Origin: Gavia stellata
Taxonomy: Eukaryota > Chordata > Aves > Gaviiformes > Gaviidae
NCBI RefSeq assembly: GCF_030936135.1
Contig: NC_082617.1
Location: forward strand, 3,654,001 to 3,718,000
Direction: 5' to 3'
Length of the DNA stretch: 64,000 bases
In this document: positions 1-64,000 of the stretch, piece by piece
Numbering within the stretch: position 1 is the stretch's first letter
Layout of the letters: the number at the start of each line of letters is the position of its first letter
The notes under the pieces: generated by a model
Told to the model about the DNA's origin: nothing
Seen by the model: the letters and a program-made list of their open reading frames with translations, nothing else
Database searches by the model: none
Translations under genes and position numbers: made by a program

Positions 1-69
1 CGCCGAGCCCAGGGAGCCCGACGAGGAGGAGGAGGAGTGCACCGACACGCCGTCCAGCTCCGCGCTCAT
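1..69 (-). CDS. WHRN: Whirlin, N-terminal start of exon 1 (partial, cut by window edge)
   Basis: Reading the minus strand from an ATG at 69-67 gives 23 codons that begin MSAELDGVSV, continue through a histidine and six serines, and end GSLGSA. This matches the start of vertebrate whirlin (human MNAPLDGLSV, a serine stretch, then GSLGSA). Whirlin is a PDZ scaffold of stereocilia tips and the photoreceptor periciliary membrane; the harmonin-N-like and PDZ domains lie beyond the left edge. The identification rests on this short leader, the CpG-rich sequence just upstream, and the position divergent from ATP6V1G1, as in human 9q32. The serine run is longer than the human one and is coded by repeated TCC/TCG triplets. 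I see no alternative family. Confidence 0.85.
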   Translation of the reverse strand, partial: MSAELDGVSVHSSSSSSGSLGSA

Positions 70-780
70 GGCGCCGCGCGGGGCAGGACCGGCCCCGACC
101 GGCCCGAACCGGACCCCGCCGCCCCGGCCGGCGCCGCACGCGCCACTCCACCTGGCCGCGCGCTCGCCGGCGCCTCGCGGCGGCTCCCCAGGAAGTGACG
201 TGCCCGCCGTTGCCGGGAGACGGGTTATACAGAGCTGCCCCGGCGGCGGGACCGCGCCCCCCCCCCCGCCCCGCCCCGGCGCCCCGCCCCCGCGGGAGCG
301 GCAATTAGCGCGGCCGCCCGTCACCGCGCCTCACGGCCGGGGCGGGCACCGGCTGGACGGGGCGGCCTCAGCCCGGCCCCGGGGCCGCATAGGCTGAGGC
401 CTGCGTGCAGCTCATCGCAGCGGTGAGCCGCGCGGTACCAGCGGCCGCCTCGGTCAGGGAGCCGGGCCCGGGGTGAGGCGGCGCAGGCGGGAGCGGCCTG
501 GCTGGAGGAACGGCAGGTCAGGGCGGCCAGCGGCGACATAAAGGCCTTCCACTCTTCCTCGGGCCCGGCCTCCCACCCGCAGAGCGGGGGAAGATGGCTT
601 TTCCCGGGCCCGTCCCTCCCGCAGGAGGGCTTCCACGGCCACGCAGGACCCCACACGGCGCCCAGCGCCTCAGCACGGCGCGTGGGAAGGGGACGCGCAG
701 GAAAGCCACGCTGGCGAGCGAGCGGGAGGAATGGGCCTACGGCCCGGGAGAGCAGCCCAGCCGGGGCACAGGGCGCCCGT
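70..780 (-). promoter_or_regulatory. WHRN: WHRN 5' leader and CpG-island promoter
   Basis: The stretch is very GC- and CpG-rich up to about 780, then turns AT-rich abruptly near 840. It lies immediately 5' of the WHRN start on the minus strand, so it must contain the leader and probably the transcription start. It has several GC boxes and a C-tract at about 257-270. An ETS/CRE-like composite lies at 190-201 and an RFX-like half match at 209-221. No plus-strand gene was recognised, although CpG islands often fire in both directions. The exact start site cannot be read from sequence. Confidence 0.65.
190..201. promoter_or_regulatory. ETS-CRE composite site in the WHRN promoter
   Basis: AGGAAGTGACGT joins an ETS core (GGAA) to a CRE half site (TGACGT) at the spacing of the known promoter-proximal ETS/CREB composite. 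It lies about 120 bases upstream of the WHRN ATG. Only the motif is seen; binding is inferred. Confidence 0.45.
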
Positions 781-3700
781 TACTTGACCCGCAGGGCTGT
801 TTCTCCATTGCCCAGTGTGCCCAACAGCGGATTGTCGTTCAGTTATAGCACGGGTAATTATAACTGGCAAGTTACAATTCTGGTAACTCATCCATTCAGC
901 CATGATTCAGCAGAGAACTTCAGCACTGGCTCCATTTTAACCACAAGTCAATAGGATTTAGGCACAGGCATTACTGGCAGGGAGTTGAAGCAATTGATGA
1001 TGTCAGGCTTGAAGTCAAACCCAAACTTGCTGCAAGCAACACCCCCTTCATTTAGCAAATGCTGGCCAAGTCAGGTGCCCCAGAGAAGCCCTTCCTGTGA
1101 CGGATCCTGGAGATCTAGATCCAGCGATCAACGAGCTGGCAGGGCCGGAGGCAGCCGGAATTGCAAACCGCAGCATGGATAGGTGGGATTCAGGGGAGCA
1201 CGTCCTTGCCTGGGACACTGCCAGACGCCTAGCCACCCTCTTCTCTGCTTCCACACCCCCGACTTGTGACTACAGAGCCAGAAGTGAAGTGTCAAGATTA
1301 GAAGTCAGCGCAGAAATCCAGGGACTGCTCTGCCAGTTGCTGGATGAATTACTTCTTACTACAGGAGGTTTTAGTTTCTTTTACATCTCTCCAGCACTGA
1401 GCAAAGACCATTTTCCATCTCAGTTGTTCGCAATCTTTCTGTCTTCGCTGAAGCACCTTCTATCCACTGCAGTAGAGGAGTATTAAACCTAATTTATCAG
1501 ATGCATCTTGATAGCAATAGAATTCATTTTGTTCATGGATATGATGGAAGAGCTTTAACAGCTGCATTACAAGTAGTTTTATGTATTAAAGCTTCATTGG
1601 AGCTTTCAATGCCTTGTTTAAAACAAAACTAAACAAAGCAGATTGCTAATTGAAATTCGGGTTCTAACTGTGGGTGATAAATAAGCAGATGGAACAGTCA
1701 ACATTACTGGAAAAAAGGGACAATATAGGACAGAAAAGTGAGTAAAAACAAAAATACGCCTACATGAGCCAAACAAAACAAGAGAAGGGCAAAAAAGGTA
1801 TTGCATGTCTTTGAATTGCACTCAAACACGATTTTAATGCTTAGTATCCCACTGAAAGACTCCTCTATTTAAAGTACTGCTATTCCCACAAGTGCAGTAT
1901 CTGAGCATCTCCAACCTTTTTTTACCCTACGAGAAGACACCAAGCCTGTTAACACAAGCAGATGCAGAAAGAGCTGCCCCTGCACTAGCCCCAGACTAGA
2001 GTAGCACATCCAGTTCTTCCCACTTCGGCAGAGCACGGCAATGCCCAAACCAGAGCCGCCGCGGGCATTCAACGACCAAAGCTGCCCAGCGGTGGCATTT
2101 GGTCCCTGGTATTGTGACCACTACTCCAGAAACTATCACAAAACCAGTTTCCCAAGCCTACAACAAGTTCAATCCAATGCCACCCGTCAGAAACGTGCAC
2201 AATGTCCACACGAGTAGCTGCATTTGGAAATAATTCTGTTTTCTTGCTGCTGTGACAGCCCTGCCCCATCCAGCTGCTACTTGCTGTAGGACAGCTCCAA
2301 GGCACCCCTTTAGAGCAGGGCTGGATGTGATGCCAGTTCTAGTGTCTGCTCACAGAACGCATACAAAGTTTTAATCCCCAGTTGTTTTAGAGATTTAGAT
2401 TATTCACACATTGTGCGAGTTAGATCATCATCATATACTGTCCAGCCAGGGACCCCCACTGCTTTTCCTTTGGAGAAGAAAGGGATTGAGATCTTCTCGT
2501 AGAACCTCAGCTTTGAAGCGAAGCTGATTAATTTCTAGGGGCTTTATCCTTTCCACTGCTTTAAGCACCTCAGCCACGCAGTCGAGAGAGCGCAGTACGT
2601 GGCCTTGGGCCAGAGGGGAAAGAGGGGGTTCATCCAGCTCTTGGGCACAGGAGCGTTCCCACACCTGAGTAAAACCTCTCAAAGCTTTCTCAGCACAAGT
2701 AACACCGCTGATCTAATGCCTCACAGCAGCTTGCAATACCCGTGTAGGACTGCGTAGCTCAATGGGCCAGATTCTCACTACTGTAAATCAAAATAGTCCT
2801 TTCAGAAAGGGAGCTCTGCCAGCTGGGGAGTTGGCAGCAAGGGCTCAGAATGGAAAGCCAATGCCAGGTACAAATGGCATTACTCTGCAAACATCCAGGG
2901 AAGCAGTCTGTTGGAGCTGAGATCAGTGAACGCTGAGAGTCCACATGCATTCCTAGGGCAACTCCTGGCTGAGCTGGACCTTTGTTAACTGGAGGGGCTA
3001 CGCAGACGCCAGCAGTGAAGCCTCAGCACCCTCATGCACAGCTGGGAGCCGTTGGAGCAGCTGGACACTGCGTGGGCTCAACTCTCAAACAGCATCTCAG
3101 ATCCAACACCTAGCTTGCGCAGCAGAGCGCCTTAAGGCTAGCAAGAGCCAAAAAGGCGTTATTAATTTTCTTTTTTAAATCATCCTTGCAGCACAAAATA
3201 ATCCGATGCATTTGCTAAGTGCCAGATGAATAAATGGCCTAACCTTTCTGCTTTAATCCATTGTAATCACTTTCCAGAGCACTCCTTGAAAAGAGAGCTC
3301 CATGTTTCCAGAGCAGCTGTGCTTCTAATTAAAAGGCACTGTAGCAAGAAGACAACGAAACATAATTCTGGTTGGAAATGCCTTGCTGCAGAGTTGGAGG
3401 ACTGAGCTGAACTGCGAGGAGGGCCAGGGAGGAGCCGCAGCTGCCGGTGCTGCTAGGCTCCTTAAGAGAGTATTAGGAGATGGCTGGCACTTGGGGCTGC
3501 CTCTTGGCTAAATCCCTCTTTAGCAGATTGGCTCCCAATCCTCTCTCCCTGGCTGGCTGGACTGGTTTGTGTGGCTTGAACATGCGCTTTCCTCAGCATG
3601 GGCAAGAATCAGCTGAGCGCTGCAGTTAAGCAGTCCACAGAAATAGCCAATGCAGGGGAAAAAGCATCTTGAGGGTTTTCTAACAGAAGTCCTGCATACG

Positions 3701-5590
3701 GCGGGTTCCAGCACCACCTCACCATTTGTCTTGCGGTAACACTAAACCCGGCACAATTCAGATAAGTTCCCCACTGTGATGGGAGCTGCAGAAACAGCGG
3801 AGACTTGTGCTCCACCTCTTCAGCTGCACGTATAACAGGCAGAAGTCGGATTTAAAGAAAAGCCCTAGGAGCAGTGAGAAATCGTCATTTCAAGGGGGAT
3901 TTTCTAAGCTCTGAGTTATGAGCATAAATGTAATCCACTCACAACAGGAATGTTTCCAATTTATGGGCGCTGCCACGCTTAATCAGACCAAGTTCAATTT
4001 GACACGTCCCAGCCAACAGGCAGGGGTAGATGCTTCAGAGCATGGTTCAGGCAGGCAGAGGAGGTAGGGAACTCAGACACTTCTTATATCCTTCTGTATC
4101 TGCATATCTACAAATCTTCACGCTCACATTGCTCAGTGCCACACTGAGATTGTTACTGAGCAAAGCCAGCCTGAAACAGGTTCAACTGGGTGGGAATTTG
4201 TTGTTTTCCATTGTGCAAGAGAAGTCCAAAGATGAGAATTTTAGCTCCAGACCACTGAGACATACTGTTTTCCATAGGGTGGACACCACAGGGTTACAGT
4301 TTATCAGTCATTTAGATACTGCCTGGATTAAAAAGTTAATCAGATCAGAGGGCAATAGTTTCACCTATATTACCAGAAATATTTTGTTTTAATGCCACTG
4401 GAATGCTTTGGCACTTATTAAAACCCAAAGTCAAAGCAAATTAAAACAAAACCACATTTTGGGAAAGCATTTGCTTTAGATAAAGCTACATTTTCTGGTG
4501 AAAAAACCCTTCCAACTAAAAGAAGTTTCACCCAGATTTGCCTGCAGTCATCTCTGTACTGTGCCAACACCACTGAGTGTAACCCTGCATCACAGTGCCA
4601 GGCGATTTAAAAACTGCAATCCTCCTCCCCTCCCCGGCAGTTCCTTGCACTTACGCTCTCTCTATTCCTTTTTGAAATGCCTGAAAGAAAAAGCCGCTTG
4701 CGTCACTGGCTTTTTTGGCTTTTAATGCCCAGCACAAATCACCTGTAAGTCACAATGTAGGCCTGGATGTTACGGATGGGTGAAACAGAGACTTGCTGAG
4801 GATCAGTCTTTGTCATTGCCTGGTCTCTCATTTGGGCACCTTGGCTGTTAAACTTCTCGGTGTATAAAGGACATGGATCCTGCCCACGAGGGTTGACTGT
4901 CCTTGGGTGTGAGAGGCAAAGTCTCCAGACCAGTGGCGTAGGCAACACATGCCGAAGGAGCCAGCCTCAGGGGTGCAAATAACTCGCTCCATGGGACTGG
5001 GCTTATTTATATTAACTGTGGAAATCATCAAGCAAATTCAATATTCTCACATAGATGAGCTGGGTGGCAGAGGGGGACTAGCGGGATTTGCCTGTGAAGT
5101 TGCAGGATGCTTTGACAGAGGGGAGAGCACAGACTCTTTACCCTCAGTGCTGCCTTTATGCATGATCTGGGGTCTACCTCGCACACGGGGGATGCCATGG
5201 AACAAATTTATGCCTCCAACCCTGAATTCTCCTCCTGCTGGGTACATCACCTCCCCAGCCCAGTGGCCTAATTCATCCCCACCCGTCAGGCAAGGGCTGC
5301 CTCACACTGGGTGTCTGTACACCAGAGCCTTGACTTCTCTAGGAGCTACAGTTGAGGCACCCAAGGCAGTGCAGCACATCACACATGAGCTGTGATGCTT
5401 CTGACAGCAGTCACTGCAGCTGGGGAGTACTGAATGCATTTGAGGGAAGTACAGTCCCTTTCTGAAGGGCTCTCTTAATACATCCGACAATTTCAGAACA
5501 GGCCTGAGCTTTGCAGAGCTCATTTGCCTGGGTTCAGCCTCCCAGCAGGTGGGAAATTCAGGGGCTTCAATTAGATTAGCTCTGTGTGAG

Positions 5591-5655
5591 TGAAGCTATT
5601 TACCTAATTTGAAGACATTTATCTAATTCAAATAAATTTATCTAAGTCTACTACT
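5591..5655. repeat. Degenerate AT-rich tandem repeat
   Basis: Three diverged copies of a roughly 20-base unit carry the core TTTATCTAA (first copy TTTACCTAA), spaced about 22-25 bases apart and joined by AATTTGAAGACA or AATTCAAATAAA. Confidence 0.5.
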
Positions 5656-8600
5656 TGTGGAAGCCTGTCAGTCTGGCAGGATTTACAGGCCAACCTGCCC
5701 ACATTTTCTGCAGCGGTGGAAACCCAGCTGCCTGACTGCACTGGTACACACTATCTCTGTAGGTCTGCCTCAGGAGCACACCTCAGCCCAGCAAGCAGTA
5801 TAACTCAGCTTCAAGGTCTAATGGCACAGATGTGGGGGAACACACACATCTGGGGAAAGAGGGAGATTACTCCCTACAGCTCCTCACTCAGGCGCTCTGC
5901 TTTTCTGTGCATCTATCACAATAGACTGTCCCGTGTCCTAGGGGCAAGTGCACACAAAAAAGTCACCGGGAAGCGGCTCACTCCTGCTGTGACAAGCCTG
6001 AAATACTGCCAGAGCACCAGGTGGTTCTCTCTTCCTCAGGCATATTCACCACACCAGAGGTTTTGCACTGCTCAGAGTTCTGCTCCCTATTCAACCGTTG
6101 CCACAGAGTCAGTGGGTGACGTGCTTATGCCATGGGAGCCTAGGGGAGAGTGAACCTTCCCATGAGCATCCCTTTCCTAGTGGGGATGATTTACATCAAG
6201 TTTCCTCCACTCACTCAGAGCAGTAATAGGGCTGCAGGGTCACACTCTTTATCAAAAGCATCAGCGCTCATCTTCTCCAGCCTGCAAACCCATCCCTGCC
6301 AGGCTGGAGAGGGATGCTATGTGCTCTGTTATTACAACACTGCAAGAAGACAATCAAAAGAAAAGAAGAGGTTGATGAGGTACTAATCACTATTGATTTT
6401 TAGTATATAATACAATAAATACCTGCTGCCATCGATTAAATGTATCAGGGCAAAGACATCCAATCAATCACATCAGCCATTTGATTTTCTTTTTCAAAAT
6501 TAATTTCATACCATCAGGGCAATGCTGAGAGATGCCAGAGGACCGGTATCTAGCCCGAGGAGCACGGCTGGCTGAGCCGCGACAGCCTCAATTCCCTCCC
6601 TGCCGTGCCAAACTTCGCTCATGGGGCTCCATGAGGTTTCATTGAAAAGGCCACAGTGGGGAAGGAGGAGCATGGAGGGGTAGGAAGAAAAGCCAGGACA
6701 AACTTGAATCCTGGATCCTTTCTCTGCAGGCTTTTACTTCTTTGCCTCCAGCCCAAAACTCATTTTCTTGTAGAAATTAAGCATTCAGTGGGACAAATAT
6801 TGGTTTTAGTAAAAACATTGTTCTGAATGCTGATTGTCCTCCTAAAGTGAGAAAAGTCCAATAGGAAACAAAAAGTTTCAGAGTTGTCATAACATTTCTG
6901 AAACTCCCCAGAAGAGAAGGAAAAGTGCTCAGATTTTCTTAGGGAGACGAAGATGAAAGAAACCCCCTACAACCAGGTGTAGGTCCAGCCTCAAGAGGTG
7001 ATGGACGGCAGCACAGTGCTATGCTGAAGCCTGCATAACTCCAGAGCATTGCAGGGCGTTTCTGACTGCGCCAGACAGGCAAGTGGCTGGGCTGCCAGTC
7101 GAGGATGAGACTAATTAAGGCTGTGATCCCCTAACTCACACACACTAATGCCCGTGGATAGATCTCTAATGCTCTCAATTTATGCTCATTAGCACAGGCA
7201 GCAAAGACAAGACAAGCATGTTATGTCATCGTTTAAATCCTGTCACATTTCCCCAGTGACTCTGATTACATTTAGAAATATTTATTCCCTTCCCCCGAGG
7301 CAGGATTGGCTTGCCCTGGAAGCTCTGAACCCAGCAGATTTGCTCCAAGCAAAGCTCCCACACATGGCAGTGGTGAACTGATCCCCAGCCCTCTCCTTCC
7401 CTGTGCCCTAAGGAAAGTGGAATTCTCCTGGTACAAGTTTTGAAGGCATCAGCTCATCCTTCCGTGATTTTCAACATGACTTTACATCTCAGACTAGAAT
7501 TAAACTGAATATTTCCTAGTCACCTTTGCATGAGGAGGGAGAACCATACCAGTAGACATGTGAGTATGTGGCTGTGCATCAACAGTCATACTTCAGTTAA
7601 ATAAGCATAAAACACTTTTGCAGGCAGAAGCAGCCAATTTTTCTTGTAAGTCAACAAGCAGGAGTGACAAGAATAAATATTTATGGACCCATCCTTCACT
7701 CATCAGTACCAGCTGTATTTATACCAACCCTCCTTATCCCCAGAGGGTGGTTTCAGCCTTCTGCCCTCCTGAGTCTCTCCTGCCTTCACTGCCTAGTGAC
7801 CTGATGGTGACAGGGTGGTTGGAGGAGTTTAACTCCCCAGGGACTCTGGCCAGCCAGTACTCGCCGGGTACTCAGCAGCAGTGTCCTCAGAGAGAAGCAG
7901 GGGAGGGGGGGAAGTGACATAAGTCTTTATGGGGCAGAGCACTGCATTACAGCACTGGTCACAAGCACACCTGCTCCTATCCGAGGGGAAGGAATGTCTC
8001 CCACTGAGTTCAATGCAGGCTGGATCAGGCCCATTCGCTCTTCCTAGGAGCCAGCTATTTCCATGATCATTTTGCAGAAGCTCCAGAGGAAGAAGACCTG
8101 ACCAGGAGCACAAGGGACAGCCCAGAGCACCCTCGCTACCCCCCAGCCACAGATGCAGCCCCACAGCACATCCATCCCATCCCACTTCTGCTTTGTTTCC
8201 CCAGCTGGGCTGTAGAATAGATGATGATGTAGGTCTGAGACCTCTGCACCTCTGCTGTCCTCCCTTTAGCACTGCAGACAGCACCAGCAGGCACTTGGTG
8301 AGGCTTTTATTGCAGGATCTCCCAGGGGAAGGGCTTAATTACTTTTGTTACAGCAATTGTGGATTTTAGACCTTGCATATCAAAGCGGGGAAAGGAAGAA
8401 GTAACAGAAACCTGGATGGAGTCACATCTGAATTAAGAGAATGGGTTTATACTAGATGGCACCTGATCTTGCCATTTTAGATGCAAAGAGTAAAGCCACC
8501 AGGTTTATTATACCTAATGACGTTATTCTTTTACTCGGAGCTGGCTTTGTGGCCCTCCCTCAGCTCCCAGCAGCAGTAATGCACAAAGTGCAGCAAGCCC

Positions 8601-9331
8601 AGCAGCCAGTGTGCTGCTGTGAATGTTAAACACTCTTTGCATAACCCCAGTCCGAATCTCTTTGGAGATGCTCAAGTACCCAGGTTTGCTCAGCCCAAGC
8701 CGCTTTCCAACAGCCACTTTCAAAGGCCCAGTCTTTTTTCAGCAACTTGCCAGCCAGGCTTCGTGTAACCTGAAGAACCTCCTCACTCTGTAGAAGCAAA
8801 GGGAGTTAGAAGGGCTCTGTCCCTCACCGATTTAACTTGGTGTTAACAGGCAGCAAAGCTGCTACAGGGCCATAATGTGGTTAATCCAGCTGATACAAAC
8901 CACCCACCCTGAACACAGCACTACTGCAACAGCCACTCAGGCATGCGAGGACATTCCGGCTCCGCTGCAGAGCCTAAGATGTGGCACAGATATGCCAAAC
9001 CCAACCGCAAGCTCAAGGCCCTTATCCCAGCTGCTTCCTGGGAGGACATGGACAGCACTGTGATAAGAGCTGAAGACACAAGAAAGCGGCCATGGTCTTT
9101 GCAGCAGTGATGCACGAGCAGCCCGAGGACCTGCCCACAGAGGCATATGTGGATGGAGGGCTTACAGGAATCACTGCTCCACACTGCACATGGAATGATT
9201 CAATGTCTTGCTCTGAGACAAGAGGGAAATGCCACCGTCTGGGAAGGGGAGAAAAGGAGACTCAGCCTCAGGTTTGCTCCTAATACAGCATCCTCTCTCC
9301 CTCTGCCATCGAGGGCCAAACACACTGAAGG

Positions 9332-9357
9332 TGGAAGCTGGCCTCAGCCAGCTTCCA
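9332..9357. repeat. Perfect inverted repeat, 11-bp stem and 4-base loop
   Basis: TGGAAGCTGGC at 9,332-9,342 pairs exactly with GCCAGCTTCCA at 9,347-9,357 around the loop CTCA. It could form a cruciform or RNA hairpin. The stem is too short for a microRNA precursor, and no T-run follows. Confidence 0.6.
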
Positions 9358-12300
9358 TTTCCTGAATTACCAGCCTGAACCTGAGCTAGAGCTGCCCACC
9401 CCATCCAGCCTCTGCCCCTAAATGCTATTAATGAGATTTCCATCTAAATAAAAGCTGGTAAGAGCTAAATAAAACTAAGTGGGTGAGTGAGGAAATGATC
9501 CCTCCACAGATCGGTGGCAGAGCCAGAAACAGGTCTCAGCCCAGCATCCCAGTCCCTCACCTGGACTATTCTGCCTCTTGGAGTCTACCCTGGACTGGGG
9601 AAGAGATTTCTGCTCCTGGTAGGTATGCAGCACCTTCGCAACAAGTCTCAGAGCAAGGTCACTATCATGCTGCTCTGAAAACAGTCGTAGGGAAATTACT
9701 CTGTCTCTCCCAAGCACAGATAGGCATTGCTTCAGCAGGAGGCAGCAGCTAGATTACATGAGATAATTTAGTAGATGACATTAAACCATCTCATTTAGTC
9801 TGGAATAAAAATATCTTCATTCAGCCTAAGCTATATTAACATACCTGAATTCATAGTAAGTTTCGAATAGCTGCTCACCTGGGCAGTGGAATGAAGATTG
9901 CCTCCTCCAAGCCAACATCTCCCTGTCATCATGTCCTTGCTGGAAATCAGGAATGACAGCAGGGACTACTGGAGTAAATGGATTCTCACGTGGCCTAAAT
10001 CTTCCTCTTTGGTACAACAGATTTAATTTTCCAGCTTTCCTATATGAATTGCTTTTCACCTTCTTCCTGGTGTGGGCCCATGGCTTCCAGCTAATAGAAA
10101 GCAGAGATGAATTCTGCTGCATCTCAAGCAGCTGTTGCTCTATTTTGACTTAATGCTGTGCTGTAAGCAGAGCTACGACTAAAGCGATTGAGTTAATAGT
10201 ATCCTGAATGAGACAAGCAACAGGGAGAAGAGATGTAATGGGATGCAGTGAGGAGGGATCTTTTAAGCAGTGGTTTATCTGACAAATTCTGCAGTTATAC
10301 ATCCTGTGCTCTGATTTCCACTGCAGCCCATCAGCAGACAGAGGAAAACAATTTTTACATGGCATAAGCAGAAGAGAAGCAATCAAATCCTTGCTCCCAG
10401 TGCAAGACTCAAGGGCCCTGAGGGGCCCCCCCCATAAGAGGGCCCTCCCCTCTTATAACCTCCAGTCTGCCTTTCCCAGGTGCTCTCCTACTAATAAACA
10501 CTCATCAGGGTTTGAAGGCTTCCACCACCTGAGCCCCTTCTTGCTTCCCCTCCTAGGATTTCCGTGGGAGAGGTGCTGTGTCTTGAGGGCTGTCGACTCC
10601 TTGAACAAAATATTTCCTGTAAATGAGCCACCGGTGCAGCTGGATGGCCACTGCTCCATTGCTGCGTGGCCTGTGCTAGATGTGGAAGTGGCTCGTGTTC
10701 CCTTTGCTCGTTCAGCTCAGAAGAAGCTCTCAGAGCTGCAGAGGCGTGTCGGACAGGGTGGTCCCCATCTGCAGCTTGCAAGTCTCTTTCTGTGCTATAA
10801 GGGACACAAGCGTAGAGTGCCCAATGCCACCTTGGCTTCCCACCCTTCCTGCTTGCTTCTTGTAGTGTCCGTAGCTTTGCTGGCTCAGGACGTGCCCTTC
10901 CTTCCCCGGGGAAGGGAGTGTCTATGCTTCCCTGCACTAGTTTTAAACAAGCTTCCCAGTGACAGAAAGTTTGCTGAGTTTTGGCACAAGTAGTTACCAT
11001 TTAAATTAATTTGTCTTTGAGAGCCATCAGTGCTGTAGCTGAGGCCGCAGCTTTGGTAGCACCATGCAGGCTGGGTAACGCAGCACCCAGGAGCTGCACT
11101 CCCTGCAGAATGAGCCCCGTTCCACAGCATTTTAGCAGTCTGTGTTAGGAGATATTTCCTCATGTTTGAGCTAGGCAGCATTTTTTCTTCCTGGTTCAAA
11201 CCAGAGCATTTAAGTGGTAAATGAGATGCATTTGGGATATGTATAAAAATGGAGACAGATAGGCCAGGAGGCTGTTCGCATTGCTAACCTTGGAAGTTCT
11301 GAACTACTGTTTATTTTGCTGCAGACAGGGGACTTTGCAAGGATTGTAACAAGAAATGCTAGCAACAGAAAGGCAAAAAGAAATCTTTCACACTATCAGA
11401 GTTGTCTGTGTCTTGTTCTAACATGGATGACTCTGCCCTTCCAAGCCAGCAGCAAGTTGTAGAAGACTATTTTTGTCAAAACCATCATTGCAAACACCGT
11501 TGAACTTCCTTTGACCTTCCAAGAACCAAATAATTTCCCTGATTTGGGTCATATGGATCAGGGACACATCCTCCAAAATAAGGATTGTCTGTAGTGTCAC
11601 ACACTTAACTATCAACCTCCTGCACCATAGATCTTCTGTTTTCCCCAAGCACCAGACTCTTTATTACTTCTTTCTCCTGAAGGCACAGATAGGAAGCCCA
11701 ATAGGCTGAGTGCTTGCTATTGCTATAAGCAGCCATCCACAGCAGACAGGAGCTCACCTCTAAGTTGTCACTTCAGGACAGTGCAAGAGGAAATCCCTAG
11801 CACTATGGTATTGTGGCACAAGAACAGCAAAGAGGACCTTTTATTTGATATGTAGCATACAATGCTTTAGAACAAATTTGAGAAAGAAAACACTTAAAGC
11901 CCAGATTTAAGTGGAAAATAGCGTAAAAGTCAACATGGCTAATGATCTGACAAGGAACATGCAAGGCTAATTTACTGCTTCTGTAAGTAGGATGTTTGAT
12001 TGAATAGGCACCAGAAAGGCATTAAATCCTGTAGGTGCTCTTTGGTAACAGCATCTGTAATGAGGCTGTGGTGGGAAATTTTTAGTGAAGTTGAAGAAAA
12101 CAGAGACAAGGAGAAAAACAGAGAGAGGACCTGGTGGAAGAAGAGATGGCAATGGTCACTGACAAGGGGTCCTGACTGCAAGGAGCACAGGGATGGATTT
12201 CCTTTAAGGACCGGTTTTGCTTAATAACTCTTTACTCACTCTGGCAAGAGGGTAGGACTGTGCAAATGAAGAGTGCTCCTTCGCTTTGGTACTCTTCCCC

Positions 12301-15300
12301 CCTGTGCTCCACCTGGCTCTGATTGCCCTGAGCAGCCCCATCTGGGGTCTCCACCCACCAGCTTTCACCGCTTGGCTCAGGAGAGGTACTTAAGCTCAGC
12401 CCTTACTCAAGTTGGGCTGTATGTATGATGTGTATGGTTTTGTGCCTTGACCATTTGCCTGGGGACTTGTCTGGAGATCAATGGCTTGCTAGCCAACCTA
12501 GAGCTCCTCTCTTCTTGCACAGGTACTGTGGCACTGCACCCTCCTCGGTGAGGACCCTGTCCTTTGCTCCCTGTTCCCCTTCCTTTGCACACCAGCCCTC
12601 TTTTGCTGTTCCCTGGCAGTTCCTACCAAAGCTATAGCAGCAACTTTGCCCTCTGAGGAGCTGTGATGCTGTTGCCAATTTCTATGATTGTAGATGCAAC
12701 AGGATATGGCAAAAGAAGGTAATGGTGTAATGTGGCAGGCTCTGGAGGCTGGACAGAGTAACAGTAGTAGTTCTTAGACAAGAAGAGCCAAGCTAAAAGT
12801 GCATTAAAAATGAAGTGGTGTTCCATAAAATTCCTTCTTATCCTAATCCTGAATGTACAGCTCCCTTATGTAAAGGCCATGTTCTCAGTGTTTGCCTGCA
12901 GCCACTTCCTCAGCCAGGTTCATTTTTAAAGAAGAAACTCTGTGCCTTTGCTGTTGGATGAAATGCTACTCAGCAACCTGTTAGCCAAGGTTGCTGCTTC
13001 GTTGTGCGTCTATACAGGCACAAGAAGAAGACAGATGCTGTCTCCCCTCTGGTTTCTAGCAGCAAGGTGTTTTGTTCAGTTTTGCTGACCTCCTTCTTTC
13101 CCAGAAGAGGTCAGAAGCTAGCACTGTCTGGTGGCTAATGCCTGGAGCAGCACATGGGCTCTCCACCACTCATGGAATGGTGACAAAGTCCTTCCACAGC
13201 AGCAGTTGCACTTGTTTTATTTCATTTAGGCAGTATGGGATGCTCCTTTTGAATAGCTAATGGATGATGAATAACCTTGTGTTTTCACATGTAATTACAG
13301 TCTTCATAGTCTCAATCAATAAATACAATGAGCTTGAACAGTCCATTCCTGCAAGTTCTTTAAAATCATATTCTCTATTAGAGGCAACAATCAATAGTAC
13401 TTATTCCAGTTTAACAGTGATTATATGCTAGTTACTGCAGAAAGTCACTAGCAACCCAGAAGGGGGGACTTTTGGTGTATAGCACATCTGCCTTGCTCTG
13501 TAAGTATTAGTTTTTAATTAAGGCGGATAAAATGCTTTAGAAAATGTTATGTGCTTGTTTAAATACCAGTCGGCATTCATGGGGAAGGGATTTAAAGAGG
13601 AAAGTCTGAGCATTTTGTAATGAAATACATAGCTGACTGCATAGGTATCTCACTTAGCTAGATGGAATTCATTCAGAGTGTCAGCCCAAAATTACATGTG
13701 GCCCTTAAATTAGAGGGAGAGGAGGAAAGCTGTGTAGCTGTATATATACATTCTGTATATATGTATGAAATGTTTGGGTTTGATAACAAACATCTTTACT
13801 AAAAATGGTGGAAATCACACAGAAAACAAATGGAAGGGGCATTAGCTCCCAATTTTGTGCTAGCACATTGCCTGAAATGAGGACCACCAGGGAGTTTAAG
13901 TTGTCCATCACTAAACAAAATGCCTGGTGTGGATGTAGCAGATAAGTGCATACCTGTCACTTTGAATCTTCTGTGCTGGAGCACGGTAGACAGACAAACA
14001 GCATTCTTCTTGAGCAAAATCCCAGGATTTAGGCCTCCTATACCAATAAACTTGGGCCCAAACTGAAGGGGTAGTTTTACCCATCACAAATGTATTTTTC
14101 ACTACCAATAACAGTAGGAAGACCAGGTTTCCTAGAGCTATGGACAGGGTAGGAACAAGCAAAACTTTGATCTAATCCCCCTTGCTGGGCTGGCTGAAAT
14201 GGAGCCGAAGTTTGGACTCTGCCAGAGTCCTACCCAGGAGTGGAATAAGATGGCAAAGAGAAACTTCACGTGTTTGTTTTTTCTTTTCCTTTTTATTGCA
14301 AATTCACTTTATTGTATTTCATGTTTGGCAGAACAACAAACCTAGCAAGTAGCATAGCAGGAGCTGTGCTGCTGGTGCTGGGTAGGCTTGGTATATATTG
14401 CTCCAAAGGGATTACTTCAGGCTATAGCAAGAGTTGGGTCACAAAATCAGTGTGATTTGGGTACAAAGAGACAGAGGCTGTACAGCACAGGATATTGATG
14501 GGCTCTGCCTCTGTTTATCACTAGGAAGGCATTCAAGGCTCCTACACCACTCAACGCTCACTTAGACCTCGGTCTGGGGTATGGCTCTGCAGTGAAGAAC
14601 TGGCAGTGCAGACCTAACTTACTGCCCAGGCTGAATCACGAAGTGTGTGACCTGAGAAAGCAGGGGTTTGTCCACTGCTGTCTAATGTCTGCTGCTCCCC
14701 AGAAATGTGGGGAGTGTGAGGGTTGAAGGATGGTGGCTGTGTAGATCAGCTGAACGTTTAGTGCACTGCAGGAATCGGAAGGGAAGCTGTGTGTGCGATT
14801 TGCACGGAGTTAGACCGAGAAGGATGTCAATTCTAGCAGTGCTAGATGCTAATGAGCATTTTCCTATGCAAAAATGGATCCACAGAAGTCTTATGAGAAT
14901 TGATATGTAGAAGTTGCAGCCAAGTACAAGAAGTAAAGTACTTTGCCTGTTAAAACTGCTGCAGCACCCAAAGGTCCTAGTGGGGGATCAGTCTTTATTT
15001 AGTGCTTTGTTTAGGCTATGGAGATGTGAAAAATCTGGGAAGAATTTTTATTTTTATGTATGTTTGACCTCCACTTGATTGTGCTATTTTGCTACATAAA
15101 TCAACCAGAAGCTCCCCCTAAAACAGATGTCAATAACTCAACCATCCATACTTGCCTTGACAGTCTTACCATGCTGAGACCTCTGTCTTGTCACGCTGGC
15201 GACTCACCAGTATTGTGTCTGGGCCATGAAGGTTACCGAGCACGGAAGTAAAAGCCTGCAAAGGCTGATTTTTAGCAAGGTAGAAAGTGTAGGTGTTTCA

Positions 15301-18300
15301 GGCTCTGCTTGTATACAGATGTCACTCAGACTATGGATTAACATGTAGCAAACTAAGCTGTCGCTATTTCAAAATGCTGCAGATACGTGGGCAGGTGTAG
15401 CATAAGGCGAAAAATGATGGATCTATACACCAGGAGTGGCAAATTTATCCCTGCATGAATCAACTGCACTTGCCTTATCTTTTTTTTCTAATGCCTGCCT
15501 CTGGGTGCCCAGGCACCACCTCCTTATTCGTAGGCAGCTGCTGAGCTGCACATTGCTCCCGTTCTGCACCTTGGGGTTCATGTGTCCATCACCTGAGGCT
15601 TGTTCTGATGGTTTAGTGAGGCTGATATAAGGTACTGTTCTTGAGTGAATGCAGTTTCACTTGTACAAAGATGCCTCTGCCATTAGTGATTGCCTTATCC
15701 GTGGCAGTAGCTAGAGCAGAATGAGAAATCTCAGCTGTATTTGTACTGTAAGAGTGGGTATTGGTTTAGGCGTGGTTAAGTCTACACAGCTCTGGTGCAT
15801 GGGTGAGGCCTAAGGGGTTTAGGCTCTCACCTCTTTGTATGTGATTAGGAGTTAGAACTTTATTCTGAGACTCCCAGGAGTGGGATTCTCACGAAGCAGC
15901 ACTTAATGTCATCTGTAGATGTACAAATGGTTTTAAAAGTCTGGTCTTGCCTCGTCTGACTATTTCAGCATCTATTTGTGAAGATAATGGGGGATTATCA
16001 AAGGCATCTAATACTATTGAATCCCTTTGGCTAAGTGGGAGGTCCTCTTAAAGCCACTGAAAGTCACACTAGTGCAAACCCCTGGGGTCTGTTCGTTCCC
16101 AAAAGGGGGTGTATACAAACCAAGCAGCAGCACTCCAGCACTGTCGTCACAGTTAGCCACTGAACTCCATAGCTAGCTTCTTTCTAAGCCTAGATGTATT
16201 GATTGCAAAGGAGTGAAAAGATCAATCCAACAGAAAGCCTTAAATAGGGAAAGAGCAAGCTCATGCATACCAGCAAAACCCAAGTGATGCTTTTAAAGTC
16301 CTAAATAAACACAGAAGTCTTTATAGGAGCATTGTTCTGCCTCAGGCATTAGGATTGCCACGAAACACCCCTGAAATCAATAGGTTTTGTTGATCCATGC
16401 TGTTGGGGCTTGGATCATGTTGAGGGTGAATACAGAGCTACATCACAGCTGCAAGGATTCCGCTTGTCGTGCCAATGGCCCAGTGTTGCTCTAACAGATT
16501 GCATCCTTCCCTAAGTAATTGCCTATGTTCGTATAGCATGTTATTACCTGCAAGATGAATTTGTAATGTCTCTCTTGGGATCCTGTGTCTCATCACTGGC
16601 AGACTAAAATAACGGATCACTCTTCCCTCTGCCTCCATCCTCAGTTCCCTGCAGCAAAGTGAGGCTGCAGGGAGCCCTGTCTGTTGGGAAGGCCTCCCAG
16701 GACAGGGCTGGGGAAACCGGATCCAAGGCTATGGCCTTGACATCACAGATGTCCAAGAAACAGCAAGGCATTCTGTCCATTTAACCTGCGAGTTCCTCCA
16801 TGGCAGAAGTGCTGCAGTGACTCAGTGGCTCTGGGGATGGCAGCAGAGCTGAATTATTAAGGACCTGGAAGCTATTCTGCTAGAAGATGCTGTGGGAAGG
16901 AGTGATTGGTCCTTCTTCCAGAGGTGAGCCTCACCTCTCTGGAACATTGCTGCCAAGGCTGGAAGAGGATAAGTTGTCCCACCTGCCATCTCAGTCTTTC
17001 CATGTCCTGACTCCACCACTGCAATGTGCAACAGGTTGGATATACCCAATTTTTTCTGGATTCCTCCTGGCCCAGAAATGTGTCTATAAAAGTCTCCTCC
17101 TGGGAAGAAGGAGGTAGTGAACAGGGTGCAGGGGAGTCTTGCTGCAGTTCCCAGTGTGTCTCAAAGCCCAAAGAGGTCACAGGCTGTCTTTCCTCTGATG
17201 CCAGTATCAATACAGGTCAACAGACAGCACGGTACCAACTCACCCTGGCTCAGTCCTGGATGTCTTAGTGATCTCCTTGTCTTGGATCTAATTTTTGTCA
17301 CCAGCTGTAAGTTATTCTCAAATTAAAGCAGTGAGCTGTGGCCCAGCAATCTGAATTGGATGGCCGGACTTGCTTTGACTTATTAACAGCAGCGGTTGGC
17401 AGTTCTTGTCTCATCTGTCTATATGAAGACTCCTGCTCAATTCTTAGCCTCGGTACCAGGAGCACAGAGCAGCCGCATAACTCCGTATGCACCAGAAAGC
17501 CTGCCAGGGCAGAAGGGCTACGAAGGCGTCTGTTATCTGCTGTTTTCCAGTGCAGATCAGAGTTGATGGAAGGGACACAGACAGGGGTGTTCTGAGCTAC
17601 AGCAACACCTAAGCACCCTCCTACAGAGGTGCTACAGTTGAAGTACGCTTGAGAGCACCCAGGAGATACCTGGAAGTGAGAAATAAGCCCTGGTCTGCCC
17701 TGGGACTGGTGTAATGTAAGCCCTGCTGATGCCTCCCTGCATGCGGATGGTGACAGGGTGTAGCAGAGGTCTCTGGGTGCTAACCGCAAGCCAGATGACT
17801 ATTTCTCTGCTGCTGTTTCTGTGCCTGTGGATAGCACTTGCAAATTATGACCTGAAATGTTCCTTGATGTTATAAATAGCCTGCATCAGAGGCTGAGAGG
17901 CACATACTTGTTCCCTCTTAGCCACCCTGATCTCTGGCTCCTTGGATGTGGATATGTGCATTGCAATGCAACAGCAGATGGTTAATGAACCTCTCCGGAC
18001 GAAAGGTGCAATCACCAAGGCAAGATAATAACTCACCCTCCCTGTGTGTAAGCAGGGCCCTTCTTGGTGCTCACTCAGTGTTTCCTTTCTGGATCAGGAG
18101 ATGTGAGCAGATGACTTATATTCCACGTGCAGGAATTATTCACTTGTGCCTCAAAGGAAATGAGAGTTCAGTTTCCAGCTGTGGCTTACCCAAATCTCCC
18201 TCAATGTACCTGATGCTTTAAGGTTCTTCAAACATTGCAGCACAGGGAGCCTTGTTGGACCCGTTACTGCTGGTGGGAAGGCAGCTGGATCCAGCTGGGT

Positions 18301-21300
18301 TGAGCCTTTAGGAATGGCCCAGAGTCTGCATTCAAAGGGTTGTGTAAGGAGAATGGCACAAGCAAATCCAGGGAGCTCAGGGCTCTGGGGTGTAGGGGGG
18401 CCCAGCCCATCACTCAGCAGCTCGGTGTATCTTGCAGGCTCTGGATTGCTTGATGTCAGAGTTGCCACACTCCTCCCCATGTCCTTCATACCCAGAGCAG
18501 CCACCTCTTGTCCTGGCTCCAGGTGCTGTAAAGTCAATCCCAAAGCCTTCTGAAAAGGACTGGCCAGTAGACAGGGGTGGGGAGCATGTAGGAAATTAGG
18601 ATGAAAGCTCTCACATTACTTGTGTCCAAATCTTAAAGATTAAAAGCCAGCCGCCTTCTCCTTCTTGGTCTTCTGCATTCCCAAAATAGTTTAATCAAGT
18701 TTGGCCTTTTTCTGGGTATTGCTCTGTGCTGGAGGTTGTTATGGTTCTGTAGACAAACTCATGGCTTTCCAATGCAAAAAAAACCCCAGGCTACCTGTAT
18801 GTGTAAGAAGATGATTTATTGTTCTTGATAATCAATTTGTTACCGTGGCTGTTTCAGGTTAATCACACTATTAATGTCCTGAAACCTACTGAACTGCAAT
18901 TTCATTACACAGAGCCCAAACTCGGCTCCCATGCTGTCAACAGGCAGATGATTGCAGCCTCTGCGCTAGCAGCTCTGTTATACAGGAACCCAAATGGCCT
19001 TGGGCTTGTTTGGTGGTGGCCAGCTGTTGGAGGACTCATCTTGGCAGCAGAAGGCTTGATGCTGGGCGAAGCATGAAGCTGATGGATGAGGTGGTGGAAA
19101 AATAGATCGATTTTATTTTTCCCTGCAGCAAAGAGCTGTCTGGAAAATCACAATGGAAACAGTGGGATGGAGTAGAGTTTTGATCTGGGGAGGGAAGAGC
19201 AGTAAGAGAACAAGGGGGTAATTCAGGTAAAATGGGCAGACTTGATTCTGCAATGAACTGTGTCTTTGATAATTAAGAGTCAAAAATGGGTATACAGCAT
19301 TGCCAAAGCAGACCAGCAGCTTTTGGGTCTTGTTTGGCAGAAACATCAGGACCACGGGAGGGTCGTGCTAGCTGTCAGTTTATTTCTGGCCTTTTCCCAT
19401 AGCCCCACACCAGTGGGTGGGATCAGTAAGCACAGGGATATAAATCTCAGATTCTCAAAGGCATTTAGACTAAATATAGAAATTGGTTATTGAGATTTTT
19501 CCATGAATGTTGTAAACAAATTAGTTCCACTAGGTAGCTATCTGCCTGCGTAGGTGCTTATACACCTCTGAAAAACCTTACTTGAGGAGCTATTTGTTGT
19601 CTGACTTCAGACTCCAAACTCTGCTGAGCTGGGAGTAAGGCAAGTTCCCCTTCCTGGGGCAATTCAGAGCATTTGGTTGAACCTCTGCAGTGAAGGGTCT
19701 GTTGCTCCACTGATTCTTTATGGAGAAGATTTGCTTCATTTAGCAGGCAGGAGTCCTGTAGCTGACTGATGTGAGCAGTCCCACGAGGAACCTGCACATC
19801 AGCAACTCTTATTATACATCTCACTGAGCCCCAGAGGCAAGCAGGATATTCGCTAGAGCCCCAGATGCTGTCGCTTGGACGCTTTCCAGCATCGCTTTTG
19901 TTTGAACAAGTGTTTGAGAAGGATCCCCCAGCACCCATGTCTTCTTCCCTCGTGGCTAAGAAATACACCAGCTCTCCACCACTGCTTGAAGCCGGTTGGC
20001 ATCATTGGTGCGGTGTTTTGTTATTGTCACATTTTTCCATTTCTCCAGAGCCTATGATAAGCATGCAAATTAAACTGAGGCCTCAAACACTTTTGACATT
20101 TCCAAGCAATATTGATAATGAGTCTTAGACTATGGTGTGTCATTTATTCAAACATCTCTCAAAGCACCAAACAATCTACATATGCAGGGATTATTTCATC
20201 CATCACTGAAATTCAGCCACCCAAAAGCAGTGGCTGTACCGTGGTACACAATGACATTACTCAGTGGTTTGGGGTGGAGAAGGCTGAACTGAAAAGTCAA
20301 GAGATCTTTTTACGGTAGGGAAAACAATACTGGACTGTGTGTTTCTTCCCAGTGGAGCAGAAGTAATGCTGCTCTTGCAGCAGCTGATGAAGGACTGGTA
20401 GTTGCCTTTAGCAGTCAACACTTTGGTGCTAGCCATTACAGGAGAAGCTGCTTATTAGTGTATAACAGGACCTGCTTTGTTTTGCTGTCACATCTAAAAA
20501 TCCTGGTCTGGACAGCCTTACGCTGTATGGATGTGGCTGAGTCCATGACAGCCAACACAGCTGTGCTCCTTAATGCTGGGACCCCCAATGGCTTCCCAGA
20601 CTTTGGACACACCAGCAGCTGGTAACTCAGAGGCAACAGCTCCATGGGGAGCATTCAGTCACTCATCAAACAACGCATTAAACTTTCCAGTTGCATCCCT
20701 TGCAGAGGACACTTGACCTCTGATTAAGAATGGACACTAGCAGATGTCAAGGAAATATGGAGATTTCTTTTGGTACACAAGGAATTAATAAGGTCTACTG
20801 ACATTTCATCACAGCCAAAGAATACATAAACAGAGTTGCTAGCTGCCATGACTCTTATGAAAAGATCCCGATTTATACAAAACTGAGACCTCAGTTTGTT
20901 GCTGTAGGTGGGGAGGCAAGGGTGGGTCTGTGACAGGTACCGGGGATGGAGCCCCACGGGAGGAGGTGCCTTGCAGCCGGGCTGTGCTGCGGCTCTGTGG
21001 TGCTGCTGCGACTTGTCCTTGGTACCGTGCTCCAAAAGCAGCTGGCTAGTGCTGGGGGATCATGTTCCTCAGCTGGGTCGCTATGGGGGAGCCCAGCAGA
21101 AGGGGCTGCAGCACATTGCTTGGTGCAATGGAGATGTGACCAGGGGAGAGAGTAACCCGGGGGAGTCCCCTGCTCGGTGGGTGAAGCTTGGGGAGCCCTC
21201 GGGCTGCCTGGCAAACTGTTGAAACAAGCTTAGCAGCCCCCCAAAGCAGCACGCTTTTCCCAAAGAAAGATAATAACAGTTGACACCAGAAGTATGGCTT

Positions 21301-24179
21301 CTTGAACTGCTTTTAAAAAAATCAATTCTTACAATATAAACATAAGTCCATTCTTCTGATGTATTTCCATCACTGCAATCAGGTTACTGCAGGCTTGAAA
21401 CTGTCCTTGATCACAAAAAAACTCCACATGAAAAATGAAAGATTCTTATTTTGGGATAATTGGACCAAATTCTTGGTGTAGGTCAGGTACAGTCAAGCGG
21501 TTCTGACGTGTGCACTTGAAGGTTTTGTTGATTTTTTTTCTCTGTAAATTTTAGTGCTCTGTCGTGCTTAGATTTCTAACACTCAGTTTATAAATTTAAA
21601 ATATCCCTCCAAACTATGAATTCTAATTAATAATTATTCATTGCTAGTCTTTTAAAGATCAACCAATGATCATTTATCATCAACCAACAGCTGCATCATC
21701 TCAATGCCTTGAAGAGATTTGTGTTAATGAATTAAACCTCAGAAGAGAGAAACCAGTTTGGTTCCCAGGCGTTCAACACAAAACCTTTTTAAAAGAGTAG
21801 ACAATTGCACAGCATAACAGGTTAAGTCGGGGAATGGAGAATAATAATGTATCCAATTGAAAGTGCAGGGGAATTTAGAGAGGAAAAATGTAATTACCTG
21901 ATCTGGAAAGAAGCCAGACACAATATTTAAAGTCTCATTCTTACAAAATGTGTCTTGGAATCCTTAATGACTGCAGGATCATTAAGACATGGCACATGTT
22001 TTCTGTGCTTGGAAACTAAAAGAAAAACAAAGACAAAGGAAATATGTATTTATTTTTTTTCCTTCCTTATTCTAGAAACATCTTCTGATGTTTCAGAAAC
22101 CCACATAATGCATGCATGGGGTTATGACCCAGTGTAGAACAAAAGCAGAAGGATGAAAGACACCACTTCAAAATGAAAATCAGTCTTCAATGCTTGCAAG
22201 GAAAAAAAAACTTTTGGGGAACAAAAAGAAAATTAAGACATGTGTTTAATTTCACTGTCATTAATGTGATCTGTGGAAACAGCCAAAGAAAAATGAAATG
22301 CTTTTGTCTCCTTCAAGCTCTTACAGGAGGGTCGTCCCTTTCTGGCAAGAGCCGGCACGTGAGCCCTGAGCTGCCCCCCTGGCCCAGCGCTCCTCCTTGC
22401 TCCTTGGGCATCGGGATGTTTCAGATCCCGACAGACTCCAGATACGGAGATGATAGTTCTAAAATACTAAATTTTTCATGTTCCTTAAATATCTTAATGT
22501 ATAGCCAGAGAGACGGGAGTCTCAGCAGGGCAAGCGGGGAGGGGGAAGGCAGAGAGCGGGCAGGATTCACGTGCTTTGAGTATCCGCCAGCCCAGCCCAG
22601 ACAGAGCAGCCCAAGGGGAAGTCCTCCTGTGCCAGAAGGATTTTAGCAATTTATTTTCTCACGGCAGAGAGCAGGACTAGCGTTAGCCTTCTAGAAGCGT
22701 TCTTCCTCCAGTCTTCGTTGAATGTGAGGTACATGAAATTTAGGGTTAGTCAAGTTTACGGTATTAAGAAGTCGGTGCTGGACAAATGACGGGGTGCTAG
22801 TACCAGTTTCAGCAACAGCCGCTTTCTCCGTAATAGCGAGTGACAAGCTCGTGTACAATGAATCCGGGGGGAATAAAAACCAAGTTCAGAAGTACTCATG
22901 ATGTTAATTAATTATAAATCCATTGCCGATGGAATTAAAGTTGTACAAGTGACTCTTATTCATGCAAATGCAAGTTGGAGAATCAGAAACACATTTTTTT
23001 TGCAACAAGTGAGAAGCAATTTTGCAAAACTTTGAGTGAATTGAAAAGTTGATCAAACGGCTTTTAGATTCACATGCGTTTCATGTGACGCACGCCATGA
23101 GGTTTCAATTAGCTTCTGAGCAATCTTAAACTAAAAAGCAACGCAACCAGACAAAAGGTTGTTTTAAATACAAACTATTATTGCCTCATTTGTTAACCAT
23201 CAAAATGAAATCGCTGAAAACTCATCAGATGTTTTTGTTCAACCCAAACCTGTACTTTGGGAGGATTTTTGACTGAAAACTTAGTGAGATCATAGCCAGG
23301 ATATTTCTGGGGCAGAAAAGGGCATAATGATCATCGTTATCTTAGAGACAGAAGCAGCGAGTCTGCAAATCGCAATCACCCAGGAGGAAAATAACACCCT
23401 GGTGCCCGCTATGACTTCAGGGGAGAGCCGGGCCCGTTTCGGCCCCTTTGCCGCAAACCCTGCTCGATGCGTTGCATCGCCTTCAGAGCATCCTGCTGCG
23501 GGGGTAATTTGTGGGTTCAGCTCAAGTGCTTTAATTAGCAGCAGATGAACATCCCTGAAAAAATGGCAGCAGCTAATGAGGATGGCAAGTTTCGAGTTGG
23601 GAATGGGATGGAGGCATCACCCCAGGGCTGCGGGAGTCAGTGGGAAAGCTTAATTTGGTGGCTTTTGCAGAGGTCTGTGGTGAAAGGAGGGCAGAGGGCT
23701 CCTCAGATTTGGAGCCAGATGAGACGACTTCCATTTTTGGGTCATTTCTCTTGTAAAACATCTCGGATCTGGCCCAACTGAACCCCACCACCTCTCAAGG
23801 TGCTGTGGCGTCTTTTGAATTGGCCCTGCGTGTTCTGTCCCTTCTTTTCTGCGCTCACCGATAACCAGCGCCTGAGCCCCAGCCTCTCGGCCGCGCCTGC
23901 CCCGTTTGTGACGTGACTTAGGACCAGATTTGCTGGGTTTCCCTTCTGCCAGCAAAGCCCTGCGCCTGACCGGAGCAGCCGGTGCCGTGGCGGACGCCTG
24001 CTCGCCCCTTTGCACCCAGCGTCGGCTGCTGCTCCCGGTGCCCAAACCACCCCTTCCCAGGCTTGCTTCAAACCCCGGGTTTGCTATTGCTGGCTCTTCT
24101 CCCCCTCTTCCCTTTTATCTTTCTTTTACTGAAGCAAATCTAACACTCGATGGACGGGCCCGCTGAGCCCATTTAGTTA

Positions 24180-24430
24180 ATTGCTGGGCCCAGATGAAGG
24201 TCACCCTGCCAAACACTCATAATTCCTATTCGGCACTATAAATACGCCTTTGATTCATTGTCTCCTGTCCCTTCCCTCCCGGGGGATGGAAGAGGCGTAC
24301 CAGCAGCCCCCCCGTTCTTCCCCGCAGTGATGTGAGTCACTGTCACGGCTCTGACGCTTTGTCTGTGGCAATAATTGTAATTTATGCTCCGAAAGTGTCG
24401 GGGGAGCCACATTCTGAGTTTTAAATCATC
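24180..24430. promoter_or_regulatory. Candidate enhancer upstream of ATP6V1G1
   Basis: The block holds a MEF2/TATA-like CTATAAATAC (24,236-24,245), a perfect AP-1 site TGAGTCA (24,333-24,339), a nuclear-receptor-like half site AGGTCA near 24,198, and a homeodomain-like AT segment at 24,370-24,387, all within 200 bases. Only the motifs are seen. Enhancer activity is inferred from their density and from the contrast with the GC-rich flanks. Confidence 0.3.
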
Positions 24431-25001
24431 CCTGGGATGTGGTGGCCGACGGTTGGGCTGGAGTGGGGTTTGGGGTGAAGGGGGTGTGTTTGTTGGGAGC
24501 AGACGGGCCTGGCTCCCGGGAGCCCCTACGGAAGACGGTCCTGGATGATTATCAATCCCCCCCCCGTGCATCAGTGTCTCTGTGCTCGGGGGTGAGAGCC
24601 CACTTCCCCCCCAGCCTGGAGGAGATGCTGCTGCCCGGAGGGGATCAGCGCTTCCCATGCGGGGGGCCCAGTGCATTCAGCATGCAGTGTGCATTCTGGG
24701 CTGCCGCAAGGCCAACGGTTAAAAAACATGAAATAAATACAAATAAATACCACCCGTGTCCTTCCTGAAGGGTTTTAAGGGAGGTTCCCCTCAGATTTTC
24801 AACCGGTTTCCAGGCCCGGGGCAAATAAAGCGCTCGGAAACCTCTGCGAGGGAAGGCGGGCGTCGCCTCGGGGTTCCACCCGCTACCAGTAAAACCCCGC
24901 ACGAGGCGGGCGCCGCCGCCCCCGCCCCGCACGAACCCCCTCGGCCGGAACCCGCCCGGCGGCGAGCCCCGCCCCCGGCGGGGGCGGGGCCCGGTCGGTG
25001 C

Positions 25002-25105
25002 AGGCGGGGTTAGGGCGGGGGCCGGGTGGTGGAGGCGGGGTTAGGGCGGGGTCGGGCATTTGGGGGCGGGGTCCGGGCTGTAGAGGCGGGGCCGGGGCGG
25101 GGCCT
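25002..25105. repeat. GC-box tandem repeat in the ATP6V1G1 promoter
   Basis: AGGCGGGGTTAGGGCGGGG occurs at 25,002 and again at 25,033 (period 31). A diverged third unit, with GCCGG in place of the GTTAGG centre, starts near 25,084. Each unit has two GC boxes and runs of three or more G, so the array also has G-quadruplex potential on the plus strand. Confidence 0.7.
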
Positions 25106-25109
25106 GGCC

Positions 25110-25125
25110 TGACGTAGTGACGTTA
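25110..25125 (+). promoter_or_regulatory. Two abutting CRE-like sites
   Basis: TGACGTAG (25,110-25,117) is followed directly by TGACGTTA (25,118-25,125). Both contain the TGACGT core bound by CREB/ATF proteins. The pair lies 34-49 bases upstream of the ATP6V1G1 start codon, so it is close to or within the core promoter. Confidence 0.6.
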
Positions 25126-25158
25126 GCGGCGGCGGCGAGGTGAAGGGAGGGCGCCGTC

Positions 25159-25240
25159 ATGGCGAGCCAGTCGCAGGGCATCCAGCAGCTGCTGCAGGCC
25201 GAGAAACGCGCGGCTGAGAAGGTGGCCGAGGCCCGCAAGC
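25159..25240 (+). CDS. ATP6V1G1: ATP6V1G1 coding exon 1
   Basis: Encodes residues 1-27 plus the first base of codon 28. The donor is AAGC then GTGAGT, a strong +1 to +6 match despite C at -1. The ATG context (GTCATGG) has G at +4 but not a purine at -3. Confidence 0.95.
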
Positions 25241-28200
25241 GTGAGTACGGCCCGGCCCGGTCCTGCCCTGCCCTGCCGCCGGGGGTGCGCGGCTGGCGGG
25301 CTGCCGCGGCGGCCTGAGGCGGCGGAGGGGCCTGGGCTGGCCTAGCCCGGCCCGGCTGCCTCAGGCCTCTCAGGCCCGGCCGCCTCAGGGGAGGGCGAGG
25401 AGCTGCTGGTGCGGCCCCGCCGAACACGGAGGCGCCGCCGGGGTGCGGGAGAAGGCCGAAGGCCCGCCCGGCCGTGTTGCCGCCGAGGGCCGCTCGGCAG
25501 CGCAGGGGGCGGAGGGAGCGGTGTCTGCGGGCCGCTGTGCCGGCGGGGATACCCGTGCCCCTGGGGAGGGGATGCAGGGCCCGCCTTGCTCAGGGTCTGC
25601 GAGCGGCGCCGGCAGCGCTGTGGGCCTCGCCGGTGAGAGCAGGGCCCAAGGGCAGAGCGGGGCAGTGGTGAGTGCAGTTGGGCTCCAGCGTTGGTCTGTG
25701 CCTCCGGAAACCTGTCTCCTGGGTGAAGGTATGGGAAGTGAAGTCGGGTGCACCCTGGCAGCAGTGGGGAACCTTGGTTCCGGTAGCTGGAGGTGCCTGC
25801 ACAGGTCTCAGAGGAGCTCAGTGACTCCTGGCCCAGCGGGACTGCTCCCTAGGAGGAGACCACCATCAAAACCCTGTCCTTCATGGCAGCAGGGTCTTCA
25901 GTTGGGGGATGCTTGTGCTTATCTGCATCTTACCTACTTCTAATTTTTTTTTCTTCTTGATGAGAACAGTGTATTTCCATGTTAGTGATTAGACATTTTG
26001 TAGAGCTGAGACAGCTACTCCTTGGGGAGCCAATTTAGCTTTTCCTGTTAGGTGAGAGAAATTTTGGTTACAAACATCCCCACCTTTACAAATTTTTCCT
26101 GCTTCAAGCATTTTTTTTTTTAAATGAGGCCACACTGTATTGCAGTTCTACCCCCTGACAGTTTTGTGAGAAGTAGACTGCTGTAGCTCACTCTAATGAT
26201 GATAACCTTGGACGGGAGGGTGTGGTGGAAAGTTCAAGAGGGGAAGTTGATGCAGTAGCCAGTTTTTCTATTGCTTGCACAATTGGTCTGAGACAAAACT
26301 AAGACTTAATGTTCTTTCTGCTGTGCTCTTTGGGATCATTCAGGGATGTTGCATACTTGCGTGAGCGAGGCCAGACCTGCACGTTGTCTAATGCATCCAT
26401 TGGCTCAGAGAACCTCTCCAGTTCTCGCTGGTGGAAGCTCATTGTGTGCTGAGCTTGGCAATGGTTCAGTGGCACACGGGGCGACTTCGTGCTCCGGAGG
26501 TCAGCTAACACAGCACAGCTGGAGGGGCTGCGAGGGCCTGCGGTGCCCTGCTGATGCCTCCTACAGAAGCAACTGCTGCAATAGCAAATGCTGCGGTGAT
26601 TGTTGTGCATCGGGTAGCTGGAGAGGTGTGGAGAAATACGCTCTCAATCCTTTCTTTTCTTTATTTCATTTGGTGTGTTCTTTGGAAACAGGGAAGAATC
26701 GGAGGCTGAAGCAGGCAAAAGAAGAAGCCCAGGCAGAGATTGAGCAGTACCGTCTGCAGAGGGAGAAGGAGTTCAAAGCCAAGGAAGCAGCGGTTTGTTT
26801 TCTAGATCATTCACTGTTACCTACTCAGCCCCTTAGCCTTGTGTTTGGGGTTACTTGCCCCGAGAGCAGCCCTTGGGGTGGAACGTGTTGGCGGAGGAGT
26901 ACTTCCCTAACTGCCTTCCTCTGATGCACAGCCACGTGTCACGGAAAAACCAGTGGAAGTGAATCAGAACATGGTGTATTGCATCTCAACAGCCAGAACT
27001 ATTGACTGGCAATGGATTAGCTTAATAATCTCATGTACTGGCTGGTGCCTTGAGGGGTGGCAGCCTCCCAAAACCAGCTGTATGTAGCAGTGTCAAAAAA
27101 GACCAAGCTCATTTCCCCCATGATAAGCTGGTTTCTACGATGCTCGCGTGGTAGAAGCTGGTTGCCTAGTGGATGCTGCTCTGTTGTTGAAGTAGTTGTA
27201 AGGCTTGTGTTCTGCTTAGCAGTGTTGCCTGCTGTGTCCCAAGGGGTGTGTTTTCCTTTCCTTCTGAGCAACAGGAGGTATTGCCAAAAGGCAGAACTGG
27301 GGCCCTTCACCAGCCGAGGGCTGTAGCACAGTTAGGATGTTTCCACTGCCTGTGTGCCTCTGTCAGTTCTGAAACTGTCAGAAAATGACCTGGCAACCCT
27401 CTCCTTTGTCCATCGTCTGGTTAGCACAATACCACCTCCTCTGTTCTCCTGCATAATAGCCTTCATGTCAGTAGGTCAAGATTAATTTTTTACAGTCAGT
27501 TGTTAGCTTGGTTCACTAGGCATATGGTACCTGGCAATTCCAGGCTAATAAAGTGGACTTCACTGGCTGTCAGCTGGTTCTGTTTTATTTATTCTTCTCC
27601 AGAGAGAGAAGCTCTCTGAATTTGAGTCCCAGAGTGCTAGTCTCCTTCAGCATACTTTTGCTGTGCCTTTTCCCCCCACTTATCATGGGAATTTGGTCTC
27701 TCTGCCCCTGCTTATGGGGCAAGAAGGGTCTTGTAAGCTGTGAGAAATTCCTTGCTGTGTGTATCACATGGCCCACAGTCCTGTTAGGAAGGCAGAGATT
27801 TTTATAAAGATTCTCAAAGGTTAGATGCAATGGGATGATGTGAAGACTGTGTTTAAACTAAATCATGGGTGTTACGTTTCTTACGTTATCTAGTACAGTA
27901 GTGCCCAGGGGTTCCCAGTTCCAGTCGCCAGTACATCAGGACCTTTATTTCAGGCACTCTTTAGAAGCCCATGCTCTAAACTGATGGATAATAAGTAAGA
28001 GAGGATGAAATAAAAACTTGGGCAAGTTTAGTGGGAAATCTGAGCAGAGAATCCAATGGTACTTTTTTTTTAGTGCAGTTCTTCCCTCAGCAAAGATTAA
28101 TGGTTGAGATGCAGTGAGACAGTCCAGAATAACAAAATCCAGAGGCAGGCATAGCGATTTCTTTCTCAAGCTACTTGCATGTGAGCTTTCTCTTTCCTTT

Positions 28201-28385
28201 GCTATTTGTAGGCACTTGGATCTCATGGCAGCTGCACCACTGAAGTTGAGAAAGAGACCCAGGAAAAGATGAGCGTGATCCAGCAGAACTTCCAGAAGAA
28301 CCGCGAGGTGGTCCTCTCCCAGCTGTTGTCGCTAGTGTGTGACATCAAACCTGAAATCCATGTGAATTACCGCATCAACGGGTAG
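25159..28385 (+). CDS. ATP6V1G1: V-type proton ATPase subunit G1 (three coding exons)
   Basis: Joined exons 25159-25240, 26692-26792 and 28212-28385 encode 118 residues, the same length as human ATP6V1G1. The protein starts MASQSQGIQQLLQAEKR and ends HVNYRING. Almost all of it is the V-ATPase G domain: a long charged helix (about residues 5-60) with QLLQAEKRA and QAKEEAQAEIEQYR, then a shorter C-terminal helical part. Subunit G pairs with subunit E to form the peripheral stalks that hold the V1 catalytic head against the membrane sector, allowing ATP-driven proton pumping into endosomes and lysosomes. Intron 1 is phase 1 and splits an arginine codon; intron 2 is phase 0. The second half (VIQQNFQKNREVVLSQLLSLV) is less like human than the first. 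The ATG is the first in the exon and sits in a CpG island. Both introns are about 1.4 kb with GT-AG ends. Confidence 0.97.
26692..26792 (+). CDS. ATP6V1G1: ATP6V1G1 coding exon 2
   Basis: Encodes residues 28-61 (RKNRRLKQAKEEAQAEIEQY through KEAA). The acceptor follows TTTGGAAACAG. The donor is GCG then GTTTGT, weak at +3 and +4 but placed exactly where the protein alignment requires (KEAA then ALGS). Confidence 0.95.
28212..28385 (+). CDS. ATP6V1G1: ATP6V1G1 coding exon 3 with stop
   Basis: Encodes residues 62-118, starting ALGSHGSCTTEVEKETQEK, and ends with TAG at 28,383-28,385. The acceptor is CTATTTGTAG. Confidence 0.95.
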   Translation, partial: ALGSHGSCTTEVEKETQEKMSVIQQNFQKNREVVLSQLLSLVCDIKPEIHVNYRING

Positions 28386-29275
28386 TAGTGGGAGAAGGAA
28401 TGAGCATACTGGAAATGCTGGTAGTAACGTCTGAGCTTCAGGTGGAATGTACAGCTCTTAGCCATACCTTAACTGTTCTTCTTGTAAATGTGTTAAATTA
28501 TTTCAGTGAGTTGTAGGCCATCAATATCTTGTTGGAGTTCTGTTAGTTTCTCTCTTGACACGGATTCAGAGCTTATTCAAACATTAAATGGCCATGCCTC
28601 AAATCTGTGCTAAGTTATTAAATATATATTCAAGTTGGCACATTAATGCTCCCTTTTTATCTGGATAGTATTCAGTGAGAGGCTTTCCTCCAAGAAGTAG
28701 AAAGGGAAGAGAGATGCTGGCTGGGTTTAAATGGAGAGCTTGTGTCAGTAGTTGTTAGACCTGTGTAACTGTATTCTTGATGACCAAAATGCATTTTTCG
28801 GTGTTTTGTTAACCTTTGTACAGGGGTTAAACCTTGTAAGAAAGAATCCTCTGGCTGTACAGTGCTGGCTGATAATTTTAATGTGCTTCAGTTTCTCTGT
28901 ATTGAATATCCTCTGTATATTCTGCTGTTAGCTTGAGTTACAAGTCTGGCCCTATGACACTTGAAAGTAAAACCAGTTATTTAACTCCAAAGTCTCTAGT
29001 CAGTCTTGTTCCTGCTAACTTGATCTGAGAGTACTGACAGGTCTCGCTGTGTTGCATGGGAGTCTGGACTCTGAAGAATGAATATCAAGTATTGATAAAA
29101 GAAAGAGTAAGATAGAGCAAATGTCTGAAGGTCGCATCAGGTAAGTTAAAAACCCATTACAGGGCTCCTCCTCTTGGCTCCAGTCTGATGCTTTACCTGC
29201 CAGATCATTCCGAAAACCTTCAGGAACAAATGTTCTTGTGACCATTAGGGGAAATAAAATGTTGCCAGTTCACTA
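28386..29275 (+). other. ATP6V1G1: Probable ATP6V1G1 3' UTR with several poly(A) signals
   Basis: T-rich non-coding sequence follows the stop codon. Candidate signals are ATTAAA at 28,583 and 28,617, AGTAAA at 28,966 and canonical AATAAA at 29,253-29,258. I cannot tell which is used; several transcript ends are possible. Confidence 0.45.
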
Positions 29276-31276
29276 GAATAGTTTGATAGCGAGGCACTGT
29301 GCAGTAATTATCCTTCCTTTAGTCAAGTACTGGTCGCTGCTTGTTTAGACCAAGGTCATACTGTATCCTGCAGCATGCTGCTGGACCTGGGAACAGTGTG
29401 AAATAAGTGCGTTGGGGTTGTCTGTGCATCGCTTTCTAGCTCTCTAATCAAAAGTACACATGAATGCATCAAGAGGTTTCATGTTTCAGAGGTTTCTTCC
29501 TCTCCCTCCCTCACCAGCAGAATATTAAAAGTAGCTTTGCTTTTTTGTTGAGTTCAGTTTAAGGCTTTTTGCAGAAAAGAGACGTCTGCGAGCATGTACC
29601 TGATCAGACCCAAGAGTCACACAGTTGGGGATCTAAACAAGAAACCTTATTGGTGATGTTCCTCAGACAGAACATCCTGTATTTCCCCACGCCCTCAGCG
29701 TAGCGTTGAAAAGCTGCTCAGACCTCTAGAGTTTGATTGTGATTGGGAGGGAGGAAAGCAGGATGGATGAAAGTCATAACAAAGGAATGAATGTCTTGCC
29801 TGCAGCCACACGAGGCAATGAAAGAGGCTGCTATGGTGTCTCCTGTTGTAATATTTTATGGTAGTGCACTGTAGTTCTGAAAGGATCTCTTTAAGGATCT
29901 CTTCAGGAGTTCAAGCTATTAAACGGGTTGTAAAATTGAAACAAAAGCCTCCTGCAAAGTCAAATGTGCAAGGCTGGGGACAAAGCCAGGTCAGTACAAG
30001 GAGAACAGGATCAAAGCAGTTTTAATCAGTGTGGTCTAATGACTGGAGAGGTGCTACAGCCTCTTGAAAGGTTGCAGCCATGCTAATGCTAGTCTGTCCT
30101 TTGGAGATGAAACATTTCTGTCTTGAACAGGTGCTCAGACTCCAGCATGATACTCCTAATAGAAGTCCTACTAGCTCCAGGCTGTAATTAGCAATTTCAT
30201 CCTGTTTATCAGTAAAAGACTGCTGCTCTGTCCAGAAAAAATAGAGTGCGTGCCCCACTTTCTCATGTTGGTTCTTAAGTTTCCCTTTGTTAATGAGGAC
30301 TTTCTGTCCTTGCTCTCTAGAATAGTAAGAAGCAGGAGAAAAGGAAAAACTCTTCCCTGATTATTTCCTCTTGGCAAAAGGTGGTGTGAAGATGTTCCCT
30401 TTAGAACATTGTGTTGCAAGAATATCAATTTCCTGTAGTATTTCCCTGAAACTTAACTGCTGAGAATTACCAGACTCTGCAACTTTGCATAGATGTGAGT
30501 ATTTCCAATTACTGCGCTCCAGGAAGGCTGGCTTTGTTTGCAGTGTAGATATTTTGTTTTAAATAGAGATTCTCTCGTCTTACACTGTGATGCTCTGGGA
30601 GGGGGAGACCTACTGCTGTCTCCATGCCTAAGCCAGGCTGTGCCAGAAAAATGCTTTGCAGGGAACAGTTTTCTACTGACAGAGGTATGGAGTAAGACAC
30701 ACGACTTCTTGCCTCTGAAATCTTATTTTCTAGACTTTCTGCAGCAAGTTTGATTAGTGAGAGTAAATCCCACCCCAGCTGCTAGTACAAATCTGTCTCC
30801 AAATTCTCCCTGCTGCTGGTCTGCCTCCATTATCGCTTGCAGATGTGGTTCTGTGTATATGAGCCATAGCTTGCTCTGGTACCACACAAGGGGCCAGAAG
30901 CTGCTTTGGGCACATATGCCACTGTCTGATTCCCTTAATTTGAGCTCTTATCCCTGGAAATACCAGCTGACTGCCACGAGGGTCAGAGTCCTGGTGCTGT
31001 GTGGAGTTAGGAAGCGGTCAGCACTCGTGTCTTGTTTTGTTCGTGCTATGTCAAGTGAGTGGCTACCGCTGTTCATTTCTCCCAGTTAAAACTGCAGATG
31101 AGCACTGTCCTGGGATCAGCGCAGGCGTGTTAGGATGTACGCAGTGCCATTTGGCTCCAGGCACATCCATGTTCATCAACAACGGTTTGGAGTTACTTTT
31201 TGTGGAATTTCTTTTCGGACATTGTATTTATAGAGTTAATACTTTTTGCTTTTAAAATACCATTGAGGAGGCGTGT

Positions 31277-31337
31277 CATCTGTATGAGCAGCAGATGGAC
31301 AAATGGCTTATTAACACCAGAATATGACTGTCATCTG
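31277..31337. promoter_or_regulatory. Cluster of three CATCTG/CAGATG E-boxes
   Basis: The E-boxes lie at 31,277-31,282, 31,292-31,297 and 31,332-31,337 in otherwise AT-rich sequence. The middle one, AGCAGATGG, resembles sites of proneural bHLH factors. It is a candidate enhancer; only the motifs are seen. Confidence 0.25.
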
Positions 31338-34300
31338 GATGGCTTAACGTGCAGTACAAGGTACAATTAGGACACGCATTTGTGCTGCTTGATGCCAGAG
31401 TTCAATTTTTAAAGCATGTCTGTGTTGACAGAGCTTGCTCCCTGCTTGGCTTGTGCTGTTTGTTCTGAAGGTCAGCCTCTCCTTCTCGCTGCTGCCTGTT
31501 TAAGCAAGGAGTTAAGAGCAGTTAAAGAGCTCGGCATCCCTCTGGGAGGGGAGGCAGAGGGGAAATCAAAGCCCCTGATCCCACTCAGCTCCGCCACTGC
31601 TCTGTCTAATGATGCTTCGTATCTTTTTTGGTCAGTTCAGAGCCAGTATGGCTTTGATCCCCTGTGCATTTGTTGCAGTTAAATCCAAAAATGTGAAAGG
31701 TCTAGTAATGGACAGGAGGGATGAAACATGGTGTGTGCAGTGATGGCAGGGAGGTCCCGCCACAGCCATTCCCAGCCTGGGTGATCCCACAAGGGGCTGC
31801 AGAACGCAGGCGGAGAGCAGGGCTGGAAGATTTGTCCAGGCAGTGTGGAATGGCAGGGGAGCGTGCTTCTTTCTGCGTTTGGTTCATGGTGCTTCCTGTG
31901 ACATAACAGCAATCATCATTTGATTATTTTTATAGGAGTATTTTGTGTGATATTTGACTTGTAACTTTTTCTGTTTGTTTCAGAGAAAGTAATTTTCCCC
32001 TCTAAAGATCCCCCCCACCCTTTTCCCTTCCTCCCTTTCCAGGGTCCAAACAGAAAAATAAAGGAAGGGAATCACCCGCAACCCCATATCTGGAGTCCAG
32101 GAGTTTGAGAGTGCTTTCATTAAGAAGGGAACAATTTTGACTGCCAGTGCTTTATCAGAAACTCCCCCAGCAGCTTGATTTGGACAGTTTCAGAACCATG
32201 AGAGAGGACCCTAAATTTTCCCAGTGCTGTGGCTACTGCTGAAGGTCAACGAGCCATTCCTCATTCTGCCTTGCGGTGACAGGCTGGCTGCTGGATGGTA
32301 ACACAAATGAATCCTTCAAGGTATTCCAGTATGTAAGTCCAAATTTGGCAACCTTAAATGCCTCATTCTTCTGCTTTTGTGAGGTCCCTACACAATTCCT
32401 GATGAACTTAATAAAGTTAGAGCTTTTTTTATGCTAGATATAAGCCCATCAAGCTGCTGGCAGTCCCTCTCCCCTCCCTTCTATCCACAGCTTTGGGCCC
32501 CTACTGTTTTCTCCCACGCTGGTGCCCATCTGACCCTGGAGCAAGCAGAATTAGCTGGCAATGAGTAACCCTACAGAAAAGCCAGCAGTTTCTGGCCTGC
32601 AAGGCAGCTCATGGCAGATGTGAGCAGCAAGATGGTGTGTCCCAGCAGTAGATGTATGTAGAGTAGCTGGGGTCAGGCTTATGAAAGCACACCCTAATTT
32701 TGACTGACCTAAATACTCTTGTGCTCTCTTGCTGTGCTAGTGTACCATCACACGGTCCCTTCTGTAGGTTACAGATAACTATATAGAAAGAATGCCATTC
32801 CTCTTCTCTCTGCCTGTATGAAACCTCAGTTTTCCTCTCTCTCTCTTTTCCTCATCTGGAATCTCTTTCCCTTTTATCTGACATCACTAGTTCTTGCATT
32901 AATGCAGAATAAGAAGGACAAGCCTAGAACCCACTGATACCAGCAGAGGTTTTGGCTGCAAAGGATTAAAAGGAAAGACTATCAAGAACCCTCAAGATCA
33001 ATGTTTTGTTGAAAAAGTTGCCCAAACTAATCCAAGAAAGGAGCATAGTGTAATCTTTCTTTGAGGTTGAAAGGAGAAAGTACTAATTTCTTGCAGAAAA
33101 GATTGTATCTCAGACTGGCACAGGAATATAAAATAAATAGGTATTAAATTACATTTGTCTGTCTCAAAATAATCTAATAAAGCATCTTCTGGATCAATAG
33201 CTGAATCATTATCCAAGGCACATAGCAAGCTTTCCCTCTTTTAATTTGAGATGCAAGAAAGAGGTTTTTACATTACCGTAATAAAAAGAATAATACTTTT
33301 AAGTCTTCATAGGAAAAAGGCAGAATTAGGGAAAAAACCAAGAACCACACTTCATGCCTTAAGCAAGTGTCACTTTTCATTTGAAACATGTAATTTAGCG
33401 ATATTGTGAAATAAAGTTTTTATATTTAATGCCTGACAATCTGTCAGCTTTGCTGAGCTGTTTGACAAAAAACCCAACCCAGAGTCAGTGAAAGAAGATG
33501 TTATGTGCAGGAAGAGAGGGGAAGGGCAAGACAAGGCTTTCAACAACTTCGTTCTCCTAATTAAGGCTCACTGAAAAAAAAAAAAGATGGAACAATTATC
33601 CACTAAAATGCAGTTTCATCAAAAGAGAATGAGATCTGCCCGTGCTGGCTGCTGCTCGCCACTGCAGCGTGCACAGCCGCAAACGAGACTTGCTTAGGGA
33701 GAAACTGCAATCACGTGCAGACTGGGGCAAATAAAGCAGCAATAACAGTGATGTGTTATTGGCCTTTCAGATATTGCAAAAAAGTCAAGTTTATCAGACC
33801 ATGTAGTAAATATAGAAAGCATATGGTGTTAGGATTCAGAACCAGAAAAAGCAGGCTAGAGAGTGTTGTCTAAATACGTCTCAGTATTTAAAGCAGTGGG
33901 ACTTGAAGTAGTGAAGAGCAATCTCAGAAACGATACTAAGAACATGATCAAGGACGAGGTTATTCCCAAGGGCAGGAGGTATCAGTGGTTACTGTCAGTC
34001 TGGGAAAGCACTTGAAATGGCAGATTTTTTTTTTTCCTGGAATCAGGTTCCCTGTAATATATTCATTAATGCCACATGATGGAATAGGGAGTACAGTTAT
34101 AATATATGTGCAGGGCACCAAGCTGGGAAGAGATACAAACAGTACAGAGGACTGAATTACAATTTAAAATGATCTTGATAAATGGGAGAAATGATCTGAA
34201 ACGGAGAGCATGAGACTCCCTGAAAAGAAGTGTAACGCTGAACTAAGAAAGGTGAAATCAAATGCACAAAACCCAAGCAATCAATAACCAGCTGCACAGC

Positions 34301-34479
34301 AGAAATTGTGGAAGTGAGGGTGAACTCCCCCAGACTCAGCAAATGTTTTGTTTCTGAAATGAAGTCACCACTGCCCGGCATATTGATACAAGTGTCCTAT
34401 GTAAGGTGGAGGTGAGAAAGAGAGAGCGAGCTGTTACGCTCATGAATGTGGTGAGGTCTCTGTGTCCTGCTCGGATGCT

Positions 34480-34523
34480 GAGCTTTGAAAGAGAGGAAAA
34501 CAGAGCTTTGAAAGAGAGGAAAA
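34480..34523. repeat. Perfect 21-base direct repeat, period 23
   Basis: GAGCTTTGAAAGAGAGGAAA plus one further A occurs at 34,480-34,500 and again at 34,503-34,523, separated by CA. With no divergence between copies, the duplication looks recent. Confidence 0.8.
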
Positions 34524-35634
34524 TTGCTCCTTGAATAGAGCATGGAAGGGCCTGGGGAGGTTTGGCAAATGCGTCTCAGAGCGGTGATGGCGGGGAGGTA
34601 AGGGATTATTTTGTCTAGAGACTCCATCACAGAATGGAGAAGTCTTGAAATAAATTAGAGGTTGTTTCAATGAGGACGGATGCTTAATTTTTCACTATAT
34701 TCACTGAGGATAGAATAAGTAATTGGATTCATTTGAACTGGGAAAGATTTAGTTTTTTACTACATTTTGATGGTTGAGGGGCTGTGGGTCCGATGGCTGC
34801 GGAGGCTCCAGCATCGCCAGCGCTGGAGTCCTGCTGTCCCCGTGTCCCGGGGTTGTGCGGTTGGGTTTTGTCCCCTCATAACTGTCAGCCCTGGCAGCTG
34901 GTTTCATCGTGTTGGAAGGAAGGGTGAGGTGGGGTGAAAGCATCCCTTCGTGAGAAGGCTGCAGTGGGAGCTCATCATTCAATTATCAGAGAGGTAAGAC
35001 CGGGAAGCAGGAAATAAGCAAAAAGCAAGTGAAGAAAGATAGGGAGACTTTGCAAATAGCTTTGCCATAGGTTTATGTTAAGTCAGGACTTGCTTCTTCA
35101 TACATACCAGTGAATGAAGGTCAAGACAAACCTCAATCTGCCTTAACTCTGATTTGTAAAACATATCCCCAAATCCCCTGCCAGCCGGCGCAAGCTGAAC
35201 GTACAGCTAACACGATGCTTCCCGGAGCAGAGAAGTCTGCATTTTCATTCACTGTCATTTCATTCATTCGCATTTCAATTTTTGGAAGACCTTCATTTTT
35301 AAACAGGGCCACTTTCAGAGGGTGTCAGCTGGGCTCCGTGGAACAGAAGCACCTTCAGTCTGCGCTGGGATCCTGCCAGCATCCTCTTTCTGTTTTACAG
35401 TCAAATAGTTTCTTATTTCTTGTGAGCCTTTGCCTCTCTCCAAATTTCTTTCTAGTTTACTGTTTGACTTTGTATTTGCTGTTAATTACTGTTCTCTGTG
35501 CTGGCTTTAAGAAGGTTAAATTTCTAATGCTCAAGTTTTGGTAGGGCCATTAATAGTGGGATAGGAATGTTACAGACACATCTTTGCATTTCAGAAGCCC
35601 AGCTATAAAGGCATACGTGCAAATACAATAGCAC

Positions 35635-35800
35635 ACAGAATCACAGAACGATTAAGGTTGGAAAAGACCTTTAAGATCATCAAGTCCAACCATCAACCCA
35701 ACCCCACCATGCCCACTAAACCACATCCCGCAGTGCCACGTCTACACATTTTTTTAACACCTCCAGTGATGGTGACTCCACCACCTCCCTGGGCAGCAGC
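35635..35800 (-). mobile_element. CR1 LINE retrotransposon, 5'-truncated 3' end
   Basis: The plus strand reads CACAGAATCACAGAACGATT, then AGGTTGGAAAAGACCTTTAAGA, TCATCAAGTCCAACC, a CCACGTCTACAC block, and CCTCCAGTGATGGTGACTCC followed by ACCACCTCCCTGGGCAGC. This is the reverse complement of the 3' end of a bird/reptile CR1, so the element points left, with its ATTCTGTG-type terminal octamers at about 35,635-35,650. The match stops near 35,800, so only about 165 bases of the 3' end remain; such 5' truncation is typical of CR1. It is non-coding and probably inactive. Its presence is the best taxonomic clue in the window. Confidence 0.92.
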
Positions 35801-37790
35801 TTATTGTCCAGCTAGAATCTAAAATGTGTTGTTTATTGGAATACATTAGTCATTGAATATTTTATAGACTATTCTGTGGGACCTGTGGCTACAGGATACC
35901 TCCTTGGATTGAGAAGATACCTGGCAGGATCTTGCCTGCCTAGCAAAAGCATCAAAATTATGCACCAAATATGATGATCAGAAAACTAACACCTGCCAAA
36001 AGTTTCTGAGCGCGTGGCTTAATGACTGCTGAAGTCAGGAAGAGTCGGGCTGGGAGACCTTGACTCCACACAACCCGACCTGCAGATCCATCATCTCCCT
36101 TGGGCCAGATCTGTGAGTTCAGGGAGGCGGCTGGGTGGAAAACAATCTCGGAAAAATACCTTTTTTCTTGCCTTCCATTTAGGTTAGTTTAAGCTGCCAT
36201 GGAGCTTCCTCCTCAGTTCCTTTGATAGGTGTGAAACAGATGCTTTGAAAACCTTCAGAGGGAAAGCCTGTCAGTCTAAAAGTTTCTAAAAATTTAATAG
36301 TGTGTGGCCTTTTTTGCTGCTTCAGAGCAGCAAAACTGGGATTGCTTTAAACTTGGAATTTTTCTTTTTTTTTTTTTTCTTTTCCCAACACCCCTCCCGG
36401 ATGAGCAGCATTTTTCTACTTGTGCTGATGGGATGAGGTGTTGATGCCAAGATCAGCCCACACACAGTCTTGCTAAACAAGAGGTGTACGGTGTACGCGC
36501 TGCAGGTAATCATCAGTGTTGCTTTCAAGTTTATTGCCCCCCCCGAGTTTTGCCTCAGGCGTTCTTTTGCAGTGAGCTGACAGTGCTCTTTCTAAGCACC
36601 TTGGTCGTCATATTCTCCCTCTGTCAGGATCCTTGCGTGGGCGAGAAGAAGTGGAAACGAAGCCAAAGCTTTTGATGAGGAGTGTTTGCAAAAGAACCTG
36701 AAGTTTTGCATGGCCCTATCTTGGGCGGGGATTTGAGTTGGGCCTTGAGCTAGTGACAACAGCAAGAAGATTTATCTGATTTTTCTCAATACCTGGACGA
36801 CGTTACTCTGTGAGCTGTATGCCAGTTTCCAGTGTAACAAGATCCCGTGTGGGTAAGTGGTTTTGAAGTCAGTTCTGTTCCTCGTGCAGCCACGTGATGT
36901 AATGACCACAGTGCTCAGCGATGTCTGGAGCAAGCAGGGTTGCAGAAATTCATCCCTCCAAGAGAACGGCATTTTCTCCAGGAAGTGTACACAGTGTATG
37001 CAGGCACTGCTGTGAAGCTTTTTTTTTTTTTTAAACTATTCACTAAGACTAACAGTCACTAAGATACTTGATTCACTCTGTTCCCAGCCTCCATGGATCC
37101 TCTAGCTTTTGGTGAGCCGTGAAACCATGATTCCCAGGCAAAGGAGTCTTCTCTCCTCTGGTGTCTCTCAGCCTTCTCTCTTTGCATGAAAGCGAATGAT
37201 TTCCCCAGCACGTGAAGCTGTTCTGGGGGGGTCTGTCTGACCGTGTCTCCGAGCCTACTGCTTTTCTTCAGAGTGCAGCAGCTGGAGAGGAAATTCGCAC
37301 CCGCCCTCCGTTATCAGCGCAGCCTCCTGTTTTGAGGGGGGTTACGGTTCCCTCCCTGCGCGTTATCCCTGTTTCTCTGTGCTTTAACATGCCCTTTTGC
37401 TGAACATACAGTCACCCGTTCTCAGCCTTGAGATCTTCATTCACCTCTTCTCATTTCTCCAGCCCTACCGTCGATGCGTAGCTTTCACTAATACATTCAA
37501 GGCAACTAATCTGACGCAACCTTGGGATTTGTACTTCGTGAGTCCTGCCCAGCTGATCGAGGAGGAGGAGGACAGCCTTCTGTCTGTGCCACTCTTCAGC
37601 TCTTCACGACCTTTAGGGTCCAGCTCCAAGTCTGGATCCCCACCCTGCAAAAGGTGAGCCTAGCTCCTGCGGCGGGATCTCCTCCCTTCGGTGGGAAAGC
37701 ACTTTTGAGGAACTCTAGAGGGTTAAAACCACGGTTCTGAAAGCAGCCTGGGGAAAAGTCACATGCACAAGGGAGATTTTGCAAGTTGGT
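35801..37790. other. Intergenic sequence between the CR1 fragment and TMEM268
   Basis: No gene was recognised. It holds T-tracts at about 36,361-36,379 and 37,020-37,032. CpG content rises gradually from about 37,200 towards the TMEM268 promoter. Confidence 0.5.
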
Positions 37791-37990
37791 GCTTGCAGCT
37801 CAGGGTAATGAGAGGGAGCGCGGGGGCGCAGGCTTCTTGCCTTGGGTGAGCTGTGCCTGGTTAGTCCGAGGTCCCTGGGAGACGCGGGGAAGAGAGCGAC
37901 CTTCCCCGGCACAGGTTGGGGCTGCCGGACCGGAGACCTCCCTGCTCGGTGGTGGGACAGCGCGGCGCCTGGGCAGTGCAGCGTGGGGCG

Positions 37991-38041
37991 ATGGCAGATA
38001 AAGGACAGGGAGGAGGAGGAGGAGGAGGAGGAGGGAGCTGA
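37991..38041 (+). CDS. Putative upstream ORF (16 codons, polyglycine) in the TMEM268 leader
   Basis: ATG at 37,991 in a fair context (GCGATGG) opens MADKGQ, then nine glycines (eight GGA and one GGG), then S and TGA at 38,039-38,041. If transcription starts upstream of it, this uORF would precede the main start and might lower translation. It is seen as an ORF only; transcription and translation are not shown. Confidence 0.25.
   Translation: MADKGQGGGGGGGGGS
38009..38032. repeat. (GGA)8 trinucleotide repeat
   Basis: Eight uninterrupted GGA units lie within the probable TMEM268 first exon. This is a likely length polymorphism. Confidence 0.85.
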
Positions 38042-38440
38042 GCCGGCTCCCCAGGAGCAGGAGGTGAGCTGGACCAGGTAAGTCTCTGCCGGCCGCTCTG
38101 GAAATGAAGTAGAAGGACTTGCTGGATGTTCCTCTGCTGTTCAGCTAGGGCTTGGAGGTGTCCTAAAAAGAAGGTCCATAGCCTGAAGGAGGAAAAGTCA
38201 CCAGAAAAATGTTGGTATTGCATAAAGAATAAGAAGAGATGTAGAGAAACACAGAGCCTGGGGAGTGCAGGACATGAGAGGATGCCCCTCGCCTTAGCAC
38301 AGTAGACAGCAGAGGAAGATTTGGGGGGACTGATCTCTAAAAACGGCAGTCGTTCTGCAGTAAAAGGCCATGGAGCCAAAAGAGGTCTATGTAGCACGAA
38401 GAGGTAAAAGCGAAGCTGCTTTTGCCAACGAGCTCATCCT

Positions 38441-38494
38441 GGCTGGGGAAGGCTGTTTCCCTCCTGCAGCCCCCGTCCAGGCTGGGGAAGGCTG
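38441..38494. repeat. 15-base direct repeat, period 39
   Basis: GGCTGGGGAAGGCTG occurs at 38,441-38,455 and 38,480-38,494, inside the first TMEM268 intron. Confidence 0.6.
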
Positions 38495-39847
38495 AGCCGC
38501 CGTGACCCTGCTGCACCCTTCGCTGTCATCTCCTGGGGGCTGTCCTCCAGGGACTCAAAATGCTCGACATCTAAGCCAGAGAGCCTTGATTCATCTCCAA
38601 CTGAACATGAGAGCAGCAATGACAGGGTGGTAGGTTTTAATCACATTTTCCTTTTGTTTCCTCTGTTTTTTTCTCTCCTTCCCTGCTGTTCTGTGCGGGC
38701 TTTTCTGTCTTGTTTTTCATTTTCCCTTCTGCTTGACACTAACCTGAAGGGATTGAAGGCAAAAGGGGAAAGGAGTGAGAAAATTCACTGTTGGAATCCA
38801 CCTTTCGGTGCTGGGAGACGTGGTCTCTAATGTGTGCCTGCCCATGCCCGGCAAGGAAATCGCACTGGAGAGCCGCACTCAACGTACATCGGAATCGCTC
38901 CTCACCTGTGCCGGTGAAGAGCGGGTGCTGTGCCCATCCCGTGCACACACACACGCACCGCACACCTCTTGTGCAACATGTACCGTGGCTTGATTCCTTT
39001 AAGTGTGAGTTTCCAGCCCTCTGCAGGTTTTTTCTGCAATCAGAAGAACTTTTTGTGTTGTTTCTCTTGCCTCAATTTCCTTTCCGACAGTCCTTCAACC
39101 GGTGACTATCCTGGCTTTGTGCAAGGGGGTAATTGCAGCAACAATCATCTGTTAAAAATAAAGCAATCCTCTTTGGAAGGAGAGAGGATGGGCTCCGCGA
39201 GGGACCCTTACACCAAGAGACAGCAACAGGCTCCTGGTGCAAGAGTAAGACCGAGCCGAGATTAAAAAGTAAATGATAGTTTTGGAGAGCCAGTGCGGAC
39301 ACAGCTGAGCCACGTGAATGGAAGATAATTGAAAAGTAAACTTCACAGTCTTCCAAGCATTGGCTTTAATAACCACCCACAGGTCCTGGCAGTTGGTTAG
39401 AGACCTAAGTCAGCAGCATTTGCCTGGAAAACCTGTGGGCACAGTGCCTGCTGCAGGGACGTGCCCGTCGGCTTCTGGCACTGCCCGTGGTGGAGAGGAT
39501 AGGGGAAAGGAAAGCAGAGATCCTGAAAGGCTTTGCTGCTGCTGGGTGAGACTCCTGCTTGCCTCTGCCTTCAGAGGATGCATTTTTCTTCCTTATCCGC
39601 ACTGCTTCCTTCGTGTGGTGGGGAATTATCCACCGCGTCAGTGAGCGGGGGGCTAGGCTTCCAGGGAGGGGCATTTACACTGGCTCCACTTCCTTCTGAA
39701 AGTGCCCCCTGAAAGGAATAGTCAAAAGCCTGTTGGCTTCGCAAGCAGAAATCCTGCCTATTCCTTGACTAATTGGTTACAAAATATGACTATTTAATGC
39801 TGTCGGGATAATTTAAGGAATATTTAAGGATAACTTTTCCACCTATT

Positions 39848-39880
39848 AAAAAAAAAAAAAAGAAAAAAAAATATATATAA
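39848..39880. repeat. A-rich and TA simple repeat
   Basis: Fourteen A, one G and nine A are followed by a short TA run, in the first TMEM268 intron. Confidence 0.8.
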
Positions 39881-40516
39881 TTGCAGCAAAAGGCGAGCCT
39901 GTGCGTACTGCAGCCACCTACCTGGTGATAACATCCAGAGGGAGCGGGGTCCAAAGAGCAGAGTACACCCAAGTAGTCTGTGCTGTTACCCTCTACTTGC
40001 TGTCTCCGCCAGATGTGGGCTTTTCTTTTCCTCTTTTCAGGGCTAGAAAATGCCTCCTTGCTCATGGAAAGCAAGATCTCGAGGAAGTCGTCAGTGGGAG
40101 TGTGAATGAAGATTTCACAATCTGGTCCCCAACGAGGAGAGCAAGCCAGCTGCCTTGGGGCTGAATCTGTGTTTCTTAGCAGTGAAAGATAAGGCGGATA
40201 TACGAAGTGCTGAATTTCTGACAATACAACATAGGGTCCCTCAAGGAGAGGCACTTTCAGCATGGCCCATAAAAGCCAAGCTGGTGGAATTGGGAAAAAT
40301 GGGTCACTTTCCTCCATCCTCTACTGTAAGAGTGATTTAAAGGAAGGATCCCTGCAGTGGGTAAAAGGTAAGCGAGCAACCTGCTGGTGATAAGGAGAAA
40401 GACAGCACCGAGTACAGTACCCTTAAAATAACAGAAGGCAGATTTTTTTCAAAGGCTCTCATTAACAGACCCTCATTTGCAAAAGTAACTAAACATTACA
40501 GATGTTTCAGCATTTT

Positions 40517-40526
40517 GGGGGGGGGG
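40517..40526. repeat. G10 homopolymer
   Basis: Ten consecutive G in the first TMEM268 intron; also a likely sequencing-error site. Confidence 0.8.
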
Positions 40527-41219
40527 ATGGACACAATTTCGGTTTTTTTTTGAAAGCCTGATATACAGGAACGAATGGGCATCAACCTATTGAAAATCAA
40601 GACTCTGGAAGTCCTCTTCTCTTAGCCTTCAAAAGTCAAGGAATATTTGGGAACCTTGACCTGTGCTTTCCGAGTGACTCCCTTCCTCGGTAACAATTTG
40701 CTCCGTCTCTGCAGCACTACTTCAGAAACTGCCTGAGGTGCTGTGCAGAGACCGAAGGCAGTGCCGTGGATGGCTGGTTTTACCGAGACCTCCACGCACT
40801 GTTCAGCAGGGCACCCTTTTTGCTTGCTCAGTTCTTGGCACCTCCTTACCGCTCCATTTTTGCAGGGGCGAAGCAGCTCTTGTCGCTCCAGCAGAGCTCG
40901 AGGAGTTGAGCTCCTCTGCAAATCTCAGGGAGCTGAGCTTGGCACCCAACTTGCCAGACTTTGTGCCAAGCAACTTGACCCAAGGCATGGAGAACAGGAC
41001 AGCCCAGCCCAGGGCTGAGGCCGTTTGTTTTTAGCCTTGCTTTATACTCACCGCCCCCACTGCTCCGTGTCAGGAGGAGATAAACCTCAGCAAACAAACA
41101 GGACCTTGTTATCCTGGAGGTTTCGGATGCATCTACTCTTCCCTTTTTGACTCGATGCAGTCACGCCCTATTGTAATGTAATCACCTCCTTTCACTTGGC
41201 ATCTCCTGTTCCTGAGCAG

Positions 41220-41266
41220 TGAAGAGATGATGAGGATGGAGGACGTAGGTGGGAGCGAAGGGAAAG
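41220..41266 (+). CDS. TMEM268: TMEM268 coding exon 1 (coding from 41,227)
   Basis: The acceptor CCTGAGCAG ends at 41,219. Seven leader bases precede ATG ATG AGG ATG, and the exon reads MMRMEDVGGSEGK before a strong GTGAGT donor. It leaves one base, completed by AA from the next exon to give GKEPLNGQ, which aligns with human GQELHNGQ at the same phase. Confidence 0.78.
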
Positions 41267-44200
41267 GTGAGTGCACGCTGTGTTTGAGGCAGCACAGCGG
41301 TCTGGGAGAGCAGTGAGCAGGCGGTGTCGGGAGGAGCAGCCCAGGGGACACCTGGCTGACCCCGGATCTGCAAAGGGGAAGGAAAGCTGGGTGAAACGTT
41401 TCAGTGAAACAGGATCCCATCTGAACACGCCACTTCCTTAGACCCGAGCTCTTCCTCTTGACATAGCACAGCTTGTGTAAACTCTAGATGAATGCCAGAT
41501 GGGATGCCTGGAGATCACAGCTCTCCTGTGCCGCTCCAAGGCTGCTCTGCCTCAGCTCCGAGCAGCCGGCTCCTCAAATCTAGGGCAGGCTGTCCTCACA
41601 CTTTCTGGGCTCCTGACTGCAGCCTGGGTCTCTCGATTACATCTCTGACCCTAGCCCTAGCTGAAACTGGGAAGGTGGGAGCCCTGAGCAGAGCCATGCT
41701 GCCCAGCAGCACTGCGAGAGCGGGGACCTGGATGCTGGAGGATCTATGGAGCTCACGCTCCAGGGCAGCCCTGCCACGTCCCAGACAACGTGATTATTGG
41801 AAAGCACTTTGATTTGATTGCTTAAGCTTGTAGTGGGTGGGGTGAGTAGGCGATGGGGATCTCTCCAAGAGGCAGATAGCCTTAGGAACACCAAGCAGCT
41901 TGGGTCCATTGTCCTTTTAGTTAGGGATCAGTGAGGCAAGACATTACCCTGCTGAAGATCAGAGCATCATGTTATCTATGACTGCTCACTCCTAGAATGT
42001 GTTTGGGGTTTCCTCCCTTTTTGTAGGTTGTTTCCTTACAGGGGACATCAGGCTGCTGTGCTGCTTCCCAAGATCTTTGTGATGTTCTTAGAAATGTCCA
42101 AGGGGGGATTCTGGATCCATGTAAAACATGTCAGGGTGGTCTGCGTTCCTCAGCCTTCCCTTTGCCATGCGCTCCTCAGCTGCTGGGAGAAAAACACGTG
42201 CCAGAGCCGTGCTCATGACTCCTTTGGGCTCTTGCAGAACCCCTCAATGGTCAGGTGCTGATGGTGCTCAGCATGGACAACAACTGCTCAGCCACCTCCT
42301 TTGACATGGAGCTTTGTGCAGAGAAACTGAAGTCCCTTGGGGTTCAGGTAAGCTCCTCATGTGTGATCTCCCCTGCGGACCCTGTAGGAGTGAATGCTTG
42401 CTGGATTAGCATCATTTGCGTTTTACCTATATCACATACAGGTTTTTTGTTTTTTGTTGGGTTTTTTTTTGTTTGTTTTTTTTTTTTGTTTGAGTGGCTT
42501 GTTTCTGTTCAACATCAGTCTATTCCCCGTGGACTGCAAGTCAACTGTAATGATCTTGGCTTAAATCTCCACGAAGAAACCCATTCAACATAGGTTCGAG
42601 TGAATTGCTTGAAAGTCACTCTGATGGGATGGAGCGTCCCTGGGACAATCTGTCTTATCTTATCCTTTTGTCTTAAAAAGGTGACTTTCTCTTGTGACTT
42701 TCCCTGCACTTTCCAGGGAGACATTACTCACTGCAAATGAGGCAGCACACAAGTTTTTGGTCTGTGACAACTGTATGGATGAGATCAGAGGTGTGCTCTG
42801 CGGGAGGGTGCTCTGGGACACAGCTTTCAGTTGCAGTGCCAGCCTGGCCCCACGATGACTGCCCATGCCAGTTCTGGTGGGGATGGGAGCCCGAAACCGG
42901 AGGCTGGTCCTAGTTTGCTGTTTTCTCCCTGAGCAGGTGGCAGTGGATCAGTGGAGAAGGTTAATCCAGGATGCTGTCCTGAAGCCTGAAGTGAGACGGT
43001 ACATGTTCTACAACTCCAGGGCGTTCCAGATAGCCATCGCCGTGGTAAGGACAGTGGGGGCTCTCGCAGGCTTGCCATAGACACTCACTTGCTGAGATGC
43101 ATCAGGACCTATACCCGGGGTTCTTGTGCCCAGGGAAGGAGAGAGGTTTGGGTGGGGAGGAGATACTGGTTTTCACACATCCTAGTGGGCTCCTTTGGTA
43201 ATCCCAGTTCACAGAATTTCTGTAGTTGGAGGGTAAGGCACCTTCTCCAACCCCATGCTGGCAGTCCCACCGAAGCAGGCTGTCCATGGCTGGATAACAA
43301 GCATATGCTGAGGCAGTAGTACCTACATCAGACTTTTTTTTACCTTGATTTTAAAAATCTGTAGAAATTCTGGTCCTGATGCTAATTTAGACCAGTGGAT
43401 CAGTCAGCTTTGGCTACTGAGGTGATTGCCCAGTCTTGCTTGTCATCTTCTGGTGAGAGAAGCTCCTCCAGAGATCCCCACCATTAGCATCTACTGTGAG
43501 GCTGATACTTCGCAGTGTGCTGGGGGTGTGATAAAATTTGGCTCCTTCGTTTTACTTGCATTTATTTTTTTGGATAGCCATTATACATGTCTTCTCCTCC
43601 TTTCACTACTGTTGTAGGAATTGGTGCTCGGTGTTTTGAGGGTTTTGGTGCCTGTTTAGTGCAAATGAGTTATATTATTGCAAGATGATGTTGTGACACG
43701 CTGTGCTGTACATATCATATTTGCTTCTAGGCAATCTCCTGCTCAAATGCATGCTATCTGAGGTAAAGGCCAAATGAATTCAGTTTTGCCTGTCTTTATG
43801 CAAAGGCCAAGTTTGTCAGTCCTTAGCATAGTCCTTGAGCCCAGTGTCAGCGTCCTCCATTTGAGCATTGTTGTAAATGAGTAGTCTCTGCACCGCCTTG
43901 AGTGCTTTGACATAGGAGCTTTCTAAATACAGGGACTATTAGAAGTATTATCAATATGCCTCAGTGAGTGCATTTCTTATCTAAATGGAAGAACTCGGTT
44001 GAAATCCTTCCTAGGTATGAATTATGATTAATAATTCACACTCTGTCTTTGATGATTGGTAATTTTTTATAATAAACTAGGGCTCACTCAGTCCTCCTAG
44101 TCCTTTCTTTCCCCTATTTATTATTGGAAAGAATTTCTGTCCTTTCTCACCCTCTGAAGATCTTGTGTGACTTAATTTATGGTAAGGTATTACCCTGGGA

Positions 44201-47200
44201 GAAGGGACCAGTAGTTTTCTTCTTCCTGTGACCTTTCTCACTTCCATAATTTTGTGACTATCATCAGTCTCTCTGGGTTTTTCCAGGTTTTCTACATGTC
44301 TCTCTGGACAAACATTTACTCCACAGTCCAGCTGTGTTCCTTCGGACGCTACTGGGAGGCCAGCGTGCTGGTGACCCTGGCTGCCGTGGCGGTCACTGTA
44401 GTTGTGATACTGGTTATCGACCATCGCCAGAGGAAGGCAAGAGGAGGCTGCTTGTGTGTGGGCATGCAGTGCGTGGGGAGCAGGACTCCCTCCCACCAAA
44501 GTGCTGGGACCCAGGTCACCTCCTAGATGTGTACGAAGAAGATAATTATCCAGGGAGAAAGGAATATTTTTACAGCAGGCTCAGAGATTAGGTTCAGGCA
44601 AGGGATGTTTTACAGCCAAATTTGGTGTCGTAATGCCTAAAAAGTAGGTGCCGGAGCCTGGCAGGCTGGCTCATAGTGCCTGCTGTCACTGGAGATAAAG
44701 CAACCCTTGCAGAGCGTGGTTCGCGCTCCCACGGCTGGTGGGAGGCCACGGGGGCTCGCCAGCAGAGCTGGCTCCTGCCCTGCTTCTGATGACGGTCCTT
44801 GCAGTCTCGGCTGTGTGCAGCCATTCATAGCATCGTTCACTTGTGTCGCTGCGGTGCTCTGGACCTTGCAACAAGTCCAGAACAAAAAGGAAGCTCCTAA
44901 CCCATCGAAGTTGCAATAAAATTATAAAACCGGGGTAGACTGGGCTGTAGAAGGAAAAAGGGAGATGATGTTACATGAAAGGCCACCAGCCTGCAGCATC
45001 TACTGCTCGCTTGTTGTCAACTTCTGTTTGTAGGAATCACAGGAGTATGGAAATTTCTAAGGAGTGATCTGAAGAATAATATTGGAAAGGCTTGATTCAA
45101 AATCCAGAAGGGGTCTTTGCACTGATTTTAATGGATTTTGGAGCAAGCCTCTAATGACAGCTGTGCAATCATTCTTCCAAAGGGAAACCTGACAAACGTG
45201 TGGGTGCACAGAGGTTTAGGAAAGGAGTCCTTCACTCAGGGACTGCTGGGGAAGGAAGAGAGAACATGATACTGGAAGTGGATTCTACTTCAGACATCTT
45301 GTCTATAAGAGAAAGAATCTTTAGCGAGGTTTCTGGCTGCACAGACATCTGCTAGCTGTGGCTAGGCCAGTACTGACGGCTGGTGACAATTCTGCCTGAC
45401 TGCAGACTGCTCTTGCCACTGCTTTCCTTTCAGAGACCCAGCATTTGGGATTCTCCAGCTGCAGTTTGTACCTGTAGGCTGGCCCAACTTTTGCTGTAGA
45501 GTGTGTTAATTTTTCCTGCATTCTTTAATAGATTAATATGAATACAGATGTGAGGCTGGCAGCTGTCAATGAGATCTTTATCAAACACCGTTTAATACTG
45601 GGGATTACAGATGTCCTGGATGGGCCACACAACATCCTGCAAGTATCCTTTCTGTAGAGAATCATTTATACCCCTCCTGGGTAGCTAATGATGTGGAGGT
45701 ATTTATCGATGTTATGATCCATGAGGATTTCCAGTGGGTGGGATTTCTAGGATTTGTTTTTTCTCCTGTTGGATGGCATGAGGGATGGTGTATTTCTTCT
45801 CCTCTAAGTGGGGATTGAGATATGCCCAAAGGCAATTGGAAATAATGAGTCTAAAAGATTGAAGTGGGATTAGTCCTTTGGGCAGGCAATTATTCCTGAA
45901 AGTGTATTATACTTACATGACAATGATGATTCTTATTATGAGCAGAGTGACAGCAATGTGCCTATGGCAAAAACCACCAAACAACACGAAGAAAACCGGA
46001 GTCCCTGTCCCTGGGAGCTCATGTTCTGCCTTGCAGAGACAAACTAAGCCAACAGCATCCAAGTGCCTCTGCTCTCCGGGTGATTTGTAGCCCTGGGCTC
46101 CCTCCTTCAGGCATGTTGGAGAACTTGATTTCACGGGGTGCGTCCCCGGCAGCCAGGTCTGTAGCTGCCAAGCACTTCTGACCTTCCCAGCCTCTTAAAA
46201 GTACGGGTTGAAGAAAGCAGGTGGGGCGAGGCTCACTTTGCTGCTTTTTAGAGATACATTTTCTGGACTAGACAAAGATTTAGGGGAAAGAAGAGAGTTT
46301 TAAGACAGTATGAAAGTGTTAAAGGAAGGTGAGAGAGATGGTCTCCCAGATTTGCTGGTGGACCTCACCCCCTCCCATATATTCAGAGAGGTATGAGATT
46401 AGAAATGGAGAAGGAGCCAAGGCTGAAACACAGAGTCAGAGAAGGGGGCAGGGAATACTGCAGGAGGGCTGGCAGGGGTGAAGTCATGCAGAATAAGGAG
46501 AACCTGAATTACACGTTTGTTCAGACCAGCATAGTTTTGCACTTCAGTAAGTGAGGACTAATCCAAAGAACCTTCATCTCTACCTACTTGTCCCAGAACT
46601 GCCTGAAAGCAGAAAACAACCCAAGGATTTACAATTTCTCTGTCTGCTCCAATGTCAGATTCGTTTCAACCCTCTAGCATCTACACTGTTCCTGAATCCC
46701 CTTGACGATGGCAGCTTGAGTAGATATACAAGGGCAGACCTTTGGCTGCCTTCTGGGGGGCTGCTGCTCTCAAAGCTGGCAGGACTCACATCCCCAAGAC
46801 ATTGCTCTTGGTAGACTCTTTGCAAACAGTGCCTCCGTCTTGAAGACAAGCACTAAAGACAGTAAATTTTGTAAAAAAATAAATGGAATGAATCCCTAGA
46901 AACAAAGGAAAGAAAGCAGGAAGGTGTTTAAGGGAGCTAAGTCAAGGTGGCCAACCGGTTTATTTAGATGTAAGGCCACTGAGATGAGTGATGGGCAATG
47001 GCCCTGGGTTATCCCAGTTTTCACCCTGCCCAGGGTGCAGGAGGTGTGCAAGGAGGACTGGCTGCCCTCTGGGGCAATGTGCCCCTTCCCTGCCACGCCT
47101 CTTCTCTTTACCTTGAGGTTTTGCCTTAGCCCAGACCCTCTTGGCTTAAAATTAACCCTGCGATGTGTTATTTGGTTCCTGAGCATCCCGTGGGTACCAC

Positions 47201-49467
47201 CTGCCTTTGCTCTTCTTCCTGTGAGGTGTGATCCACATGGAGGCGAAAGGCTGTGGAGGGGGAAGCGTGGAAAGACCCCTTCCTTAACCCTGCCCGTCCC
47301 AGCTGTGGTTTGTGCACTTCAGCCCGGAGCGCTGCCTCCAGTCCTTGTCAGCCCACATCACGGACCTGCAGAGGACACGCGAGGTAAGTGACGGCAGATG
47401 CAGCCCAAGCTCCTGCAGTGACACGTGCAGGTCCATCCCTACGCCCCGGCTTTGGTGGGATGGAGGTGGGCAAGGAGAACTGAGTGTTTGAGTGTCCTCC
47501 TGGGCATCCCCTGCTGTGAACTGGGAGCTGGACAGGCTGGGAGGTGGATAAACTGCATCTGTCGGTGCCCAGTCCAGCAGGACCTGTGGTACGTGCATGT
47601 CTGGATAATTAACCATGCAACTTTAAAAAGGAAAGTCATCGAGAATCAAGGGCAAATTTTGAAAGCATGTGTCACAACTTGAAATAGCTGACACCTTGAG
47701 CTGTCCTCCTGAAATAAATGGGATAGCCTGAGGAATAAGTAAGCACTGTACTGGGTTAACTGTATAAAAATTTTGTCCTCTTGGCCTTCAGAAAATGTTT
47801 TCCTCTATGCGGGTGTATAAATATACCAACACCGCGCTCTCCTGCACTGAATTGTCCTTGCTGGTCACAGCTGTGGGGTGAGAGGTGAGGGGGTACAACC
47901 CTCTGAAAATCTCAAGGCTGCTTGAGATGAACCAACAGACACAGATCAGGGGATGGACAGTAACGCACCCATTCACCTGTCGGCTGATAGAACTCGTATA
48001 GTTTTTAAGGACAAGATTCTCCGTGCCAGGCTGTGACCATCATGCTGGGAGCAGTTGCCGGCACAAGAGGCAGCTGATGGCAGCGGGGCTGTGGGTTGAA
48101 GATACTCAGCTCCAAGTGCTGGACACGGCTTTTGGCCAATGCTGTTTTTGACTCTTGGGATGATAACTCCCAGGAGTAAAAAACGTGCAGGAGGAAATCA
48201 TGTGCTTTAAAGGCTGCCCTCAGGACAGCACTCCTGCCTGCCTTTGGACACCCCCAAAATCTCTTTCTCTTCCAGTCGGGCTTGCGGCACAGCCTGGACC
48301 AGCTCTGTGTGGTTATGGAGGCGGCGGTTCAGCCTGACCCGGGGACGGAGGAGGAGGCTTCGTGTGAAGAGTCCCCTCTTTTATCCAGTGGGGTGAACCT
48401 AAATAAAGAGCCTGTGACATGCAACGAGCTGCTCCGCCTCGTGCCCGAAGGCCCACCGGAGGTAATGAGAAATATCCCTCCCCGATGGATGGAGGTGCCG
48501 AATCACCTCCCCAGGCACCTTGACCCCAAAACTCGTCCCAGCAGCCACCAATCATGGGGACACCTCCTTTTTCACCAGTAGGAGCACCTGGAAGCCTGGA
48601 GGTCCACACACACCTTCTCCAGCCCTGGCACTGCTGAGCAGTTAATACTCACTGAGCAGCTAGCGCTTAATCCTTGAGGAATTCACGGATTAGGCTTTTC
48701 CTTGTTGGTGGCTGGGAGTCCCCATTTGGAAGCCAACCTCTCCCCAGGGTCCGTGCAGGGACCCAGCACCTGTGTCTGAGCTGGGGATGAGGCATGGCCA
48801 TGCCCAGCCTTTGTCTCCTCCACGGAGCGCCTTCAAAGACTTGTGCCACGCTGAGCAACAAATGTGTCCTCATTCCCGCTCAGCAAGGAGCTTCAAAAGG
48901 GATGATTTTGATTTATTTTACAGTTTTCTTCTCGCTGTTACTAAGCGAATTCGGTGCAGGTGACATCCCTGCAGGTTGAAGGTCTCTGGCTGTCTACAGG
49001 CAAACAAAAGCACCAGGAGGCAGTGACGGAGCAGGCAGGTCCCCAAGCAGCCTGGCTCCCCGGCCACCCACCGGCGAGCAGTCATTTCTTGTCACTCCCC
49101 CCTGGGGACAGTGTGCCAGCACTGCTGACCAAAAGGGGATCTGGGACAGTTATATATGCCATTGGCTCCTGTCCTGTTTCTTCAGCTGAGGACAGTCCTT
49201 GAATGAGGGAGCAAATGGTATTTAGTGTATCATCCACTCTTCCTGCAGGTAGATGCTCTGCTCTGACACCTCTCGTGCTCGTTCCAGGTGATGGCCCAGC
49301 AGCTCCTGGTGATCTTCAGTGGATGCTACGTCCGGCTCCTGGTCACTGGCCGGCTCCCTCGGGCCGTGGCACAGGGGCACCTGGAGCACAGCAACGTGCC
49401 CTGTCTATGCCAGTTCATTGAGACCACCGCGCTGGACACACACCAGAGCTGTTTCACGGGCAGGTGA
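41227..49467 (+). CDS. TMEM268: Transmembrane protein 268 (C9orf91 family), eight coding exons
   Basis: Joined exons 41227-41266, 42238-42347, 42937-43044, 44287-44436, 45532-45642, 47303-47383, 48276-48461 and 49288-49467 give 321 residues (human 342). Conserved landmarks are LNGQVLMVLSMDNNC (16-30), PEVRRYMFYNSR (67-78), NTDVRLAAVNE (140-150), LWFVHF (174-179), QLCVVME (209-215) and CYVRLLVTGRLPRA (275-288). Two hydrophobic helices, about 80-101 and 111-130, are joined by a short loop; the rest is probably cytosolic. There is no signal peptide. The family's biochemical role is poorly known and I assign none. The protein is shorter than human mainly at the N-terminus (14 against about 37 residues before LNGQ/HNGQ). 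ATGs at 41,227, 41,230 and 41,236 compete; the third has the best context (AGGATGG). Two introns are non-standard: GC-AG after exon 4 and U12-type after exon 5. Confidence 0.93.
42238..42347 (+). CDS. TMEM268: TMEM268 coding exon 2
   Basis: Encodes residues 14 (part) to 50, including NGQVLMVLSMDNNCSATSFD. The acceptor is GGGCTCTTGCAG and the donor GTAAGC. Confidence 0.93.
42443..42490. repeat. T-rich simple repeat in a TMEM268 intron
   Basis: T-runs broken by G (T6G, T6G, T9G, T12G) between coding exons 2 and 3. On the minus strand it is A-rich, but no retrogene body is attached. Confidence 0.7.
42937..43044 (+). CDS. TMEM268: TMEM268 coding exon 3
   Basis: Encodes residues 51-86, VAVDQWRRLIQDAVLKPEVR through FQIAIAV. 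The last residues begin the first membrane helix. Both ends are phase 0, with acceptor CCTGAGCAG and donor GTAAGG. Confidence 0.95.
44287..44436 (+). CDS. TMEM268: TMEM268 coding exon 4, two membrane helices, GC donor
   Basis: Encodes residues 87-136, VFYMSLWTNIYSTVQL through LVIDHRQRK. It completes the first helix and contains the second (ASVLVTLAAVAVTVVVILVI). The end is set by alignment (RK then INMNTD, human KK then ANTNTD) and falls before GCAAGA, so the donor is GC. Reading through would add 29 unrelated residues and stop at 44,526. Confidence 0.92.
44437..45531 (+). other. TMEM268: TMEM268 intron with GC-AG ends
   Basis: The donor is GAAG then GCAAGA and the acceptor TTCTTTAATAG. GC donors are a small minority of vertebrate introns and need strong exon-side pairing; here AAG before and AAG at +3 to +5 give it. 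No GT within 10 bases keeps both the frame and the alignment. Confidence 0.85.
45532..45642 (+). CDS. TMEM268: TMEM268 coding exon 5
   Basis: Encodes residues 137-173, INMNTDVRLAAVNEIFIKHR, then LILGITDVLDGPHNILQ. It is preceded by a GC-AG intron and followed by a U12-type intron. Both boundaries are phase 0 and agree with the human protein. Confidence 0.93.
45643..47302 (+). other. TMEM268: TMEM268 U12-type (minor spliceosome) intron
   Basis: The intron begins GTATCCTTT, the exact U12 donor consensus, and contains TTCCTTAAC at 47,280-47,288, the exact U12 branch-point consensus, about 15 bases before the acceptor CCCGTCCCAG. It lacks a U2-type long polypyrimidine tract, and as a U2 donor (CAA then GTATCC) it would be poor. 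This therefore reads as a GT-AG U12 intron spliced by U11/U12/U4atac/U6atac. Confidence 0.92.
47303..47383 (+). CDS. TMEM268: TMEM268 coding exon 6
   Basis: Encodes residues 174-200, LWFVHFSPERCLQSLSAHIT through LQRTRE. The donor is a strong GTAAGT. Confidence 0.95.
48276..48461 (+). CDS. TMEM268: TMEM268 coding exon 7
   Basis: Encodes residues 201-262, with QLCVVMEAAV, an acidic variable middle (TEEEASCEES) and ELLRLVPEGPPE. The acceptor is TCTCTTCCAG and the donor GTAATG. Confidence 0.94.
49288..49467 (+). CDS. TMEM268: TMEM268 coding exon 8 with stop
   Basis: Encodes residues 263-321, VMAQQLLVIFSGCYVRLLVT onwards, and ends SCFTGR before TGA at 49,465-49,467. The C-terminus keeps the NVPCLCQFIE block that corresponds to human RIPCPCQLIE. 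Confidence 0.95.
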   Translation: MMAQQLLVIFSGCYVRLLVTGRLPRAVAQGHLEHSNVPCLCQFIETTALDTHQSCFTGR

Positions 49468-49625
49468 CCGGAGGGGGCTGGAAAATGCTGAAATAAAAGC
49501 TGCCCCTACACAACAATGTGAAGAAGCCGTGGGGCAGAGGAGAGGGCTGTAATCGCTCATCCTGGACTTATCCAGATGAACGAGTGGAAATATGACTCTA
49601 ATAAAGCATGCAAGACACTCACCAG
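49468..49625 (+). terminator. TMEM268: TMEM268 3' UTR with two AATAAA signals
   Basis: AATAAA at 49,492-49,497 lies only 25 bases after the stop codon. A second AATAAA lies at 49,600-49,605. Use of the first would give an exceptionally short 3' UTR of roughly 45 bases. The second gives about 155 bases. Confidence 0.7.
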
Positions 49626-52600
49626 AAAGCTGCTTATCTTTGAGACCTTCTGCCTGCCCACCGGCTTGGTGTGAAGGAGCTGCTCTGGGGGCAGGAACAA
49701 TCCAGGCACAGCATGGAGCTCCCTTGGCAAATTTCCTGCTGCTCTTACCTGGAGGCCCCGGAGAGCAGCAGGGAATACCTGCAGGCTCCAGCCCCACGCC
49801 TTTGAAATGAAGTATGTGGGGTTTTTTAGTACAAGGAAGACGGGGAAAAATCTGTGGATAGCAGTGTTGTAAATGTGATGTTTGCTCTGGATTATGTTTG
49901 TGTCACGTAGCTGTCAGTGACAGTGAGCTTTGTCCTGTGACAGACATGGACAACGTCTCAGCCAATGACTTAGCAAACTTTCCATTTAAGAAGCAGCTCG
50001 GGACGGTGGTCGGTACCTGCCACTTCTGCTGCGTCCCCTGGGAGGATGGTGATGGACATCTTGATGATCCATGGGATAAGGCCTTAAAGAAGGCACTGTG
50101 CACTGTGTAGGGAATCTTGGAGCACGGCTCTTCTTAGACTCCCTTTTCTGCTGCATTTTAGGACAGGCTGATTTCTTTTGGTTTTCCTTTCCCCTCATTG
50201 GGTGTGCACACAGCATGTAAGAGGAGCCAGTGGTGAGCAAGAGACCTCTGCATTTGCAGGGAGTCCATAAGGCGGTGGGAAATGAAGTGCTGTGAACCTA
50301 CAAGAGGTTGTGTGCTCAGGTGGTGCCCATGAATAGAGAACTGCTGTTTGGTCCAGGAACCGCTGGTGTCCTCCTCTGTCCCCAGAGCCAGGCATTCCCA
50401 TGAAATTCAGGTGACTGCATGCACTGACGTTTACCTGACCTCCTAACCAGACGGTTTGGTGGTGATAGCTGTCCTAGGAAGCGCCAATGGTCAGAATAAA
50501 GAGTCCTAAGGTCTGTGTCTTCCAGCCTTACTCTGGCCGAGCGTGCAAGGGAGATTCGGGTCTGTTCTGCACCTCCCAGCTTGCCCGCCCTCCTTCCCTC
50601 CCCATCTCCCACAGAGCCCCGCGTTCCCCTGGGCAGGGCTTGTGCTTCTCCCACCTTAACAAAGCTCAGCATGGGACACCTGCCCCGAACAAAGCCAGGA
50701 GGGTTTAAAAATTAAAGTTACGAGCTTGTGCACATCCCTCCATTGTGTACATCTCATCCTTCCACTGAGCATCTCCCCCTCATGCGATACTGTAGCAGAA
50801 AAGCCTTTGGTACCAAAGACCAAACCATTGCTCAGGGTGGCAGCAAGAGGCTGAGCCCTGCAGACCCGGGAGCTTAGTGCCAGCGCTGCCCAGGGCCGTG
50901 GGGTGACTCTGCCCCATCCCCTGTTGTTTCTGTCACAAGCAATGGTGAGACAAGGTCTGTCCCTTCCTACATGGGCAGCAAGGCAAGCCTCAGCAGCGAG
51001 CCCCGGTGCTGCCAACACACGATCCAAAGCATCGGTCTGTTCAAACACCGTAATGACAGCAAAACCAGTAATGACAGAAAAACCACCATGCTCCCCAACA
51101 GCCTCTTTTCATCCATCTTTATTTCTGGTTCAGCTGAAGCTGTCACAGGAAGGGGTCGGGCAGATTCCTCCCCGCACGTGCAGGGTTTGCGATTCTGCTG
51201 TCATTGCTCTCTGTGACGGTGCGGGGTTTGCTGGAGGGGGGGAGCCGACTGCGGTCCCTGCAGCCCCCTGCTCTGTGGGTGCCGCACATCACAGCGAGGT
51301 GCTGGCTGACCAGTAAGGACAGCTTCACCAGCTTACTGGGCATGGGGAAGGGGGTTGTACAAAACGTCATGGCATCTCCACAGACCTTAGCTCTAAGTCT
51401 CCTTACTCTAGCTCAGGAGATGATTTTACCTTGGTGGCAATTGTCTGAAGGTATACCGATATCATTGGGAGTACAATCTGGTTTCACAGAATAAAAATCC
51501 AATTTGCTGCTAGGATGCAATGGCTCATGCTCTTCCCCCAGCGCTCCATGGCCCAAAAGTGCCAGGAGCATCTGATACACACTGGAAATCTTTTTTTTCT
51601 ACCAGCTAGAAAATTCTGGTAACGAGGGACCGATCAGGACATTTTCTATTGTTGTGCTTCTGTGTTGAGAGCAGATACATAGGGATTTGCTGATATTTTC
51701 CAGTCCCTGGGCTGCAGGATTCCCAGCAAATGGATTCCCTGGGGAAACCGGTGGCAAGAAAGCTCATGGCCTTCAGGGGAGGACCATGAGGGCTTTTACC
51801 CTCAGGACCTGCAGGGCTGGTCCTGGATGGGGTCGCTGTTTCTGGGAAGCGAGGCTCTTGCTTGGGGGGCTGCTGATACCGCTGCCTTTACATCTGCAAA
51901 TGCACAAGCATCGGAGAAAACAGAGGGATTCAGGATTAGTCAAGGGGAAAGATGATTGTTGAAGGGCAAGGCTGGGGTGTGAACTGGCAAGGTGCTTGGA
52001 AAACCTCCTGATGGGAACCGTAAACAACATTAGGTTAGTGTGAGGGTCAGGCACGGAGAGCTCTCCAGCAGAGCCCACCTTGCTGCAAGGAGGGGATAAG
52101 GATCTGCAGTTTCCCAGCTGTGACCTGGACACCACCGGTGCCTCCCGATCATCCACATTTCCCAGCTGGATCTGTCCTCTGCTGAGCCGTACGCTCTCGC
52201 GCCCTGTCCTGGGCCAGCTTTCCCCGGGGTGCCGCAGAGCTCGCAGCTGCGGGCTGTTCCGTGCTGAAGAGAGGTGCAGACCACCACTGCCCTTTGCACT
52301 GGAGCAGCCCCCCGCATCCACAGCGGCTCAGGGGCCGGGGTGCCCGGCCGGCCAGAAAGGCACTGGGCCAGACCTGCGAGTGCCAACTGGGGCAGCTCCC
52401 CTGATTGCCATAAACACCCGGCAATTAACTGCTGAGAAGGAGCTTAACTTCTTTGCTCAAAGGAGGGGTTTGATTCCTCTCGTTAATACACCCAAGTGCC
52501 CGCCCTGCTCTTCCCATCCGGGCCTCTGCAAAGTCCTGGCTCCCATTGCAGGCCAGATGACTAACGCTCTGCTTTTCCTTCATATGCACTTAATTAAGGC

Positions 52601-55600
52601 ATTAGTGAAGGGAGACATCCTTTTTCCCCACCTCCTCCCCCCCATTAAGGATCCAGCTGGTTTTTTAGGGGAAAGGTGATATTCTGGAGATTTTATAGGA
52701 CCCCCCTTAGACACACAGTTCCCTTTAGCCCCTCCGCACATCAGAGCAGCAGAAAGGGAATGGCTCAGCCCTACATCTTCCCTGCAAGTCTCCTGAGAGA
52801 GCTCTGAGCTCCTGGCAGAGGTAGGAGACCACGGGGCACGACCTGACCGCTGTGGCAGCTGCCCGGGGATGTGCTCGTGCCTGGGTGCAGCTCTGGGTGT
52901 GTTTGTGCAAGAGCAACCAGGAGGGACTCAGCTGAACCAGTGAAACTGGTATTGGTGGGGCAGATCTTTCCCATGCTGAGATTCCTCTGTCTGCTGTTCA
53001 AAAAAGATTTCATTTTGACAGCGAGCTTTAACGCCTGAGCAGCACGGCCAGGTGATGCAGGAGCAGCTCCCCGGTGAGCCATCCTCACCGGGAGCAGCCC
53101 CCGTGGCTGGGGCAGGGACAAGCTGGGAAGGTCCTTGCCATACCCACCGTGCGGAATCAGGGGCGGCCGAGAGGAGCAGCTGCTCTCAGTGGCATCGCAT
53201 GAGTGATCTGCAAAGTCATAGCGATTTGTGTGTTTTAAATGGGCCAGGAAGGGGCCGGGGAAGATTGGCATCAAGGACAGAAATATGTCTCTGCCAGCTG
53301 GGGCGCGTGGTGATGCATTTTGGTATTTAGCAGGGTGCCTGAACTAACAAAGATTGCCCCAGGGAGACGTAGCTCTGGGGAAGTGGTGCTTCAGCAGGTT
53401 ACATCCACTCACCTCCCTGATTACCCCCAGAGTAAGTCTGTCCTCCCTTCCAAAGGCTGCTATTTGCTCATCCTCTCAGTTAGGGGCTGAGATGCAGCCG
53501 TGACATTTAAAGGCAAAACCCAGTGAAGGAAGATAAAACAAGAAAGAAAATAAAATTTTGCAACTTCTACCTGTTACAGCTCTTCCTCAGACAAAGTGCC
53601 TGGCTCTGAGGAAGACTATGGTCGCTGGAGCACAGGCAGGGAGGGATGGGGACCCAGCGCATCTCCCCTGCGGGCAGGGCAGCAGCTTGCCCCAGGCAGC
53701 AGGCAGCAACAGGAGGTGCCCCCACCCCAACCAGTCTGTGAGCCCAGGCAAGCCCTGGCCCCTCCGCCCCAGTGTGGTCGGGGCTGAGGCGTATGGATGT
53801 CCCCGTCCCCAGCGAGCTGCAGACTTACTTTGGTGGCGGCTGCGGGGGGCTGCCTGCGCCGGGCAGGGTGGTGGCTCCTGGTGCTCCCGGCGGCACAGGG
53901 TCCCCATCTTCCTGGCCACATAGCGGCAGGCTGGCGGGAAAGGGGAGACCCGTCTGCTCGCTGCAGCAATGCAAAACACCAGCTACCCTGACAAACCCTC
54001 CCCAGAGAGCCCAGAGCGGGACCTCCTTGTGAGCTGGGGATCCTCGCAGAGGAGGATCGGCTGGGGGTTGCGCTGGACCCGTGGTGGGTTATGGCCAAAA
54101 GCAACAGAGGAAATGGAGGGGACTGGATTTAGCAGGCTAAAAGGGAGTTACTGTGTCTGGCCTCCTGGCTGTGTTTCAGACTGTTCCAGCACCAGCCTTT
54201 CTGCCCCCACAAGCCAAGGCCATAAAATACGCAGAGCATTTACCGTGCAGAAATCCCTCTAAGCTCTCTTGCCTCAAATGAGAGGTTTCCTTACCGTTGA
54301 TAATTACTCAAACCATTTTCTCCCGGGCTCAGCAAAGCTGTCTTTTCCAGCCAGCCTGTCTCTTCCTCTCTCTCCTCTCGTAGTCAGCTCTGCAGTGGTT
54401 TTATTTCTTCACAGCCCGTCTTTCTCCTTCCTCCCCTCCCGTGGGGATGTTGCTCCAGTAACACCCGGTCACGAGCGGGGAGGCAGGCTCAGCCTGGCGC
54501 TGCCTCCGGGCAGGGCTGTGCCATGCCGGGCGTGGGATCCCTGCACCTCCCGGAACGGAGAAAGCACTCCGAGCATCGGCTGCGGGCAGCAGCGCCGAGG
54601 TCTGAGCCGGCCATGCCGGAAAGGCGGCTTGGCCTTGGCTGGGGGAGCTGCTGTTTGTGCTTTGTGGCTGATGGAGGACCTGGGTTCGAGATGTGGGGAG
54701 ATAAAGCTTGCGCTGCCTCCTCTAAGCTGAGCTGGAGAGGAGCGCTGCAGCATGCACTTTGCTTGTATGGAGCGGGGGTGAAGAAAGGGACGTTTCGTCT
54801 CTTTCCTACTGCTGTCTGAACACTGCAGGGATGTGAATGTTGTTCCCTCCCCGCCCCAGACCTTCAAACTGTCTTATGCCAGCTCCTGTTGTACGCAGGG
54901 GAAGGTACGGGTGATATCCCTAGCAGATAAGATGTAGGCAGTAGCACTGACCCTGGTTTCTCCAGGGTCCTTCCCACATACCACCTCCAGAGCACTGCTT
55001 GATTTTTGTCCTCAGGGTCACTGCAGCCAGTTACTAAAGAAATGCAGGTTTTTGTGCATCCTTTGCAAAACTTTGCTGCTGTTCATGCTTGGTTCTTATT
55101 CCTTAATCTCGAAACCAGGTGAATTCTGAAAGCTTCTGCTTTGCCCTTTGACCAGGGCAACATGCTTCTTATCTGCAAACCAAGCACTCACTGATCCAGG
55201 CAGGTTGGACTTTGGTTTTGATGGCCTTTCCTTGGGCTTATCTACGGTTGGCCAGAGACGTGGTTCATGGAGTGCCGGCATTGCATCTCACGGCACAGCA
55301 AGTCAGCAGCCTCTACTGCTGCAGAAAAAGTGCAAGATCAGTGTGTGAGACGGAGAGGAGCTAACGTCATTCCACCCCGCCCTTGGTCTTGTTCTGGTGT
55401 TTCATGCCGGGAGATTTGAGTAAGCTCTGATGTGCTGGGCTGAAAACTGCAAAATGCAGCATAGAAACTTTTAGTTCAGCTGGTGTCCTGTCATGCTGCT
55501 GTGCGGTGTTAGTGAAAGGCAAAGGCTTGAATGGACATAAAGGATGACCTCTGCTCTAAACCAAGAGGACTTCCCATCGCATCATCAGATGCCATTGAAG

Positions 55601-58600
55601 CCTGCAGGAGTATGTGATGCAAGATCTGTAAGTGTTTCAAAAAAAATAAATAAAAAAGTTCAAGAAAATCCCCCCAAACCCTGAGCATCCCCCTCCAGAC
55701 CTCCCTCCCTGAACACCCCCACCAACCTCCAACCCTCTCTGGAGGACCCATCTTTCCATTTCACAGAAGAGCTCACCAGGACAAGGGGAATGACTGCAGC
55801 ACAGCCATGTGCTTTAACAAATAGTGAAGGCGGCTGGAGGAACAAACTGCCCTTCTGAGGCTTTGCTTTCAGCTGCTTGTTTTCCCCCCGACTCCCAAAC
55901 TGATGTGTTTCAGAGGAGTGTTACCCTGTGCCAGATGTGCACTGTAGAGCTGACGCCTGGGGTTTGCAGATGCATCCCTCTAGATGGTGCTCAGCTAAAG
56001 AGAAAAGGCGGGTGGCAAGAGGCCTTGGAGGAGAGTTTGTCCCGCCCTGTGCTGCCTCTGTACGTCTGGCGCTGCCTGAGGTCTCCTGGGCTAGGAGAAC
56101 ATCTCTGCGCTCTGCTTGCTCCCAGCGAGACACCCGTGCATTGGTACAGGTGCTCTGCTATGGTGCTCATCGTGTCTATTTGCAGCAAATACTTCTCAGG
56201 CTCTTCTGCCACTTCATATTTCCCTTGCTGATGTGTGAGACTCCACAAACGGACCATGATTTTAATCAGTGCATCTGCTCCTATCAGTGCACTAAATCAG
56301 ATAAGTTGATTTTTAATGGCAAAAATCCATCTTAGCTATTTTTTCCACGTCAACCAGTTTTGCTAGGCAGCACAACTAAGACTACATCAGCTGAGTCCTT
56401 TTCTATCATCTCATGCTTCATTAGCCCAAATCTTAACCAAATTCAAGCATAGATAATGTATGATTTATTGATGTGGGCAATCAAGAGAGAATTCAGGCTG
56501 GCTGCCAGAGAACAGCAAGGATCATTGAGGATTAGCTGTGAAGGGGAAGTCTTTTAGATCAACAGCTGAACAGATTTTACTTTGGAGTCACAGATGGGCT
56601 GTAAATAAGCTATTGAAGGAGAGCTATTGTTAGAAGAGTCTTTTAAAAAAGCATAGCCACATTCAGGTCTGTTTTTCTTCCTGCTAAGTATAAATAGGGG
56701 AAGAACAACTCTACTGACCTCAGTTGCACTGTATGGATGTAATGCTGCTGGGAGAGGAGAATTGAACTCCTCTCCCCGTGCCGCCTTCTGCAGAGGGAAA
56801 AGATGTTTGTACGCAGTGATGGCATCAATGCACAACCCGCCGTTTTTGGTAGGACTGCAGAAGACAGCTCTTGGGCACAAGCAGGCTTAGCGCTGCTGGA
56901 GCGAGGAGCATTCAGCTCCCATCCAGGTGCGTGGCACAGAGAGCAACCTGAGAAGTGAGTTTTGGTGTCAGTCCTGTTCCTGTGCAATTAGCTCTGGCTG
57001 CTGCCCCAATATCACCGCTTCCCTCAGTTGTGGAGAGAGGCTGTTACAGGTTTTAATTACTCCCCAATCTAGATTTGTTGGCCTGAGCTTTGAATGTGGT
57101 TTCTACTGATACAGCGAAGAAAGACTGCTTTTGCCAAGTTTTCACTCCAAGAATGGCTCAGCTCCATTTGTGGTGAGCCCATAAACTGGATTAAGAGCTC
57201 AGGGACAGATTTTCAAGTATTTGGAACCCATAATCTGGGCTGGGCTTTCAGAACAACTCCTCTTGTAAGCAGCGAATTATGGTCATAAGTGCTCAGCGCT
57301 TTGCAGTTTATATCAGGCTACTCAAGGCTATGTTTTCTGTAAAGCACAGCACCCAGTGCTCCAGGACCTTGGGAAAAGCAGGGCAGTTAACTGCTGATGT
57401 GAGACCTGAGCTTTTCGGAAGATGAGACTCCTTAGCCTCTTGATTCTCCTTCTCAAGAAATTCATGCACCTCTGAAAAAAATGAGTCCTCAAATTAATCC
57501 ATGGACTGCAGGCAGCCTGTCATCGATAAAAACCTCTGATATTGCCCATGACCACAGAACATTAACTTGTGAAGTTAATGAGGGACCTCATCTCCAGCCA
57601 TCAGTCTGCCTCTGTTTCAGAGCATCTCCGCTGTAGCCACCTCTGTGACTGGTGGGTTCTGCAGATAGACCTGAAGATACCTTTAGCATGAATGAAACTA
57701 GAGCTGGTACAAGGAGCAATGTGGCCACAGCTAAATGTCCATTATTTTCCCAGTTTTGTTGGTGGATTTTACCCTCAGCATTGCTACACCTGCGCTTCTC
57801 CCAGTACTTCAGCTTAGCTCCATACTTGCACCTTTCTTTGAATACCTGCTTGCTTAGTAGGAAATAATCTGGACGAGATGGGTTTAGGGGTCTGGTCCAG
57901 TTCGGAAGAAAGGAAGGGTGGCATTTAGCACCCAGGGTGCCGGGTCACTGCAAGTCAGCCAAGCACTGCAGCTGCTGCTCCAGAGCAGCTCAGCAGGCTG
58001 CGGGGCAGCAAGGAGGCAAAATGCGCTTCTGTAAACATGGTGCTGCTGCTGTTTACTTAAGTGCTGAAAAACAACCACAGGCAGACTGATGTGCTGTGTC
58101 AGGAAAGCTCATTGGCGTCAGGAGGAGTCAAGGCGTAAGCAAAATGTCAGCAAGTCCAAACAAGGCTTTCCTCCAGAGGTCTGGCATGCAGGGTTGGAGG
58201 GGTCTTGGTGAGCAGGAGCTGGTGAGACTCTTGTGATGGCAATTATTTGTGACTATGGATAGCAAGACAGAGAAAAGCTTGTTTTGGAGCCAAAGCTGGC
58301 ATCGTGTTCTTCCAGATGCTCTGTTCTTGGCATCGGTGGTGGGGAATTCCTGTTGAATCAAACGTTCCTCAGCTGGGACTGGCTCCTGTCACCTTGGTGA
58401 CCTCTTTGCTGTGGCACGATGCTCATTTCTGCTGGCGAGCCTGTGACACTGGCCCAGCCCAGCTCTTCCTCTCCAACCTGGATGCAGTCATTGCAAAAAG
58501 CATATTTCTGAATAATTGGTCCTGGCATTTGCAAGTCTGATGAGAGATGAAGGTGACTGCAAGACTTCCATGGCAAAACACCCCAAAAATTGTTTACCTG

Positions 58601-61600
58601 TGCCTTTCCCAGCCCTTGGCAAGGTGACATCCTTGCTGAGAGGGAAGATAGACACCAACACAACTCAGAAATTGATAACCGTGACATGGAAACTACCCAG
58701 TCATCATGGGGAGGGTTTCAGGAGGGTGGAGGGGTTGTAAGAGCCCCAGGGACAGACAGTGGGTTTGCTTTCCCCCATGGAGCAAGGGCAGATGGGCGGC
58801 AGCAATGCCAGCTCGGCTTGGCTCGTCGTCAGGCACTCTGAGCAAATACCGGCAGCAGAGCCAACCGGGGAGATCCCTCGGGGTGTGTTCCATCTCCTGC
58901 TGTTTGCTAATCATTTTAAGGGCATGGGGGCCATCACCTGGCCTGGCCTTGTTGCGGCTGTCATTCCCGGCTGGGTGTTTCTAGCAATTACTGGCAACCT
59001 CTGAAGGAACAGTGTTTTGAGACAATTTGCCCACAAAACATAAGATAAAGATCACTGTCCCCTGCCTCTTTGCTGGATGCACATAAATGAGTGAACATGC
59101 AAGTCAGAGCTGCAAGGACTTGTGTGCATCTTCTTCAGTAGCCTACTGTAGGGCAGCCTTAAAAACAGATACAAACAAGACATACATGTAGAACAGTGCT
59201 TAAAGCCCTGCTGAAACTGCATGTATCTCCTTCCTTATCCACACAGCTGTCGGAAAGGCTGTTGTGGGACCCAATTTTCTCTTGAGAAATGCTATTTGGT
59301 TGTCTCCTGCTGTTGGGGTGCCCTCAGAGGGCTCGTGTAGAGACTGTTCAGCCTTTTGATGTTGCCTCTTCCTGACCATCCACTCTCCTCTTTTCTCTGC
59401 CTTTCTGGGAGACTGGCTCGTCTCTCCCCTTCCTCTGGCCCCCAGGTCACCACAGTCTTCAAGGAGTTTTTGGGATGGCTGTTAGCGCTTCAGAGTCTTT
59501 CAGCCATTAAATACAGAGTATTCAATACTACCGAGTATTTGATGTATTTTTTTAATGTGTACAGCCTTTATTTTGTGCTGTATTCCTGCCTCATTGCTAG
59601 GCAGCTGGTGAGAATTAAGCTTGTTTTTTTTCTCTGAAGACTGAAACAAGAAGGATATCTAATAATGTAGCTTTCCCTGTGGCTCTCGGTGTTTCCTTTT
59701 CTTCTCCTCTGAGTTCTGATGAATGCAGAAAACCTTTTTTTGGTATCTCTCCTACCCCTTCCTTTCTACACCTCAGTTTGCATCTCAGCATTTGAGTTTA
59801 TCACTAAATATTTGCTCCACTCTCTTACACAGTATTTACCCATATGTCCTCATTCCTAGGTGTTGTATTACTCATTCTGATTTTCTGAAAGACTTCTTCT
59901 TGCAACTATGCTTGCTCTTCATAACACTTTCTATTTTTCTACGTGGGGAGGGTTTGCTATTGTGCCTTTATTTTTCTTTTACGAGCTGCCCACTCTTCTG
60001 CCTCTCTTTGATATTTTTCCGGTTTCAGGTTCTCAGTCAATTCATGTTACGAAGTAAAACTAAAACTGACTGTTCACATGATCTGAAACAATTTAAGAGC
60101 GTAAATTTGCTTTCTCTCTAAAAAGCTGTGGTTGTGTTTTTCACTCGGCATGGGTATCAGTCCAACCACACCAGTACGCACCAGTCCCCAGGCTGGATTT
60201 AGCGGGATGTGGGAGAGCGAGGGAGCCGGGTCGGCAGGCACTGCCGGGAGCACGCCATGGCGGAGTGTGATGCAGACGCTCTTCCTCCCTCCCTGCCGGC
60301 ATCCGCTATCACCTATCATGGAGAACGAGAGCTCCTGACTTCAGGAGATTAATTATTTTTCACTGAATCCAAGAGCAGTATTGGGATCCTTAAATACTCA
60401 AGCAGAAACTATTTATCCACAATCCTTGGGTAGTACTGCTATGCTTGTAACGGGTCTCATGTGATGCAGATTTTTGCTAGGAAGGAATTGCATCTGCAGT
60501 TAAATCATGCTGTAGGGCAGCCAAATGAGCAAAGGAGTATTCTAATTTCTGGGTTTTTTGTGACCCCAGATCCGTTTCCCATGATAAACCGTGGCTCAGA
60601 ACGCACAGCAGAGCTTCCAGTAATAAAAGAGGCTACAGCAGCAGGATGGAAAGGGGAGTGTCTTGCCTGATGACACTGCGTGTTGTTATGTGGTTGGACC
60701 ACAGATTTATTTTTTTTTCAGGCCGAAACAATGAGAAAACTGCATCAGGAGCCATCAGTAATAGCAGTAATGAATGGCTGCACTCTTCCTTTGAGCATTT
60801 GAAGCTCCTGGGTTATTTTTACGCCGGGGGCCATGCGGTCTGGTGGTTAGGGGATAGGGCAGGTGAGACAGGAATTGAGGATCCTCTGGGCTGCAGATGG
60901 AAAACGCCGGGGCATTCTTGCCAAGGCAAGAAATTCCCTCTGGGCCAGGTTGTCATGCTTAAATAGCCAGTTACTACTTACATGAAATGGTATTTAATTC
61001 CTCCTTCTCACCTGAGTGAAACCATTGCTTTGGGTATTAGTCAGGTTTGGGACATGCTTAGTCAGGGACTGGGGAGGGTTTAAGTGGTGTGGGGTGAACT
61101 GCGCCTTGCTGAGCCCTGCTTCACCCTGCCCCGGCATCTCTGAGCCCCCCGGGCTCCCTCCACCATCACAAGGCGCCGCGGGAAAATGGGTGCCAAAGGA
61201 TTTATTAAGTGCAGGATGGACCAGGGCTGTGCTCAGCTGTTGGCTCAGCTGCTGCTTTTAGCTCAGGAGAAAAAGGCCACTCTCTTCCTCCTAATAAGCC
61301 GCATCGTCTGGTGAATATTGCCCAGCATACCTGGTGTGCTGGGGGTACCACAGGGACCGATGCGTCAGCTTCAGGGTGCATTTTACTTGAAAATCTTTCT
61401 CGTGGTGGGAGAATACTAGAAAGCCTTAAAAGTCATTTGCTGAAGGAGAAAATAACCCACCAAAATTCATACTCATGGGGAATTTTCCACTAGGTGAAGT
61501 TTAGATGAAAAATTGAGGGAGAAGTGTTAGCACTGAGGTATTTTCTGATCAGATTTTGTTCAGTACCTTGAAAGGGGACGGTACAAAAACTTGGTCCTTA

Positions 61601-64000
61601 GCCAGGGTACTAACTATACTCCTGCTAGGAGTATAGCTGTGGATTTAGCTGTTAACATTAATGGCACATTTATAGAAAAATTTCTCTGGTCTGCTTTACA
61701 AATCAGCCCGGGGTGGCTGTAGGCCAGGCTGTTGACTGCATAGAGCTGATGTGACTTTTACTCATAGTAGTTTTAAGTCTCCAGCATCAGCTTCCTTGCC
61801 TTTGATATGGTTAGCCTGGATTTACAGCACTGTAAGTGGGGCTGAAATCAAGTTTTCTGTGCCTATTAGAGGGTGAAATTGATGTCTTTGCAAAAAGCCC
61901 AGCCAGCCAAAGCTTGCAACACTGAAATCTCAGGGGGGACGGAGAGTGGGATTTTCAGAACCAGCTAACAGACTTCCAGTGGCGCTCGTGTTGCGGGTTG
62001 TGAGGCTTTGAAAATCCCAAGCAAAGGCGTGACTAACCCCTCTAAGGCAAGCTGCTTTCAAGTGACTCATTAGCCTTAGCACAGGGAGGTTAAGTTGATT
62101 AAGCCACTTTCTAAATTAGGTTGGCTACATCAACATCCCTTTTCGCCCAGGGACTGGCTGTAGGAGGCGGGTCCGTGAGCAAAGCCGTGGGGCAGAAGCT
62201 GATCCCACCCAGACACACGTTCAGTGCGGCAGCAGGGAGGGGACCTGGGGCACAGGAGTGCCCTCAGCCCCGTCATCCCCATCGCTGGGGATCCCGCGGT
62301 GCCTGAAACCAAAAGGCTGACTGCAGGAAAGCTGCTTCTCGTCAGATGTTCTGCCTGCCCGGAATTGGGAAGTGCTGAAAATTCGCTAAAAAAGTCAGAA
62401 CTCGGGGGCTTTGCAGAGATTTCAGGTAGATCCCAGAGAAGCAGTGGCAATGCTGAGTGCGGCCGTGGAGCTGCGACCTGATGCTTGCCTGCTCCGTGCT
62501 GTGTGCAGTCACTCGCCTCTTTGCAAATGCTGCAAGTGCAATGCTGCACACGGAGGTGACGATGGGTCTTGCAAAATGGGTGGTCACAATGACTTGTGAT
62601 GCTTGTCTCAGCTGAAGCTTTGTCGTGTGAGATTGACCCCAATGCCCGAGAAAACAGGACCTCTTTTTGCTACGTGAGAAAAGTTGGGCTGAGCAAGAGT
62701 CATGCTCTGCTTATCTGAGCCAGGGCAGGAAATCGGGATTAAATGAGACCCCAAGAGATGCGTTGGTCATGCTTGGTCATGAGTACAGGGAACACAGTGC
62801 TGCGGCTCCAGATCACTGAGGAGCAGCTGCTGGTGCGTGGGCCAGCTCAGATCTGCTCTTGCTCTCCCTGTTGCACAGCAGAAAAGGTTCGTTTGCAGGT
62901 AACAGCAGTCGATGGTGCCTGTCTCTGTGGCAGTTTCTGTGCCGGGGTGATAGAGGCAGGATTTTCTGTCTGATCCTGAAATCTATCCCTAGTGTCCTTG
63001 AGTAAAGTGTTCCTAGGAAAAACAGATTAATAACTATTGAGGGGTAATGAGAAGAAATCAAGCAGAGATTCCCACGCTGCACAGCAGATGCTGTCTCCGT
63101 AGGTCCAGTCCAGCGAAAAGTCCAATACAATAAAAATCTCACCGCTAGAGATAATTGTGGCAAGATGAGTGAAAAGACTGAGGTTGTGTTGTGAGATGTG
63201 CCTGTGCTGTCCCGTTTGAGGCTGGGCTGCATGTGGTCTGCCCTAGGTCTATGTTTTATCGTCGTGGGATAGCTCCTTTTGCTGCCTGCACATTCAGCCT
63301 CCCAAGCAAAGTTTTTCATCCAGCCTCTCCTCTCCGCTATCTGATTTCCATGTCAAAGACAATTTCTCCAGAACCAGCTTCCGCAGACAGGAGCGAGGGA
63401 ATTCAGGGATAGAAGATCTTCAGGAGTCACGCCTATAAGGGACAGATGATGTCTCCTGGGGCAAAGAAATGCCAAAAGGCCTCTGCCACCTGGCACGCTC
63501 TGGCGATGCACAAGTCAGTGCGGGACCGGAGCTCTGCAGGTAACCTGAGGCCGTCCTGCCAACTGTGCTCAGCTCTTCTGCGTGGAGCCACACAGCACCC
63601 TCGCAGAGCCGACCCTCCTTTTTAATCCTCACTCTTCTCCTTCACCATGAGACAAGTCAGACACAGAGGATGTGACAAATTGTGTGGGAGGTTTCCTAAA
63701 CGGGCACAACAGTCGGGTGCCCGGGTAGGTCAGGAGATACCAGCTCCATTCCTGGCTCTGCTCTCACTGTGCTCTTATGCAAGCGGCTTCATTTCTCCAT
63801 TTCCTTCACATCTGATGAGCAAAGGCATTTTTCTGGGCAGGGACCGCTCTTTAATTTGCTTGGGGAAAGCCCGCACTGTGAGAGAGGATGGAGGAAGCTG
63901 ATGGGATAAAAAAACACAGTGCATCGCAGCTCTCGCCCAGGGCAGTTGTGCAAGGAGCAGCTCACTCCCCGGGTGCGTGGCCTCGCACTGCCCTACGGCA
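49626..64000. other. Intergenic sequence downstream of TMEM268, no gene seen
   Basis: Six-frame reading shows only short chance frames, the longest 199 codons at 52,080-52,679 in GC-rich sequence. In human the next gene is TNFSF15 on the opposite strand. I looked for the TNF-homology motifs of its last exon on the minus strand and did not see them, so it probably lies beyond the right edge. No transposon or RNA gene was recognised. A perfect hairpin repeat is at 61,614-61,636. Confidence 0.55.
61614..61636. repeat. Perfect inverted repeat, 10-bp stem and 3-base loop
   Basis: CTATACTCCT (61,614-61,623) and AGGAGTATAG (61,627-61,636) are exact reverse complements around GCT. No gene is nearby, and a 10-bp stem is too short for a microRNA precursor. 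Confidence 0.7.

Follow-up and report, generated by a model that had tools for sequence, protein, structure and literature searches.

The window, that is, the whole 64-kb stretch of DNA that was analyzed, spans positions 3654001 to 3718000 of its contig in a genome of 1.32 Gb. It contains the gene TMEM268 and, upstream of it, two exons that encode parts of a V-ATPase G subunit, probably that of ATP6V1G1: one at positions 26685 to 26795 (PF03179) and, as judged by eye, one at about 28213 to 28385. A stretch at positions 35633 to 35810 resembles the tail of a CR1 LINE; these LINEs are typical of birds, and together with the genome size the repeat suggests that the DNA is avian.

By reading the splice signals together with the reading frame, a TMEM268 model of eight coding exons, all on the plus strand, was obtained, encoding a protein of 321 residues. 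Exon 1 (41227 to 41266), whose start codon was picked through the reading frame, comprises 13 codons plus one base and ends in phase 1; lying outside the Pfam profile, it is the least certain exon of the model. Exons 2 (42238 to 42347) and 3 (42937 to 43044) were delimited by splice signals and frame and match PF14800, as do exon 4 (44287 to 44436), which looks hydrophobic and transmembrane-like by eye, exon 7 (48276 to 48461), and exon 8 with the stop codon (49288 to 49467). Exons 5 (45532 to 45642, 111 nt) and 6 (47303 to 47383, 81 nt) have both ends in phase 0. Residues 17 to 307 of the protein align in one stretch with positions 2 to 293 of the 293-position profile DUF4481 (PF14800), with an E value of 5e-122. 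Since 291 residues are thereby placed on 292 positions, the alignment contains a gap, which probably lies inside exon 7, because this exon alone places 65 residues on 66 positions. A search of the genome with the PF14800 profile, in which 10 candidates were scored, gave six matches, all of them TMEM268 exons (2, 3, 4, 5, 7, and 8), and exon 6 by itself was absent from these six. According to an excerpt of PMC6748091, the human gene comprises nine exons and its protein 342 residues; nine exons would fit eight coding exons plus one 5' noncoding exon.

Splice signals and exon junction of intron 5

Coding intron 5 (45643 to 47302, plus strand) is a GT-AG intron of 1,660 nt in phase 0, assigned to the U12 type on its motifs and on the exon junction given by Pfam. 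The donor context is CAA/GTATCCTTT (the slash marks the splice boundary), and the 5' splice site GTATCCTTT (45643 to 45651) agrees with the U12 donor RTATCCTT(T) at all positions. Close to the 3' end, the branch-point sequence TTCCTTAAC (47280 to 47288) matches the U12 branch consensus TTCCTTRAY, with the A at 47286 or 47287 as the candidate branch nucleotide. The 3' splice site (47301 to 47302), in the context CCCAG/CTG, is the earliest AG downstream of the branch motif. On both strands of the 64-kb window, RTATCCTTT and TTCCTTAAC have one perfect copy each. Counted from the second A of the branch motif (47287), the intron ends 15 nt further on, at 47302, a spacing that falls within the windows scanned by published U12 classifiers. 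The first-pass annotation had placed both motifs and the AG at these coordinates, had claimed agreement with the consensus at every position, and had put the spacing at about 15 bases; the coordinates were recovered base for base, the donor scored 7/7 and the branch 9/9, and the spacing agreed. From such a perfect consensus, a trained classifier (intronIC, Sheth rules) should return a near-top score. Upstream of the AG, the last 20 nt are C rich, with 16 pyrimidines and 5 T, and therefore the lack of a polypyrimidine tract is not claimable for this intron.

The exon junction (ILQ, then LWF) had been fixed previously by alignment to the human protein, and the DUF4481 profile, used without the human sequence, led to the same answer. 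When aligned alone, exon 5 covers profile positions 122 to 158 (49.6 bits), and exon 6 covers positions 159 to 183 with 18.1 bits, a score that falls below the 25-bit cutoff, as the piece is so short. Joined, the two exons place 62 residues on 62 positions (122 to 183) with 83.4 bits, and the junction reads NILQ/LWFVHF in phase 0 after codon 173.

Intron 5 in comparison with other introns and with chance

The other six introns of TMEM268 are U2-type GT-AG or GC-AG introns of the same transcript, and they differ from intron 5 in several respects. Matches to the U12 donor at positions +3 to +9 were 0, 3, 1, 1, 7, 1, and 1 of 7 for introns 1 to 7, respectively, and the best branch matches, between about -55 and -5, were 5, 5, 7, 6, 9, 5, and 6 of 9, so that none of the six has a branch motif above 7/9. 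Their donors are GTGAGT, GTAAGC, GTAAGG, GCAAGA, GTAAGT, and GTAATG, and their lengths range from 589 to 1,242 nt, compared with 1,660 nt for intron 5. Their final 20 nt hold 14 to 16 pyrimidines and 6 to 12 T (16 and 5 in intron 5). Moreover, predicted pairing with the 5' end of U1 was weakest for the intron 5 donor among the seven (-3.4 versus -4.8 to -11.8 kcal/mol). Intron 4 (44437 to 45531, plus strand), immediately upstream, is a GC-AG intron (AAG/GCAAGAGG) of the major type by sequence, and thus exon 5 is bordered by two uncommon splice-site classes.

With vertebrate U12-type GT-AG introns, intron 5 shares the donor, the branch point, the terminal dinucleotides, and its position as a lone minor intron among major ones. 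Nothing categorical separates it from them, although its spacing is 2 nt above the optimum and phase 0 is less usual.

The one positive control was the minor intron of PTEN, which we take to be intron 1; its sequence in this genome was located through exons 1 and 2, and its motifs and spacing were counted by eye. PTEN is accepted as a carrier of a minor intron (PMC3728624, in excerpt). Here, its donor is T/GTATCCTCC and its branch is TTCCCTAAC, 13 nt from the last base. Both introns have a GTATCC donor, a TTCCYTAAC branch, and a short spacing. The PTEN intron scored 5/7 at donor positions +3 to +9 and 8/9 at the branch, with a spacing of 13 and T at -1, whereas the corresponding values for TMEM268 intron 5 were 7/7, 9/9, 15, and A; intron 5 is therefore closer to the consensus than the control in its motifs and further off in its spacing. 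By eye, a perfect TTCCTTAAC was also seen past exon 2, a short way into the next PTEN intron, whose donor is of the major type; a U12 intron thus cannot be proven by its branch motif alone.

The chance expectation was derived from 1,000 dinucleotide-preserving shuffles of the window (2,000 strands). Each motif alone is unremarkable, because 0.35 perfect GTATCCTTT and 0.50 perfect TTCCTTAAC are expected per shuffled window, counting both strands. The two perfect motifs in the right order, with TTCCTTAAC no more than 5 kb after GTATCCTTT and 3 to 20 nt before an AG, occurred on 5 of the 2,000 shuffled strands; this control ignores exon boundaries, on which both ends of the real intron fall in a coding gene. 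The joint chance is small, in line with the earlier claim that such an agreement is very unlikely to be accidental.

Next to these comparisons, the genome itself was found to carry the genes of four minor-spliceosome snRNAs: U11 (111 bits), U12 (150 bits, plus a weaker copy of 91), U4atac (83 bits), and U6atac (134 and 126 bits, plus two weaker ones of 49 and 35). The weaker U12 copy (C3:37960276-37960445) has an altered start and a long A-rich run at its end, like a retrocopied pseudogene. Exons of PDCD7 (U11-59K), the only minor-specific protein sought, were also present, the best with 95 bits. Positions +4 to +9 of the intron 5 donor pair at 6/6 positions with nucleotides 8 to 3 of this genome's U11, including one U-G pair, and the donor pairs at 6/6 with AAAGGA of its U6atac; in both cases, the other introns reached 0 to 2. 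The branch pairs at 8/8 with GUAAGGAA of its U12, leaving the second A bulged, compared with 2 to 7 for the other introns. These in-register counts restate the match to the consensus and are thus not independent of it. Free, unregistered duplex energies did not single out intron 5, either with the 5' end of U11 (-5.6; intron 2, -7.4) or with the U12 segment (-7.6; introns 1 and 4, -9.5 and -9.7), and they were rejected as an intron classifier, since they gave no discrimination among the seven introns.

Classification of intron 5 and alternative explanations

Taken together, the donor, the branch point, the exon junction, the weakest U1 pairing, and the four minor snRNAs of the genome support the U12 reading of the first-pass annotation, and intron 5 is almost certainly a genuine U12-type GT-AG intron. 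Several features count against this reading, among them the pyrimidine-rich 3' end and the free duplex energies described above. The spacing of 15 nt exceeds the optimal branch-to-3' distance of 11 to 13 nt (PMC3584512, in excerpt), and phase 0 is the rarer phase, which accounts for 22% of minor introns on average (PMC10639083, in excerpt). In addition, T is over-represented at -1 of U12 introns according to the excerpt of PMC7367187, and intron 5 has A there. As for the two last exon bases, AG at -2/-1 is described in part of PMC10853781 as a mark of introns misclassified as U12, and the exon upstream of intron 5 ends in AA, i.e., not AG; in the same excerpt, AA occurs in one of eight misclassified introns, where the branch motif is poor.

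It is very improbable that the major spliceosome uses these same sites and that the U12-like motifs are relics or products of chance. The GT-AG ends of intron 5 and the C-rich run of 16 pyrimidines in the 20 nt before its AG would suit that explanation, but TCC at +4 to +6 and A at -1 depart from the major-type consensus, and of the seven donors this one pairs least stably with U1. Moreover, both motifs are intact throughout, which is unexpected in a relic, and the shuffled strands leave little room for a joint chance occurrence. Even less credible is a true junction at other nearby splice sites, or a dual 3' site, as in CENATAC, that a major-type donor also uses: GTs with stronger U1 pairing do lie downstream at 45681, 45693, 45699, 45734, and 45738, another in exon 5 at 45550 (-4.9) would cut 93 nt in frame, and dual sites are known, though rare (PMC10853781, in excerpt), but all the downstream GTs lie past an in-frame TAG at 45655 to 45657, the donor at 45550 would cost 31 residues of the conserved profile, and the pair 45643/47302 places 62 residues on 62 profile positions.

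Predicted splicing of TMEM268 and its relevance

As a U12-type intron, intron 5 would have its GTATCCTTT recognized by the U11 snRNP, while the U12 snRNP would pair with TTCCTTAAC and leave a bulged A as the branch nucleophile. At the donor, U6atac would then take the place of U11, and the codons for NILQ would be ligated by the minor spliceosome to those for LWFVHF. From the established knowledge of this intron class, it is very likely that TMEM268 output depends on the minor spliceosome.

Two outcomes could be expected where minor splicing is limiting. First, intron 5 may be retained, in which case read-through of the donor (ILQ VSFL) would meet the in-frame TAG (45655 to 45657, plus strand) after VSFL; the last 148 of the 321 residues would be lost, and the mRNA would perhaps decay. 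In the excerpt of PMC8034651, premature-stop isoforms arising from minor-spliceosome inhibition escaped nonsense-mediated decay, so decay of the retained TMEM268 mRNA is not to be presumed. Second, we predict that exons 5 and 6 may be skipped together, with the major spliceosome pairing the donor of intron 4 with the acceptor of intron 6. In other genes, inhibition of the minor spliceosome is reported to make the major spliceosome skip one or both flanking exons (PMC8034651, in excerpt). This skip preserves the frame, because the two exons measure 111 and 81 nt, and in silico it gave a product of 257 residues with no internal stop and with 64 DUF4481 residues deleted. The finding on intron 5 is mostly a clean annotation, and this in-frame double-skip product is its specific prediction.

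Among the listed titles of papers that mention TMEM268, C9orf91, or D630039A03Rik, the mouse name of TMEM268, none dealt with minor introns. TMEM268 was likewise absent from the main text of PMC6717393, PMC10639083, and PMC8034651. No publication pairing TMEM268 with a U12-type intron or with intron retention was found in a search that covered text outside supplements; as lists of U12 genes sit in supplements, these negative results do not show that intron 5 is uncatalogued. For U12DB, 398 chicken and 691 human introns are mentioned in PMC7367187 (in excerpt), and with several hundred U12-type introns per vertebrate genome, another one is unsurprising. According to part of PMC10853781, the majority of effective U12 sites in human are probably known by now. 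Intron 5 is thus a further case of a familiar intron class and is possibly already catalogued. A human counterpart is plausible, since the excerpt of PMC10639083 quotes conservation in chicken for 94% of the minor introns of human. A study of prostate cancer (PMC10623736, in excerpt) lists intron retention in human C9orf91 at 9:114637070-114638544, which may be either the orthologous intron or another one.

The orthologous junction was also sought in viral and in prokaryote contigs, with one scan each, and two loci matched. In the viral contigs, 12 stretches fitted the pattern and 1 was confirmed (L016), with 19 junction-spanning residues at 74% identity; in the prokaryote contigs, 71 stretches fitted and 1 was confirmed (L017), with the same 19 residues at the same 74% identity. 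L016 was rejected as an orthologue, because the match lies in a frame full of stops and overlaps another open frame in a contig that resembles a phage, and L017, given the same residues and identity, was set aside as similar to L016.

Regarding function, human TMEM268 binds ITGB4 through residues 104 to 342, according to an excerpt of PMC6748091, and retention of intron 5 would cut into this binding part. In mouse, TMEM268 knockout reportedly suppresses anti-infectious responses through CD11b signaling (PMC11169502, in excerpt). Given these ties to ITGB4 and CD11b, TMEM268 with a minor intron would be a candidate responder in minor-spliceosome diseases. We regard as improbable the further proposal that TMEM268 is unlisted as a minor-intron gene and that its U12 intron places epithelial and phagocyte ITGB4 and CD11b signaling under minor-spliceosome control (e.g., through p38-regulated U6atac), switching among a full-length form, a retained form that is truncated or decayed, and a form that lacks exons 5 and 6 but stays in frame.

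A further possible isoform concerns intron 2, which ends in GAGCAG (42931 to 42936), a tandem acceptor. Use of its first AG would insert a Q, like that of the human TMEM268 variant v2, which has an additional Q after I71 (PMC6748091, in excerpt).
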